DNA from: Basidiobolus meristosporus CBS 931.73
Taxonomy: Eukaryota; Basidiobolomycota; Basidiobolomycetes; Basidiobolales; Basidiobolaceae
NCBI GenBank assembly: GCA_002104905.1
Contig: MCFE01000054.1
Coordinates: 124,001-188,000 of the forward strand
Direction: 5' to 3'
DNA: 64,000 nt
In this document: in pieces, positions 1 through 64,000 of the stretch
How positions within the stretch are numbered: the stretch's first letter is position 1
How the letters are laid out: every line of letters begins with the position of its first letter
The notes under the pieces: generated by a model
Told to the model about the DNA's origin: nothing
Seen by the model: the letters and a program-made list of their open reading frames with translations, nothing else
Databases searched by the model: none
Program-made: the position numbers and the translations under genes

Positions 1-2135
1 TCACTTGACTCATGTTTGCGAATGGCTTCTGAGACGTCACAAAGACCGTGGTTTGTGTTGAAGTGGAAAAATTGATTTCCTATCAATCAAACTGCACGGC
101 AAGATGAAGAAAATTGGCCGCCTAGTGGACCTTTTTTCGTTTAGACCAGCTCCTAAGCAACTTTGGGCAATTTCGTATTTAGCTGGATCTTTGGTCATGA
201 AGTCTCCACCATCTTATGCTCGATTTCTTGTTTATGATTCATATTTTTGTGATGACGTCTATCTCAGGCCTGGCCCATCATGGCTTAACTTTAAACCAGA
301 ATCTTGTAGGGTGTTTAGTGCAACACACTCGAAGTATGGTTCAGCGCAAGCTGCATAAACCAATCCAACTAGTACCAAAAAGCCCTCGCCGCCACTGCGC
401 CAGTCAACACCTGGGCTAGATGTTGATGGTTGCCAGCATCAAGGCTGTGATATTCCTAGATGCCTCAAATGCAAACTAACCAGGCATCAGCAATGCCGCC
501 TTGAAGTCTATGAACGGTCGATTTGGCAGCAGCGAAGCGGAAGTATTCTCCGAAAACAAAGGTGACGCCATTTGGATATTCTCTTGACAAATATATAATG
601 AGCGGGTGATTGATTGGCCAACGGCGGATTGTTTGTTGTCAAGCACCCGTATCCTCTACACCCCATTTACCATAAAAGTTGACGGCAACGAAAATTTCTG
701 CGCTGAATCACCAACACAAATTGACTAGATTGCGATTTATCTTTTCTGGGTTTTGATACTTCGCCAGGAATGATCCATGAATGGGATTCTTGGCAAGGGA
801 AGCCAGCCAATCGCCACAGGTCCAGCTATTATTGCTACCACATCTCACCAATTAAGGTCGGGCTCAGGGGTTTGTCCTATCTGTTGTTTAAATGCGAAAG
901 CAGCGGTCTGCATACCCAACGAACTTCTATTTCGGGGATTCTAGGAAAGTGGCAGTTGATTTGTTTCACTGATAGCATGTCTGGCGAGCACGCTGCAGGG
1001 TGCCGTTGCCTGTTTGTCGAGGCAGCCGAATGGATGTATTAACCCGCGGACAACCAACATGATGTGTGACTCCTAGGCCATCTAGTGTGCCCCATGGCCA
1101 CGTAGGAGCCACGAGATTACGCCGTATAAGCAAAAACGAACATGATATCAGGTTAATCAGAGAATATCGGGGTGGATGTTTTGGACCATTCTCTCTCTGC
1201 CAGTCACCCAATCACTCCTTCTCCCTAGCCTCACATGCGCCGGATTCCCAATCATCAGCCAGGAACATGGCGACCCCAAATCAGATGGCCAAATTAAGCT
1301 GGGTGTAGGACGTTCGAGGTCATTCGGCAATCTTGGTCAAGCAATACATTATGCGAGTTGGGTTGAACATCCCTCAGTTTATTCCGTATCACCATACGAG
1401 CCACCAGTCTAAATCACGAAAATCTCGAATGGGTATGCACTCTGGTGGAAACACGGCGGTTTCCAAATTCAACGGACGAAGCCTAGTATATTGAATGAAT
1501 CCTACAATACGAGAGTGTCACAAATTTGATGCCAAGGGACTATTTGGTCGAAGTGCGTACGCTCACATCAGATGGCAATTCGTGAATCATCCACTTGCAC
1601 GCCAATTAGTGGATTGGGCTCATATTGGGTAGAGCGGTCTACGTATTGGCATCAGCCCCGTAAGAGGTGGTCAACCTCACTGCCCTGGAAAGCCTGGCGA
1701 CCCCAGCATCCATGCCAGATGGCCGTGAATCGGTAGGAGAAAACCTTACTCCGCTATCAACGGCTCTGCTGCCCATCCAGCCGAGCGTTATTGGTGCGCT
1801 ATGGAAGTATACCCTACACGAGAGCGTGGGGTCGGACTGATAAGCCTCCTGGCTGATCGTAGTGGCTCATTTATCAGGAATTCCACGCACACTGCGCAAA
1901 TCTATTGGACTCGAACAAAGATAGCTGTGGCTCAGGTTTAACTGACAGTTTCACTAACCTGGCTTTCCAAATCCGTGAAATCCCAATTCAATCATGTCCC
2001 CAATTGCATTCTTAATTTAGCTGGCAATGGTGTTACCCTGACATATTTCCAATGACTCCTATCAGGCCATTTATAAACAAGTGTCCGATCTTCCAAACCA
2101 CATCAGATTGATCCACGTACCCGCTCTCTGAAATC
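1..2135. other. Intergenic, no gene recognised
   Basis: Several short open frames (under 105 codons) occur on both strands, but none resembles a known family or can be extended by plausible splicing. No tRNA-like arm or repeat family was noticed here. The final 70 bases hold the putative promoter of the downstream carrier gene. Confidence 0.5.
2072..2077 (+). promoter_or_regulatory. TATA-like box of the YHM2-like gene
   Basis: A TATAAA hexamer lies 64 bases upstream of the carrier start codon. Other genes in the window (RhoGAP, GPI protein) have a comparable motif 60-100 bases before the ATG, so this may be the core promoter. Inference from position only. Confidence 0.35.
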
Positions 2136-3322
2136 ATGTCTACAATTGCTGTTAGCCCAAACATTGCCACCATCGCTTCCGAAAAGCTGGTGATCAAGAA
2201 GAAGCCATTCTCTTGGGTCAACATCGCACTGGGTGCCTTCATCCAAACCGCCGAAGTCTCTACCCTGGGCCAGCCGTTTGAAGTCATCAAAACCCACATG
2301 GCTGGTAATTTGCGTTGAACATTCTCTGCAAGCGTTTCCAAGTACTTACGCGTGATCGGTTTGTCTTAGCACACCGCGGCGATTCCCTTTGGACTGCCAT
2401 CACAAAGACCTACCAACGTGGTGGTATTCGCGGTTTTTACCAAGGCCTGATTCCCGTAAGTCCAAAACTCTGTTCTTTCGTCCCACACGCGTCTAATGAA
2501 ATGCTTTTTATCAAGTGGGCATGGATCGAGGCGTCCACCAAGGGGGGCGTTTTGCTCTTCGCATCCTCTGAGGTCGATTATTATGCGAGAATTCTGGGCG
2601 CTTCACCTGCGGTCTCGGGTGTTATCAGTGGTATGGCAGGAGGTGTTGCACAGGCATATACTACGATGGGCTTCTGCACATTTATGAAGACTGTCGAAGT
2701 CACTCGCCATAAGAGTCCTGATGTAAATGCGTCTAGCGTGAAGATTGCCTACGACATCTTCAAGAAAGAGGGAATTGTCGGCCTAAATAGAGGAGTCTCA
2801 GCAGTGGCAATGCGTCAGATGACCAACTGGGGATCTCGATTTGGTATCTCACGAGTAACTGAATCATTGCTCCGTGGTGACGATAAAACTAGGAAGCTAT
2901 CTAACACAGAGAGGATCATCTGTAAGCAAAAATGATTTGGCTTCCGTCGAATACACCACTAACCAATGTTGATGTTGAATATAGCATCTACTATTGGTGG
3001 TGCACTCTCCTGCTGGAACCAGCCTATTGAAGTAATTCGGGTAGAGATGCAAAGTCAAGCCAAGGCAGCCGATCGTCCTGAAAAGCTGAATATCTCCACA
3101 GCTGCCAGGTATATTTACGAACGTAACGGCTGGAAAGGATTTTATCGAGGAGTCACCCCACGCATAGGCCTTAGTGTTTATCTGACGGTATGTAATGCTG
3201 CCAATCGAAGGAATATTTCGTAGACTAACGAATCTTTTCTGTAGACCTGCATGGTATTTGGAGGTGATACCCTTAAAGAGTACGTTGCTGAACGACAGAA
3301 GAGAGATCGCATGAGGGCTTAG
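2136..3322 (+). CDS. YHM2: Mitochondrial carrier, Yhm2-type (citrate/oxoglutarate)
   Basis: Inner-membrane carrier of the SLC25 family. In yeast, Yhm2 exchanges citrate for 2-oxoglutarate and helps supply cytosolic NADPH. Five exons fit: 2136-2304, 2370-2455, 2516-2921, 2985-3187 and 3245-3322, giving 313 aa with consistent phases. Diagnostic stretches are TLGQPFEVIKTHMA (carrier signature 1), WAWIEASTKG, the atypical second repeat MGFCTFMKTVEVTRHKS, RQMTNWGSRFG and the third signature WNQPIEVIRVEMQ, followed by FYRGVTPRIGL. These match Yhm2 rather than generic carriers, and the length is close to that of the yeast protein. Introns are 60-65 nt with GTAAG/GTATG donors. The family call is firm; the substrate is inferred from the family. 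Confidence 0.93.
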
Positions 3323-5467
3323 AGACTGTTGAAATGGTCATTTCAAGCGATCTATGCTGTATAAATTAATCAATCTTGTTTCCTCAATATTATTATTTGT
3401 AGCACATCTTTAATGTAGGCAATATTCCTATCTCTGTATCATTGTCATTTTATGTAACCAAACGCAATTTAATCTATTAATATATCTCCAGCCTTCAAAA
3501 ACCATCCCTCGCAACCCCAATTTTCATCTTAACCTTTGCCTCTGATACGTGTTGTAGGTGGCATTTGTAGGGAATAAATTATCATCGCAGACTGGGTATT
3601 CATCAGCATTTGCTGAAATTGGCTGGAAATAACAGGTGCATAAATCAATACTCCATAAGGACATTCCAATGGTATGTCTAGACTGAATCTTGATTCAAAT
3701 GAATTACAGATGTAAAAATCTTTCTCTGCAGTTGGTGGATCGTATTCGAGAGCAGCATATCATGCCCATAACTCTTGAGATTTCGATTAGCAGAGTTTAA
3801 ATGAAACTTTATACTTTGAGGTGATTCTTGTCAAACGAATGAAAAGAAAGCTCTGAGAAGGGCTTCAATGCTATGCACAGATTTTGTGACAATTGAATAT
3901 GCATGGGCAATCTTGATAACCTCCAGGGCTCCACATAGCTAGTTGCTGAACAATGGATTGTTGACTTTATTCTCTACTTGGCTTATTTGTTATGAGGTCA
4001 AGATACATGATTAGTTTTGGTGTCTAATTGAATAATAGTAACAAGATTAATTTGAAGCAAGAGCTTGTAAGTCATTTGGGGAGTGTTTTGCACTTGGTGA
4101 GCTGTTGAGCAAAAATGAAATATTTTCTCTTCTGATAAACTGCCAATTCATTCATTAATGGGCTACACTGAGTGATATAGAGTCTTTTGGATAATGGATA
4201 CAAAAGCATTAGCTTCAGAAGCTCCACGATTTTGAAGAAATACCATGTTTTCAACTCTAGTTGGGCAAAATTGAAAAGAATGACAGGAATAATAATGTAC
4301 GATGCTAACTATTTGTAACAGTCCCAAATAAGAAGCCTTGGGATGCCATAAATCCTTTGTTCCCACATATTATATGAAATCCTGGAAATTCAAACTACAT
4401 CAAGACAGAAAACTAGGCTGGGTCGATTATTTATGGCAAATGAGCACAAGTCGCCCAAGTTTTTGGTACCATGAAACTTGGTTGGTGATAGAATGTTAAC
4501 TATCTATTGGTTTTTTATAGCCATCTTAATAGTGTGGTGATGGGACTATGCAATACATGGGAGCACCAATTTAATAATAGCCCATTCAACAAGCCACTTC
4601 CTTGTGCACTGCGTTGGTGTTAAATAACGTATATAACACCCCTTCAGAAGACACCTTGCACATGGCCAATTTAACGAATGCAGCACTCATTATTTCTTGT
4701 CAAACCATCGGGGAGTGATCACTGTTACACGCCAGATCAAGGCGTTGACTCTGCCGAAAGCCGATTTAGTGATGGAGATCCACCACAACTCTCTCCCGAG
4801 GTCGACTTTTCCATCAGGATGACCCAGACCTATCCCGAGTCTTGCGGTACATTCCTAATTTGATAAATTAACTGGGCAGTTAACAATCAATCACTTCATA
4901 TATATATATATGTATATGCAGTGTACACCCATCACCTAGCAAAAAGAATGGTTACAAAATTCCAAACAATGACAACATCGAGGGCCTGATTACGTTTGAA
5001 GATCTATTTATTTCAAGTGAGGCCTTCTCGCCAATTGGCCTACCGCTTGAGATCACCACGAGTTGTAATGGGATCCGGAGTTGAGTAGTTCCTTCTCCAT
5101 CTGGTGGACATTCCATTTGCGGTAAATTAAAATCCCATGCTTAGATTCCGCGGGTGGGTTCGTATGATGATTGATGTATCATCTGATCTACGATGGCTGC
5201 ACATGAAGGTGAACAGGTTGGTTGGGGAGTTATTTATTAGCTGGTGAACGAAACCCAGTCACTTCAGTTAGGATAAAGGTACATATTTGACAAAATCATG
5301 AATACGAATGCTATGAGAACCTAGTTTAGGTGGCATCGGCATTCCTGGCTGCTACCAGATCTTGTTTGGATGGCATATTTACAGTGATAGGTCAGCTCTT
5401 CATGGAAACTACGGAATAAGGCAATCCTGCCAGATGAAATGCTACGATTGGCTACCGGTAGAGATCT
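3323..5467. other. Intergenic, no gene recognised
   Basis: AT-rich DNA with only short open frames. A short (TA)n run lies near 4900-4917. Nothing here resembles a conserved protein or an RNA gene. Confidence 0.5.
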
Positions 5468-7385
5468 CTACATGATGACACAACCGCCGTCCATGTCGCT
5501 ATTGATGCCAATGACTTTGACATCTTCCTTGGCTTGTTCGTAATCGATCTCCTTCTGTTTCGCCTTGATCTCCCGAGGGAAATAAAGTTTCATGAAGTTC
5601 ATTCGAGGGACATCCAAGTTCCCAGTGTTGGCTTCGGTAACCGAGTCCGGTGCCCGGCAGAGAGGGCAATCGTGGATCTTGCGCCTTTGGGCTCCGATCA
5701 TGCATTGTACGCAAAAGACGTGTCCGCATTTCAGTCGAATAGGCTTCCACGATATAGCTAGAGGGCGCGACGATTTGAATCAGTCAATGCTTTGATGACA
5801 CGTCAGGGCTGGGTACTTACACAGGCAAATTGGACATTGGTAATCGTCCGGCTGCGGGATGATGATCAAAAGCTCCGACTACGCAAGGATTGGGTCAGGT
5901 CCGAGTAGGTACAATTGGCTCTGTTCTTGAAACACTTACATGTAAGGCGCTGAGTAGGGCCTTCGAGAGATTCCCTTTGAACAGCAGACTGGGGGCCATA
6001 AGGTCAACAAACCACGACTTCGCACTGTTGCAGGGTGATAGGCAGCGTATCAGAATCATCGACAACATCCACAGTGGTAAAGACGTCATAAATACCTCAA
6101 ATGCGTCCGTTTATCATGCTTCTTGATGATCTTGCGGATTGCGGTTTGATTGAGCTCATGGAATTGCATGATGGAGAGTAGGTCTCGGTTGAGCTGGTGG
6201 GCAGTGTTAGTCGCAACTCCGCGCATTCGGACGTTAGATGCTCCCACTTACCATCATGAACTGTTCCAGGGCTTTGCTGGAATCACGAGTGCGGAATTTC
6301 TTGGCCTTTGGAGGTTTGGCGTGAGTGGTGGCGGACGAATCTGGTGATGAATACGTGCTTACCAGAGAAAGGCGCGTTATCTCCTGGACAAACCATTGAT
6401 ACTGTTCTCGGGTTTTTTCGACGGTTTGCGGCTTCTGCCACACACGGTTGTTGACCATCCATATGCTAGCATCCAGGTACAGATTGAAGATCTCGCGCCT
6501 AAAGATGAGCGAATATGTCAGTGACCAGGTGACATATGTGTATATATGCTATCTCGCCTACCATGTATACATGTCTTTGGAATACGGTGATGCAGTATGC
6601 GAAATTAATGAGGCTAATTTAACGATCTTGCCCGAACATGCCTCCTTCATATCCAGCTCGAATTTAGTCAGCCCGTTAATAGAACCACTGAGGTTTCCAA
6701 AAAATTCAGAATCGGTGGGTAGTGTGATGTTCAGGGCTCTACAACACCAAAGGTTAGCATGGGTAAATGATATCATGAGAGGATGAGCCATTTTACCTAG
6801 TGGTTGTGCTCGAATCAGCTGGGTTATTGACGTCCCACTCGGGATGATCAGGTTGGGCTTCCTCAGAGCCTTGGAATTCATCAGCCTGGGAAAGCTCTTG
6901 AACTGGGCTGCTTGGTTCGCTTTCATCCTCAACCTTTTCCACGACAGGGGGTTCTTCAAGGTGAATCACCGCCTGTTCCAGGTCTGCAGTTTCTTCTGGC
7001 ACTGTGGGCATTGTCAATGAGCTCAATTTAGTCGATAGGGCCTCTAGTTCAGGCGCCGCTTCCTCAGCATTGTCCTCAACAATCACCTCAATATTCGGGG
7101 AGAAATTCTCAACTGTGCCTATATACTCAGCCACGTTAGCTTTGCAATGCTCAAGTCAATGACGCGCTTGACCGTACCAATAAAGGAGTAAATCAGCTTC
7201 AATGGTTGAGTACTATCAATGCTTTCGTCCGAATAGCCTGCAGCAAGGCTTGCCAGCCCTATTTCCTCCAACTCCGCAACAATGCGGTTAATGCATTTCT
7301 TCAGGTGTGAGTAATGAACGACGTGCTGTCGCCAATCTTCAGGCAACTCCTGTGCCGAGGCACTCAAACACTTCCCGAATTTCAT
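5468..7385 (-). CDS. SPX-domain RING-finger E3 ligase with C-terminal CaaX box
   Basis: Predicted ubiquitin ligase with an N-terminal SPX inositol-pyrophosphate sensor and a C-terminal C3HC4 RING, the architecture of plant NLA/BAH1 and fungal SPX-RING proteins linked to phosphate signalling. The start MKFGKCL and the helical hairpin around YSHLKKCINRI are SPX hallmarks. Exons on the minus strand: 7385-7178, 7118-6797, 6738-6562, 6498-6252, 6193-6096, 6024-5940, 5878-5821 and 5757-5468. They sum to 494 aa in frame; a further 57-nt in-phase intron may lie in 6498-6252, giving 475 aa. The RING has CPIC, KCGHVFCVQC and CPLC. The protein ends GGCVIM, a canonical farnesylation motif. An acidic, low-complexity insert lies inside the SPX region (exon 2). 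Family confident; prenylation inferred. Confidence 0.88.
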
Positions 7386-9035
7386 TGAGTAGGTTCGTTA
7401 TCGTAGGGGCGGCCAAAGGTCAATGGTGGTTGGGGAATCGTGAAGTAGCGCAAGAGGGTAAACTGGGAGCATCTACCGATCAACAAGTCACTTTATAATA
7501 TAAATTGGAAAAAAATATCGAGAACGCAAAGTAGCTTCCAATTAAAAGGGAATGCCCGCCACCAATTGAATGTGATCAATGGTGTGGACTAATTTGGAAG
7601 AAACCTACATGCCATGAGAGGATAAATGTAGCAACTTGAATGTCAGTTGGGTGCTTGTTTTAAACTAGTGGTCAAGATAAATTCTACATGTGAGCACCTG
7701 GTGTCAAAATCTAATTAGTATATTGATTCATATCTGGCAGTAGATGGATCTAAATAACTTTAATAATCGCCCCTCGACACTTCGGCGGTTTCATTTCGGC
7801 CTGCATCTGGAAAATCTTTCTGCCCGCTTTGGTAGGCAATTGGGCACGCAGAGGCTACAAGGTTTCACAGTAGCTAACTTGACAATCAACCAGGTTGGAA
7901 TCACAGTGTAGTTACTCGCCTCGATAGGCGAGGTTCTTGTTAATTCTAGTTGGCCAGAAACCGTCGCCTAGCGCGTACATGTGGCTACACCAGTGCGAGT
8001 TCACACAATGGCTGAGATGCGTTCTTCAAGAAAATACATGTCATTGTCAATTCTTAGACCGACAGGTTTTTGATCACACATGCTCCATATCTGAGTGGCT
8101 GATGGGATAGCCATTCTCCCAGAAGTTTAGCAATAGCCACTAGTGCCCATTTTGGTAGTTTCGTAAGCCTTCTGCAAAGACAGGAGGAATTGTACAATCG
8201 TGCTGTTTTCTTTTCCAGGAGTACTCGTCAGTGCAAGAAGATGGCATCTGCATTACTATATTAAGCTAGAGACTCTTTGCTCGTTACTGGTTCGATTGCG
8301 GACGGTGGGTGATTGGATGAGCCCAATGTACTTGTGTTCATTACAGTCAATCAATTGTGGACATAGCTTTGACCTCTGCCTAATTTACGTAATGATCCAG
8401 AGTTTGCCAAATCAATTCTCTCTGGTCCCATCAATCCGAAATCCATTTTTCCACGGCCATATTCAGAGACTTCTGCGGGTTTACCCTTTGCGAGTAGACG
8501 GCTGATAAAAAAATATGATTCCAGTGTTGAAATAATTGGCCGGGCAATTGTCAAGAAACTAACTGGGGCGTTTTCCAAGGTCCTGAGGCCAGTGATGGTT
8601 CGCTGTAAAAATATATGGGGCTATATCGCTTTTGCAGTCATCTGGGTAGTACAGCGGAGTTCTTTTGGAGCTGGTGGGGGGGGTTGATGGTTGTTGGAGG
8701 CATGGGATATTGAATCTAACGGATATATAGAATAAGATGGGAATATTTTCGATTTGAAGCGCTGGAATACCAACAGTAGGAAATCTGGGCATGTGATTTC
8801 AGAATTCACAAGCGAAAGTGATTGCATGTTGCTTCTAAATACCTACTGTTGATTAGATGGTATTAGACATTGTCTTGGATGTTGGGATGTCCGACTGATA
8901 TCATAAAATCCAGCTTGATACAAGTCTAAAACTCTCACTCAGTTCCCTCTAGCCAATTTGATCGAATATTTGGTTTGACCCCAGATTCATGCCAGGTGTG
9001 GGTGGAATACAGAGCAAATCATTATGTTGATTCTT
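7386..9035. other. Intergenic, no gene recognised
   Basis: No credible coding region. The short open frames near 8200-8830 show no family resemblance and no splice continuity. A short G-run lies near 8670. Confidence 0.45.
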
Positions 9036-9098
9036 ACAGCTGCCACAGTAAATTTGCTGGTCAACACTGATAGTGAGCTCATGGAAGTGGCATCTTGA
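9036..9098 (+). repeat. Fragment of decayed repeat ORF, also at 22571-22634
   Basis: These 63 bases are nearly identical to 22571-22634, with the same encoded stretch (ATVNLLVNTDSELMEV). Both copies are followed directly by a copia LTR in the same orientation. The composite of gene fragment plus LTR therefore seems to have been duplicated, or the LTR inserted twice at one site. The parent protein is not recognised. Confidence 0.7.
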
Positions 9099-9445
9099 TG
9101 TTGTAAGAGTTTTGGAGATATTGGAGGTAATTGGGTGCACAAGTAGATTATGTGGTTTTCACTTGATGATTTATTAGATGTAAAAGTAGAACTTATTCTA
9201 CGTGAGTGTTAAGTCAAGAACATGTCAAAGTATATGTTTAGGAAGGTCCCAAGAGCATGTGTGCAAAGTTTGGGGCTGTTTGGACAACTTTGAGATTTCT
9301 CATGTCCTGGGTAACTGATGTTTTGGTGAAATATTCTAAGTAAATCCCGACATGGAATTTGGCCAGAATTCTCTAAGGTTTGTTGACTACGATCTAAGTG
9401 ACTAAGTCAAGTGAATATTTAGGTGTAATTACGAAATATACAACA
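9099..9445 (-). repeat. Solo copia LTR, decayed
   Basis: About 347 bases clearly homologous to the LTRs of the copia element at 17454-22496, in the same orientation. It begins with the same TGTTGTAAGAG and ends in CAACA, with many scattered substitutions. I see no matching 5-base target duplication, consistent with age or with duplication as part of a larger unit. Confidence 0.85.
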
Positions 9446-9833
9446 GTTTAGGTGTCAGCAAACTGGAACCACAGACAGCTGAAAAATTGATGTAGTGGAC
9501 AGATGGTTTATTATATTTACACAGACTGTGGAGTATCAGCAATTTAACATCTTGGAGGAGGATATTACCAAAATGGACTGAGCAATGGTTGAATATGTTG
9601 GCAAGTTTCAACCAACAGAGCACGCGTTGCAACAGGAGATTGGTGGAGTTTATCTCTGAGGCCAGTTTTTCTAATCATTAGAGAGGTCTAATCTGAATGG
9701 AATCAAATCCAAGTAATCAGCAGGTAATCTCAGAAGGAATTCTTTGGTATAGTTGATTTGTATTTGTCTAAGTAAGCCATCGAACTCTTGCTAACAAATC
9801 GTTGGGCACTTCTGGTTCTGTCGGAGCAATCGA

Positions 9834-11400
9834 CTAGTTCATCCGCGCTTTGGAGATGTTGAACTCCATATCGCTCGTTTGATAGGTCTCGTATGACTTT
9901 CGGGGAGCCGAACCGTCATAGAAATGTAAATATCCATTACCAGCGTCAGCAGCTTCCATTGATGTTGACGAGCGATTGGAGCTGATCCCCATTGCGTAGT
10001 GAATATCCATATTGTTGCGTGTGTAGGCATTATCGTGACTACCAGTTAGGCAATTGAAAAAGTACACGATACAACTGTAGATTTCTCGCACAAAATCCAT
10101 TGGGTTCAGTGCGTCCACCAATGCCCGAAACACTGGCAGCCTATCCCGCCCTTTAGGTCGGTAACCGCGGTAATCAAATGCTTTAACGTGAAGGAATGAG
10201 AAAAATACCATCTCGACGCATATCAGTATTGCTTGGACACCGGTGGATATGTTGTGTTCCGTCCTGTAAACAAATGTTAGTGTCAGTTTCCGTTGACCCT
10301 GGTGGATATGTTCCACTCGTACCAGTACTCCGTTTCTTTGATAATGCCTAATGCAGAGCTGATTAGTTCGGCGACCATGAGATTAGTATGACTGCGTGAA
10401 TTTCCCCTACCGAATTGCACCAAGACGCTCAAGAAAACATATTGCCAAAAAGAGAAAAATATCACCTAGTTGAGAAGTTAGAATACGTTTTGCATCCTAA
10501 TATCCACACCACAGACTTACCAATTTTATACATAGGAATTTGTAGAACGGCTTGAATTGTTGGATCTCCTCGCATACTGTCATGTAGAAAATCACCAAGC
10601 AATACATGGCAATCGATACGGATGTAAACTCAATTGCTAAAATGTACACACGTCCATATTTCGGTGATAATGATTCAGGACACAGCGACCCCTTGGCCAT
10701 AAAGATTACAGACAGGCTAGTAGTTATTGGCCGAATGACAACGTACTGCAGGATGCCCCACTTGAGCCATTGAAGAAAATGGGGGCTGGCGGGATTGTAT
10801 GTCCAGCAGCATAATGGGAACACGAGCTTGTTTTGTGGCCGTTTTTGGATTGCCTCTCGTTGAAGGTCGCCAGTATCTCCCAGATACTGTAGCAGGAGAA
10901 TGAAGAAGCTGGCCAGAACAAACGCCTCGTAGCAGTCTCTTATAACCTCAAAGTAGATGGACTCCTGGTAGAAGCGGTAGGATAGCCAGGATATTACGGC
11001 ATAGATGGGAACCATCAGCACTATACGTATAATGTATCGCTGCTGGTTCGGCTGTTATTTGTTAGAGATAGTCAGCCTCAATACGACAGATGTTGGTCTC
11101 CCACTCAGGAATCGCCAGAAATATTGCACCTACCTTAGTGTAAAATTGCGCGTGCTTATAGATCAGAAAGAAGGAGATTGAGGCTGCCATCACAGCGCAC
11201 ACGCCTGAAAACATCCAGCCAAGATGAGAGGCTGTTGTGTAACCAATTCGAATAAAGTACAATGCCTTTAGAATTGTTGATAAATATTCGCGAAAGAAGG
11301 CTACTAATGTAACAACGTTCTAACCTCTTATCTCATTCCAGGAACGAAACGCCTCAGGATCCGAGCCTTTGACAACCCAGCATATATCCGATAACATATG
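9834..11400 (-). CDS. TMEM184/DUF300 (OSTalpha-like) multi-pass membrane protein
   Basis: Member of the solute-transporter-alpha/TMEM184 family, endomembrane or vacuolar proteins with seven predicted helices; molecular role uncertain. Reading along the minus strand, helices occur around HLGWMFSGVCAVMAASISFF, IVLMVPIYAVISWLSYRFY and FVLASFFILLLQYLG, followed by PLCCW, YVVIRPITT and IFFSFWQYVFLSVLV. Family-typical motifs are FYTKPNQQRYIIRI and WLKWGILQYVV. Supported exons: about 11270-11134, about 11051-10521, 10465-10411, a 25-nt microexon 10347-10323, and 10263-9834 (stop). The C-terminal tail is hydrophilic. The first exon is unresolved; an ATG near 11393 is a candidate, but I could not find a clean junction. 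The Ctr gene lies upstream on the same strand. Confidence 0.85.
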
Positions 11401-11419
11401 GGGAATACGGTGCTCCAAG

Positions 11420-12262
11420 TCGTTTGGCTTAAATGCTGTTTATCGGCGATGGTGATGTCTTGATATCAACGGGTAAGAAATTCGACTAAACGGTACAATT
11501 TCAATCTATAGTAAGAAGGAAGCCAGCGTGTGTTTGAAAGCGGGATTCAAGGGAAATGGTGGTGGAAGATGATAAGAGGCTACAAGTGTGTAGACATCGT
11601 TATCTAACTAAAAGCCAGGAATAACTCGGATGCCTAAGGTTTTATTCATTTCGGAAGTTAACTCATAGCATACCTGACCTGCATGTATTTCAGAAAGAAC
11701 GTGCAGGAAATGCGGATCTTTATGCAGCCCCGAAGTCCAGCATTTTCTGGGCTAAATCAACATAATTATGTGCAGCCCTTCCTGAGTGTATTGATAATGG
11801 GCCCAATTCTATTTTAAGGCCAACAGAATTGTACCATTGAATGCGAATGTGAAGCAGCAAGAAAAAATACATAACAGAACAATCAGGGACCACTCGTGAC
11901 TCCATCGATTCGCTGCACCGATATGCTCTGACAAGGCATCTCCTACTTGGCGATGTTTGTGCATGTCGGAGTATATTTCAAAGTGCTTGTTATTTTGTCT
12001 GTTTGAGGCTGCAGGGAGCATAAGTGTGTGAGTAGGAAATCTCTTCAATCGTCATAATGTGTGTTGGGTGGCCATATTGAGCAACCAGAAAGAGATTGCA
12101 AGAACGCCTTTATTTAGATGCAATGGTTCTGGATAAGTTAGCAGTTATGGAATGTTTGTATCAATGTCTTGAGGCCAATGTGAGAATAGTGTTTGTCAGT
12201 ACATCCATGCAGCCTACAAATTCCTCAGCTCCTGGCTGGAATCATCCATTACGATTGGTGGG
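11420..12262. other. Spacer between TMEM184 and Ctr genes
   Basis: No conserved product is seen. It should contain the first exon or promoter of the TMEM184 gene and the 3' end of the Ctr gene, but neither boundary can be fixed from sequence alone. Confidence 0.4.
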
Positions 12263-12794
12263 CTAGTGGTGCCTTACTTCCGCTGTTGTTGCAAGTGTAT
12301 CCTGCGAAAACAGCAAAAATCCGATAAATGCGCCCAGGATTACACTGAGCATCAGAAACCCGTTGAAGGTCATGAAGACCAGCATCAGGCAAAATGATAT
12401 TGAAACCTGAATTGCATACATTGTGGAACGAGCCAGTTGCTCAGTGTACGTTGGCTTTAAACGAATATCGGGTTTCATATCAACAAACAGGTGGGGATTT
12501 CTATTTACTTGATTAACAGTTCCCCTGCGCATCAGTATCTGATGATCCAATACCCGGATGACCAGTCGGACCAACTCGTAAGTCAAGGAGAGGCAGAAAG
12601 TTCCCAGACAAATCGCCAGTACCCCCGTAAGTGTCTGAATTTCCCAGCCACCAAACACTACGCACAAATTCTGATAATCCCAGTTCAGCGTCATCTACCA
12701 TGAGTGAAGTTGTCTAAATTGGGCCGCTGATGATATCGAGTGTAGATGAACATACCTGGCCCATACACGGACTTCTTGAGGAGTGGTGATCCAT
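12263..12794 (-). CDS. Ctr-family copper transporter
   Basis: High-affinity Cu(I) uptake protein of the Ctr family, active as a trimer in the plasma or vacuolar membrane. Two exons, 12794-12756 and 12694-12263, give 156 aa. The 13-residue first exon reads MDHHSSRSPCMGQ and joins MTLNWDY, so the extracellular tail has His-His, a Cys and an MxxM (MGQM) copper motif. Helix 1 follows at VVFGGWEIQTLTGVLAI. Helix 2 carries the essential MxxxM (MLVFM) and helix 3 carries GxxxG (GAFIG). The length is typical of short fungal and animal Ctr proteins. The stop at 12263 (ending VRHH) might be bypassed by a splice at GTAAGG, which would change the last few residues. The intron is about 61 nt. Confidence 0.9.
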
Positions 12795-14389
12795 GAGTGT
12801 TCTATCCCAGGATATTGATTTCACGTGGATGCGTCGATGTACGGCTAAGGAGGCGCAATGTGGCGGGGGATACACAAGCTGTAGCTCTTGGCTAAGAGAA
12901 GGCAGGCGCCTGACAAGATGGGTCCTCGTAAAATAGATTATTCCTGAGCACTGAGCTTTTTTATCTAGAAGATTCCAACTCGTTCGAAACCTCGCGTGTA
13001 CCAGACTGACAACGTTTGGTGAGAGCCATAATTTCCGGACTGACGGAGATTAAATTGACTGTCAGTGAAGAACTGCAACAATAGAATGTATGAGACTGGA
13101 CACTGGTTCACTCAAGGTTAAGTAGCTAGAAGGTGGGGATTAAGGGGTTGAGTATACGATGGGTTTTATTTGCGCAGCCTAGTCCAAAACACCAATCACC
13201 ATCCATGAGAGCAGTTCGTCAAGCATTCCTTATCACTTCGTGAGATGATAAGCTCAATATGACAAGTTGTGAAGCCACCCGGACCCTAGGAATGGCTGGG
13301 GATCCCAAGCGCTGTGTCTAATGTCAAGAAAGGCATTCTCCCATAATCAGCTTTGGCGTTCAGACTAATCGCACACTGATATCGTACTGGATCAATCCCA
13401 TTCAGTCATGCCTTGTGATGACCGGTATTTAGATGAGTGTAGGTGATTGATCTGTAAAACGGCCCTGATCCCATTCTTTCCCGGTACCTTGGAAGTTCGC
13501 TGGCATGACTGGATTCCTCCTAACGTGAAAAAAGCTACATAATCTTTGGCAGCATACTTAGCCTATGGCCAGATTACAATATAGCCATCTTCTTGGCAGT
13601 AACAGTATACGAGAAGTATTGAGGCACAGCTAAACGTTTCCGATGCCCATGAGGAGTAATCCGACTAATTTTATCCAGCACAGACTCTCATTAGATCAAG
13701 CCATCTCCTTCAAACCATCAATTGATGCGAGGACCTATTTCGACGCCCTTGGGCGAATTTGTGGGAGCAGCTGGCGCTTACCTCCGATCAAATGTGTTCC
13801 CCATGTGGCAAACCAAGCCCATTGATACGAAGCTGATTGATGGCTGATGAATCTATATATAGTGCATCTTCGGTACAAACACGTCAAGCGGATAGTTACA
13901 ACGTCGTTATTGGTGGGTTCGAGAAAAGCAATGAAAAGGATCCCATCCACAATTGGCGGGTTACACTGATAATGCTCACACCACCGTAGATTTAGTTTAT
14001 TTTCCGCAAATCCATATTTTGGCACACTCCCCGTCATGTCCGTCATTGCATTTCCCAACTCGATTTTATATATACATGCTATATATACACTGATCGTTGT
14101 CATGGGTGATTGGCTTATGATTGAATTTAAATTAAATGATGGAAATAGCAAATGACTATTTCCATTTATGACATCATCTCGATGAAAGCCATCCTTTTTA
14201 AGGCATAGACAGCTTTCACTGCTCCTGCAATTCTTCGTCTCAGTAACTCTGCAAACTCACTTGGCGGATCTTAATTTTCGAGGTTCCTTTCCACACATCG
14301 GTGTTTGTACGCTTTCAATAGCCCGTTTCTATTACATAGCCCCTTCAACTCATTTCTTGTACGATATACTGGCATACCAGAACAGTACA
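12795..14389. other. Divergent intergenic region, no gene recognised
   Basis: Lies between the divergently oriented Ctr (-) and SLY41-like (+) genes and should hold both promoters. An open frame of 138 codons on the minus strand (13735-14151) has no recognisable family and is probably chance. I saw no clear copper-response element. Confidence 0.45.
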
Positions 14390-15709
14390 ATGTATCTGGC
14401 GAGTAAAACCATAAGCGCGCTCCCGACTGTCACTGCTGACGGCCTTGTTGGGACTAATGAGAAGGGCGGATTTTTCAATTTGAAACATCGCTATTCGAAG
14501 AAACTCAACTCAGCACCCGGGTTTTCCAAGGACCTCCTCTCCAAAGGGTCCCAGGAGGTGAAGGGGTTTATGGCCCGTATCGAAATCTCCTCCAGCATCA
14601 TCTTTTGCCTTTACTGTCTACTGTGGTATTCTACCTCCTCCATCACCAATAACATTGGCAAGACCATTTTGACGCACTTTTCCTACCCCGTCACACTTAC
14701 ATTTGTCCAGTTCGGGCTGGTAGCTGTGCTTGCCTTCGTAATTGGGCATGTGTTTGGCCTCACTACGATTCAGGCTCCCACCAGGGATATCCTTCTGCCC
14801 ACCCTGCCTATCAGCTTGTTTGCGATTGGAGGCCATGTATTCTCCAGTGTTGCTCTTTCGCAGGTCCCGGTCAGTTTCGTCCACACCGTCAAGGTACGCT
14901 CCTTTGCAGTGCTCCACATTGCTTTACCACACACTAAATGTTAGTTCCCAATATAGGCTTTAGCTCCTTTGTTTACTGTGATGCTTCACAAATTTATATA
15001 CAACACCGAATATCCAAGCGGCGTCTACGTCTCTTTGCTCCCTCTTACATTGGGAGTGATGCTAGCTTTTACTTTCCAGATGACTGTGTCATTTACCGGC
15101 TTCGCTTATGCGCTTATATCTTGTATAATTTTCGTTGTGCAAAACATGTTCTCCAAAAGAGTCCTTTCAAAAGACCGGAAGAAGCTGGACAAACTGAATA
15201 TCCTGTTTTACTCCTCTCTTTGCTCATTCACGCTGATGCTCCCGCTCTGGTTCTATTCCGAAGGGTTTCATCTTCTTTTCAGTGAGCATTCGATCACACT
15301 TTCTTCGATCTCCACTAGTCAACTACTGCTTGACTACTTCTTGAATGGGCTCTCTCATTTTGCGCAGATCATGTCTTCCTTTACCGTTCTCTCGCTAACA
15401 ACTACCGTCACGTATTCCATCGCCAGTTTATTCAAGCGAGTGTTTGTAATTGTTACTGCCATCATATGGTTCCGCCAATCGGTTAGTTTCATGCAGGTTG
15501 TTGGATTTGCCTTGACTTTCTATGGGCTCTACCTCTACGACCAATCCAAAACACGAAAGAACCTCGAGGCTCCGCTAACGGATCCCAAGCGTGGGGAGAT
15601 TCTACCGACGTTTGCCAACGACAAAGATGGCTCCAAGGTCACCACTTGGTGGCAAATTCAGCCCCAGGATCTCAAGTCGCATCGCCAATATCACAGTAAA
15701 CCTGAGTAA
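14390..15709 (+). CDS. SLY41: SLY41-like triose-phosphate/nucleotide-sugar transporter
   Basis: Multi-pass ER/Golgi transporter of the TPT (drug/metabolite) superfamily, close to yeast Sly41, which suppresses loss of the Rab GTPase Ypt1. Two exons, 14390-14893 and 14957-15709, join in phase to give 418 aa. The first encodes a hydrophilic head, then helices beginning SSSIIFCLYCLLWYSTSSITN, a TPT-type start with the NN/K signature. The join ...FVHTVKALAPLFTV is the family's conserved loop and supports the intron. Exon 2 carries SFTGFAYALISCIIFVVQNMFSKR, typical of Sly41, and a hydrophilic C-tail. I chose MYLASK as the start because upstream in-frame sequence is not protein-like. The transported substrate cannot be told from sequence. 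Confidence 0.9.
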
Positions 15710-15990
15710 ATGTCTGGGATGCTGGTTCCAAACTGGATATATCCAACTCAGCCTTGTAGGGTAATTGGGTTGTTCGCGTTCACATTTTCGCTATTCTTGA
15801 TCTCTTTTGTGCTCAATGTAGCTATACGCCTGTATATTGGTGACGTCTTTTTAACCGTATTACTACCCTTTTTGCTGCATTTTTATTGTTTAAAACCTAT
15901 CAACACGGTTGTAACCATGAATCGCCTATCAATATATATATTCACTATTCACTGTGTTGCTGAACCCAGATATGTAATAAAGCTTAAACT
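15710..15990. other. 3' flank of SLY41-like gene
   Basis: Contains the presumed 3' untranslated region, then passes into LTR-derived DNA near 15995. No gene is seen. Confidence 0.4.
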
Positions 15991-15994
15991 TTGA

Positions 15995-16196
15995 AATTCT
16001 AATTACACCTAAATAGTCTATTAGCTTATCACTGAGATCATAGTATATGAATCTTGGAATATCTTGGTAAAATACTCCAGGTAAATTGTGTAAAAGTATA
16101 ATTACCTCTCCTACATTTAATAAATCATCATGTGAAAACCACATAATCAACTTGTTCTCCCAATCACTCCCAATGTCTCCAAGATTCTTATAACAG
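15995..16196 (+). repeat. Copia LTR remnant with internal deletion
   Basis: The left part matches the start of the LTR in + orientation (TTACACCTAAATA, then the CACTGAGATCAT region). The right part matches its end (AACCACATAATCAAC, then TCTCCAAGATTCTTATAACA). The middle third is missing. Highly diverged. Confidence 0.65.
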
Positions 16197-16253
16197 CTTC
16201 TACATGATAAAGAAGCTGGGTTGCATATGGGGCTTCTTGTACCCCATATTAAT

Positions 16254-16601
16254 ACTTGTAAAAATTTGTAATTCCACTTCAATATTCACCTAAGTTAGTT
16301 ACTTAGATCATTATCCACAAATCTTGGTGAGTGCTGACCAAGTTCCTTGTTGGGATTTAATTAGATTATTTTCACCAAAGTATCAGGTACCCAGAACATG
16401 AAAATTCTAAGAGCTGTCTAAGCGGCCCCAAACTTTGCACATATGCTCTTGGAGGCTTTCTGAGCATATTATACATGTTCATTGTGCCAAACTAGGTAAA
16501 AGTATAAAAACTACTCTTACATCCAATAAATTGTCAAGTGATAGCCACATAATCTACTTCTTCTCCCAATCACTTGCAATATCTCCAAGATTCTTGCAAC
16601 A
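16254..16601 (+). repeat. Decayed 5' LTR of dead copia copy
   Basis: Full-length but heavily mutated LTR, in the opposite orientation to the intact element. It is recognisable by TCACCTAAGTTAGTTACTTAGATC near the start and ATATCTCCAAGATTCTTGCAACA at the end. A decayed primer-binding region and gag follow directly, so this is a 5' LTR, not a solo one. Confidence 0.8.
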
Positions 16602-17020
16602 GGCTATAGTCCACAAGCTGTTGCTCTCTGCAATCTCTATTACTGCTATTACTGGAATATTTCTTTGCTGAAAAGTTGGATGGATCTAACTACCATGTGT
16701 GGAAGGTGAAGATGAAGATGCTGCTGCAAGATTGAGGCCTTTGGAATATTGCCATTGGAAAAGAATGCCCTCTTAAAAACATAGGTTAGGAAGCCTCAAA
16801 ATATTGGAAGAAAGAATAAAGTGCTTTCAACTGCATTTGCTGTAATGATAAAGACAAATTGCTGATTCAATGCTCAAGAGCAAAAATGGCAAAAAATACC
16901 TGGAATGCATTAGAAGACATCTACCAGTCATGTTCAGCTGCTGACAAGATGTATCTTAGACAAAAACTCTTTACCACAAAGATGCTGCTAGGAGAAGAAA
17001 TGAAAAATCTAATTAGCCAC
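16602..17020 (+). pseudogene. Copia gag pseudogene, truncated
   Basis: Directly follows the decayed LTR on the + strand. It translates to a degraded version of the gag at 20861-22142, with KLDGSNYHVWKVKMKMLLQ, then LLIQCSRAKMAKNTWNALED and SCSAADKMYLRQKLFTTKML. At least three in-frame stops interrupt it (for example after MLLQD). Homology ends near 17020, where a different decayed repeat begins. No pol or 3' LTR remains. Confidence 0.88.
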
Positions 17021-17030
17021 CACTATGAAA

Positions 17031-17155
17031 AATAATTGTAATGATCCTGTCAAAAGGCCATCACAAAATTGTAGTCCCATGGCTAAGAGGTAATGATCCT
17101 ATCAGGACACCATGCAATGAGCACTAAAAAAAATGCACCCAGATTTCAGAGCTAC
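17031..17155 (+). repeat. Inverted-repeat arm A (partner at 23125-23250)
   Basis: About 120 bases align, by eye at roughly three quarters identity, with the reverse complement of 23125-23250. Shared blocks include AATAATTGTAATGATC, CAAAAGGCCATCACAAA, CTAAGAGGTA, GACACCATG and CCCAGATTTCA. The two arms flank the copia nest and may be terminal repeats of an older element. Confidence 0.65.
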
Positions 17156-17239
17156 ACTCCAGTGAGGTAGATGCATATGCAGAGAAAGCCAATTTGCCAA
17201 CCACAGCCTCCACATCCTCCATTGTTGACAGAGTGTAGA

Positions 17240-17453
17240 TCCTGCTGACAGACAAAGCTACAACATCACAAACTCAAAAGGTAAGCACCATGCCTTCTGT
17301 GGAATTTTGGAACATTAATAGGCACACCAAGAGGTTGCAGCACTTCTTCAAGAGCAGTGCTCAAGAAAACACACTTGAATATTGCAAGGAGTTCTTGCAA
17401 AGACTAGAAGATGAGGTGCTAGACCTTGCAGTGCTGGCTGAAGACCAGAACAT
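17240..17453 (+). pseudogene. Unrecognised ORF, left half, split by copia insertion
   Basis: An open frame (MPSVEFWNINRHTKRLQH onwards, ending AEDQN) stops at the copia target site. The same frame resumes beyond the element at 22502 (REPVKEQWHK onwards) and runs to the next LTR at 22635. The continuity shows that the copia element landed in a reading frame. Helical, charged composition; I do not recognise the family. A related fragment lies at 9036-9098, so this is probably a multicopy mobile-element gene rather than a host gene. Confidence 0.6.
17449..17453 (+). repeat. Target-site duplication AACAT (left) of copia element
   Basis: The five bases AACAT immediately precede the left LTR, and identical bases follow the right LTR at 22497-22501. 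Ty1/copia integrases generate 5-base duplications, so the element is one integration event with intact ends. Confidence 0.93.
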
Positions 17454-17803
17454 TGTTGTAAGAGTCTTGGAGATATTGGAAGTGATTGGGAGAACAAGTA
17501 GATTATGTGGTTTTCACTTAATGATTTATTGAATGTAAAAGTGGTATTTATACTTTTACATGGTCTTGGCATTACAAACACGTAGAATAGGTTAAGGAAG
17601 GTCCCAAGAACATGTGTGCAAAGTTTGGGGCTGTTTGGACAACTTTGAGAATTTTCATGTTCTGGGTACCTGGTATTTTGGTGAAAAGATTCTAAGTAAA
17701 TCCCGACAAGGAATTTGGTCAGTATTCTCTAGGATTTGAAGGTGGTGATCTAAGTGACTAAGTTAGGTGAATATTTAGGTGGAAAATACGAATTTTTACA
17801 ACA
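17454..17803 (-). repeat. 3' LTR of copia element
   Basis: 350 bases bounded by TGTTG and CAACA in the + direction. Comparing by eye with 22147-22496 gives three mismatches. It lies immediately after the polypurine tract of the element, which marks it as the 3' LTR. Confidence 0.95.
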
Positions 17804-17812
17804 CTCCCACTC
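17804..17812 (-). other. Polypurine tract of copia element
   Basis: Minus-strand sequence GAGTGGGAG abuts the 3' LTR and lies just after the pol stop codon (17815-17817). This is the expected place for the plus-strand DNA primer. Confidence 0.85.
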
Positions 17813-17814
17813 AG

Positions 17815-20509
17815 CTAAATGTTCATACTGACTAGTCCTAATTTTGACCTAAGATATTCAAACTTGTCTCTAGCTAATGGTTTGGTAAATATGTCTGCAA
17901 TCATTTCATCTGTAGGACAGTAAACTAAGCTAACTAAGTTATTCTCTATAGCTTCACGTACGAAATGATGTCTAATATCTATGTGCTTGGTTCTAGCATG
18001 AAAAGTTGGATTTCTACCTAATTGTATACATCCTTGATTATCTTGAAATAAAGTAATAGGCGTTTTTTGACATAGGCCTAAATCTGCAAAGAGCTTTCTT
18101 AACCACATTGCTTCTTTTGTAGCTTCACAGGCTGCCATATACTCTGCCTCTGTAGTAGAAAGTGCTACGGTTGGTTGCTTTCTTGAATTCCATGAAATTG
18201 CTCCTTTACAGTAAAGAAAGGTGTATCCTGTGGTGGATCTTCTGTCTTCCAAATTTTGTCCCCAATCAGCATCAGAGTATCCCACAAGATCCTGTTCTGA
18301 ATCCTTATAAGTGTATCTTAAGCAGATATCAGCAGTTCCTTTTAGGTATCTAAAAATCCGCTTAACTGCTGCAATATGATCAGATCCATAATTCTGATTA
18401 TGTTGGCTGACAACTCCCACTGAATATGAGATATCTGGACGTGTTCCAAGCATGATATACATCAGACTGCCGACCATAGATTGATAAGGAAAGTCAGGGC
18501 TTTCAGATGGCACCAAGCTCTCTTGATTTGGTTGAGTTTTGACCAAGTTAAGGTTTGTCTCCATTGGGGTAGCTGCCGGTTTACAGTCTTCCATTTTGTA
18601 CTTCTTTAGTATATCTTGAATATACTTGGATTGGCTTAGGGTAATAGTCTGGGTACTTCTGTCTATGGAGAACTTAATCCCTAAGTAGTAACTAAGTTCT
18701 CCTAGATCGGACATCTTGAACTCCTTAGATAGGCTGGATTTAGTCTCTTCCAATGTTTCTAGGTTATTGGCGGCTATAATAAGATCATCCACATATAGAG
18801 CTAATAGAACTGGATTTGCCCTATCTGGCTTATAGTATATACTATAGTCAGCATTACTCCTTTTGAAACTCAAAGATTCCAAATAAGAATCTATCTTGCA
18901 ATTCCAGGCTCTCGGTGATTGTTTGAGACCATATAGTGACTTTTTAAGCTTGCAGACCAAATGGGGGTTATCTTGGTCAACAAACCCATCAGGCTGGTCC
19001 ATATACACGTCCTCATCAAGTTCTCCATTCAAAAATGCAGTTTTTACATCCATTTGATGAATAAAAAACTTATATTTGGCTGCAATAGCCAATATTAATC
19101 TGATGGAATTAAACTTGGCTACCGGTGCAAAGGTCTCAGTATAGTCAAGTCCTTTTGTTTGAGAGTATCCTTTGGCTACAAGTCTTGCTTTGTATCTTTC
19201 AATTGTACCATCAGCCTTGTACTTTGTCTTGAAGACCCATCTGCATCCAATTGATTTTCGGTTGATTGGTAATTTGACTAAGTCCCAAGTTTGATTTTCC
19301 ATCAGGGCCTGATATTCCTCAGTCATTGCAGATCTCCAAAACTTTGTCTGAGGGCTATTTAGGGCCTCTTTTACAGTCTGGGGTTCATCAACATGGACTG
19401 AATAGGCATAGGCTAAGTTTGTACCCTCATTGATATAGTAATTTGGGCTATTTCTTGTCCGATTGGATCTCCGGGCATTTGATACTGGAATGATCACTTC
19501 TGGGATATTCCTGGGCACTGATTCTGGCTGAACCACGGTTGTAGAGTCCTCTGGAGTGAAAAAATTTTCATTGTTTTGCTCTGATTCAATCCTGACAATT
19601 GGTGGACTTGAGATCAAATTTTCGTCATCATCTGATGTCATTTTTTGTGAAAATTTTGAATTTTCATCAAACAACACATCCCTGGACTTGATCAGCTTCT
19701 TTGCTTCGGTATTGTAGAGTCTGTATGCCTTACTCTCATTGCAGTAGCCCAAAAATATGCATTTTACACTTTTTGGCTCAAATTTTGACTGATTTCCGGC
19801 CAGTTTTTTGGCATATGCTGTACACCCAAATATTCTTAGATGTTCTGCACTTGGTCTGTATCCATACCATGCTTCAAATGGAGTAGAATCACGAAGTATT
19901 CTGTTATAACTCCTATTTTTAAGATATACAGCAGTGGCAACTGATTCCGCCCAAAAATCATAGGATAATTTTTGATCATGGATCATAGATCTTGCCATAT
20001 CAATTATTGATCTATTAGCTCGTTCTGCTACTCCATTTTGCTGTGGGGAGTATGGTACAGTAGTCTCTTGCTTTATCCCATGAATTTTGCAGAAGTGGAT
20101 GAAGAGTTTTGAGGTATATTCTCCACCATTGTCAGAGCGTATTTTCTTGATTTTTTCACCAGTTTCTCTCTCCACCATGGCTTTAAACTCCCTGAGCTTA
20201 GACAGAGCTTCTTCCTTTCTCTCCATGAAGTAGACCCATGTGTATCTTGTATAATCATCAATAAAAGTGATTAAATACTTCATCCCGCCTAAGGATAAAT
20301 TTTGCATAGGTCCACACAGATCTGAGTGAATTAGATCTAATTTTTTCTTAGTTTTGATTAACCCAGAGCTCTTGAACGGTTGTCTGGCTTGTTTCCCATA
20401 TATGCAGGCTTCACAGTGCTCCAAATTAGCTGGGGGATCAATTTTCACTCCAGAAATTAGCTGATCTTTGATCATTTTACGCAAATAATCAAAATTGATG
20501 TGTCCAAAT
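17815..20509 (-). CDS. Copia pol, downstream part: integrase, reverse transcriptase, RNase H
   Basis: About 890 codons open from the nested LTR to the stop at 17815. In order: the end of the pre-integrase zinc-binding region; the integrase catalytic core (DLIHSDLCGP, DDYTRYTWVYF, DNGGEYTS, QQNGVAERANR); a linker; reverse transcriptase of the RVT_2 type (WVFKTKYKADG, ARLVAKGYSQ, FAPVAKFNSIR, QMDVKTAFLNG, active site YVDD); and RNase H (YSDADWGQNLEDRRSTTGY, then STTEAEYMA). All catalytic motifs appear intact, with no internal stop. The natural start lies upstream in gag, so the first Met here is not a genuine initiator. The frame is cut from gag by the nested LTR at 20510. Confidence 0.95.
20505..20509 (+). 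repeat. Target-site duplication CAAAT of nested solo LTR
   Basis: CAAAT at 20505-20509 is repeated at 20861-20865, directly flanking the nested LTR. This proves insertion by integrase followed by LTR-LTR recombination, rather than a rearrangement. Confidence 0.93.
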
Positions 20510-20860
20510 TGTTGTAAGAGTCTTGGAGATATTGGAAGTGATTTTGGAGAACAAGTAGATTATGTGGTTTTCACTTAATGATTTATTGAATGTAAAAGTA
20601 GTATTTATACTTTTACATGGTCTTGGCATTACAAACACGTAGAATAGGTTAAGGAAGGTCCCAAGAACATGTGTGCAAAGTTTGGGGCTGTTTGGACAAC
20701 TTTGAGAATTTTCATGTTCTGGGTACCTGGTATTTTGGTGAAAATATTCTAAGTAAATCCCAACAAGGAATTTGGTCAGTATTATCTAGGATTTGAAGGT
20801 GATGATCTAAGTGACTAAGTTAGGTGAATATTTAGGTGTAAAATACGAATTTTTACAACA
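20510..20860 (-). repeat. Nested solo LTR inside copia pol
   Basis: 351 bases of the same LTR family, with intact TGTTG/CAACA ends and a 5-base duplication. It differs from the flanking LTRs at more positions than they differ from each other, including a one-base insertion near 20543, so it derives from a different family member. It disrupts the conserved HRRFGH segment of the pre-integrase domain and so inactivates the host element. Confidence 0.95.
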
Positions 20861-22142
20861 CAAATCTCCTGTGCCAAAGCATTGGTGTTTCTTCATTTAA
20901 GTTACTTATATTGGCTTCCAGATATGATGGAATATAAGTCAACTTGTATAGGTTCTGATCTCTGATGCCCGAAGCAATATGAGCACCATTTTGATCAGTG
21001 ATCCTGCATCCAGAATTGTCAAAACTGAAACTGAGTCCTTCTGCTGTGGCCTTGCTTACAGAGAGTAGGTTCTTGGCTATTTCTAGTACATAGAGTACTT
21101 CTTTAAAGGTCAGTGTATGGCTTCCTTCACTGCTTCTAAGGTTTACTTGGATAGTTCCTTCTCCCACTGCATCAAGTGTTCTATCGTCACCCATGAAAAC
21201 CTTCTTAATTGGGATTTCTTGATATTGGGTAAAAAGTTCTTTTTGGTGTGTAAAGTGTTGAGAAGCTCCAGAGTCAATATACCACGTCTGAGAATCCTTG
21301 TTTGTGGTCATATTTAGTGCAGATATGAATAGTCTATCTTCAGCTGTTGCAGCATTTCCATATTCAGGCTTTTTTTGCTGATAATCTCTCTTTTTGAAAC
21401 ACCGGTCTGATGTGTGTCCTTTCCTTTTGCAGTAGTTGCAAAATAGGTTGCTGTTGCCTTTGTAGGGTCTTGGGTACCTCCTTTGTTGGTTATCATTGCT
21501 TATTAAAGCATTTTCTTCTTCCTTCTTATTGGCGCTTGATTTTCTTAATTCTTCATCCAGGAGCCTTCCATATACGTAATTTAAGGTCAAATCTTCAGTT
21601 CTGGACTCTAGGGCTGATACAAGGCCCTGAAACTCGTCTGTCAGGCTATTCAGGATGGTAACTATCACATCCTCATCAGTAGTTGGTACGCCCACAGATT
21701 CCATCTCATCTACCAGCAGGGTAATTCTGTTAATTAGATTTTTCATTTCTTCTCCTGGCAGCATCTTTGTAGTAAAGAATTTTCTTCTCAGATACATTTT
21801 CTTGGCAGCTGAACATGACTGGTAGGTGTCTTCTAATGCTTTCCAGGCATTCTTTGCCGTTTTTGCTCTTGAGCATTGAATCAGCAATTTGTCCTTGACA
21901 TTAAGGCAAATGCAGTTAAAGGCACTTTGTTCTTTCTTCTGGTACTTCAAGGCTTCCTCTCCCACGTTTTTAGGAGGGCATTCTTCTCCCATGACAATAT
22001 CCCAAAGGCCTCTTTCTTGTAGCAGCATCTTCATCTTCACCTTCCACACTTGGTAGTTAGATCCATCCAACTTTTCAGCAGAGGGAAAAATTCCAGTAAT
22101 AGCAGTAGTAGACATTGCAGAGAGTGACAGCTTGGGGCTCAT
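20861..22142 (-). CDS. Copia gag and protease, upstream part of gag-pol
   Basis: About 420 codons. Gag begins at the ATG within the primer-binding site (22142-22140), MSPKLSLSAMSTT, followed by the UBN2-type copia Gag core (KLDGSNYQVWKVKMKML, LIQCSRAKTAKNAWKALED). A CCHC nucleocapsid knuckle reads CNYCKRKGHTSDRC. The aspartic protease site is WYIDSGASQHFT. The segment ends at PMLWHRRF, the start of the pre-integrase zinc site, where the solo LTR is inserted. The reading frame also stays open upstream through the 5' LTR, but that part is unlikely to be Gag. Gag and pol were one frame before the nested insertion, as in many plant and fungal copia elements. Confidence 0.93.
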
Positions 22143-22146
22143 AACC
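22135..22146 (-). other. Primer-binding site, complementary to initiator-tRNA anticodon arm
   Basis: Immediately inside the 5' LTR the minus strand reads GGTTATGAGCCC. This is complementary to the anticodon stem-loop region GGGCUCAUAACC of yeast-type initiator tRNA-Met, not to a tRNA 3' CCA end. Drosophila copia and yeast Ty5 prime from an initiator-tRNA half-molecule in this way. The ATG inside this site is also the best gag start codon. Confidence 0.85.
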
Positions 22147-22496
22147 TGTTGTAAGAGTCTTGGAGATATTGGAAGTGATTGGGAGAACAAGTAGATTATG
22201 TGGTTTTCACTTAATGATTTATTGAATGTAAAAGTGGTATTTATACTTTTACCTGGTCTTGGCATTACAAACACGTAGAATAGGTTAAGGAAGGTCCCAA
22301 GAACATGTGTGCAAAGTTTGGGGCTGTTTGGACAACTTTGAGAATTTTCATGTTCTGGGTACCTGGTATTTTGGTGAAAATATTCTAGGTAAATCCCGAC
22401 AAGGAATTTGGTCAGTATTCTCTAGGATTTGAAGGTGGTGATCTAAGTGACTAAGTTAGGTGAATATTTAGGTGGAAAATACGAATTTTTACAACA
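22147..22496 (-). repeat. 5' LTR of copia element
   Basis: 350 bases, near-identical to 17454-17803, bordered inside by the primer-binding site and outside by the target duplication AACAT (22497-22501). One frame on the coding strand is open for more than 40 codons and runs into gag. Confidence 0.95.
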
Positions 22497-22634
22497 AACA
22501 TAAGGGAACCAGTGAAGGAACAGTGGCATAAAGCCATAGGGTTCCTGCCAAAGTCATTGAAACAGAGCATTACAGCTGCCACAGTAAATTTGCTGGTCAA
22601 CACTGATAGTGAGCTCATGGAAGTGGCATCTTCA
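22497..22634 (+). pseudogene. Unrecognised ORF, right half, continuing from 17453
   Basis: After the target duplication, the frame interrupted at 17453 continues as REPVKEQWHKAIGFLPKS, then SITAATVNLLVNT, until an LTR at 22635. The final 64 bases recur at 9036-9098. No family recognised. Confidence 0.6.
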
Positions 22635-22983
22635 TGTTGTAAAAGTCTTGGAGATATTGGAAGTGATTGGGAGGACAAGTAGATTATGTGGTTTTCACTT
22701 ATTAATTGATTGAATGTAAAAGTAGAATATATACTTTCACATGGTCTTGGCATAAAAAACACATAGGATAGATTAAGGAAGGTTCCAAGAACATGTGTGC
22801 AAAGTTTGGGACTGTTTGGACAAGTTTGCAAATTTTCATGTTCTGGGTACCTGTTATTTTGGTGGAAATATTCTAAGTAAATCCCAACAAGGAATTTGGT
22901 CAGTATTCCCTGGGATTTGAAGGTAATGATCCAAGTGACTAAGTTAGGTGAATATTTAGGTGGAATTACCAGTTTTTACAACA
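22635..22983 (-). repeat. Solo copia LTR, moderately diverged
   Basis: 349 bases with TGTTG/CAACA ends, same orientation as the intact element, only 138 bases from its 5' LTR. More substitutions than the nested LTR. No matching 5-base flanks, and no primer-binding site on its inner side, so it is solo. Confidence 0.9.
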
Positions 22984-24700
22984 GTAAGGAGTGTAAAAAA
23001 GAGGCAGTAGCCAATCAATTTACACAAATGTAGGTGATAGAGCATCTGGGATCCAAAAGTGGGAGAATTGGCAAAGAACCAATCAAAAGCCACTTATGTA
23101 TTGTTGTGATGAGAAATTTTGACCAAGTTTTTGTGAAATCTGGGGTACAATTACTTTCTGATGGTCTTTACATGGTGTCTTGACAGGACCAATACCTCTT
23201 AGTCAGGGGCCTTAAAATTTGTGATGGCCTTTTGATGCGATCATCACAATTATTTCACATTCCCTCAAAGAGAACAAATAGAAGTCAGCATGCAGTTGCA
23301 GCAAAGTTGGCAAGCTATAAGCCATTGGCCAGAATATAGAATTATTTGGAAGCTGGAGACACTCAAGGTAAAGGGTATCTGATGGAGCAAAAGCTTTCCA
23401 CTGGGTGTAATGCATTTGCTTTTCAACAACATCTCTATACTAATGACCAAATTGTACATGGGGCATTTCAGCCTTAATGAGCCCTTTGAGATACTGGAGA
23501 AGTTTGTAAGAATTGGCAAGGTATTTCAGAGTTCTTGCTACCCTAAGTACTTCTCACAGGCTCCAATCAAGATTCATACACATATGCAACAATACATATG
23601 CAAGGACTGGATGAACTGGATAAGTATTTATTCAAGTGGCCTTCTGAAGCCATTTCTCCCAAGAGTGCATTGAAAGCACTGGGAGTCATATGTGGACATT
23701 GTAGTAATATTTATCTAGAAGCAGATCACCAATGCCAACTTGGCACATCTATAGCTTTTGTGCAAAGAGTTTGTGACAGGATTTGAGCAGCATACTACAA
23801 ACATAAAGCTAAATGCATAGATCTCTGCCACTACTGTATCCATTTGCTACTCTATCTTGCTTGGTATGTTGAGAATATTGGACCTTGCTTCACCTTTTAG
23901 GAGTTTCCTATGGAGCAGATGTGCATGGAGATAGGAAGACAAGTCAAGTTGCAGGTACTACCATATCCCAATCTCATCAAGAATATTACTTTCAAGTCCA
24001 TCATGGATGTGATGACTTGGCACATGGAGGACAGCCAGGAAGAGTTGGAAAATACTGAGGACAGATGTGCACATGGAGACACCTATACCTATGACCTTAA
24101 AAAGTTAAGCAGCCCCAATGCATTGGTAATCAGTTAAGTAATGCAAAGTTGGGTTAGGTGCAACAAGCAACTAATTTTTATTAGGAAAACTCTGCCAAAG
24201 TATGCCAGGCTTCTCTTGGTCACAAGCCAGTTTCAATACTATTCCATATGGAATTCACATAAACAAGAGCCAGAGTGCACCTATAAGAGAAACTAGAATC
24301 CAGCAGGGAGAAGGATTATATTGGCTAAATACCAAAAAGTTGTTTATGGATATTCAGGAGGCATTCATGGCAGAAGTGGTGGCAACCGAGCATATGTTTG
24401 CAAGATGTATATGTTACCAGCAATACAAGGTATATGGCAACTTTGCAAGTATCACACTAAAAAGCTGTAAAGTTGAGATAATAGAAGCATGACAATTGCA
24501 GCAGGTGTGTGCATTTGTAGAGGTTGGTAAGCAGGAGGCCATAGTATTTTTTGATTGAACTATATGTGGAATACTCAAGGTAGTAGTGTGTAAGCAAATA
24601 AAGAGGGTGATTCTAGAGTGGAATATATGAATTGCACCAGGGAAGGTACCAAAAGGAAATACCATTTGTTAAATTGATATGGTAGCATTGCACAGAGCTG
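22984..24700 (+). pseudogene. Decayed repeat coding DNA of unknown family
   Basis: The + strand shows a succession of open stretches in shifting frames, for example 23598-23786, 23910-24137 and 24202-24492. They have protein-like composition (YPNLIKNITFKSIMDVMTW; SALKALGVICGHCSNIYLEA) but no recognisable catalytic motif. It continues the unit split at 17453/22497. I read it as the corpse of an older mobile element, not a host gene. The class cannot be assigned by eye. Confidence 0.4.
23125..23250 (-). repeat. Inverted-repeat arm B (partner at 17031-17155)
   Basis: The reverse complement matches 17031-17155 in several long blocks, for example CAAAAGGCCATCACAAA and GACACCATG. Together with the partner it brackets the nested copia region. 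Confidence 0.65.
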
Positions 24701-25810
24701 GCTGTAGGTTGCCATACTGCTATAATAGTGCCATCAAAGGCTTGCAATGAGGCGGTCAAAACACCATCAAGTTTTTTGCCATATAAGGCAATTTTATGTG
24801 CTGGCCAGTTAGATCCACTCAAATAGTTGTTAACCACTCCAAGACTGTAGCAATGCCATGCCACTCTTAGCAATACACCATACAAACACTGGTATGTTTT
24901 TTAGTTCTATTTGGCTGTAAAATTAGCCAAATGCCATTTTGATGCTGTCATAAGAATGTGTAGATAGTCATTAATTCCAAGCTGCCAGTATTTCAGTGGT
25001 CTTCTCATGTGATTTTGATGGCTGATCCAGATTGGATCCACCTGTGGGGCCAAATTATTCTTCATAGTGGATGTGATTGCATTGAATTGCTGTCATTTAT
25101 CACAATGCATTTTTTTGTAATCCAAATTGAGCCATTGCAAACCAGTGATCACTGAATTTTTGATATAAGCAATATCAACACCATCTCATTCTTGAGACAG
25201 AATTCCTATGAATAAACACCTTGAATACTGATACATCATCTGTAACACCAGTACAGCTATTTGATCTGTTTTGCACCTACCCAAATAGTTGGGTACCAGC
25301 TATGATAGCTTGTCTAATCACTGAAATCAGCAAGTTGCTTGCTAAATGGGCAAAATGGGATATTTGATGGTATATCAGGTAGCTGGTGTATGATCAATGA
25401 GCCAATTGGGGGCTCACAGCTCCAGGTTACTTTTAGATCAACCAACCTCTGACATACTGTCCAATTGGAGTCATGGTAACCAAAGTGGTAAGTATCAGTG
25501 TAGTTTATAGTGTGATATGCATATATTTCCATTTACATTAAAGAAACCTATCCAAATACAAGATTTACCTACCATACTAGTGGTATCCAATTGCTAATGT
25601 GATGCAAACATTACAAGTTGGAGCAATTGTCTGTGCCAATCCCATTGTGTTAGATTGTGCCATAGTTTGGAAGATTGTCCCCGTAGTGCAAAATTGTCTA
25701 AGAGCAATCCTGCCAACTGGTAGCTACAACATCATGCCTAATTATCCAGCTGGTGCTTTCCATCAGAATTTCAGTTGCTAATTGTGGTGGATATATGAAG
25801 TAGTGTGTGA
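24701..25810. other. AT-rich repeat-like DNA, no gene recognised
   Basis: No intact coding region. Base composition resembles the surrounding decayed repeats rather than the gene-bearing parts of the window. Confidence 0.4.
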
Positions 25811-25814
25811 CTAA

Positions 25815-25965
25815 ACCTGGCATGAATGTTATTTAGCCTAGTCTTCTCCTACAAAATATGTCTTGTTGTCTGGCAAATAGCTAGCAGCCAAGATACTGAT
25901 AGTTGCAAGTTTTGTGTGACCTGGAATTCTGCTGATACTATTTGTGCACATTCATGGGTAATTAG
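25815..25965 (-). repeat. Dispersed repeat family B, copy 1
   Basis: Core block (AGCCTAGTCTTCTCCT, AATATGTCTTGTTGTCTG) matches the reverse complement of 26040-26315 and the direct sequence at 41405-41570. It forms a loose inverted pair with the copy at 26040. Confidence 0.6.
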
Positions 25966-26039
25966 ATACTTTATCAACAATAACTATTTACTAGCTCTGC
26001 AAGTGATATTTAATCCATGGTGAAGTTGTGTAATGGTGC

Positions 26040-26315
26040 TTGCCGTAAGAAAAAAATATAAGTAAAGGATAGCAGAATACCATCATCAAATCAGCTGAAC
26101 ATCAACTTTTCCAAAAGTTACAACTCTCATCATCTGAGGTACTAACATCACAGCAGACAAGTAGACATTTTTTTCCAGGGGGGAGACTATGCTAAATAGC
26201 TTTCATGACATATTTGGTAATCAGATACTCATTGCTTCTGCCACAAATTGCAAATGAAATTTGAAGTGGAAACACCAGTTGAACACCAGCTAAGAATCCA
26301 ATAACTGAATTATAT
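26040..26315 (+). repeat. Dispersed repeat family B, copy 2
   Basis: Shares AGCAGAATACCATCAT, the CAACTTTTCC region, CAGACAAGTAG, TTTGGTAATCAG and GAACACCAGCTAAGAATCCA with the copy at 38355-38600, and is weaker but recognisable at 39575-39830. No coding motif seen; no terminal structure identified. Confidence 0.7.
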
Positions 26316-29300
26316 CTATGTTGGTATCTATAAACTCTATACACCCATACTCTACTCAGTATAGACAAAAGTATTACTGCTTGAGAATAGTGGCCAAGTG
26401 GCAAACATCCAGTATGGCACTATTTGCTAGCAAATGATAATAATTGTATCCTACTAGTAAATTTATAAGAATGATGATATGAATTATCTAGTGCGACAGG
26501 TAAATCATCAATGTGATAGAAATCCGAATGACCTCCCATAATCAACACCAATTATGAGAGAAAGTCCACAATCTCAATGATAACGTGTGTAGTCGTATGA
26601 CCATAGCCCAGCAAGATTTAGAAATACTGTGGAAAGGCTCGAGGCCACTTGCTAGAATGTGGTACTGGGGCAGCCGTTGCTTAGTAGTCCTGAAGACATT
26701 TAGCCTGGTCTCAGTCATCCCCATGATATGTGAAACTGCGTTTCAATGATAAATGAAGTTTCACGATTTTTGCCAAGAATTCCAAGTTCCCTGAGCAATA
26801 AATAATCTCCGCCATCAATTCCACCCCATATGGTGAAAGCAATGCAGGATTTTTCAAATACCGATATCTGAGAATTCGATAGTTTCTTATCCAGGTGTGC
26901 CGTGAGTGCATGTGCATGTCGAAGCCTAGGTGGCTAATACAAAAGACGCAACTGCTGAGCCATAGAATCCGGACCATTCTAGAGGCAATATCTGAGCCTA
27001 TTGCTTCGGCCACTATTCTTTCGAGGATACATTCATCGCTGAATTATAGACAGGACTTCTACTAGGCACCCTCACCAACGGCGTGGATTGATCCATCAAC
27101 ATGATTTCTGATCAGGGCTTGTCCTACATATCATCCTAACCAACCTTAAATGACTGAAATTCCTGCTGGCGTCATGATGTGTTGGTAGGGACTTGCTATA
27201 TATAGTATCCGCTGGTGACCATTCACCACTCATTGTTGTGTCTAACCAAAAAATCGACATGTTGCTACTCTATGTGCCACGGTTTCGACACAAGGATATT
27301 TGTATGATGAGTGACAGCATGTAATAATCCCTTCATATGAAGGGCCACATTAAATGTTACTCATCCAGACTTGGCCAAGCTTCACCTGATTTCAACTGCT
27401 GAGTGTTGATAAGCACGCGTATCTAGAAGCGCATAAGGATACAGATTGATGTCAGATGGCTTATTGAATGTGGTAGCTCTCCCGGTTACTCCAATTTGTC
27501 ACTTAAGCGCAATCTGGCCATTTCGGCGCCGCAACTATATTTGTGGAGCTAGCAATCCGAAAACAGTCTAGCAATGCGACTGAATGTGGTAGCTGTCTGT
27601 TGTGCAAAATCGCTGTACAAGGCTTGGAGGTATTGTGGCAAGGTCCTACTTGAGGAACCATTAAACGGGTGGTTTGGTGAGCAGTCTTTCATTAAAGACT
27701 ATTGTTTTTTGCGGCACAAAGCCTGCTTGGGGATGAACAACTCAGCATCGATGGATACAAACATCGTGGAGTTGATGGCTGGATGATTGGATATGTTGAA
27801 TTCATCAGCCCGTACATGTCGATTCACCATGAATTGAGAACCACTACAATAGTGTGCAATTGAAACAAACCATCCCCGTAGTGATCATTCAAACAACTTT
27901 CTCTCTATTAAGATTGTTGTTGAAATGGGCTTCGAATCAACAGCCTAACGACCAGCCCAACCAGTTCATCCCCTGAGGCGTTCCTCAGAATCAAGGTGCC
28001 TATACACCTCATGTGCTGTACGTTTTTATCTACAGACTCAACGAACTAAACAGTCGCCTTCCTTTTTCGATGACCACCTGGGGAGGAGATTTTCTCTCCC
28101 GGCCTATAATATGACCAATGGAGCTGCCAAGGGATCCACAGCTTCCACATTGATTAATCAAAATATCAACCCAAAATAATTTAGCAGACGTGCAATCAAT
28201 TAGAGTCCCTATCAGTTACAGGAAACCGCAACATTGTCCGATCATTAATCCTGAATACATTTCTCCCTGTAGGCACTTAATTGGTATTCATCCAACTATT
28301 AGATTGGCTCATCAACATAAATGATACACTAATCAAATTAAACAAGTATCCTCCTCAAATAGCATGATTCTCCTTTAGGGCTTGTATGTTGTCCTCCTCG
28401 ATTTAGGGAATATGCCTCGAAAATAGAAATTGGGAAACTGATTTGTGTACTCAATCAATCCTCATTGATGAGTTTATGCCAAACAGATTACCTGTTTACC
28501 ACAATGATTATCAGTTGGTCCAAGCTGAGGCTGGTGCATCGATCTTGCTAATCGCAGATTTTGTTGACAAAATGAGCATCGAAGCCACCATTTGTATCAC
28601 ACCGCGGCGCTTGGGTATGCACCTTCTAGAGCCATTGGGCCACTAGGATACAGGTATCATCTAACTCCTCCCATTGAAAATATGGCGTACTGAGCGAGTT
28701 CTCCCCCAGTTACACCGAAAATGGTTGGCGGAAGGTCTATACCGATGTTGTCTGCAGGCAGATCAACTCCGGCTCTCCCGACAAGTGGACGCCCTTGCTG
28801 AGTGGTGAATGCGCTGAGTTTGGCCAGAAAACACGTGTTGGATTCGTGAGCCATCGACAGTGGTTTCTTGGCGCTTGACTATTTGTCCTACTCCTCATCA
28901 TACTCGCACGTTGTGCCATCGGATGTCGGGAAGAAAGGGGATTTGAAAAAGGAAATTGCGAGACCATCCCATTAGATCTTCGGAGATTTTAGCTGAAAAT
29001 AAGGCAAGTGCTTCGTTCCTAGAATTGGGCCCCATTCAGCGTGAGCTAAGTGGGTTGGGGCTGGTGGCCTAATCAATGTACTCATATGGCTATGCTGGCT
29101 CAGCCTTTACTAAAATTGATTGTTGATCTCATAGTGTCACCAATGTTTCGTGAAGCTGGAACTCAACCTGTTCCCAAGGACTTTTATTGAACTGAGGTGC
29201 AGAAGGAAATCTGAAATATAATCTATGAATCCAGTTCATAAATCAAGTGTGTAACATTGCTACTAGTTCGATGGGTTGGGTGTTGACGATTAGTCAGTCA

Positions 29301-29399
29301 AAATTGGATTTGGTTTTACAAATTGTGGCAGCTGGAATTGGCACCGTGAATTATATGTACAAGTTAGGAGGAACCAGTAGTAGATCATACCATAATCGA
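26316..29399. other. Intergenic, no gene recognised
   Basis: Only short open frames on either strand and no family resemblance. From about 26.5 kb the sequence loses the repeat-like character of the preceding region. No RNA gene recognised. Confidence 0.45.
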
Positions 29400-29969
29400 T
29401 CATATCGTATTTACCCGTGGAATATATTCTCCTGTCCATTGCACGGGCGAATGCAAGTATGCTATGGCATCAGTACCGTAGACAGGGTCGATGTATTCAT
29501 GGAGAGTCATTTGGCACACTAACAGGTAGTACTGTTGATTTTGGGTGTCGATAAGAGTCTTCCAGCGACGAAATTCTGCCTCTGATACGTGCAACTGATA
29601 CTGGATGCATGAGAGGAACTCCCGCTCCATAACGCCAATCTCATAGGAATCCAGTCCTGTGATGACTGACCAAGTGCGGTTGTTAAACGGCCTGTCTTCG
29701 AGGTACTTACTCGCAAGAAGAAGCGCAACTGCGAAAATGCGCACCTCAGAGCCCCTGCCTCCACTGAGGCGAGGACAGTATTGCTTTAGACGCTGAAGGT
29801 ACATTAAGGCTAAGTAGATGTTTGATGGGGAGCTGTCGCACCAAGAGAGAACGCGCTCGCAAAATGCCACCAGCATAGTAGTATCAACGCCTGCATTGCC
29901 ATACCACAACCTGGTAACAAGGGAAGAAACGAACTTCGAGGATAAGGGGTGGATGTATGTATTTATCAT
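29400..29969 (-). CDS. Pcl/Pho80-type cyclin
   Basis: Small cyclin of the Pho80/Pcl group, the partners of Pho85-type cyclin-dependent kinases in cell-cycle, polarity and nutrient control. A single exon of 189 aa. The cyclin box includes SPSNIYLALMYLQRLKQYCP, then SEVRIFAVALLLASKYLEDR, the family's best signature, then WSVITGLDSYEIGVMEREFL and a final helix with FRRWKTLID. It is compact, with almost nothing outside the cyclin box, more like Pcl1/Pcl2/Pcl9 than Pcl6/Pcl7. The start Met is the first of the open frame, and a short 5' exon cannot be excluded. Isolated between long gene-poor stretches. Confidence 0.88.
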   Translation of the reverse strand: MINTYIHPLSSKFVSSLVTRLWYGNAGVDTTMLVAFCERVLSWCDSSPSNIYLALMYLQRLKQYCPRLSGGRGSEVRIFAVALLLASKYLEDRPFNNRTWSVITGLDSYEIGVMEREFLSCIQYQLHVSEAEFRRWKTLIDTQNQQYYLLVCQMTLHEYIDPVYGTDAIAYLHSPVQWTGEYIPRVNTI

Positions 29970-32900
29970 GTCAGTACTATGAGTACAGCTCCAGTGTTCG
30001 ATGAATTCAGCAGCCGACGGGGATTGTCATCATTTTATAGGATTCTCTGGATGGGACTGAAAGCGTGCTATTCATTAACAATGTTCTTGGGTATACTATA
30101 ATATACTACCGAATTCGATCGTGCTGATACGGCTATTCATTGGCCTCTCTATCGTTGGTGGGCTAAATGAAATCTTCTGGGATTCGGGTCAACCTATTTG
30201 TCCCACTTAAAAAAATATTGAATCAATTTGGAGCGTCGCCAGCGTATTTCCGACGATGCTATAATAAATTGCTTTCATATTTTTAGAATTATTCTTAGTC
30301 ACTCCTTGATTGAATTGGAATACTCAGGTAGCATGGAGTAACTCGGGTCCATCCCACCGGACATTTAACAAAGTTGCTGATAATACGTCCCTTTTGGAAA
30401 GTACGTTGCACAATAGCTGCTACATGTGGATGTCATTTGAATTGACTCCATTCATTAGGAGTTCAAAGCGTCGGCAATGGCGGTACTGGATCCTAGCATA
30501 GTGATTGATAATCAGTCCGGAATTGTCAGTTGGCTGAGGTTGGATTCCAGGGTTGAAGTGGCGCTTCGAATCTATTTTTCACAAATGCTATTTTAGCAAA
30601 CATAATAGGAATGACGGCTGAGTGCTTACACATGTTCAAATGGTTGTGGTTGTTGTTACCCCCAGTGGACGTATTTTCTCATATAGAACACCTCTGCCTA
30701 ACCAAGCCACCTATTATGGTATTACATATGTGGGCTTAGGCTTGATGCGCCTGCCTGCCTAAGAACTTCAGCTTGTCAAATCGACCATCCATGAATTTGC
30801 TTTAGTATTAATGCGTTTCATCTAATATCAAGCCCACAGTTGAACTGCATGTTTGACAAGTAAGAGATGGTCATATTGCATCATAGCGCTACCATTCATA
30901 CAGCAGCGAGGTAGGGGCAATGTGCAATTATTGAGTGCATTATTTTGGGCTCTTTGTCTACTTAACGCACTTGATGGTACATGTATTGCTCCCCAAAATA
31001 CATGTAGGATGGCCGATGTCCAGATGTATGTCTCTGTATACACTCTCCGGCACTGAATGTCAATTTATTCATGTGCAACTTGGTACGAGTATGAACAACC
31101 TGAATGTTCATGTACAAACGAAATTATATTACCTGATCATCTGGCAATCTGTCCCTCAGATACAAATAGTAAACATCAGCCAATTGGCTACATCAACATT
31201 CGGCTACCAGTACTGGGTGAGGGCTTCCAATCCCACTAACTGGATGTGAATCATTGTGGAAGTGTAATTAATGTTTAACAACTTAAATTTAGATGAATTC
31301 CATACATTCGAGTCAATTAGTGGCTCCTTATGGCAAATTTGTATTGGAATCCGGGTTTGATCTAATTAATGAGTGGCTTCTAACTAGGCCCAAGATTTTC
31401 AGCAGATTGTCTCCAACTATATTCGATGCAAATACTTTGGCAACAATAGGGATTTTCAATGGTAGGATTAGATGAGGTTGGGCTGGGTTGGATTAGGTGA
31501 GGTTGATGGCGTGGCATACTACACTTAGAATCAAGTACTCAAAAATAATCTGGTGGGGGATTGTAGATATACTTAACTCTATGGTATATTTTACACATAT
31601 TGAATAAAATGGGTCAAAAAGTGAATGAATGCTAAGCTAATTTCCTAGGTATGCATGGGAGAGTTCTAATGTATGTTGCAAAGTGTTGCTTCTTGCAGTC
31701 AAATAGGAGGGTAAGGTGTGAAGTATCTACTCATGGTTCATTTACTACCATGCATAGATGAGGTGTAGAAATGGCAATGACACTAGAAGTTCCCCAGGCA
31801 GGACAAGCAGCTTCAGTTGACATCAGACTGCAACAGTCGGTGTTATCAGGTTTTACTTTGGAGTTGACTTGCTATGGTTCAAGAGCAGTGTTGAAGTTGT
31901 TTGAGAACAATTGCTTTCTTAAACCGAATATGCTACCTCATTAAATATCTGTTGGCCACCTGGGTGAAACTCAGTTGCTATGCTTTTCCCATCCGTCACT
32001 TATCGTCAATTGCCTTCCGTATGATTCAATTTGCTGTGGTCTTTTCTGGACCATGCTGTTACGACTCGGCAAACCGTTCATTCGTTATCGATTTTCAAAG
32101 CAGAGTATTAGCCAGTCATCGAATACTCGATGTACATCCACGTCTGCAACCCTGCGCCATATTTTGATTGTTGTTTACTGGTGCCTACTCATCTGTGCAC
32201 AACTTTTCGGAATTGGGCACGCACGCTCGTATGTGCTATTTTGTGGCCTTCGTAGACAGTGTGATCACTACTCAGCCTATCCCACATGAGTTCGCAACTG
32301 AAAATGCTGTCTAACCAGCCACCACGTTCCCCTTATTCTAGGTTCAGATCATTTCGATCAGTATATCGGGCTCAGTGGCGAACGATTGAAAACAATACTG
32401 GGCCTGCAAAATAGCCCCACATCGCACGAATGTTGCGGATCGGCATGACATTGCACTCACTTTTTAGGATTCATTTCTCATTTGAAATAGCCAAGAAATC
32501 GAGTGATTCTAAAATTATCACTCGGCTATCTCTAGAACGCCGAAAAACCGACCATCCTGCTTGAATGTGTGCCTTAGACTCCTCATCACACTATTGGAGA
32601 AGGCCCAATCTCTTTCGGTGACTGGCTTCTATGCGGAATCCGCTACAAAATAGCTAAAGTTGAATCAGCTCCGACTCGCATTAGCTTTCTGCTGATCTAA
32701 GAGGCTCTTGGCTAGTGTTTGTGCCAGCCGTTTCCATACCACCCAACCCAGTATTGGTGAAGATTCCATAATAGCCTAATCAATGAGAATCCATGATATA
32801 TTTTCTCTTGATTTCTATTTGCTGACAATTATAGTCACATCCATATGAGGAATATCTCCAAAGGTTGGGCAACACGAATAAATGTTAGCCGTCTCCTATC

Positions 32901-34098
32901 AACCACGGCAAAAAGCTATTTCCAAAACCAATCCTAGGCAGCTTCGCCTTGATTTGATAAAATGAAGGGTCTAGGTGTCTGTTGAGGTATAGCTCGTCAG
33001 TCAGATGCCAGGTTTCCATTCTTACTGATACAGCATCACCATAGAGAAATTCGACATTTTGGCTCTATATGTTGCTCGCTGAAGAGCCCTTAAACGATGT
33101 GACTCTGCATTCCTGGAGTCCACCCAACCAAGTCAATAGTTGCTCGTATTTGGTGATAGTAAGATGGAATCGAGCCATTTGTCTATTCGAACTGATCACT
33201 CTTGGACAAATAGTACACAATGATCCTGGAATTACCTAATGCAATCAAATGATGTTCCATATTCTTCATCTTGAGCCCCAGCTGCTAATCTGATGCTATG
33301 GATGGCTCATCCGACCTTGATCCCCTGGTCATGTTTCCAAGGCCCTAAGCATCTTTACCGAATCCATTCGGGTGCCAGCTAGGTTCAACTGATGATCATA
33401 GAGTGGTCCCAAATATTCTGAATACATCATTATTCCTTAATCAGCATCTGAGAAGTGCCTTGAATGATTGGACAATCACATTGAATAGATATTTATTTTG
33501 ATGGTTTTGTAAAGGGAAATACAGTGATTCATATCATTGGTTCTCTCCTGGAAGCGTACCAATGAAGTGCTGTTGCATATACAAAGATGAATTCATTACT
33601 TTATTGACCGTCACCCAGAAGCTCCACCTCGCTTATGGCTGCACCCTGAGTTACCGTTCAAGTCGATTCGTCTGTGTCTACATCAAACATAAAGCCCCTT
33701 GCTTCACTCCTGCCCTGCCATCGGGTGTTGTACTCAGTGGAATAAGAGCTGGTGATTGATATCAATTAAAAGTAATTGGAAACGACGGATCTAAGATTAG
33801 TTCTATGTTGCACTTTACCTAAACGAAACTGGATATGATCTAATTTGATACATTTCCAGCAGGTGACCAATTGCTAGTGATCATTTTTATCATACCTCAT
33901 TGAATGATTGGCCCAATAAACATCGAGAGCACTGCAAAAAGACTGCTTAAAAACGACTAATTTATATCGTATTGTATCGGCTTTCCTTGGTGTATATATA
34001 ACCTTACCTAGCCCCGGCTTGCTAGTGAATTATTTATTGTTGGCTCTTTCTCACTCAACTTGATAACTTATTTTTTGCTACAACGTGTTACGCAAACA
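29970..34098. other. Gene-poor region, no gene recognised
   Basis: Four kilobases with only short, family-less open frames. Near 31467-31508 an imperfect direct repeat occurs (GGATTAGATGAGGTTG and GGATTAGGTGAGGTTG). The last 100 bases hold the RhoGAP promoter. Confidence 0.45.
33993..34000 (+). promoter_or_regulatory. TATA-like box of RhoGAP gene
   Basis: TATATATA lies about 99 bases before the RhoGAP start codon and is followed by pyrimidine-rich sequence near 34040-34055. Position-based inference. Confidence 0.35.
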
Positions 34099-35395
34099 AT
34101 GGCTGTAGAGCAGAGAGTCAAACCAAATCGTTGGGAACAGTTTGCACGTTTATTTCGAGGCTCAGAAAACGTTAAACCAAACCTGCGAGATCGCTGGAAA
34201 GAATTCCTTTCCCGAAAGAATACTACGAATAGGAGAGTGTCAAGCGAAGAAGGAGGTAAGTGTGTTCGGAATGTCACGAATCCTTGAATTTGCAGTTAAG
34301 TTGGCTCTTTTAGGCTACGAGCCTCTGTTTGGTGTTTCGCTGAATGCCTCCTCGAAGTATGCAACTACTGTAGTGAATATCGGACGACACGGAAATTATG
34401 TGAACTGCTCAGTACCCACTGTCGTTGCTGAATGCGGCTCGTTCCTTAAGAATAATGGTAATGTTTGTGAGGAGATAGTCCCTGGTGCCTCCTATTGTTA
34501 ACACTGGTGTCAATTGTACCAGGTATCAGCACCACAGGGGTTTTTCGAATCAATGGTTCCGCCAAGCGTGTTCGACAACTGCAAGAGATATTTAACACCG
34601 GGCCCCTGTATGGCCGAGATACTTCATTGGACGATTTCACTGTTCACGACGTTGCCAATTTACTTCGACGATATCTCAACTGTCTACCAGAACCGGTAAT
34701 TTCGCCACATCTCTATTTTCTCTTCCGTAAAGCGTACGGTAAGTCAGACTCAATTCAGTACACTGAGGATGCACGTCACTTACATCCCACCATCTACAGA
34801 CGAGAATGCAAGCAACGGAGAAATGCAAATCCTGGTATTCCAGAACCTTCTCTCTTACTTACCAAGACCAAACCAAGTACTTCTCCTGTACTTGTTAAAT
34901 TTACTGGGGTATTTCGCAGAACACCAGGAAACCACCCTGATGGATGTTGGGAATCTCGCAACCATATTCCAACCCTCTATCTTAGCGCACCCCTCTCACA
35001 TTCTTCAACCAATCGAGTATCGACATTCTTCACTGGTCGTCAAAAGTTTGATAGAGCTTTCCAACCACTTGAAAATTCCGCCATATCACGATATTCCTCT
35101 ACCACTGCAGCCAATTATCGAATACGATTACAGCCAAAAAATCACCAAAGAGAGAAAAATCGAAATTTTAGGGTTGAACCCGCTACCGAGACCCCCCATA
35201 GATCAGCTATCACGCTCGCTCTCCCTAGGCAAGCGGAAGTACATCCGGAAACCAAATCTAATGAGGTCTGATTCCCAGAAATTCCTTCAGAAAATCCAGG
35301 AATCAGAAGACTCGTATCAACTCCGGATGGTAAATGTACGACGAAGCGCAACCCTTCCAGGGAAGCAGCGCAGGTTGGGGCAGGAGCATCCATGA
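34099..35395 (+). CDS. RhoGAP-domain protein
   Basis: GTPase-activating protein for Rho-family GTPases, cytosolic or cortical, promoting GTP hydrolysis to control polarity. Four exons fit with consistent phases: 34099-34255, 34314-34457, 34523-34738 and 34800-35395, giving 370 aa. The RhoGAP domain begins near YEPLFGVSLNAS (about residue 54). The catalytic arginine finger is in GISTTGVFRINGS. Further conserved parts are FTVHDVANLLRRYLNCLPEPVI, LPRPNQVLLLYLLNLL and TTLMDVGNLATIFQPSIL. A basic N-terminus and a Ser/Arg-rich C-tail (LSRSLSLGKRKYIRK) flank it. It is shorter than most fungal RhoGAPs and resembles the Sac7/Bag7 class, but the target GTPase is unknown. Confidence 0.92.
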
Positions 35396-38350
35396 TCAAT
35401 GCTTGGCTGTCTTACACAAACGGTTGGATCCTAAGCCTTACAGGCGCAGGTCGAATCAGTGAGTTCATATGCATAACACTGGACACGATCTCTGGTGCAT
35501 CCAGTTCCTTGTTAAATATCTGTACAGTACATGAAGTTTAATATATTCAAAAATACTTATTCATTACCGAAGCTGCTGTGAATAACCTTAAAATGGCCCC
35601 ACATACGAAGTTCCATCTCGAGCAATAGCATTGAAGAACTCCATTTCGTGCCTATGCAGATTCAGTTCATTGCACAACCATATAAATAAACCCCACGATG
35701 TCGAACGTGCACACTTTGCGCAACCACTTGGTGTTTGTAACATCGACGACCTTCATTTGTGTTTAGCTGAATAGTATCCCCTGGGCTGCGTGCTCTAATA
35801 CCTCAAGCAAGCTGAAACGGTTTGAAACAATCTGTCTGAGCCCTGCGTACTTGGAAGTGGAACGTTCATGGGCAGTCCACCCTATAGAGGCGTCATGATG
35901 ACGGCACCCCGGGCTATTCCGTTTTCACATCGACGTCCTGGCAGGCCTGTATGCAATTGCCAACACTGGTGAGCGAAGAGCGAATACAAACAAGAATGAT
36001 TCACAATCGCTTTCATGGTGATTTCCGATGATATGATGAATCATGTCTCGCTTTTTCGGTGTTTATTCTGGAGGAATAGGAGTGGTAGTTTCTACATTTA
36101 GGGCCGTATTCGTCCATAGGAGTGGTTCTGAGCTATGGGTTGACGATGGAGTGCTCAGCTAAAAAATTCCGTGGAACGTCAGGTGAGCACAGACTAAGTC
36201 ATCATTTCCACAAAAGGGGTCGCTCATACATGCATATATACATAGCGGTATCTGCGGCAAATCTCATGACACAGCCTAACTGAATGGTTTTTACCACAAT
36301 GTGTTTTTCCTGAATGGTAGGCAATTCCGAGGTTATGTCCTTTGTTCAAGTATAGCAAATGGTCTTACGGGGAAGAGTTTTAAATGGGCACGCATGTTCG
36401 ACTTCGAGTTGCTCTTGCATCTTGATATGAATGATAGAGCCCCAATACGATGATCAAATATATGTTTTGAGTGGATGATATTGGTCTTCGAGTGCCATTG
36501 TTAGTGTTGTGGTCTAGTCACTTTCACTTTAGTCCGACGCCCATGTAACATAGGCCTAAGCTACCTCAGCAGCTTTTGCCGTTGAAATTGCTGCTGCACT
36601 GCATTGTTGTAGGTATGGTACAGGATTATTGAGATGCTTACTCACCATTGCCCAATGGGTCAAATCAATTTTGGATATTTTGCTGGTTCACCGCTAGATT
36701 CACATTACCCTTGTGTTTCTGAGTTCTAGAGCCAACTGAGTTTCGTCCATATCTGAGCTGATTGTTCAATGCATTTAATACATTGTATATAGCAGGAAGG
36801 TAGTGACAGGCCTATTGTATCATTCTATTCCTTTCTGCCTTGCCTCTCAATCTCCAACTGATTATCTATATCGCCAGCAACGATTTTATAGCCCACCACA
36901 TGTTGTGCTGATAATCGTATTCTGTATTGCTGGTCCTGTATTTCTAAATGCAGGAGATTCGAGGATGAGTCATTCCGCTCCATACGATATTACGTTTATA
37001 GTAAATGGGTGTAATTCTGTATCACTAAGTCGATCCAAGTCGATCCGATCTGATCCAAGGAGGCAACCGGTTTCATTTAGGAGTAGATTCAGCGTATATA
37101 TACTATATCTAAAAATAGGTCTACGGTTATCCTATTGTTCGTTCCTATGTATGATTGCCGTTTTTTGGGAAAGTTTAATGTCTCCAGCAGTAGCTTACTA
37201 GCAAACCGAAGAAGCAAACAGGTCATTCATATGGGCTAGTTACTAAATGGTTCGGATCTATAGTTGGGCTATGCATATTGAGGCGAGCTTCACATAATGA
37301 ACATCGAATCGGAAAGCGATTTACGTGTAACAAAGAGTTGGGCTTGTACTATATACCGTTAAAGATGAGTTGTTTAGGATGGAAGATCAGAAACATCTAC
37401 ACAAAAATGACTACGCTGTCAATTGCATACGATGTGTGAACATTCTGCTACATGCACATTGTTACTTGAGCGACAAAAGGGTCTTTTTGGATCGTACTCT
37501 AACTTCACCTGGTGTGTAGGCAATGTGCCTGGGTGTATTAGTATGCATTCGCATGTTACTGGCTATATGCATACCTCTATTTTTGCTATTAAATGGAACA
37601 TGGCCAAATCAGTTTGGCCACCGCCGTTAATATTGATAACCTTACAATAGATGGATGCGTAAAAGAGGTGCCGTAAAATGAAATGGTGGTGAATTGAGGT
37701 TGAAGGCGCACTTTGCATCTGATGGTGCAGCAAGGAAAGATAACAATATGTGAAATACGTTGGTGGAGTTTGTTCATTTTCTCAAGATCTTTCCAATTCT
37801 TCAGTATTGTGGATATACTCAAAAGATAGAAAACTATTCAAGTTGATTAAAAGACCTCGGACTTACGAGGACTTTATGCAATAAGTATCCTAATAGGACT
37901 CTGGAAAGAACGTGATGTTAAAATTTGTTTTCATTGAAAAACAGAGTAAGTGCTCTACATGTTGTTCCCTTAGCGTATTGTGAGTTGGTATTCAAGAACA
38001 TGGTTGTACATCTGCGCTCATTCCACTACAGATGGAGAGTCTATGGCCACTTGTAAGACAACAAAAGAATCAAATTGCCTGAGAAGATAGTGTAAGGATT
38101 TAGGCTCATGTTTAAGTTGCTCTACCACTATATTTTAAGATAATCAAGTATGCAATCAATCATGTAGATATTCAACTTTTCATATCACAACTAAGCACAT
38201 ATATATGACATAATTTCATCTAGGAAGCTGTAAAGGATAGCTTAGTTAACTCATTTGGCTGTCTTACTGGTGAATTGATTGCAGGTACACACACAGAACC
38301 ATTATCTGAAAACTATTTGAGTATCCTAGGTCACAACTTGGCCTAGTTAA
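35396..38350. other. Intergenic, no gene recognised
   Basis: No conserved product on either strand. A short cluster of imperfect GTCGATCC-type repeats lies near 37030-37058. The right end grades into AT-rich repeat DNA. Confidence 0.45.
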
Positions 38351-38354
38351 CCCT

Positions 38355-38600
38355 GAGAAAAAAATTAACAAAAGGACAGCAGAATACCATCATTATATCA
38401 TCTGAATTCCAACTTTCCCAAAAGTGGCAACTCTCAGCATCTCAGTAACTAGCTTTACAACAGACAAGCAGTCATACTTTCAAAAGGGGACACCAGGCCA
38501 GCTAGTATTCATGCCAAATTTGGTAATCAGCTGCTCATTACATCCACCAATAACTTGACACTGAAACACCAGCTGAATATCAGCTAAAAATCCAACAATT
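38355..38600 (+). repeat. Dispersed repeat family B, copy 3
   Basis: Best match to the copy at 26040-26315: both contain AGCAGAATACCATCAT, CAACTCTCA or close variants, CAGACAAGCAG/TAG, TTTGGTAATCAG and ATCCA at the end. Divergence is considerable. Confidence 0.7.
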
Positions 38601-38755
38601 TCCAACTTGGAGATCACTCACAGGGTTATCAAGAACAATCAGTTGCATGGGAGTATTATAAGCTTTGCAATTAGATCCAATTGCTTCACTAATTTAATCT
38701 CTTAGATTCTGTTGTGTAAATCTTAGAAGTTGTTCCTTGAGCTCTTGCTAGGATC

Positions 38756-39101
38756 TGTTGTAAGATTTGTGATATACCTAAGTATTCACCTGCCTAGTCA
38801 CTTTGAATATTACCTGCAAGTATTAGAGAATTCTGATCAAATTTATTGCAAGTATTTACTTGGAATTTTTTAACTAATATATCAGGTACCCAGAATAGGA
38901 GAATTTGCCAAGTTGTCCGCTCAGCCTCAAACCTTACACACATGCTCCTGGGGCCTTCCTAAACATACTCTACATGTTTGTTCTGCAAACACCTTGTAAC
39001 AGTATACATACAACTTTGACATTCAGTAAATCATTAAGTGAAAACCACAAAATTTACTTGCTCTCCTGGTAACTTCCAGTATCTCCCAAACTCTTACAAC
39101 A
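38756..39101 (+). repeat. Solo copia LTR, decayed, + orientation
   Basis: 346 bases bounded by TGTTG and CAACA, reading in the opposite direction to the intact element. The recognisable core includes ATATCAGGTACCCAGAA, CACATGCTCCTGG and GTGAAAACCACA. No matching target duplication remains. Confidence 0.8.
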
Positions 39102-39222
39102 CCAAGTACCTATGCATTAGTCAGTAAACTAGTTGTTATTGTAAGGAAAACACCAAGATTTCTAGTATATAACCCAAGTAATCAAGTTATTATGTATTGG
39201 AATTTATTAAAAACTAGAATGT

Positions 39223-39567
39223 ATTGCTGCAGAGCTCTGATGATACTGGAAGTGGTTGGCTGAATATGTTGATTTTGAAGTTTTCACTTAATTGTTGAAT
39301 GAATTTCTCAGCAGTAATTATGCCATTGCATAGTCTTGCCACAACAAGCATGTAAATCATGTCTAAAAGAATACATAGAACATATGTGAAAAGTTTGGGG
39401 CTGTCTGGACAACTTTGAGGTTACTCAAGTCATAAGTACCTACTATCCTGATGAAACTATTTGAACCAAGCTGCCACAGGGAGTTTAGACAGAACTCCCT
39501 CAGGTTTGTAGACAATGATCTAATTGATAAGGCCAATTGGGTATTTAGAGGTAATGACAAAACATAA
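39223..39567 (-). repeat. Solo copia LTR, strongly decayed
   Basis: The order of blocks matches the LTR (GTTTTCACTTAAT, AAAAGTTTGGGGCTGTCTGG, ACAACTTTGAGG, AATGATCTAA), but substitutions and small indels are numerous throughout. Abuts repeat family B copy 4. Confidence 0.7.
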
Positions 39568-39574
39568 AATACCC

Positions 39575-39830
39575 TAAGGAAAGGCCTGCAGAATATTGGC
39601 ATAATATCAGCTGAACTCTAATTTCCTCACATTTGACAACTCTCAATTTCTCAAGTACTAGCTGTTGGGCATTCAAGCAGGCATATTTTCTAAGAGAAGA
39701 CAAGGCCACGCAGTATTCATACCAGGTTGGATAATTAGGTGCCTATTACTTGCTTCAAAAATTGCAACTTAAAATTTAAAGAGAAAATGTTGGCTGAATA
39801 CCAGCAAAATATCATTATAAAGCCAGCAGA
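39575..39830 (+). repeat. Dispersed repeat family B, copy 4
   Basis: Weaker copy. Shared blocks are GCAGAATATTGGCAT, ATCAGCTGAACTC, CAACTCTCA and CAAGCAGGCAT, and the end resembles the AACACCAGC region of the other copies. Confidence 0.55.
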
Positions 39831-39852
39831 ATACTAACTGAAAATCAGATGT

Positions 39853-40187
39853 GCTCCAAATTTGAGATTTTCATAAGGATAATTGGGAGAGAAAGTAGGC
39901 CACATGGCTTTTATTTGGTGACTTGTTCAAAGCAGTATTGTACTTTTATGCTGACATGATATTGGGAATACAACCATGCAAGTATTTTTGGAAAGGTGCC
40001 ACATGTATATATACAGGATTTAAAGGTCTTAATACTCTGTGAATTTTCATGTTTAGGATACTTGACACTGATGGGTATATTTCAAGAACCTCCCAGCAAA
40101 AATTTTGGTCATATATACTAAGCCATGTGAGCAGTTGACCAAGTCACTGAGTTAGACAGATGTAAAAGTGTAAACACAGAATCCACA
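39853..40187 (-). repeat. Solo copia LTR, very strongly decayed
   Basis: Colinear but faint similarity to the LTR (AATTGGGAGAGAAAGTAGG, GAATTTTCATGTTTAGGATAC, CAAGTCACTGAGTTAGACAG). It is the most degraded LTR in the window. Confidence 0.5.
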
Positions 40188-40404
40188 ATATACCAAATAT
40201 TTTACAATTAGTGAGCATATTGACTACATTGTGTGTTTATATACTACACTAAAACCAATGTATCAGTATTAATAATCTAGCTCCATTTACTTCAGATTTA
40301 GAGTTCTCAATGTAGGCCAACTCTTGGGACTTCTCATGGCTTGGCAGTTTTCAATATTTTCCAACTCATCCAGAAGTCCCCAAGTTTTGTCCACATTTAT
40401 CCAT

Positions 40405-40750
40405 TTTAAGAGTCTGGGATATATTGAAAGTGATTGGGAGGACAAGTAGATTATGTGGTTTTCACTTAATGATTTATTGAATGTAAAAGTAGTACCAAAA
40501 CTTTTACATGGTACTGGCATAACAAGCACATAAGATAGGCTTAGGAAGGTCCCAAGAGCATGTGTGCAAAGTTTGGGGCCAATTGGACAGCTTTGAGACT
40601 TTTCATGTTCTGGGTACCTGATATTTTGGTGAAAATATTCTAAGTAAATCCTGACAAGGAATTTGGCCAGTATTTTCTAAGATTTGAGGGTAATGATCTA
40701 AGTGACTAAGTTAGATGAATATGTAGGTGGACTTACATGCTTCTACAGCA
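40405..40750 (-). repeat. Solo copia LTR, moderately decayed
   Basis: Clear full-length copy, including GATTGGGAGGACAAGTAG, TTTTCATGTTCTGGGTACC, AATCCTGACAAGGAATTTGG and AAGTGACTAAGTTAGATG. The right terminus is altered (CTACAGCA instead of TACAACA). No target duplication seen. Confidence 0.88.
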
Positions 40751-41198
40751 CTTTCTAGGATCCCCTCTGAAGCATACTTATTACCAGCTTTACAAAGTTC
40801 CTCCAAATGTGTGGTTACTTCATCTGAGCTGCGTAATCAGCAACAGAATATCTGGCAAAATCCTTGCAGTGACATGCAATGCCTCCTAGAATCTTGCAGG
40901 AGATTATGGACTGTAGGGAGTATACTAGCTAAGCACCTTGATCTCTTAGATATCTCCAAAATGTCAATGATTTCTCAGTATTCCATGAAAGTATGTTTGG
41001 AATCTATGTATACAAATAGACAAAATATATAGTTTTTAAGCACTTATGGTTAGTGAAATAGCTGCTATTTACAAGACCTTTGATACTATTTCACATTCAT
41101 GTAAAGGCAAATCTAATGTCAAAAGTGGTGAGAGATATTGCATAGCTAGAATAGCTAGTAAATGTATTACACAGTTACTGAACTGCATAGTGGGAACT
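40751..41198 (+). pseudogene. Decayed coding-like DNA between LTRs
   Basis: Open stretches on the + strand (SSSKCVVTSSELRNQQQN; CKGKSNVKSGERYCIARI) are separated by stops. Their composition is protein-like, but they match no family I recognise. Probably remains of the element or gene into which LTRs inserted. Confidence 0.3.
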
Positions 41199-41395
41199 GC
41201 TGTAAGAGCTTTAGAGATGCTCAAAGTTAATGGGATAACAAGCAAACTCTATGGTTTTCACTTGATAATATATTGAGTGTTGAGTGGTGCTTATACTCTT
41301 ACATGATCTTGACAAGACAACCCAAAGAATATGCTTAGGAGGATTCCAGGATCATGTGTGCAAAGTATGGGGCTGTTTAGACAGCTTTGAGATAT
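41199..41395 (-). repeat. Truncated copia LTR
   Basis: Matches the first half of the LTR (GTAAGAGCTTTAGAGATG, GGTTTTCACTTGATAATATATTG, ATCATGTGTGCAAAGTATGGG) and breaks off near 41395, just before repeat family B copy 5. Confidence 0.75.
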
Positions 41396-41404
41396 TTCAA
41401 GCTT

Positions 41405-41570
41405 AACCAAATAACAAATTTGGTATAAAGGCTAATTGACCTAGTCTTCTCCTGGAGAATATGTCTGCTTGTCTGCTCAGCAGCTAGTACCTGAGATATT
41501 GAGAACTGTCAGTTTTGAGAAACTTGGAATCTGGCTGATATTATGTTGGCATTATGTTGGCTTTTTGTTA
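41405..41570 (-). repeat. Dispersed repeat family B, copy 5
   Basis: The best-preserved core in this orientation: AAATTTGGTATAAAGGCTAA, CCTAGTCTTCTCCT, AATATGTCTGCTTGTCTGCT and CTAGTACCTGAGATATTGAG. It pairs with the reverse complement of 38355-38600. Confidence 0.65.
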
Positions 41571-43999
41571 ATTTTTTTCTTAGGGTTTCTACAATGCCTA
41601 CTCCTGATATTACTGCAACTTTACCCTCTGCTGGAAGCTCACAGCACCAATGGGTACCCTAAACCTGATTTCTTAACTAACCAGATCTAGGATTTGTCCT
41701 CATTTGTAAGTTGTATGAAGCTTCTGATAATTGTACTAATGGGAAAGGAAAAAATTCCAATTTATTGCAGACTTCCACCAAAAATCTAGTGCAGACCCCA
41801 AATGGTCATATAATTTATTTTACACATTCAGACTACTGGCTTCAAGCATCCTGTTCAGACCTCAAGCGGACAATTGTAAGCTGATCCTATTGGATTTAGC
41901 TTAATAACCCCAAATCAATATTTGACATAAGCATCAAGGCAGCACAGCCTTATCAATGCATGGCATATGATTTGATTTACAAAGGTTAGTAGTTTATATA
42001 TCATCACCAGATGCTTGATGGAAATAAATACTCAGCACATGCAAAACTCAAATAGAAGATCACAATATATCGTAGCCTTAGGGTTAACAATGTTTTGCAC
42101 CTTGATTCTATTGTAGTACAAAGGAAAGCTGCAGCTATAATATGTATTCATGTACATTTGGGCAAGAGTATTAGTGACAACTGGCTCTATGCTCATTCCA
42201 TCATGTCTTGTGTGGCTGGAGGCTGGTGACGATCGATATTGAGATTATCTGCGTAATCTAAAAGATCCCAAGGTTTCGATAGCACTCCTCAAGCTGCTAA
42301 CAATACAGCACCCTGGCAAATCCGATTTCGAGAATTCTCGCATGAATGGTAAAATATGGATTTTGTGGTCTTCGGCATAACGACCATACTGGAATGAGCT
42401 TACTTCATCGCTGAGTATTACACCAAGATACGGTAACCACGAAGTTGGATAACTAAACTTACTACACGATTACTCGCAATAGATGATGCAATTCAATCTA
42501 AGAGCAAACTAGCAGACATGGCATCATATGGGAAGCGTCAAATAATCATGCCGGATGTCCCAGCATCTCAAACCGTTTGAATTGCCTACCAGATCTGCGA
42601 AATAATATGGGGAATTGCATAGATTGAATATGATATATGAAACAGCCGGAGAATATTGGCTGATACTTGACGCCCTTTTTTGCAACAGCGGTTTTCGTGC
42701 TGAACCAGAGATGGCATTCCCGTAACCATACCCGATACGCAGAGGTCATTAGTAACAAGCTCAAGCAAGTATGGCCATCACACATCATCGGCAGAATATA
42801 GGCACCATGTTCAGGATAAGGTTGATGTCAGGGCCCCTATGTAGAAACTTCCAGATGCCTGCCTGAGGTCACTTGGTTAGCCTCGCTGAGCCTTTCCAAG
42901 ATCCCCAGGAATTACCAAAAATGTCGGGCACATTTCTATGAACTTCTTGATAAGCACTAATTACCTGCACCTTATACCATCGCCAAATGACTCCACTCGA
43001 ATGTACACAGATCTGGATATTAATAATTCATTGAACACCTACACTCTAGAGTGCCACTACAGCAGATGCAATTTCCAATTTCACCAGTGGCATATTGTAT
43101 GCTTTCATATCGGTGACCAGAGCTGTTTCATGATACCCTCATGTACTCTGAAGAGGAGTAGTGTCTGCATAATCTCCATGTCCACATTATTGATGCATGC
43201 TATACCATTATAGTACTCGGCCATTGTTGATGATGAGGCTAAAGCAAGCGTTATCAGCCATCATGGTCCTTGATTTCGATTGGTGTCTGTGGAGCAAATG
43301 TATCTAATTACACGGTACACGACAGTGATCTTCTCTGCAGCCAGGTATGATGCTCTTGGTTGCGTATAGATGATCTATGTTGTGGAAATATCATGATATG
43401 GTGGAGAGGCTGTGGGTGATTCTGGAAATTTCGATCCAAGTGAAATTCTGGAATTCTACTCCGCTTTTTGGATGAGCGGTCACTCGGTGCGACGGGATTT
43501 CTATTCGGAGGTTCGAAGGTTCGAACGTGTGCTTCTTCGGCCCTTACTACCCATGCCGGAGAAAACTGGCTTGCCCGTGCTAGGTTGTATGGGCATATAT
43601 TGGCGCCAGATGATCCACAAATTGGATCTATTCTTGTGCAGAAAAATAGAGGCAGCCTTCTACATAGGACAGGGATATTGGTGATTTCACATAGTGGCTG
43701 CCGACACAAGTAGGACATTGGAAATGAGATCATGGTGATAGCGTATTCCTCTAATTTGCCATGTACTGAATCAAAGTCAATCTCTATGTCATCATATGAG
43801 CCAAATGGAGTGAGCGAAAGGTGTGTTATCGGATTGATTGGCCATTGTTCTTATCTGATGGTGCTTTACACACGAATCATGACTGCTTCTATGGATATTT
43901 AAGTGAGCTACCGTGTATGTGCATCTGGATACTATTACCAGAGCTGCCTGTTTCACTCCCTTCGGCTACTCTTGTATGAGTATTTGACCAATTGTGACC
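41571..43999. other. Intergenic, no gene recognised
   Basis: Open frames at 42546-42788 and 43308-43733 have no family resemblance and overlap others in several frames. The last 110 bases include a TATTTAAG motif (43896-43903) about 97 bases before the Mpv17-like start, a plausible core promoter. Confidence 0.45.
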
Positions 44000-44744
44000 A
44001 TGGCATCTATTTTTCAACGCATCAGTTCGAAATACACCAAACGCTTGCACACGCACCCCTTGTCCACTTTGGCGTTAACTAACGGGGCACTAGCAATCGT
44101 CTCGGACATCCTTGCCCAAAGTATCTCTAAGCCACCAAATCCTGCTCCCCCCGAGGAAGACAACTTTGTGAATACTGAAAGCGTCAGAGAGGAACAGAAA
44201 TACAACTTTGCTCGTACTGCGCGCCTCTCTTTCTATGGCTTCGCCACTGCCCCTCTGATCAACAAATGGTATACTGTGCTAGACAAAGGGTTTCCTTTGC
44301 CTAAAGCTTCGAGTTCAGGCATGAGAAGCAACGTTGTCAAAGCAGTGGTAAAGCGTGTTGCTGCCGATCAGATTTTGTTTGCACCATTCGGGCTGGTTCT
44401 GTTCTTTACAGGGATTAGTATCATGGAGGGAGCTTCTTGGGAAGGTATCAAGGACAAGTTTGAAAAGGTGACACCGAGCTGCTCTAGGATATCGAACCTT
44501 TATTAACATGCATTTGAACTAGGCTTATCTCCCAGGACTCATAGCCAACTACCAGTTGTGGCCTCTCGCACAGATGGTCAACTTTTTTTATGTCCCGCTG
44601 AAACTTCGAGTCCCTTTTGCCTCAACTGTAGGGGTTTTCTGGACCGCATATCTTAGTTGGTTGAACAGCAGGAATCCCATTTCTCCTGAAAGAACAAATC
44701 GTCACCGAATAGAGGTTAAAGATCCTCTTCTTGCGAAGATCTGA
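44000..44744 (+). CDS. Mpv17/Sym1-family membrane protein, copy 1
   Basis: Member of the Mpv17/PMP22 family, four-helix channel-like proteins of the mitochondrial inner membrane or peroxisome; yeast Sym1 is needed for growth under heat and ethanol. Two exons, 44000-44467 and 44523-44744, give 229 aa. N-terminal YTKRLHTHPLSTLALTNGAL is the family's first helix. Then come RLSFYGFATAPLINKWYTVLD, the conserved glycine-proline region, AADQILFAPFGLVLFF and NYQLWPLAQMVNFFYVPL, typical of the C-terminal signature, followed by WTAYLSWLNS. A Pro/acidic insert follows helix 1. The start ATG at 44000 is the only one before the first helix. A close paralogue follows in tandem with the intron at the same codon. 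Confidence 0.93.
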
Positions 44745-45313
44745 CTTGAGCAATAGCATCGAAAATGTACTATATTTTTTCTTACCCACCCTTTGATGTT
44801 CTCTCTACGCACCTTCCGGCCATTTTATTCCTCTCAATACTACTACATCTCAACCTCTAATCTATTACATCTATATACATTCTGTGCGGTTGAAGAAATA
44901 CTTGTTTAGCAACTAACCGAGCCATTTGAGCGTTTCCTCTTTAATAAACTTGTCAATCTAGCTAACCACTCACAAGCTTCAGTCGATCTAGCTCATCCAT
45001 CACACAGCAATATTGCCATTTGTCCTGGATTCGGCGTAAATCAGAATTCTTCTGAAGCCTCTCTGTCTTACAAATATCATCGAGGGAAAACCATGTGATT
45101 AAATGCTCACTTTAGCGCCAAAGCAATTTGACATAAAACTTGGAATAAGTAGAGCATTTCCGTGATTGGGCAAACACATTTTAGACAAATTTTTGGCATG
45201 CCCAGGTTTTTGGCCTCATAAGCCTGGAATAGCGGATGATGTTATCTGGCCCACGGTTGTTCAGCTATCTGTTAAATTCTGAACAGGCCTTTGCTTCTTC
45301 AGAGGTTCCCTTC
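44745..45313. other. Spacer between tandem Mpv17-like genes
   Basis: 570 bases with a pyrimidine-rich stretch after the first stop. No gene. An upstream in-frame extension of copy 2 from 45236 is possible but not homologous to copy 1. Confidence 0.5.
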
Positions 45314-46068
45314 ATGTCGATGTTTCAACGTGTGATATCCAGATATACCCAACGGCTTCAGAGCCATCCGTTGTCGACGCTGATGGTTACTAACGGCGCC
45401 TTGGCTGTGATATCGGATGCACTTGCACAACAAATCTCAAAGACGCCAAATCCAGCCCCTCCAGAGAAAGATGGATTTATCAACACCGAGGCAGCAACTT
45501 CACAGAATGAATACAACTTTGCGCGTACTGCAAGACTGTCTTTTTACGGCTTTGCCACCGCGCCACTCTTCAATGCATGGTATACCTTCCTAGACAAGAG
45601 ATTTCCGATGCCCACAGGCCAAACGACCACCGTCGGAAAATATGGCTTGAAAAACCCGGCAGTGAGAGCGCTGATTAAGCGAGTGGCAACGGACCAGATC
45701 CTCTTTGCTCCATTTGCTATCGCTCTGTTCTTCGTCTCCATCAGTCTCTTGGAAGGAGCCTCCATGGAGGGTATCAAGACCAAGTTTGAAAAGGTATATC
45801 TACGGCTATCCGGTGTTGTTCGGGCCTAGCTAACTCTGTATCTCTATCTATTTCCTAGGCATATGTTCCTGGGCTGTTGGGCAACTACCAATTGTGGCCC
45901 TTGGCACAGCTAGTCAATTTCTTCTATGTGCCTCTCAGCCTTCGTGTACCCTTCTCTTCCACAGTGGGCATCTTCTGGAACTCATACCTGAGTTGGTTGA
46001 ATAGCAAGAACCCAGTTGCGCACAGCCGCATGATCCAACGTGAAGCGGCCAGTGAAGAACCCCTTTGA
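45314..46068 (+). CDS. Mpv17/Sym1-family membrane protein, copy 2
   Basis: Tandem paralogue of the gene at 44000, also 229 aa from two exons (45314-45793 and 45859-46068), with the single intron after the same Phe-Glu-Lys codon. The same family blocks are present: YTQRLQSHPLSTLMVTNGAL, RLSFYGFATAPLFNAWYTFLD, ATDQILFAPFAIALFF, NYQLWPLAQLVNFFYVPL and WNSYLSWLNS. I chose the ATG at 45314 because MSMFQRVISRYTQRL aligns with the start of copy 1. The upstream in-frame Met at 45236 would add 26 residues without counterpart. The two differ mainly in the hydrophilic insert and the tail, suggesting an old duplication with both copies kept. Confidence 0.93.
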
Positions 46069-47716
46069 AGCCGCTTGTGAGACATAACGAATCGTGTGGC
46101 TAGCAACGGTCCCAAATCGTTTTGCCTCTCAATCTTGAAATCGCATATCTTGTGATATCCCCAGCATACCTTCACACCCCCAACATGAATAGTTCATTTA
46201 GAATTAAAGCCACCTACTAATATCGAGTGTACCGTAGGTCGTGACCCATCGCTCAATGGTCGATAATCTTTGGTTCATTACTGCGATCATGTCTTGATTT
46301 GTCCACCTTCTCCTAAATGCTAAATACATGACTGGTAGCAGTGGGCCTTGCTCGGCTCAGAAGCGCCAAATTAATGCAGTCCTCATAAACCGAAAGGCGA
46401 ACACCAACAACGATTCATGATCAAATCAGGCCCCAGAGACCACAAATCAGAGCCTAGACCGTCCAATCAAGCGACCTGATTAGCAGGTGAATTCGACAAG
46501 TCATCCAATACTCAAACCAGTGATGGAAGAACGCAAGGATCAATGATGGTGAAGCTCTTATTGCTTGGTAAGCTCAACGACGGTACAATGAAATAAGGAT
46601 CCATAATCTCAGCCTTGTGGGCTGGCAGCGCTCGTAATCTGGATTGCATAGATGTGCATTTCGCGTACTGTCAGCCACGAGGCTCTCAAACAAGACCTCC
46701 TAGAGCCTGCCAGAAGTGTAATTTCGGATCAAAACAGGCGTAGCCAGGATAGCTGGAGTGCGGAGCACTGGGGGTAACATTGCTTCTCCACCATCCCAAT
46801 CTCAATGCAGGTGGGTCCCCCTGAGCCAACAAGCTGGGCTCCCAAGGCTCCATCGGCCTACTAAAACCTCTAAGTCATGAATGAGCTCCCATGACCAGCC
46901 ACACCGATGTTTATAAGAGATTGCAGGCCTGACATGGTGCGGTCATGATTCAAAGTGCGCCTCATCATAGGGTGGTTTGGCAATTGATGATTGCTACACT
47001 CTCGGCTTCATGTGCCACACTAAGAATAAACCCTCGCTGGTTCTAGGTTTAGGCAAATATCTTAGGTCCGGAAAATAGATAATAGTATCTAATTGAATTG
47101 AGCTTGTACCAATCCTATCCATCACATGACCTGCTTGAGAAACCCTTGATCTCAATAGACACTTGGCTATCGTCCTCAATGGTCGTTGCAGAATAATCAT
47201 ATCATGCAGATCAGAGATATCGGAGGGTCATTTGCACAAAACGTTCACAACACCCATTGGCATTATGGATCCTACATCAATCACCCGGGATATTGTGCCT
47301 ACAATTGTGTTAAATTCATGGGTTTGGGTATGTTTCTGTATCAGTTTTGCCAACAGAGCCATGTGCTCTCAAACAATGGTTATTTCGATTTATTTGTATT
47401 TGATCCTGTTGAAATCCATCGCATTTACATTGATTTTGGGATGCTTGAGCTAATACTAATTTGGTATCATGTGATCAAGAGCCTTGCTATAGACTAAGTA
47501 TCGTACAGCTAAGGTAAGACTCAGAGTAGAATAGAGTGAGAACTTGGATATATTCCTTTCTGCACAAAGCCCCGCCGTCTGAATCTTTAGCTCGTTTGTG
47601 ATTTTTACTTTGTACATTGGCTTGAACTTGGCTGATTTGAGTACTCAAATACATCATTACCAAAAGGTTTACTTATCCCAAAGGTTCAAGTAAATACTTC
47701 ACATTTGTCCTTCAAG
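46069..47716. other. Intergenic, no gene recognised
   Basis: Short open frames only (for example 47163-47497 in two frames) without family resemblance. It includes the presumed promoter of the LAMMER kinase. Confidence 0.45.
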
Positions 47717-49781
47717 ATGACAGCCTTCACTGGTCAGAAACGTAAAAAAGCAGTAGATTGGAATGCCTATTACAAGAACGGTTACCCTCAAGAAGTCATA
47801 GTAATAGAAGATTCTCCGCCTCCAGCTTTACCAAGTCTATTTCCTACAAATACAAACACCATCGACCTTTCCAATAGAGCTCAAGAACTCCAGTCTTCTT
47901 TGTTAGCCCAGAGCCTGCCCCATTCTACTACCTCTAAGCGCCGTAAGAAAGACGTCCCTGCAAGCCAACTTAAGAACGCCTACAATAGCACAACCAATTC
48001 ACTACAGCAGGATAAGGTAGGGAAACGACCACTACTTTAGCGATTTTGTCTGCCAAGCATGTGATAGAACCAAAAGCCTTATCCAGATCGTCAAACCGAG
48101 AACTGACAGATTTTCATGATTTTATAGCTGCCTTCTTCTGTATCTACTAGCAACCAAAGTGGGCAGCAACCTCCATATGATGACAAAGAAGGCCATTACA
48201 TTATTGTCGAAAACGAAGATCTGACTCCAAGATGTAAATTTGGTATATCCAAAACTTCTAAACTGGATAGGTAATAATCAAATCTTCGTTGCAGATAAAA
48301 TCATGCAGCTTTTGGGCCAAGGAACATTTGGCAAGGTTGCAGAATGTTGGGATAGAGTCAATCGCTCGTACTGTGCCATCAAAATCATCCGTGCTGTACA
48401 AAAGTATCGAGACGCTTCCAAAATTGAAATTCGTGTCCTCAAGACGCTCAGAGAGCGAGATCCTTTCAACCTTAAGTATGTCGCAACTAACTATGTTTTT
48501 CTTCTGGCTTGCGCTAACTATTCTTTATTTTGTAGCAAATGTATTCATCTGAATGACTGCTTTAATTTTCGTAATCATATTTGTATGGTATTCGATCTGT
48601 TAAGCCAAAGTTTGTTCGACTTTTTGAAAGACAATATGTTTGCCGGCTTTCCACCTCACCATATTCAGCACTTTGCGAAGCAGTTGTTGACCAGTGTTGC
48701 TTGTAAGTGCTCTCTTTCTTCCCTAATACTGCGATCACCGTTCTCATTTGGTACATTGTGAAGTTTTACATGACCTGCGCTTGACCCATACCGATCTGAA
48801 GCCTGAAAATATTTTGCTGGTCAATAATGACAGCAGGATAGTTCCGTCCACCGTAAGAAGCTCATGTTCAGCTCTAGCCGTTGCATCCTTCGTACTCATA
48901 TTCGTTTTGTAGCGACACAACAACAAGAACATGAAGGTGTTATTGGACTCGGAAATTCGACTTATCGATTTTGGTAGTGCAACCTTCGAGGCGGAGTATC
49001 ACAGTTCAGTTGTTTCCACAAGGCATTACAGAGCCCCAGAGATCATTCTAGGTATGACGGATACTCTTGGGCGCCAGCTGGGGCACTTTTATGTTGACAG
49101 TCTTTTTGATTTCTTCAGGTACCGGATGGTCTTATCCTTGCGATATGTGGTCAATTGGATGTATTCTAGTTGAACTGTTTACTGGTGATGCGCTATTCCA
49201 AACGCACGATGACCTTGAGCACTTGGCTATGATGGAGATTGTTGTAGGAAAAGTACCGGATCGTATAGTTAGGGGCCTAGGGTAAGCAATCCACAGTGCT
49301 TGTCACAATCGGCTGCACAGTCTATTTAGTATGTAGCATGCACGGATGCTGATCCAACTTGCCATTCACAGTCGTAATACCCAGAAATATTTCAAGAATA
49401 GTCGACTGAATTATCCCAACCAAGACACAAATCGTACTAGCCAGAAGTACGTCAAAAACATGAAACCTATAGAGGTGGAGATAGTCATTCTTGATTAACC
49501 AAAGCCCTTACTCATTAACCATTTGATTTCAGTCTATCATTCCTCCCTTAACTAATTGTAATGCCTACCTCCTGGACCTTGTTAAAAAAATGCTCACCTA
49601 CGATACCGCCCAACGCATCACTGCACGAGAGGCCTTGAATCATCCTTATTTCTCGATTCAATTCGACGATAGAGGCGAGGAAATTGTGCCTTCATCGCAT
49701 TATTCCACACTAGATTATCCGTCGCGGGTCAACAGACTTACGAGTGGATGGCCAACCAATACAAACTATGATATTCGGTAA
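47717..49781 (+). CDS. LAMMER-family dual-specificity protein kinase (Kns1/Lkh1-like)
   Basis: CLK/LAMMER kinase that phosphorylates SR-type splicing factors and links stress to growth; yeast Kns1, fission-yeast Lkh1. Nine exons: 47717-48016, 48128-48233, 48295-48475, 48536-48702, 48764-48852, 48913-49051, 49119-49281, 49372-49474 and 49533-49781, about 498 aa. The N-terminal region carries [11 protein letters not shown], a SUMO-interaction-like motif. Kinase parts: [16 protein letters not shown] (P-loop), CAIKIIR (Lys), [11 protein letters not shown] (catalytic loop), LIDFGSA (DFG), [26 protein letters not shown], the signature [17 protein letters not shown], and [12 protein letters not shown] splice at the last codons could extend the end to 49894. 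The LAMMER box variant EHLAMME identifies the subfamily. The length is moderate because the N-terminus is short. Confidence 0.94.
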
Positions 49782-49894
49782 GTGCTCGGAAGTAGTGCAT
49801 GCCGTTTAGTGCGCATTCATGATGTATACCTATCTAACGGTACGACTCTTCTCATAGCTGCACTGGACAACCAAATTGGGCATATCAGTACTAG

Positions 49895-50694
49895 AACATC
49901 GGCGATATGTCCTATGCGGTATCGTTGTCGTCTACCAAGGACTTATATAAGTTCCAAAGCATATTCTCTTTTGTATTTTCCCAACCAAGGTAGCCCTAGA
50001 TGCGCCACCATCCTCCTTGAATCTGCGAAGACTCCTGGATTATCTTTTGAATCTCAACGCTGATTGTCCTTCACTGCAATACGGTTTGCCGCGTTGAATA
50101 CAAAAGGCATAAAAATAGGATTTTCAGTGATTCATTTCGCGATGGCACCTTCCCTCCGCTTTTTTTAGAATGAGTACTTGTCACTCGACTTTTGGATTGT
50201 ACAGACCCTATTTCTACTACTTCACCAGGCTGCTCACCATCATATTGGTCAATATCAAACCTATACTTCAGCCTGCATCTGAGCATTTACATCATGCCCA
50301 TACGTGCGCCATAGCTTGATTCACTCTTACTTCTTGTCTCGATCTGTGCTCAACTAGTATCAAACAGCCAAATAAAGGCGCCTTTTATTGCTGAGACAAA
50401 TGCGTAATCTCAACGAGAATCATGCTTGGCTAAGCTAAGTTTTAATGAGCTTCCGATTGACTCTCTAACACCCATTGGAAGCTCACACACGATGTTGGTG
50501 AAACCGATATCGCAATGCCGATATTGCCTGACCAATTCTATCGACTTTCAGGGATCAAAATCACCGGAATCCCAGAATCGTAACCAACCGAGTCCGTTTT
50601 ACCAAAGTTTTTCATTGCAAATAGAAAATCTTGATGTGATATAAATTCGGTAGGCCGAGTGACACTGAGGGTTTCTGGATTACCAAACAAAACG
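49895..50694. other. Intergenic between kinase and nucleoporin genes
   Basis: About 800 bases without a recognisable gene; promoter of the Nup42-like gene at the right end. Confidence 0.5.
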
Positions 50695-52236
50695 ATGGCA
50701 ATCTGTAAATTCTTTCTCCAAGGGCGATGCGCTTTTGGTGCATCCTGCAGAAATGAACATCGTCGACCAAACGATAACAACTCGAACTCAGCAACAAGTA
50801 AGAACCTTCCGAATATTTTTGAACAGTCCATTCGAATTCAACTTGCTCTCTATCACTAGCGGGTTTCGGTGCAAAGACGGGGTGGAAAAGTAACAGCAAC
50901 GACGGCTTCTACAATAAGAACAAAACCACCAACAGCTCCTCAGGTGAAGTCATCACGTTAGTATATTTCGCAGCCCTTTCTGATTTGTGACCGTTGGAGC
51001 TAACTCTCTCGATCTAGTACACAAAGCGTGTTGGAAGATCTCAGTGATGGACAGAAACCTATGTGGCCATTTTCTGTTTACTCTCCATTGAAATCCGGAC
51101 CCAACATGATCACCGGGACTGATCTATCGTTCGAAGAAGCACGCCTACAATTTTATACCGAAATGAAATCGATGGGCAATGCTAATCAATATGTAAGTTG
51201 GATCTCCAAGATTGAGTCGCTCGAATTGTTTTGCTCAATAGAACTTGACCGTTTTTAGATCGCGCAAATCAACAGCATGCAGCAAAACATCACCTCCCAA
51301 ATCAACAACATCAAAGGGAATCCTCGCGCTGCTATTGATCGTGTCAAGAATAACACTTCCGGCTCGGCTTTCGGCAACACTGGCTCATCCGCGGGAGGAG
51401 CATTCGGCAGTGGAACAACAGGGGGTGCGTTTGGCAGTACGGGAGGCGCATTCGGCAGTGGAAACACTGGCGGAGCGTTTGGTAGTGGAAGTGCTGGCGG
51501 AGCGTTTGGTAGTGGAAACACAGGAGGAGCATTTAGTAGCGGAAGCACAGGAGGAGCGTTCGGCAGCGGAAATACCGGAGGAGCGTTTGGTAGCGGAAGC
51601 ACAAGAGGGACATTCGGCAGTGGGGCTACGGGTGGAGCATTCGGAAGTACAGGTACAGTAAGTGCGTTCGGTGCCGGTGGTTCGGGCTTTGGCACAAATC
51701 AACAACCCAGTGCGAATGCCTTCGGCAATACTGTCAGTGGGTTTGGTAACAACACTCCAGCAGTGTCGGCTTTTGGAAATCAAGCTGGTTCATTCGGTAC
51801 TGCGGCCAACCAAACACCGGCTTTTGGACAAACTGGGTTTGGCAATTCGCAGAGCACCACAACAGCCTTTGGACAAACCACAGCTTTTGGGCAACAACAG
51901 ACGACACCAAATGCTAGTCCATTTGGAAATAACGCCGGTGGAGCCTTTGGCCAGAACAGTAGTGGAACTCAGTCAGCATTTGGTAACTCTACTGGTCAAA
52001 CAACAGGCTTCTTTGCAAGTGTCAACTCAGCACCGCCAACATCCTTCTTTGGATCGCAGGCCGGACAAACCAATGGTTTTGGCCAAGGAGGTAACCAGAA
52101 TCTTGGAAATGTCGGTGCATCCAATACTCCTATCAGTTCACTACAACCTCAAGAACTCGAAGCCTTTCAGGCACCCCAGTTCCAATATCAGCATGTGCCT
52201 GAGGTAGATCCGCCAGTGGAACTCCGGACCGCTTGA
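50695..52236 (+). CDS. NUP42: Nup42/Rip1-like FG nucleoporin with CCCH zinc finger
   Basis: Cytoplasmic-side nuclear-pore protein for mRNA export; Nup42 (hCG1/NUPL2, Amo1) pairs with Gle1 to activate Dbp5. Four exons: 50695-50797, 50860-50956, 51018-51192 and 51259-52236, giving 450 aa. The N-terminal CCCH finger is ICKFFLQGRCAFGASCRNEH. It is followed by a Gln/Asn/Ser-rich linker, then a segment LEDLSDGQKPMWPFSVYSP resembling the part after the finger in other Nup42 proteins, then a coiled stretch (MQQNITSQINNIKGNPRAA). From about residue 150 come FG repeats, first a tandem array of nine-residue GGAFGSGxT units, later irregular FG/FGN/FGQ units. The C-terminus, after QPQELEAFQAPQF, fits the Gle1-binding end. 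Introns 60-66 nt. Confidence 0.93.
51406..51652 (+). repeat. Tandem 27-base repeats encoding GGAFGSGxT
   Basis: About nine copies of a 27-base unit, some shortened to 18 bases (GGAFGST), lie within the nucleoporin gene. Substitutions sit mostly at third positions or in the variable residue. Because of the repeat, several other frames are open here too; they are by-products. Confidence 0.9.
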
Positions 52237-55200
52237 TGAATCACCTACCAACTACAGATTACCACTGATGATATCAATGTCGCACCCAAAGAACAGTGAT
52301 AGTATTCATGTTGAAATGATTCACTGATGTAAATATCAATGACGGTATGGTTACAGAACAATCTATCTAGAAGTACAATGGCAGCTTTATCAATAATAAA
52401 TATATGGCTACAATCAACCACCCACCCATAGTTGCGTACACAACTCCAATATGTTGAAACCAAGCATTTTTAGATATGGTGCGGATTTATAACTGTCATA
52501 TCAGAGCATCTTCATCTAATCACCCATTGTATTGCTAGCAGGTGAGGCTTCGATCTAATAGGCCCTTGCAGTAGATCTCATCTAACAAAATCCTTGCGAA
52601 CATCCTTTCATTCAAGGCAATAGACTCTAGCTAACTTAAAGTCTACTGCTGTGCACAAAACCCATGTTTATTTGGTGATCCCAGTAACCATGGATACCAG
52701 CATCGTTTGTAATGGACGGATCCTTGAAAAAGGAAATTAGGCAGAGCCGTGGGGATATGACCATGTATCACAGATGCTCTCTACTTCCGCTGGGGTAGTT
52801 ATTATTGTTGGTATGGAAATAGTTATAAACAGACTGTTGATGAATCCAATCCCTTGTGTGTCGCCGTGGCAATCGCGGGAAGAGGAAGGGATGCTCTATA
52901 CAAGATGTATGCATGTTTTCGAACCACTGCCTGGACACGGTCACATCGAAGCTATGCAAGCTTTGAAATGCATCCGAACATATCAGCGATATCTCAGATT
53001 ACATAAACACACCCAATCTGACAATACCGAAAAAGGCCCTGTCACTTACCATGACACACTGCCTGCGGAGCCGAAGCCCCAGAGGTAACATGAAGCGAGG
53101 AATATAGTAAATCTCATTTTACTTGATGCTTCATCGAAGATGCCGAAGAGCACAGGAGCTTTCGCCAGCCAGAAGATCAAAATCTAATAAGAGAATATGG
53201 AATAGCTGAGATTCATTCCCAGCAAACTTTTCCCCATCTAACCGATAATCAAGTCGCCACAAGATGTATCTACCACCATCCATGACACACCGCTTACGTT
53301 ACATTGATGCTGACACACATCCAAACCAAACCACAAATTAGTCATATCGAGTTGACTGAAGTCTTCTCCTCCAGGCTCCGCAACGTGTGAAGTCCACGCA
53401 GTTGTGAAAGTAATGTAGGACAGACCTTTGGGTTGTCGTCAGTAAACAGCTTGCACACTGCTTGTACAAAAAAGCGAGGTTCACAAACAAATTAGTGAGT
53501 TACGCTCGGTTTTCGTTAACTGTACCACCAAACCTCCCAGCCACGACAGAAGTCCTTGACAAAATGTCTGAGCCCTCCATTTAATCTATCTTGGATCATC
53601 GGGATCTGGATATGATGGTGGTCTTCAAATATATACGCTTCGATCGAGCATGAATGGATAACGGCTGATCTGATGTTTTTGATGATAACTCAGGGTTTAA
53701 TTCAGAAGGTCGATTGAGTTACGTTCCTCAATGGGCAAGATCACTAGAAACACAGACGTATCGGGTGTATAGACCAATGTATACTCCCTATGAGCTCAGA
53801 TGTTTAAGCATACTCCTTGTAATTTGTGAGAATAGATCCACCTAGTAGGGAGATTGCGGCAGAGCTCCATTGCTGCTGGAGAATCCACCGGCTTTTCTAA
53901 GCTATATCAAAGAATGAACCTTTTTCCAAACCAATCGTGACAACGTTCCTCAACAGTGGGCCAGAGGCAGAGTGGTTGGAGTTTACACTTGAATGCTTGG
54001 TTGTTATACATTGGCCCGAAAGATTCAGAAACAGTATTGGATCATTTCTCAATGGAGGTTATATACATTCACAGGCCAAGTATATGATCCGAAGACATGT
54101 ACTTGACTATCATGCGCACCATCTGCAGCGCGAGGCCCCTGACCGTACATTAGGGCAGTGGATATCTAATATACTGATAGGATGGGTGGTGTGATTTTAA
54201 GATGTGCCCGAAGTGCCTGGTTTTGTGTGAAGTGTCCGAAGTATGTGGATATTAAAGGTTCTGATTGCAAACATAACCCAAATAACCTTTGTATCGATCA
54301 GATGAACCTGTTGAGTGTCTCCCTGCTCACACTGTCAAATGCAGATGGGTTATTGTTTACCCAAAAAGACAACTGGGTCCAATTAGGTGCAGTGGCCTTT
54401 TTGTTTGATTTCTGCTTTCTGATGATAATCATCTGCGTATTTACAAGGATTGAAATAACAACTTACGAGTGAATGACGACCAATAGGTGGCCTGAGATCT
54501 TCTTAGTTATCTTCGGAATCCCGGATATAGATGAAACGAGCACCGCTCTGTTTCTTTTAGCATCTCAGGTAGCTCAGGCTAAATTTTCCAACAACAGTTC
54601 CCTCGTGTGAGGGTCTAGAAGAGTTTCTTTTTGCCTCGAGAGGCTTTCTTGTTGGTGTGTACATGTGCCATGGAAAATCAGGTCAGCTGTGGGCCAGAAT
54701 AGCATGTGGTGACACTGAGAACATGTTATCACCTGTCCTAAACAAGCTCTGCGCTCATTCCTGGAATCCTACGCACATCTTTGTATACCTTTCGAACATT
54801 CTTTTCGGCGAGCTCATTTTTACCTGCATAAAGTTATGCCATTATACTCGAATGTGTTTGCTGGTGTAAGAAAGCACCAACATAAGGACAAACTGCTCAG
54901 AGTACCTGCAAAGGTAGCACACACTGAATAACAACATTGTCGGATAATCCATGCGACCACAGGCCACAACCCGAGCACCGCAAAGCCGACTAGAATAGTC
55001 GATAATCTCATTACTCTTGTCCTATAAGTATCATACACATGGTTGCACACATATTTTACAAAGTCTGTTCAGTTGTATACGCAACGTGTAGGATCGCCTT
55101 GAGAAAGTATCGCGATAAGAGTTTGATCTATTATGAGAATTTCTGATTTAAAGGGCAAAACCACTTCATGTAGGACTTTCTGCTCCAGCAAAAAGATAGC

Positions 55201-56202
55201 TGGAAATATCACTCGAATGGACAGATAGCCTATTTCGCAGGCTAATTCTGTTATGTTCGACTCTGTCTAGCAGCTCTTCGAACAGTCGGCACATGGATGT
55301 ACGTTATGGTTAAAACAAGCAGTTCTATATCTTGTCCATTTAACTGAAATGGATTGGTCTCTTAGATAAACCCTTATTCCGTGCTGTTATCTTATCACTC
55401 ATTTGATTTATTTATTGCAAATAAAATCCACTGTAATTTGGAATGTGAGAAAAACCTAGTGATACTAGGGAACATGGGGCCGGCGATTCAACTGACTCAA
55501 AACCCACATAATATACTATATATTAGGCACAACTCTGGTGATTAGAGCAGTGGTTTGGCCAAATTACAAAACAGGCCAACCAGGGGTCGAGAGGGAGATG
55601 TTTCCAAATTTGGTTTTTGGGAGGGCAAACTTTATTTATGCCAAAAGAGTTTAAATGTTACTACAGGAATATGAAGCGTATTGTACTGATTTGATTTTGA
55701 ACAGTAGAACCCATTCATTGCAACGGATCATCTGGATCTAATTTCCACATTGAGCATTAGTCAGTAACTTGGGACGCTACTCACTAGGTTTCATGCATCT
55801 GAATTTCTCATTTAAGCCCAGCCTCCTCAACATTGTCCTTCTCGTTAACTTTCCATTCTTCTACAACTATCTCCCGAGATTACGGGATTTGTTCGTGTTT
55901 GTCCCTTTATATATACGCTGCTTTGACTCTCTCAAGCGTGTATTGGATCTTTGAGTCTTTGCAATTATTCTTTGTTAGTCGGTGTACAGTGACTTGCTTG
56001 GCCATTACATTTCCACCAGGTGTTTTTATATTTGCCGAGGTATGTATCACTCTATTGTAGCTTAGCCTTGTCTTGTTTAGCACCCGATACTTTGCCGTAG
56101 AGCCTATACTTCAATCTTTGCATGCTTCCTTGTCAACTTCCGGACTTTCTTTAACTCTTTCCACGCCATGCTAGCCAATTTCTTCGCTTTTCTCCTCTGA
56201 TC
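52237..56202. other. Gene-poor region, no gene recognised
   Basis: Four kilobases with open frames under 105 codons, for example 52774-53088 and 54182-54472. Neither shows a recognisable domain or consistent splicing. A TATATATA stretch near 55909-55915 is too far from the G-alpha start to be called its promoter with confidence. Confidence 0.45.
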
Positions 56203-57532
56203 ATGGGTTGCTGTGTTAGTCATGACGACTTGGAAGGAAGACGTAAGAACGACGAAATCGAAAACCAACTGAAAAAGGATCGTGTAACTCAGAAGAATGA
56301 GGTTAAGATGCTGCTCTTAGGTACCTGCCAAATGGGATCGATTTTGCAGAACTGGGCAATGAATTAAACATCTCGTTGTTTAGGTGCTGGAGAGTCGGGG
56401 AAAAGTACAGTCCTGAAGCAAATGAAACTAATTCATGAGGGAGGGTACAGTGTTGATGAAAGGGAGTCCTACAAGGAGATAGTCTACTCTAATGCCATAC
56501 AGTCTATGAGAGTAATCTTGGACGCGATGTCAAAAATGGGCATTTCTTTAGCCGACGAAAAGAATGCCCTACACGCAAATGTGATACTTGAGCTTCCACC
56601 TCAGATTGAGGGTGATACCCTAGCATCGGAGGTTGCCGATGCAATCAAGGCGCTATGGAAAGATGGCGGTGTTCAGGAATGCTTCAGTAGATCCAGAGAA
56701 TACCAACTCAATGATTCGGCCAAATAGTAAGTATCAGTGTTCCACTGATCTCAGTGTGCTATCTGATCTAAATATTAATGTACACCATTTTATTTGAAGC
56801 TATTTTGACTCTATAGACCGTATCTCTCATATTGACTACATCCCGACTGACCAGGATGTTTTACGTTCCCGCGTAAAAACCACCGGGATCACTGAAACAA
56901 CATTCCGCATTGGGGAACTCACGTACCGCATGTTGGATGTGGGTGGTCAACGATCCGAGCGTAAGAAATGGATACATTGCTTTGAGAATGTCACCGCCAT
57001 TGTGTTCATGGTGGCCATTAGCGAGTATGATCAGACTCTGATTGAAGATGAATCAGTGGTAATTTCCCTTTGTAGAGCCGAACTCATCCCAACCGTTGAT
57101 TGATAACTATTTCCAACACCCCAAATAGAATCGCATGCAAGAGGCACTGACCCTGTTTGATTCAATTTGCAATTCCCGGTGGTTTGTCAAGACATCGATT
57201 ATCCTTTTCTTGAATAAGATCGATATATTCAAAGAGAAGCTCAAAGTCTCCCAGATCAGTAAATACTTTCCCGACTACCAAGGTAAGCATCGCAGAACAC
57301 ATGGGCTCTTGCCTACGTATTGACCATCCAGGATTACATTCAAGGTGGAAGTAACTATGAGTTGGCTTGTCGGTATATCATGGAGCGCTTTGTTGCCCTG
57401 AACCACTCAGATAACAAGCAGATCTATACCCATTTCACCTGTGCCACCGATACTGATCAAATCAAATTTGTCATGGCTGCCGTGAACGATATCATTATCC
57501 AGGCCAACTTGCGAGACTGTGGTCTCTTATAA
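56203..57532 (+). CDS. Heterotrimeric G-protein alpha subunit
   Basis: Membrane-anchored GTPase that relays receptor signals (pheromone, nutrient, cAMP). Five exons: 56203-56320, 56384-56726, 56800-57058, 57129-57282 and 57345-57532, giving 353 aa, the standard length. All nucleotide-binding motifs are intact: GAGESGKS (P-loop), RVKTTGI with the switch I Arg and Thr, DVGGQRSE (switch II with catalytic Gln), NKID and TCATD. The N-terminus MGCC has the myristoylation Gly2 and palmitoylation Cys3/Cys4. The C-terminus CGLL keeps the Cys at -4 of Gi-type subunits, like fungal group I. A palmitoyltransferase gene lies 1.7 kb downstream. Group assignment is from the termini only. Confidence 0.96.
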
Positions 57533-59209
57533 ATCAATGAGCCTGCGGTCTTTACATAGCCGAGTTCACTCATGGATTTGTTCCTTACACCTTTCCTTAC
57601 ACTTCATTTAATTTAAACCAGCACGTGATTCAGCCACCCACCTTTCTCGTGATTTGATTGAATACTTTGTAGTTACTTCACCAACCACTTTTGCTATGCA
57701 TAGCTTTATCTGAGCAGTTTCTTCTATGTTTTGATAACTTCCCTACCCTGAGCCCATACAGTACAGCAACCTCCACCGGATTCTACTCGCCTTTCACATA
57801 ATTAATCATGAGTTGCAGCTTAACATACTACCGAACGATGTTTCATTATAAACTCGATATCGAAATTATATCCTGGTGCGAAGTTTCTAGGATACACCAA
57901 TTGGATTCCGAAGGCCGCAAATACCATCGCACCTGTTAGCAAAAAACTGTAAAGGGCATTGAGCAAAAAGTGGCCGATACTCAATGCCACAACGGGTATG
58001 TGGCTGCCTGAGTAACGGTATCCCAGTATCATAAATCCATATTGTGTTCTAATTTAACCTCAAGCGATCAAATTTGTTGGAACACAGATTTGATGTGGTA
58101 AAGAAACCCTAGCTACTGGACTGCGATTTGTTGGAACTCCATGACTCGGAATCACTTGTTTGACCATCGTGATGTGTTGCATGTCCCGTTCGTAGTACAA
58201 CCATTATTTTGTTGGGGGCTTATAGGCTTTGGGTGTGTATCCATAGTAAGCATATATGGCAATGGCTTTGTTGATGATCTGATACCAAAGACCACGCCTT
58301 CGATTATAGGCTAACCTGAGGCATGTCAGATGGTGGTCTCACTTCTGATAGGCAGCACATTGAAAGATGCTGCTCCTGACAATAATAGGCTTTGGTATTA
58401 GTCTTAATGAGCCAGTACACGTTAAACAGACCTTAGCAATAATGTGCCACGCTAGCCAATAACCAGCCAAAAAGTGATTGGGACTTGATGCAGCCCTACC
58501 AACTGCGTATCACCCTGATTCGGAAATTCGGCAATTCGGTCTAATCAAGGGCACAGTGTTGGAATCGGTCCATGCTCATCATTTACATTCTCCACGGCCC
58601 GGCTATCAATAAGCATCACACCTAATCTAGTTGCAGATTTATGCTCGAAATTGTTCCGTAAATTCGAGTGCAAATGAGTATACTTCTAGGTGAAGCATGC
58701 CATAGCATTGGGCCGGTTGTGGATTGGCAATCGAGGAGCCTGTTTCCTTAAAATTAGAATGTAAGAGGTCATTAATGCTGATATATATGCACTCTAGGTG
58801 GCAGTTGATATACTTCTACCCCTAATGCGTCTAAGGAGTACCTATATTTTTGGCGCAAGAACGGCCCTAATTTATTCAAGCACAGCAAAATATCGCGATT
58901 GATGATTAAAATATCATACTCAATAAGGAGGGTGATGAATTGGGCCCAAATATATTATGCACTTCATTTCAAATGAGCTAGGTTCCAAGATTGGAAGCTT
59001 GGCTGTTATCCCCCTTAAAGTGTTTATTAAGAAATCCGCGTGGGCTAAGTTGTGAAAAGACTGAAGCTTGAGCAAGTGGGCTATTCTATCCTGTTCTCAT
59101 ATCTTCCAACACTTTCTTGCCTACTAAAATTATATACATATTGTCTACCAAACTTCGCCACTGTCTTTATCGTTTTAGAACATACACGTCGGGACAACTT
59201 GCTGACTAA
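57533..59209. other. Intergenic between G-alpha and DHHC genes
   Basis: Pyrimidine-rich 3' flank of the G-alpha gene, then AT-rich sequence. A minus-strand frame at 57820-58032 contains a short hydrophobic segment, but I see no family. No RNA gene recognised. Confidence 0.45.
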
Positions 59210-60581
59210 ATGGAGACTCAACAAGAGCCTAAGTACATGTATGAGATTTACCCTGGAAAGAGTCGCCCTCTTTTCTGGGGGCGTATTGTTACTGGGAAAG
59301 ACCATTGGGCATTTGGCGTCACCTTGTTATTACTAAACGCTCCTATCGTACTCTTTTCTATCTTTGTGTAAGTACATGCTACTCCTTGAGGCACATTTAC
59401 CGTATGCTTTGAGCGCTAAATGCCATATTCCTTTAGCTGCCCTTATTTGTATATAAATATCAGCCCAGCCTTAATATACATATTCGCCTATATATACCTA
59501 ATATGTGTCCTCTCCATGTTTAAAACATCCTGGACAGATCCCGGTGTAAGTATTTCCTTTTCTACAGTACATGCTGAAATCTTTTTCTCACTGTTTGATT
59601 TTCTCCCTTAAGATTCTGCCCCGCAATTTGGACCCAACCCCTCCGGTGGAGACTGATAGACAGGCTCATTCCTCGGAGGAGGAGGAGAATGGTAATCAGT
59701 ACACGTATCAGCCGTCATTCCCAATACCGCGCGATGTACGAGTAAATGGGATTATCACCAAGTTGAAGTATTGTGATACTTGTCGTATCTACCGACCACC
59801 ACGGTGCAGCCATTGTCGACAGTGTGATAACTGTGTTGGTAGGGTCGTTGATGCCTCTCGATTTTCTCACGCCCATTAACGCGTCAACATATTTCCAGAA
59901 AACGAAGACCACCATTGTATCTGGCTCAATAATTGCGTCGGGCGTAGAAATTATCGCTACTTTTTTGCATTTATATTCACCGCTACTTTGCTGTGTTTTT
60001 ATGTGTTTAGCTTCAGCCTTGCACATCTGATATTGTACATGAAATCCCAGCGAGACTCCCTTGGGTTCGATTTCTCATTCCTGGATAGTATACTAGCTAA
60101 TCCCGTCAGATATCCTTTGATCCAATATGCTGCATCCATTATTACGTTTACTGAGATGAGGCGTGATATCCTTAACAGTTCTCACTCTAGTTCTTGTTAT
60201 TTATACGTTCGTTTTTGAGTGGTCACTAGGTGGGTTGACGGTGTATCATCTCTATTTGGTATCCAAGAATATGACTACCCATGAGCAGGTAAGTCCACGA
60301 TAACGTAAAGCCATTTTTAAATTGTCCTGCTAACAAGTTCTCCCAGATCCGCTCTGCTGTAAGTACGCGGGAGACTATCAACCCATTTGATTTTGGAAGC
60401 GTGTGGACAAATTGTTATCACTTCATCTCTCGTCCTAGACCTAGAAGGTATAGTACATTCAAGTCAAGGAGCAATGGCACAATTCTCAATTAATGGTGTA
60501 TCTAGTCATATCGATTGGACTGGGATCATTCCTGTAGATGAGGATGAGGTCGTTCCAATCAATCCTAATCGTGCAGTGTAG
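59210..60581 (+). CDS. DHHC palmitoyltransferase (Erf2/ZDHHC-like)
   Basis: Integral-membrane protein S-acyltransferase. Seven exons fit in phase: 59210-59367, 59437-59545, 59613-59838, 59899-60109, 60186-60288, 60347-60447 and 60506-60581, giving 327 aa. The N-terminus [19 protein letters not shown] precedes [12 protein letters not shown] and helices 1-2, ending TSWTDPGILPRN (the DPG motif). The cysteine-rich domain runs [22 protein letters not shown] and [13 protein letters not shown] (catalytic DHHC), with NYRYFF after it. Helices 3 and 4 follow, then a NPFDFGS-like TTxE/PaCCT region, and the end is [12 protein letters not shown]. The intron 60110-60185 is a candidate U12-type AT-AC intron. 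Closest to fungal Erf2, which palmitoylates Ras. Confidence 0.93.
60110..60185 (+). other. Candidate U12-type AT-AC intron
   Basis: 76 bases beginning ATATCCTTT, a full match to the minor-spliceosome donor. ATCCTTAAC, one base off the U12 branch consensus, lies near the end, and the intron ends AC ten bases after the branch adenosine. Removing it keeps the frame and restores the conserved NPVSLVLVIY junction before helix 4. A GT-AG alternative (60088-60190) also keeps the frame but deletes the loop. Confidence 0.8.
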
Positions 60582-61734
60582 CCAACCCATCTGCATGCAT
60601 CTCCCAAGGGTTAGATCTGCCTGTACACCACTTTAGTTATACCTGGCTGTTGTTGATGCTTTCGTCATATATATATATATATACATATATAAGAGTAACT
60701 AATTTCGATCACTCGGTTCATTACGCGACTAGTGTGATATGTCTTTAGCAAATACATATTTCAATTGTTCTTCTTCCAGGCAATAAACACCCAGTATAGT
60801 CCATTGAATATAGAATACCAAGAATTATTCCTACCATGCTATTTAACAAAGTAGTAAATGCATATGAGGATAATGAGATGCGGTTCTTGCTCTTTCATTA
60901 TACACCTTTAGCAACGTAAGGCACGTGATCGCATGCCGTTTCTATTTTAAATTATATGAGCTGGGATCCCGATGTCTAGTCTTTTGGAAGGGATGTTTCG
61001 CCAAGCCTTACGAATTAATCCATACTCTTTGATGGGACCTTGACACAAATACATGGGTGGAGTAGTAAGCCATAGAGCCTTGATTATAATTCCATCGTTG
61101 CTGCGCCGTGGGATCATGGGCTGAGCATCCTCCTCTGGCGGATATTATTAGGATTAAACACGCGCCATGTACTAAAAATAGAAATCAATAGTCAGGTATG
61201 TAGGTTAGTCAAGGTGAGCTGATGCCCATTTTTAGTATGAGTCAGTTTGTACATTTCGATCGAAGATCAAGCATTGAATCCGCAGACTTGCGATATGTGA
61301 CAAAGGAAAAAGACTCGTTGTCAGGAGGATGTTGCTTTGGTCTTTGTTGGCAGATCATACGAAATCCGATAGCATTGGATTTGATTTACCCAGTGCAGGA
61401 TTTCTAACGCCGTTTGGCTGATTTCATATCTCATAGCTGGGATTTCTAAATTTCACGATACAAGGTCTCAATGTTTGTTTGGCTATGTAACAACTACGGT
61501 TACGTATTAGAAAAGTGCCCGAGTAAAAAAACCTAGGCTTGGCTTGGAATTGCCTTATCGTTCTTACCCTAAATTGGAATTCACCCCAGATAGTCTTTGT
61601 CCTATCTAGTTGTACCAATTAAGTGTGCTGACACTCGATTCCGGCTATTATTAAGAATTCTTATCTTATATAAGGACTCCAAGTCGAAGGATTCCCTCAC
61701 CTCAAGTCAATCCACACCTCTCTACACTCCAAAT
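60582..61734. other. Intergenic between DHHC and GPI-protein genes
   Basis: A (TA)n microsatellite lies at about 60667-60690, shortly after the DHHC stop. No gene recognised. A TATATAAG motif at 61667-61674 precedes the next start. Confidence 0.5.
61667..61674 (+). promoter_or_regulatory. TATA box of GPI-protein gene
   Basis: TATATAAG, a near-perfect TATA element, lies 61 bases before the ATG of the cell-wall protein. Strong, inducible cell-wall genes often have TATA boxes. Position-based inference. Confidence 0.5.
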
Positions 61735-62730
61735 ATGAAAGTTTTGAGCTTGACAGTTTTGAGTCTTGTTTCTTTGAGTACCGGTAATTACTTTTTGTCA
61801 TAATGATGGAGATGGCTTGTCATAACTGAATTTGTTTGATGTAGTTGTTTTCGCTCAGGAAACTGGTATAACCCCTTCTGGTGGTAAGTCTTCGTATTCT
61901 TGCCCTACACTGCTGTAGCCTTCTTTTAACGAGATTTTATAGCCCCAGCTGATACTCCTCAGCAATCCCCAAGTGAGTCCAAGTCTACCGTCATGCCTAC
62001 TGTCGCAACAAGTATGCCCTCTAACACACGTACACCAGTTTCGCCGGCACCCACTCAAGAAGCTAGTATAACACCATCTTCATCCGTTGTTGCCCCAACC
62101 ACGGAAGGTAGTAAATCACCCATCACCTCTTCTCAATCTCCGGTTTCAACTACTAATCCCCCACCCGTCACCACGCCTACTTCAGTAACTTCCGCTTCAA
62201 CTCCATCAACAACTAATCCACCGGTAACTTCTCCGTCACAACCACCCACAACCACCCCACCTCCGACTACCAAGTCTCCCGAAACTACTCCTCCTAACAC
62301 CACTGTACCGCCTACTACCATTCCACCTACAACAGTTCCTACCACTATTCCACCAACCACTGTACCCAATTCCCCATCCGCCTCGAAAGAAACAACTCCA
62401 CCAACAGTTCCTCCTACTTCTGACTCAATCAAACCCACATTGACAAGGCCAAACTCCGCTACACTCACACTTCCTTCGGTTGACACTCCAATAATTGTAA
62501 GCATTCCAAGCACAGGAGGAAAGCCTGTCAGCACCTTGCCCAACAGCGACGTTGTTGTTGATATTGTTGTCACTGCTACAGCCAAGGTTTCCGGAAAAGA
62601 TAGTACGGTACTTGCAACTGTTAAGGCTACCAATAGACCACCGCCATTCTCCAGCGCTACTACTGCATCAGCAGGTGTCTGGACTATGTCCGGTGCCGCC
62701 ATCCTTGCACTCGCATTAACATATATTTAA
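61735..62730 (+). CDS. Ser/Thr/Pro-rich GPI-anchored cell-surface protein
   Basis: Mucin-like wall or membrane protein, probably heavily O-mannosylated. Three exons, 61735-61783, 61845-61883 and 61943-62730, give 291 aa. The spliced start is a clean signal peptide, MKVLSLTVLSLVSLSTVVFA, with cleavage expected before QETG. The first two exons encode only that peptide and the first few mature residues. Residues about 35-215 are Thr/Pro/Ser-rich, with short PPTT(I/V)P units. A less biased segment follows (LTLPSVDTPIIVSIPS; VVVDIVVTATAKVSGKDS), then SSATTASAG and a hydrophobic tail WTMSGAAILALALTYI ending in the stop, as expected for a GPI signal. No catalytic domain is present. The specific role is unknown. 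Confidence 0.88.
62280..62372 (+). repeat. Short PPTT-encoding tandem repeat
   Basis: A run of imperfect 9-12 base units encoding PPTTIPPTTVPTTIPPTTVP and close variants within the GPI protein. Such stretches expand and contract by slippage and are preferred O-mannosylation regions. Confidence 0.7.
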
Positions 62731-64000
62731 GAGCATGGAGCCACTATCATCTGTGGGATCTTGATATAACCATCAGCATATTCCTGTCAACTCCTACAAA
62801 TAGCAAGTATATTGCTATTCTAAACTCATCTTGTAATCAGTGAAATTGATGATGCCACCGAACAGCTTCATTTTCTTTGAATGTAACCAATGTATTTAAC
62901 CATCCAGTATATAATATTCAATTATATTCATTCCTCCATGGCAATTGGCATATTCGTTTGATCATTTGCAGGCTTACCAAATTTGATGGTAAGGCAGTCT
63001 TGAATCAGTTCTTATTTCTTCGCAGTTACCAGATTGAGCTGCCACTAAAGGGCCTAGTAGCCTATCAGCGAGTCTAAATTGGCCGCAGTTCTCAAAGTCG
63101 TCAGAGTGATTTGTTGAAAAAAGATGGGGCAAGCAGTGCGAAAAGAGAAAGGTAATAACCAATCCTAAATGTAAGAGACAGTAACGTTCTCATTTTAGTC
63201 CTCTGCCTCTGTTCCTGCTCTTGTTTAATCATTAGTTAGTGTCACTAAATCCTTCTCGCCAAATATTATTATTAAAATGCTTTGGTGTATAATATGAGGT
63301 TGGTTCAAGTCACAGGCTACTTGTTTGTGCAGGAGTGATTCTACTTTTAATCCAGTTTCTGAGTCTCCCTTTGCTGACAAGTAGTAGTTCAGGAATTCAT
63401 CATATCCTATCATTGTGACCTGCGGCAAACTGGGCCCATACGGTGCTACCATACTGTTCTGTTGAGATGGTTCGCGCCCCAAAACCCAAGGATCTCAGAA
63501 TTTATCCAGGACCATCGTTGGCGAACGTTATTTATGCCCAAGCTACATTCATGACGTAGGAAAGTGATTCTAATCCCAGTAATATTAAATCCACCACGTC
63601 AGTTGGTTCATTTTTAGTAGTAGTATCGTTCATATTACTCCTATTGAAGGGTTTCTATTGCTTATGTAGGCATTTTGCAACACATTTGAGCGGTGCGAGG
63701 AGCTCGTTCTTTTTATAATTGAGATATGAAATGTAAGTTCGGATAAACGCTATCCATCCAGTGGTGTATAATTTGGTAGTTTATCCAGTATAAGGATTGC
63801 ATTGTTATTCCATGTGATATAGATATCGAAGTATTTGGCAATCTCAGCGCGAACAAGCACAGGCTAATCAAGCGACACGCGCTCGATTTATCGAGTTGGA
63901 GATAGTTGTACTAGTCTGTAGTAATGTAATATATCACGGTTTCGTATCGGGGTCAATGATTAGAAATTGTAGGAGTGCACTCCAGTTTTGCATAAGCGTT
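62731..64000. other. Right-end region, no gene recognised
   Basis: Short open frames (for example 63225-63482 on the minus strand) without family resemblance. A gene may continue beyond the window, but no partial gene is recognised at the edge. Confidence 0.4.

Follow-up and report, generated by a model that had tools for sequence, protein, structure and literature searches.

P120-type introns are the U12-type AT-AC intron class of animals and plants. In fungi, according to the accessible text of one survey (Larue and Roy 2023, PMC10639083), the highest density of minor introns is that of Basidiobolus meristosporus, with 249 such introns (0.554%), and the glomeromycote Rhizophagus irregularis has 205 and shows matches to each of the four minor snRNAs; the same text gives about 26% as the share of AT-AC introns among human minor introns. 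Donor and branch site are recognised jointly by U11 and U12, and U6atac then displaces U11 (PMC3584512, accessible part).

The intron described here lies at 60110-60185 of a 64,000-nucleotide stretch (the window) on contig C802 (195,626 bases) of B. meristosporus CBS 931.73, and the genome searched is an assembly of 89.0 Mb in 1311 contigs. Because of its motifs, its unique fit to the deposited protein P0001, the presence of the same intron in paralogues and the minor snRNA genes of the genome, it is almost certainly a genuine U12-type (minor) AT-AC intron, in phase 2, of a DHHC palmitoyltransferase gene. The initial annotation, made from the DNA letters, had proposed this intron and guessed at an early-diverging lineage; both proposals proved right, the source being Basidiobolus.

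Motifs and boundaries of the intron

The donor, ATATCCTTT, fits the U12-type 5' splice site RTATCCTT(T), and near the 3' end of the intron ATCCTTAAC agrees with the branch consensus TTCCTTAAC at eight of nine bases (Table 1). Taken singly, such motifs occur at near chance level: RTATCCTTT has two matches in the window, as many as are reached in 41 of 100 shuffles, and the branch core TCCTTAAC has four, a number reached in 13 of 100. The combination of donor, spacer, branch site and AC has one match in the window and occurs in none of the 100 shuffles. Chance motifs were rejected as an explanation on these shuffles and on the zero reversed-control matches of the genome-wide patterns given below.

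Joining 60109 to 60186 restores a serine codon (AG|T) and gives the reading NPVSLVLVIY. The AT-AC termini keep the reading frame and, with five GT-AG introns, yield P0001 letter for letter; when donors at 59950-60199 and acceptors up to 60279 were tried, this pair alone did so. The public model of the gene therefore already implies exactly 60110-60185. The proposed donor, branch site and AC were all found in place, the join gives the predicted peptide, and the expectation that the other introns are GT-AG holds for the remaining five of the P0001 model.

The seven-exon translation is fully identical to its best homologue, the deposited 327-aa palmitoyltransferase P0001. It contains both the DHHC and the TTHE motifs, and the spliced protein matches the PF01529 DHHC domain at 135.8 bits (curated cut-off 28.7). 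If the intron is left in place, translation stops after 270 of 327 residues, short of helix 4 and TTHE. Several fungal DHHC proteins (P0002, P0003, P0006 and others) are publicly labelled 'Eukaryotic peptide chain release factor GTP-binding subunit', an evident naming error.

Table 1. Features of the DHHC gene in the window, and the U6atac and U12 genes found elsewhere in the genome.
Feature	Position	Strand	Basis or remark
Predicted U12-type AT-AC intron, 76 nt, phase 2	60110..60185	+	sole pair reproducing P0001 within range tested; sole full-pattern match in window
5' splice site ATATCCTTT	60110..60118	+	sequence; duplex with U11 5' end -5.3 kcal/mol
Branch site ATCCTTAAC	60168..60176	+	sequence; duplex with own-genome U12 -7.5 kcal/mol, with Rfam consensus U12 -6.5
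3' splice site AC, 10 nt past second branch A	60184..60185	+	sequence
Exon 1, DHHC palmitoyltransferase gene	59210..59367	+	translation equals P0001
Exon 2	59437..59545	+	P0001 match
Exon 3	59613..59838	+	P0001 match
Exon 4, coding for the DHHC motif and helix 3; last letters ahead of the AT-AC intron ..GTCAG	59899..60109	+	P0001 match
Exon 5, coding for helix 4 and the TTHE motif; first letters TCTAG..	60186..60288	+	P0001 match
Exon 6	60347..60447	+	P0001 match
Exon 7 including stop codon; GT-AG intron 60448-60505 just upstream	60506..60581	+	P0001 match
U6atac gene, only one found	L009 1501-1634 = G000:C779:39963-40096	minus	AGUCGA for AAAGGA, the stretch pairing with the minor 5' splice site
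U12 gene	L010 1501-1655 = G000:C1:278116-278270	minus	GUAAGGAU; Rfam consensus GUAAGGAA

Minor introns, snRNAs and the U6atac gene of the genome

Genome-wide, the strict pattern ATATCCTT..TCCTTAAC..AC has 34 matches at 33 distinct places and the pattern GTATCCTT..TCCTTAAC..AG has 19, each with zero in the reversed control; the window intron, whose spacer is longer, lies outside the 34. Among these strict-pattern minor introns AT-AC (33 distinct) outnumber GT-AG (19). For each of the 11 distinct introns in 12 fetched loci, the best phase keeps a frame open for at least 20 codons to either side of an AC join, all three phases having been compared. Eight joined peptides were compared with Pfam: five have a domain spanning the join above cut-off, one a sub-threshold match only and two none, the domains across AC joins being protein kinase, Sad1_UNC, ChAPs, WD40 and TPR_12.

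The four minor snRNAs whose search the initial annotation had recommended are all matched with the full models: U11 at 76.8 bits (Rfam gathering score 39), U6atac at 63.2 bits (33), and, both under a gathering score of 53, U12 at 46.9 bits (E-value 1.5e-6) and U4atac at 43.4 bits (E-value 1.4e-4). The covariance-model searches scored 46 of 3836 first-look candidates for U6atac, 42 of 3487 for U12, 48 of 2582 for U4atac and 39 of 5911 for U11, so a further snRNA copy is possible. U11 retains AAAAAGGG, and the calculated U4atac/U6atac duplex is strongest when both RNAs are the species' own (-26.3 kcal/mol); pairs mixed with the Rfam consensus give -20.3 and -24.7 kcal/mol. Helix I of U12/U6atac was not recovered by free duplex calculation, which gave -3.0 kcal/mol in another register. 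There are two identical 134-nt copies of U11 (L012 687-820 and L013 1501-1634), on different contigs and with diverged flanks.

The accompanying suggestion to look for minor-spliceosome proteins led to matches to two families. PDCD7 (U11/U12-59K) lies just under its cut-off of 27 at 26.3 bits, and above it with neighbours included (32.5) or with frame pieces assembled by hand (79.6). The second, a U11-48K-like CHHC finger, scores 30.0 bits (cut-off 21.1), but the family as such is not exclusive to the minor spliceosome, and one of 14 control genomes, that of the archaeon Sulfolobus acidocaldarius, matched it too.

The U12 found, with GUAAGGAU, carries a U that matches the A-first branch site ATCCTTAAC. 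The first branch base is A in 23, T in 16, C in 8 and G in 5 of 52 listed introns, and A in 12 and T in 13 of the 33 AT-AC introns. A preference for A at this position, matching U12, is weakly backed by these counts (P = 0.014 under an assumed base frequency of 0.29, with near-duplicate introns counted).

Established knowledge of minor splicing, applied to this intron, suggests how it would be removed. The donor would be bound by U11, with U11-48K, and U12 would pair with the branch site, leaving one branch A bulged; the U4atac/U6atac.U5 tri-snRNP would join, U11 would be replaced by U6atac, and the intron would be released as a lariat as the serine codon within NPVSLVLVIY is rejoined. We infer that retention of the intron could serve regulation.

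The U6atac step of this scheme is the unusual one. Where the Rfam consensus has GAAAGGAGAGAAGG, the U6atac gene has GUGUUGAUACGAGUCGAGAGAAAGUUAGCA, and its free duplex with AUAUCCUUUG is calculated at -2.1 kcal/mol, against -6.5 kcal/mol for the consensus. The one U6atac found retains little of its complementarity to the 5' splice site, and the introns are still RTATCCTT; the pairing expected of U6atac at this site is poor, a matter of the machinery and not of the intron motifs. The gene closes with T7 and is preceded, at about 28 nt, by TATAAG, both features being expected of genes that encode U6atac. The DNA search for U6atac gave one place only in the genome. A pattern for a second, standard U6atac, allowing up to three mismatches, had at least 218 matches, against 91 in the reversed control, and did not reveal one; many of these, among the matches listed, look like one repeat family, and of four loci fetched from them the three scanned with Rfam were not U6atac.

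A pattern left free after ATAT, meant to catch a donor co-evolved with the odd U6atac, had at least 111 matches where the reversed control had 55; among the matches listed, no other class stood out by eye. ATATCCTT begins 14 of those listed (13 distinct places), and many others are part of a repeat (..TTGGGACCTTCCTTAACCTATTCTAC). Two repeat families were seen among the matches listed, one containing TTGGGACCTTCCTTAACCTATTCTAC and one containing AAAAGAGAGATAGTCAGCA.

The dull explanation of the odd U6atac is a standard copy that is missing or unassembled, and the bold one is weak pairing. It is possible, and we propose it tentatively, that the AGUCGA form, without the two donor-pairing G's, takes the donor from a standard U11 with almost no pairing at +6/+7. 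Were this form functional and without a second copy beside it, the selection of donors would depend on U11, on proteins or on pairing not yet known. Base pairing between U6atac and the donor is reportedly required for activation of the minor 5' splice site in vivo, to go by the title of Incorvaia and Padgett 1998, and a species rich in minor introns with a seemingly non-pairing U6atac would be a natural test of this rule. No account of a divergent U6atac or of a Basidiobolus U6atac was found in the accessible text of the literature searched, which included PMC10639083, PMC3584512 and PMC2846911.

The poor complementarity of this U6atac to the donor also favours another reading, in which the AT-AC intron is taken out by the major spliceosome. 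The major spliceosome is able to remove a few AT-AC introns, but that it does so here is very unlikely: the donor and branch motifs are complete for U12 and spaced as is usual, each of the four minor snRNAs has a match, and introns built like this one number in the dozens across the genome. Removal by the minor spliceosome is the reading that we retain.

The same intron in paralogues and probably in other fungi

At three further DHHC loci of the genome (L002, L003 and L005), ATATCCTT stands at the same codon, in phase 2 and with AT-AC termini, and the joins read FVSLILAIF and PVGLVLTIY. The AC ends come after TCCTTAAC, or in L003 after TCCTTGAC. L002 and L005 are near-duplicates, and the intron interior has diverged among L003, the L002/L005 pair and the window. 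The L003 paralogue (1728-1795, contig C857) has the same U12-type intron, with TCCTTGAC as branch site. The public model of this paralogue, P0009, skips the stretch that lies between helix 3 and helix 4.

These loci bear on whether an ordinary GT-AG intron could join the exons, the U12 motifs being coincidental. GT-AG introns are the majority in the DHHC gene, and the scanned range holds five in-frame, stop-free GT-AG pairs (60088-60160, 60088-60178, 60088-60190, 60088-60229 and 60105-60219). Each of them, however, disturbs the conserved NPVS-LVLVIY region, changing or deleting residues before helix 4, much as the initial annotation had said of 60088-60190; none reproduces P0001, it is the AT-AC and not GT-AG boundaries that the paralogues have in common, and the shuffles never produced the full U12 pattern. 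We therefore regard a GT-AG intron as extremely improbable. That 60110-60185 is a disruption in a decaying gene copy, as the related DHHC copies in the genome might suggest, has a practically negligible probability, given that outside this stretch the frame runs undamaged through seven exons and equals a deposited 327-aa protein, that three further copies are interrupted in the same way, the ends conserved and the interiors changed, and that P0002 and P0003 of B. ranarum read through the junction (ISLVLVIY and VSLILAIF).

Traces of the AT-AC intron may extend beyond this genome. AG followed by ATATCCTTT reads RYP when translated unspliced, and RYP stands at this alignment column in four of 161 homologues (drawn from the best 120 of 1387 plus the best 120 of 619): P0006 of B. 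ranarum, P0025 of Ambispora gerdemannii, P0122 of Glomus cerebriforme and P0129 of Cetraspora pellucida, the last three presumably Glomeromycota. P0006, named 'variant 2' and with P0002, from an equally long contig, as its spliced counterpart in B. ranarum, has the form of an intron-retention product, to judge by its protein sequence. The glomeromycete models hint that a U12-type intron sits at exactly the same codon; RYP is also expected from AG plus a GTATCC donor, and these models do not fix the intron termini. Other homologues have PVSF at the same column (for example P0004, P0019 and P0121), which is uninformative on the presence of the intron, as protein models cannot show its absence.

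Because one B. ranarum and three glomeromycete models read RYP, as if into the donor, the intron is probably old and probably predates the split between Basidiobolus and Glomeromycota. The intron position, whose sharing among orthologous genes had also been proposed as a check, is the same in the paralogues at the DNA level and, judged from protein models, probably so in other early-diverging fungi. Gene models go wrong where AT-AC boundaries are disallowed: errors at this codon are present in the paralogue model P0009 and in three models from glomeromycetes.

Comparison with known minor introns

The intron is less novel than the initial annotation supposed, as the public model implies it and the species is published as rich in minor introns. 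It shares species and intron class with the B. meristosporus introns of Larue and Roy 2023 (PMC10639083) and, because the deposited model implies it, very likely belongs to the 249 of that survey, whose accessible text has 0 occurrences of palmitoyltransferase or ZDHHC. The minor introns of Rhizophagus irregularis are likewise fungal and accompanied by reported matches to each of the four minor snRNAs, in a phylum different from that of Basidiobolus. In itself the intron is of modest weight, a clean, conserved substrate of the minor spliceosome in an early-diverging fungus; the larger question is the U6atac gene of B. meristosporus. The intron resembles the P120-type AT-AC introns of animals and plants in its ATATCCTTT donor, its TCCTTAAC core and an AC about 10 nt past the branch A, and differs from them in that its first branch base is A, where T is usual, the U12 of its own genome having the matching U. 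The class is a known one and this intron an ordinary example of it, from a species whose minor introns had been reported before.
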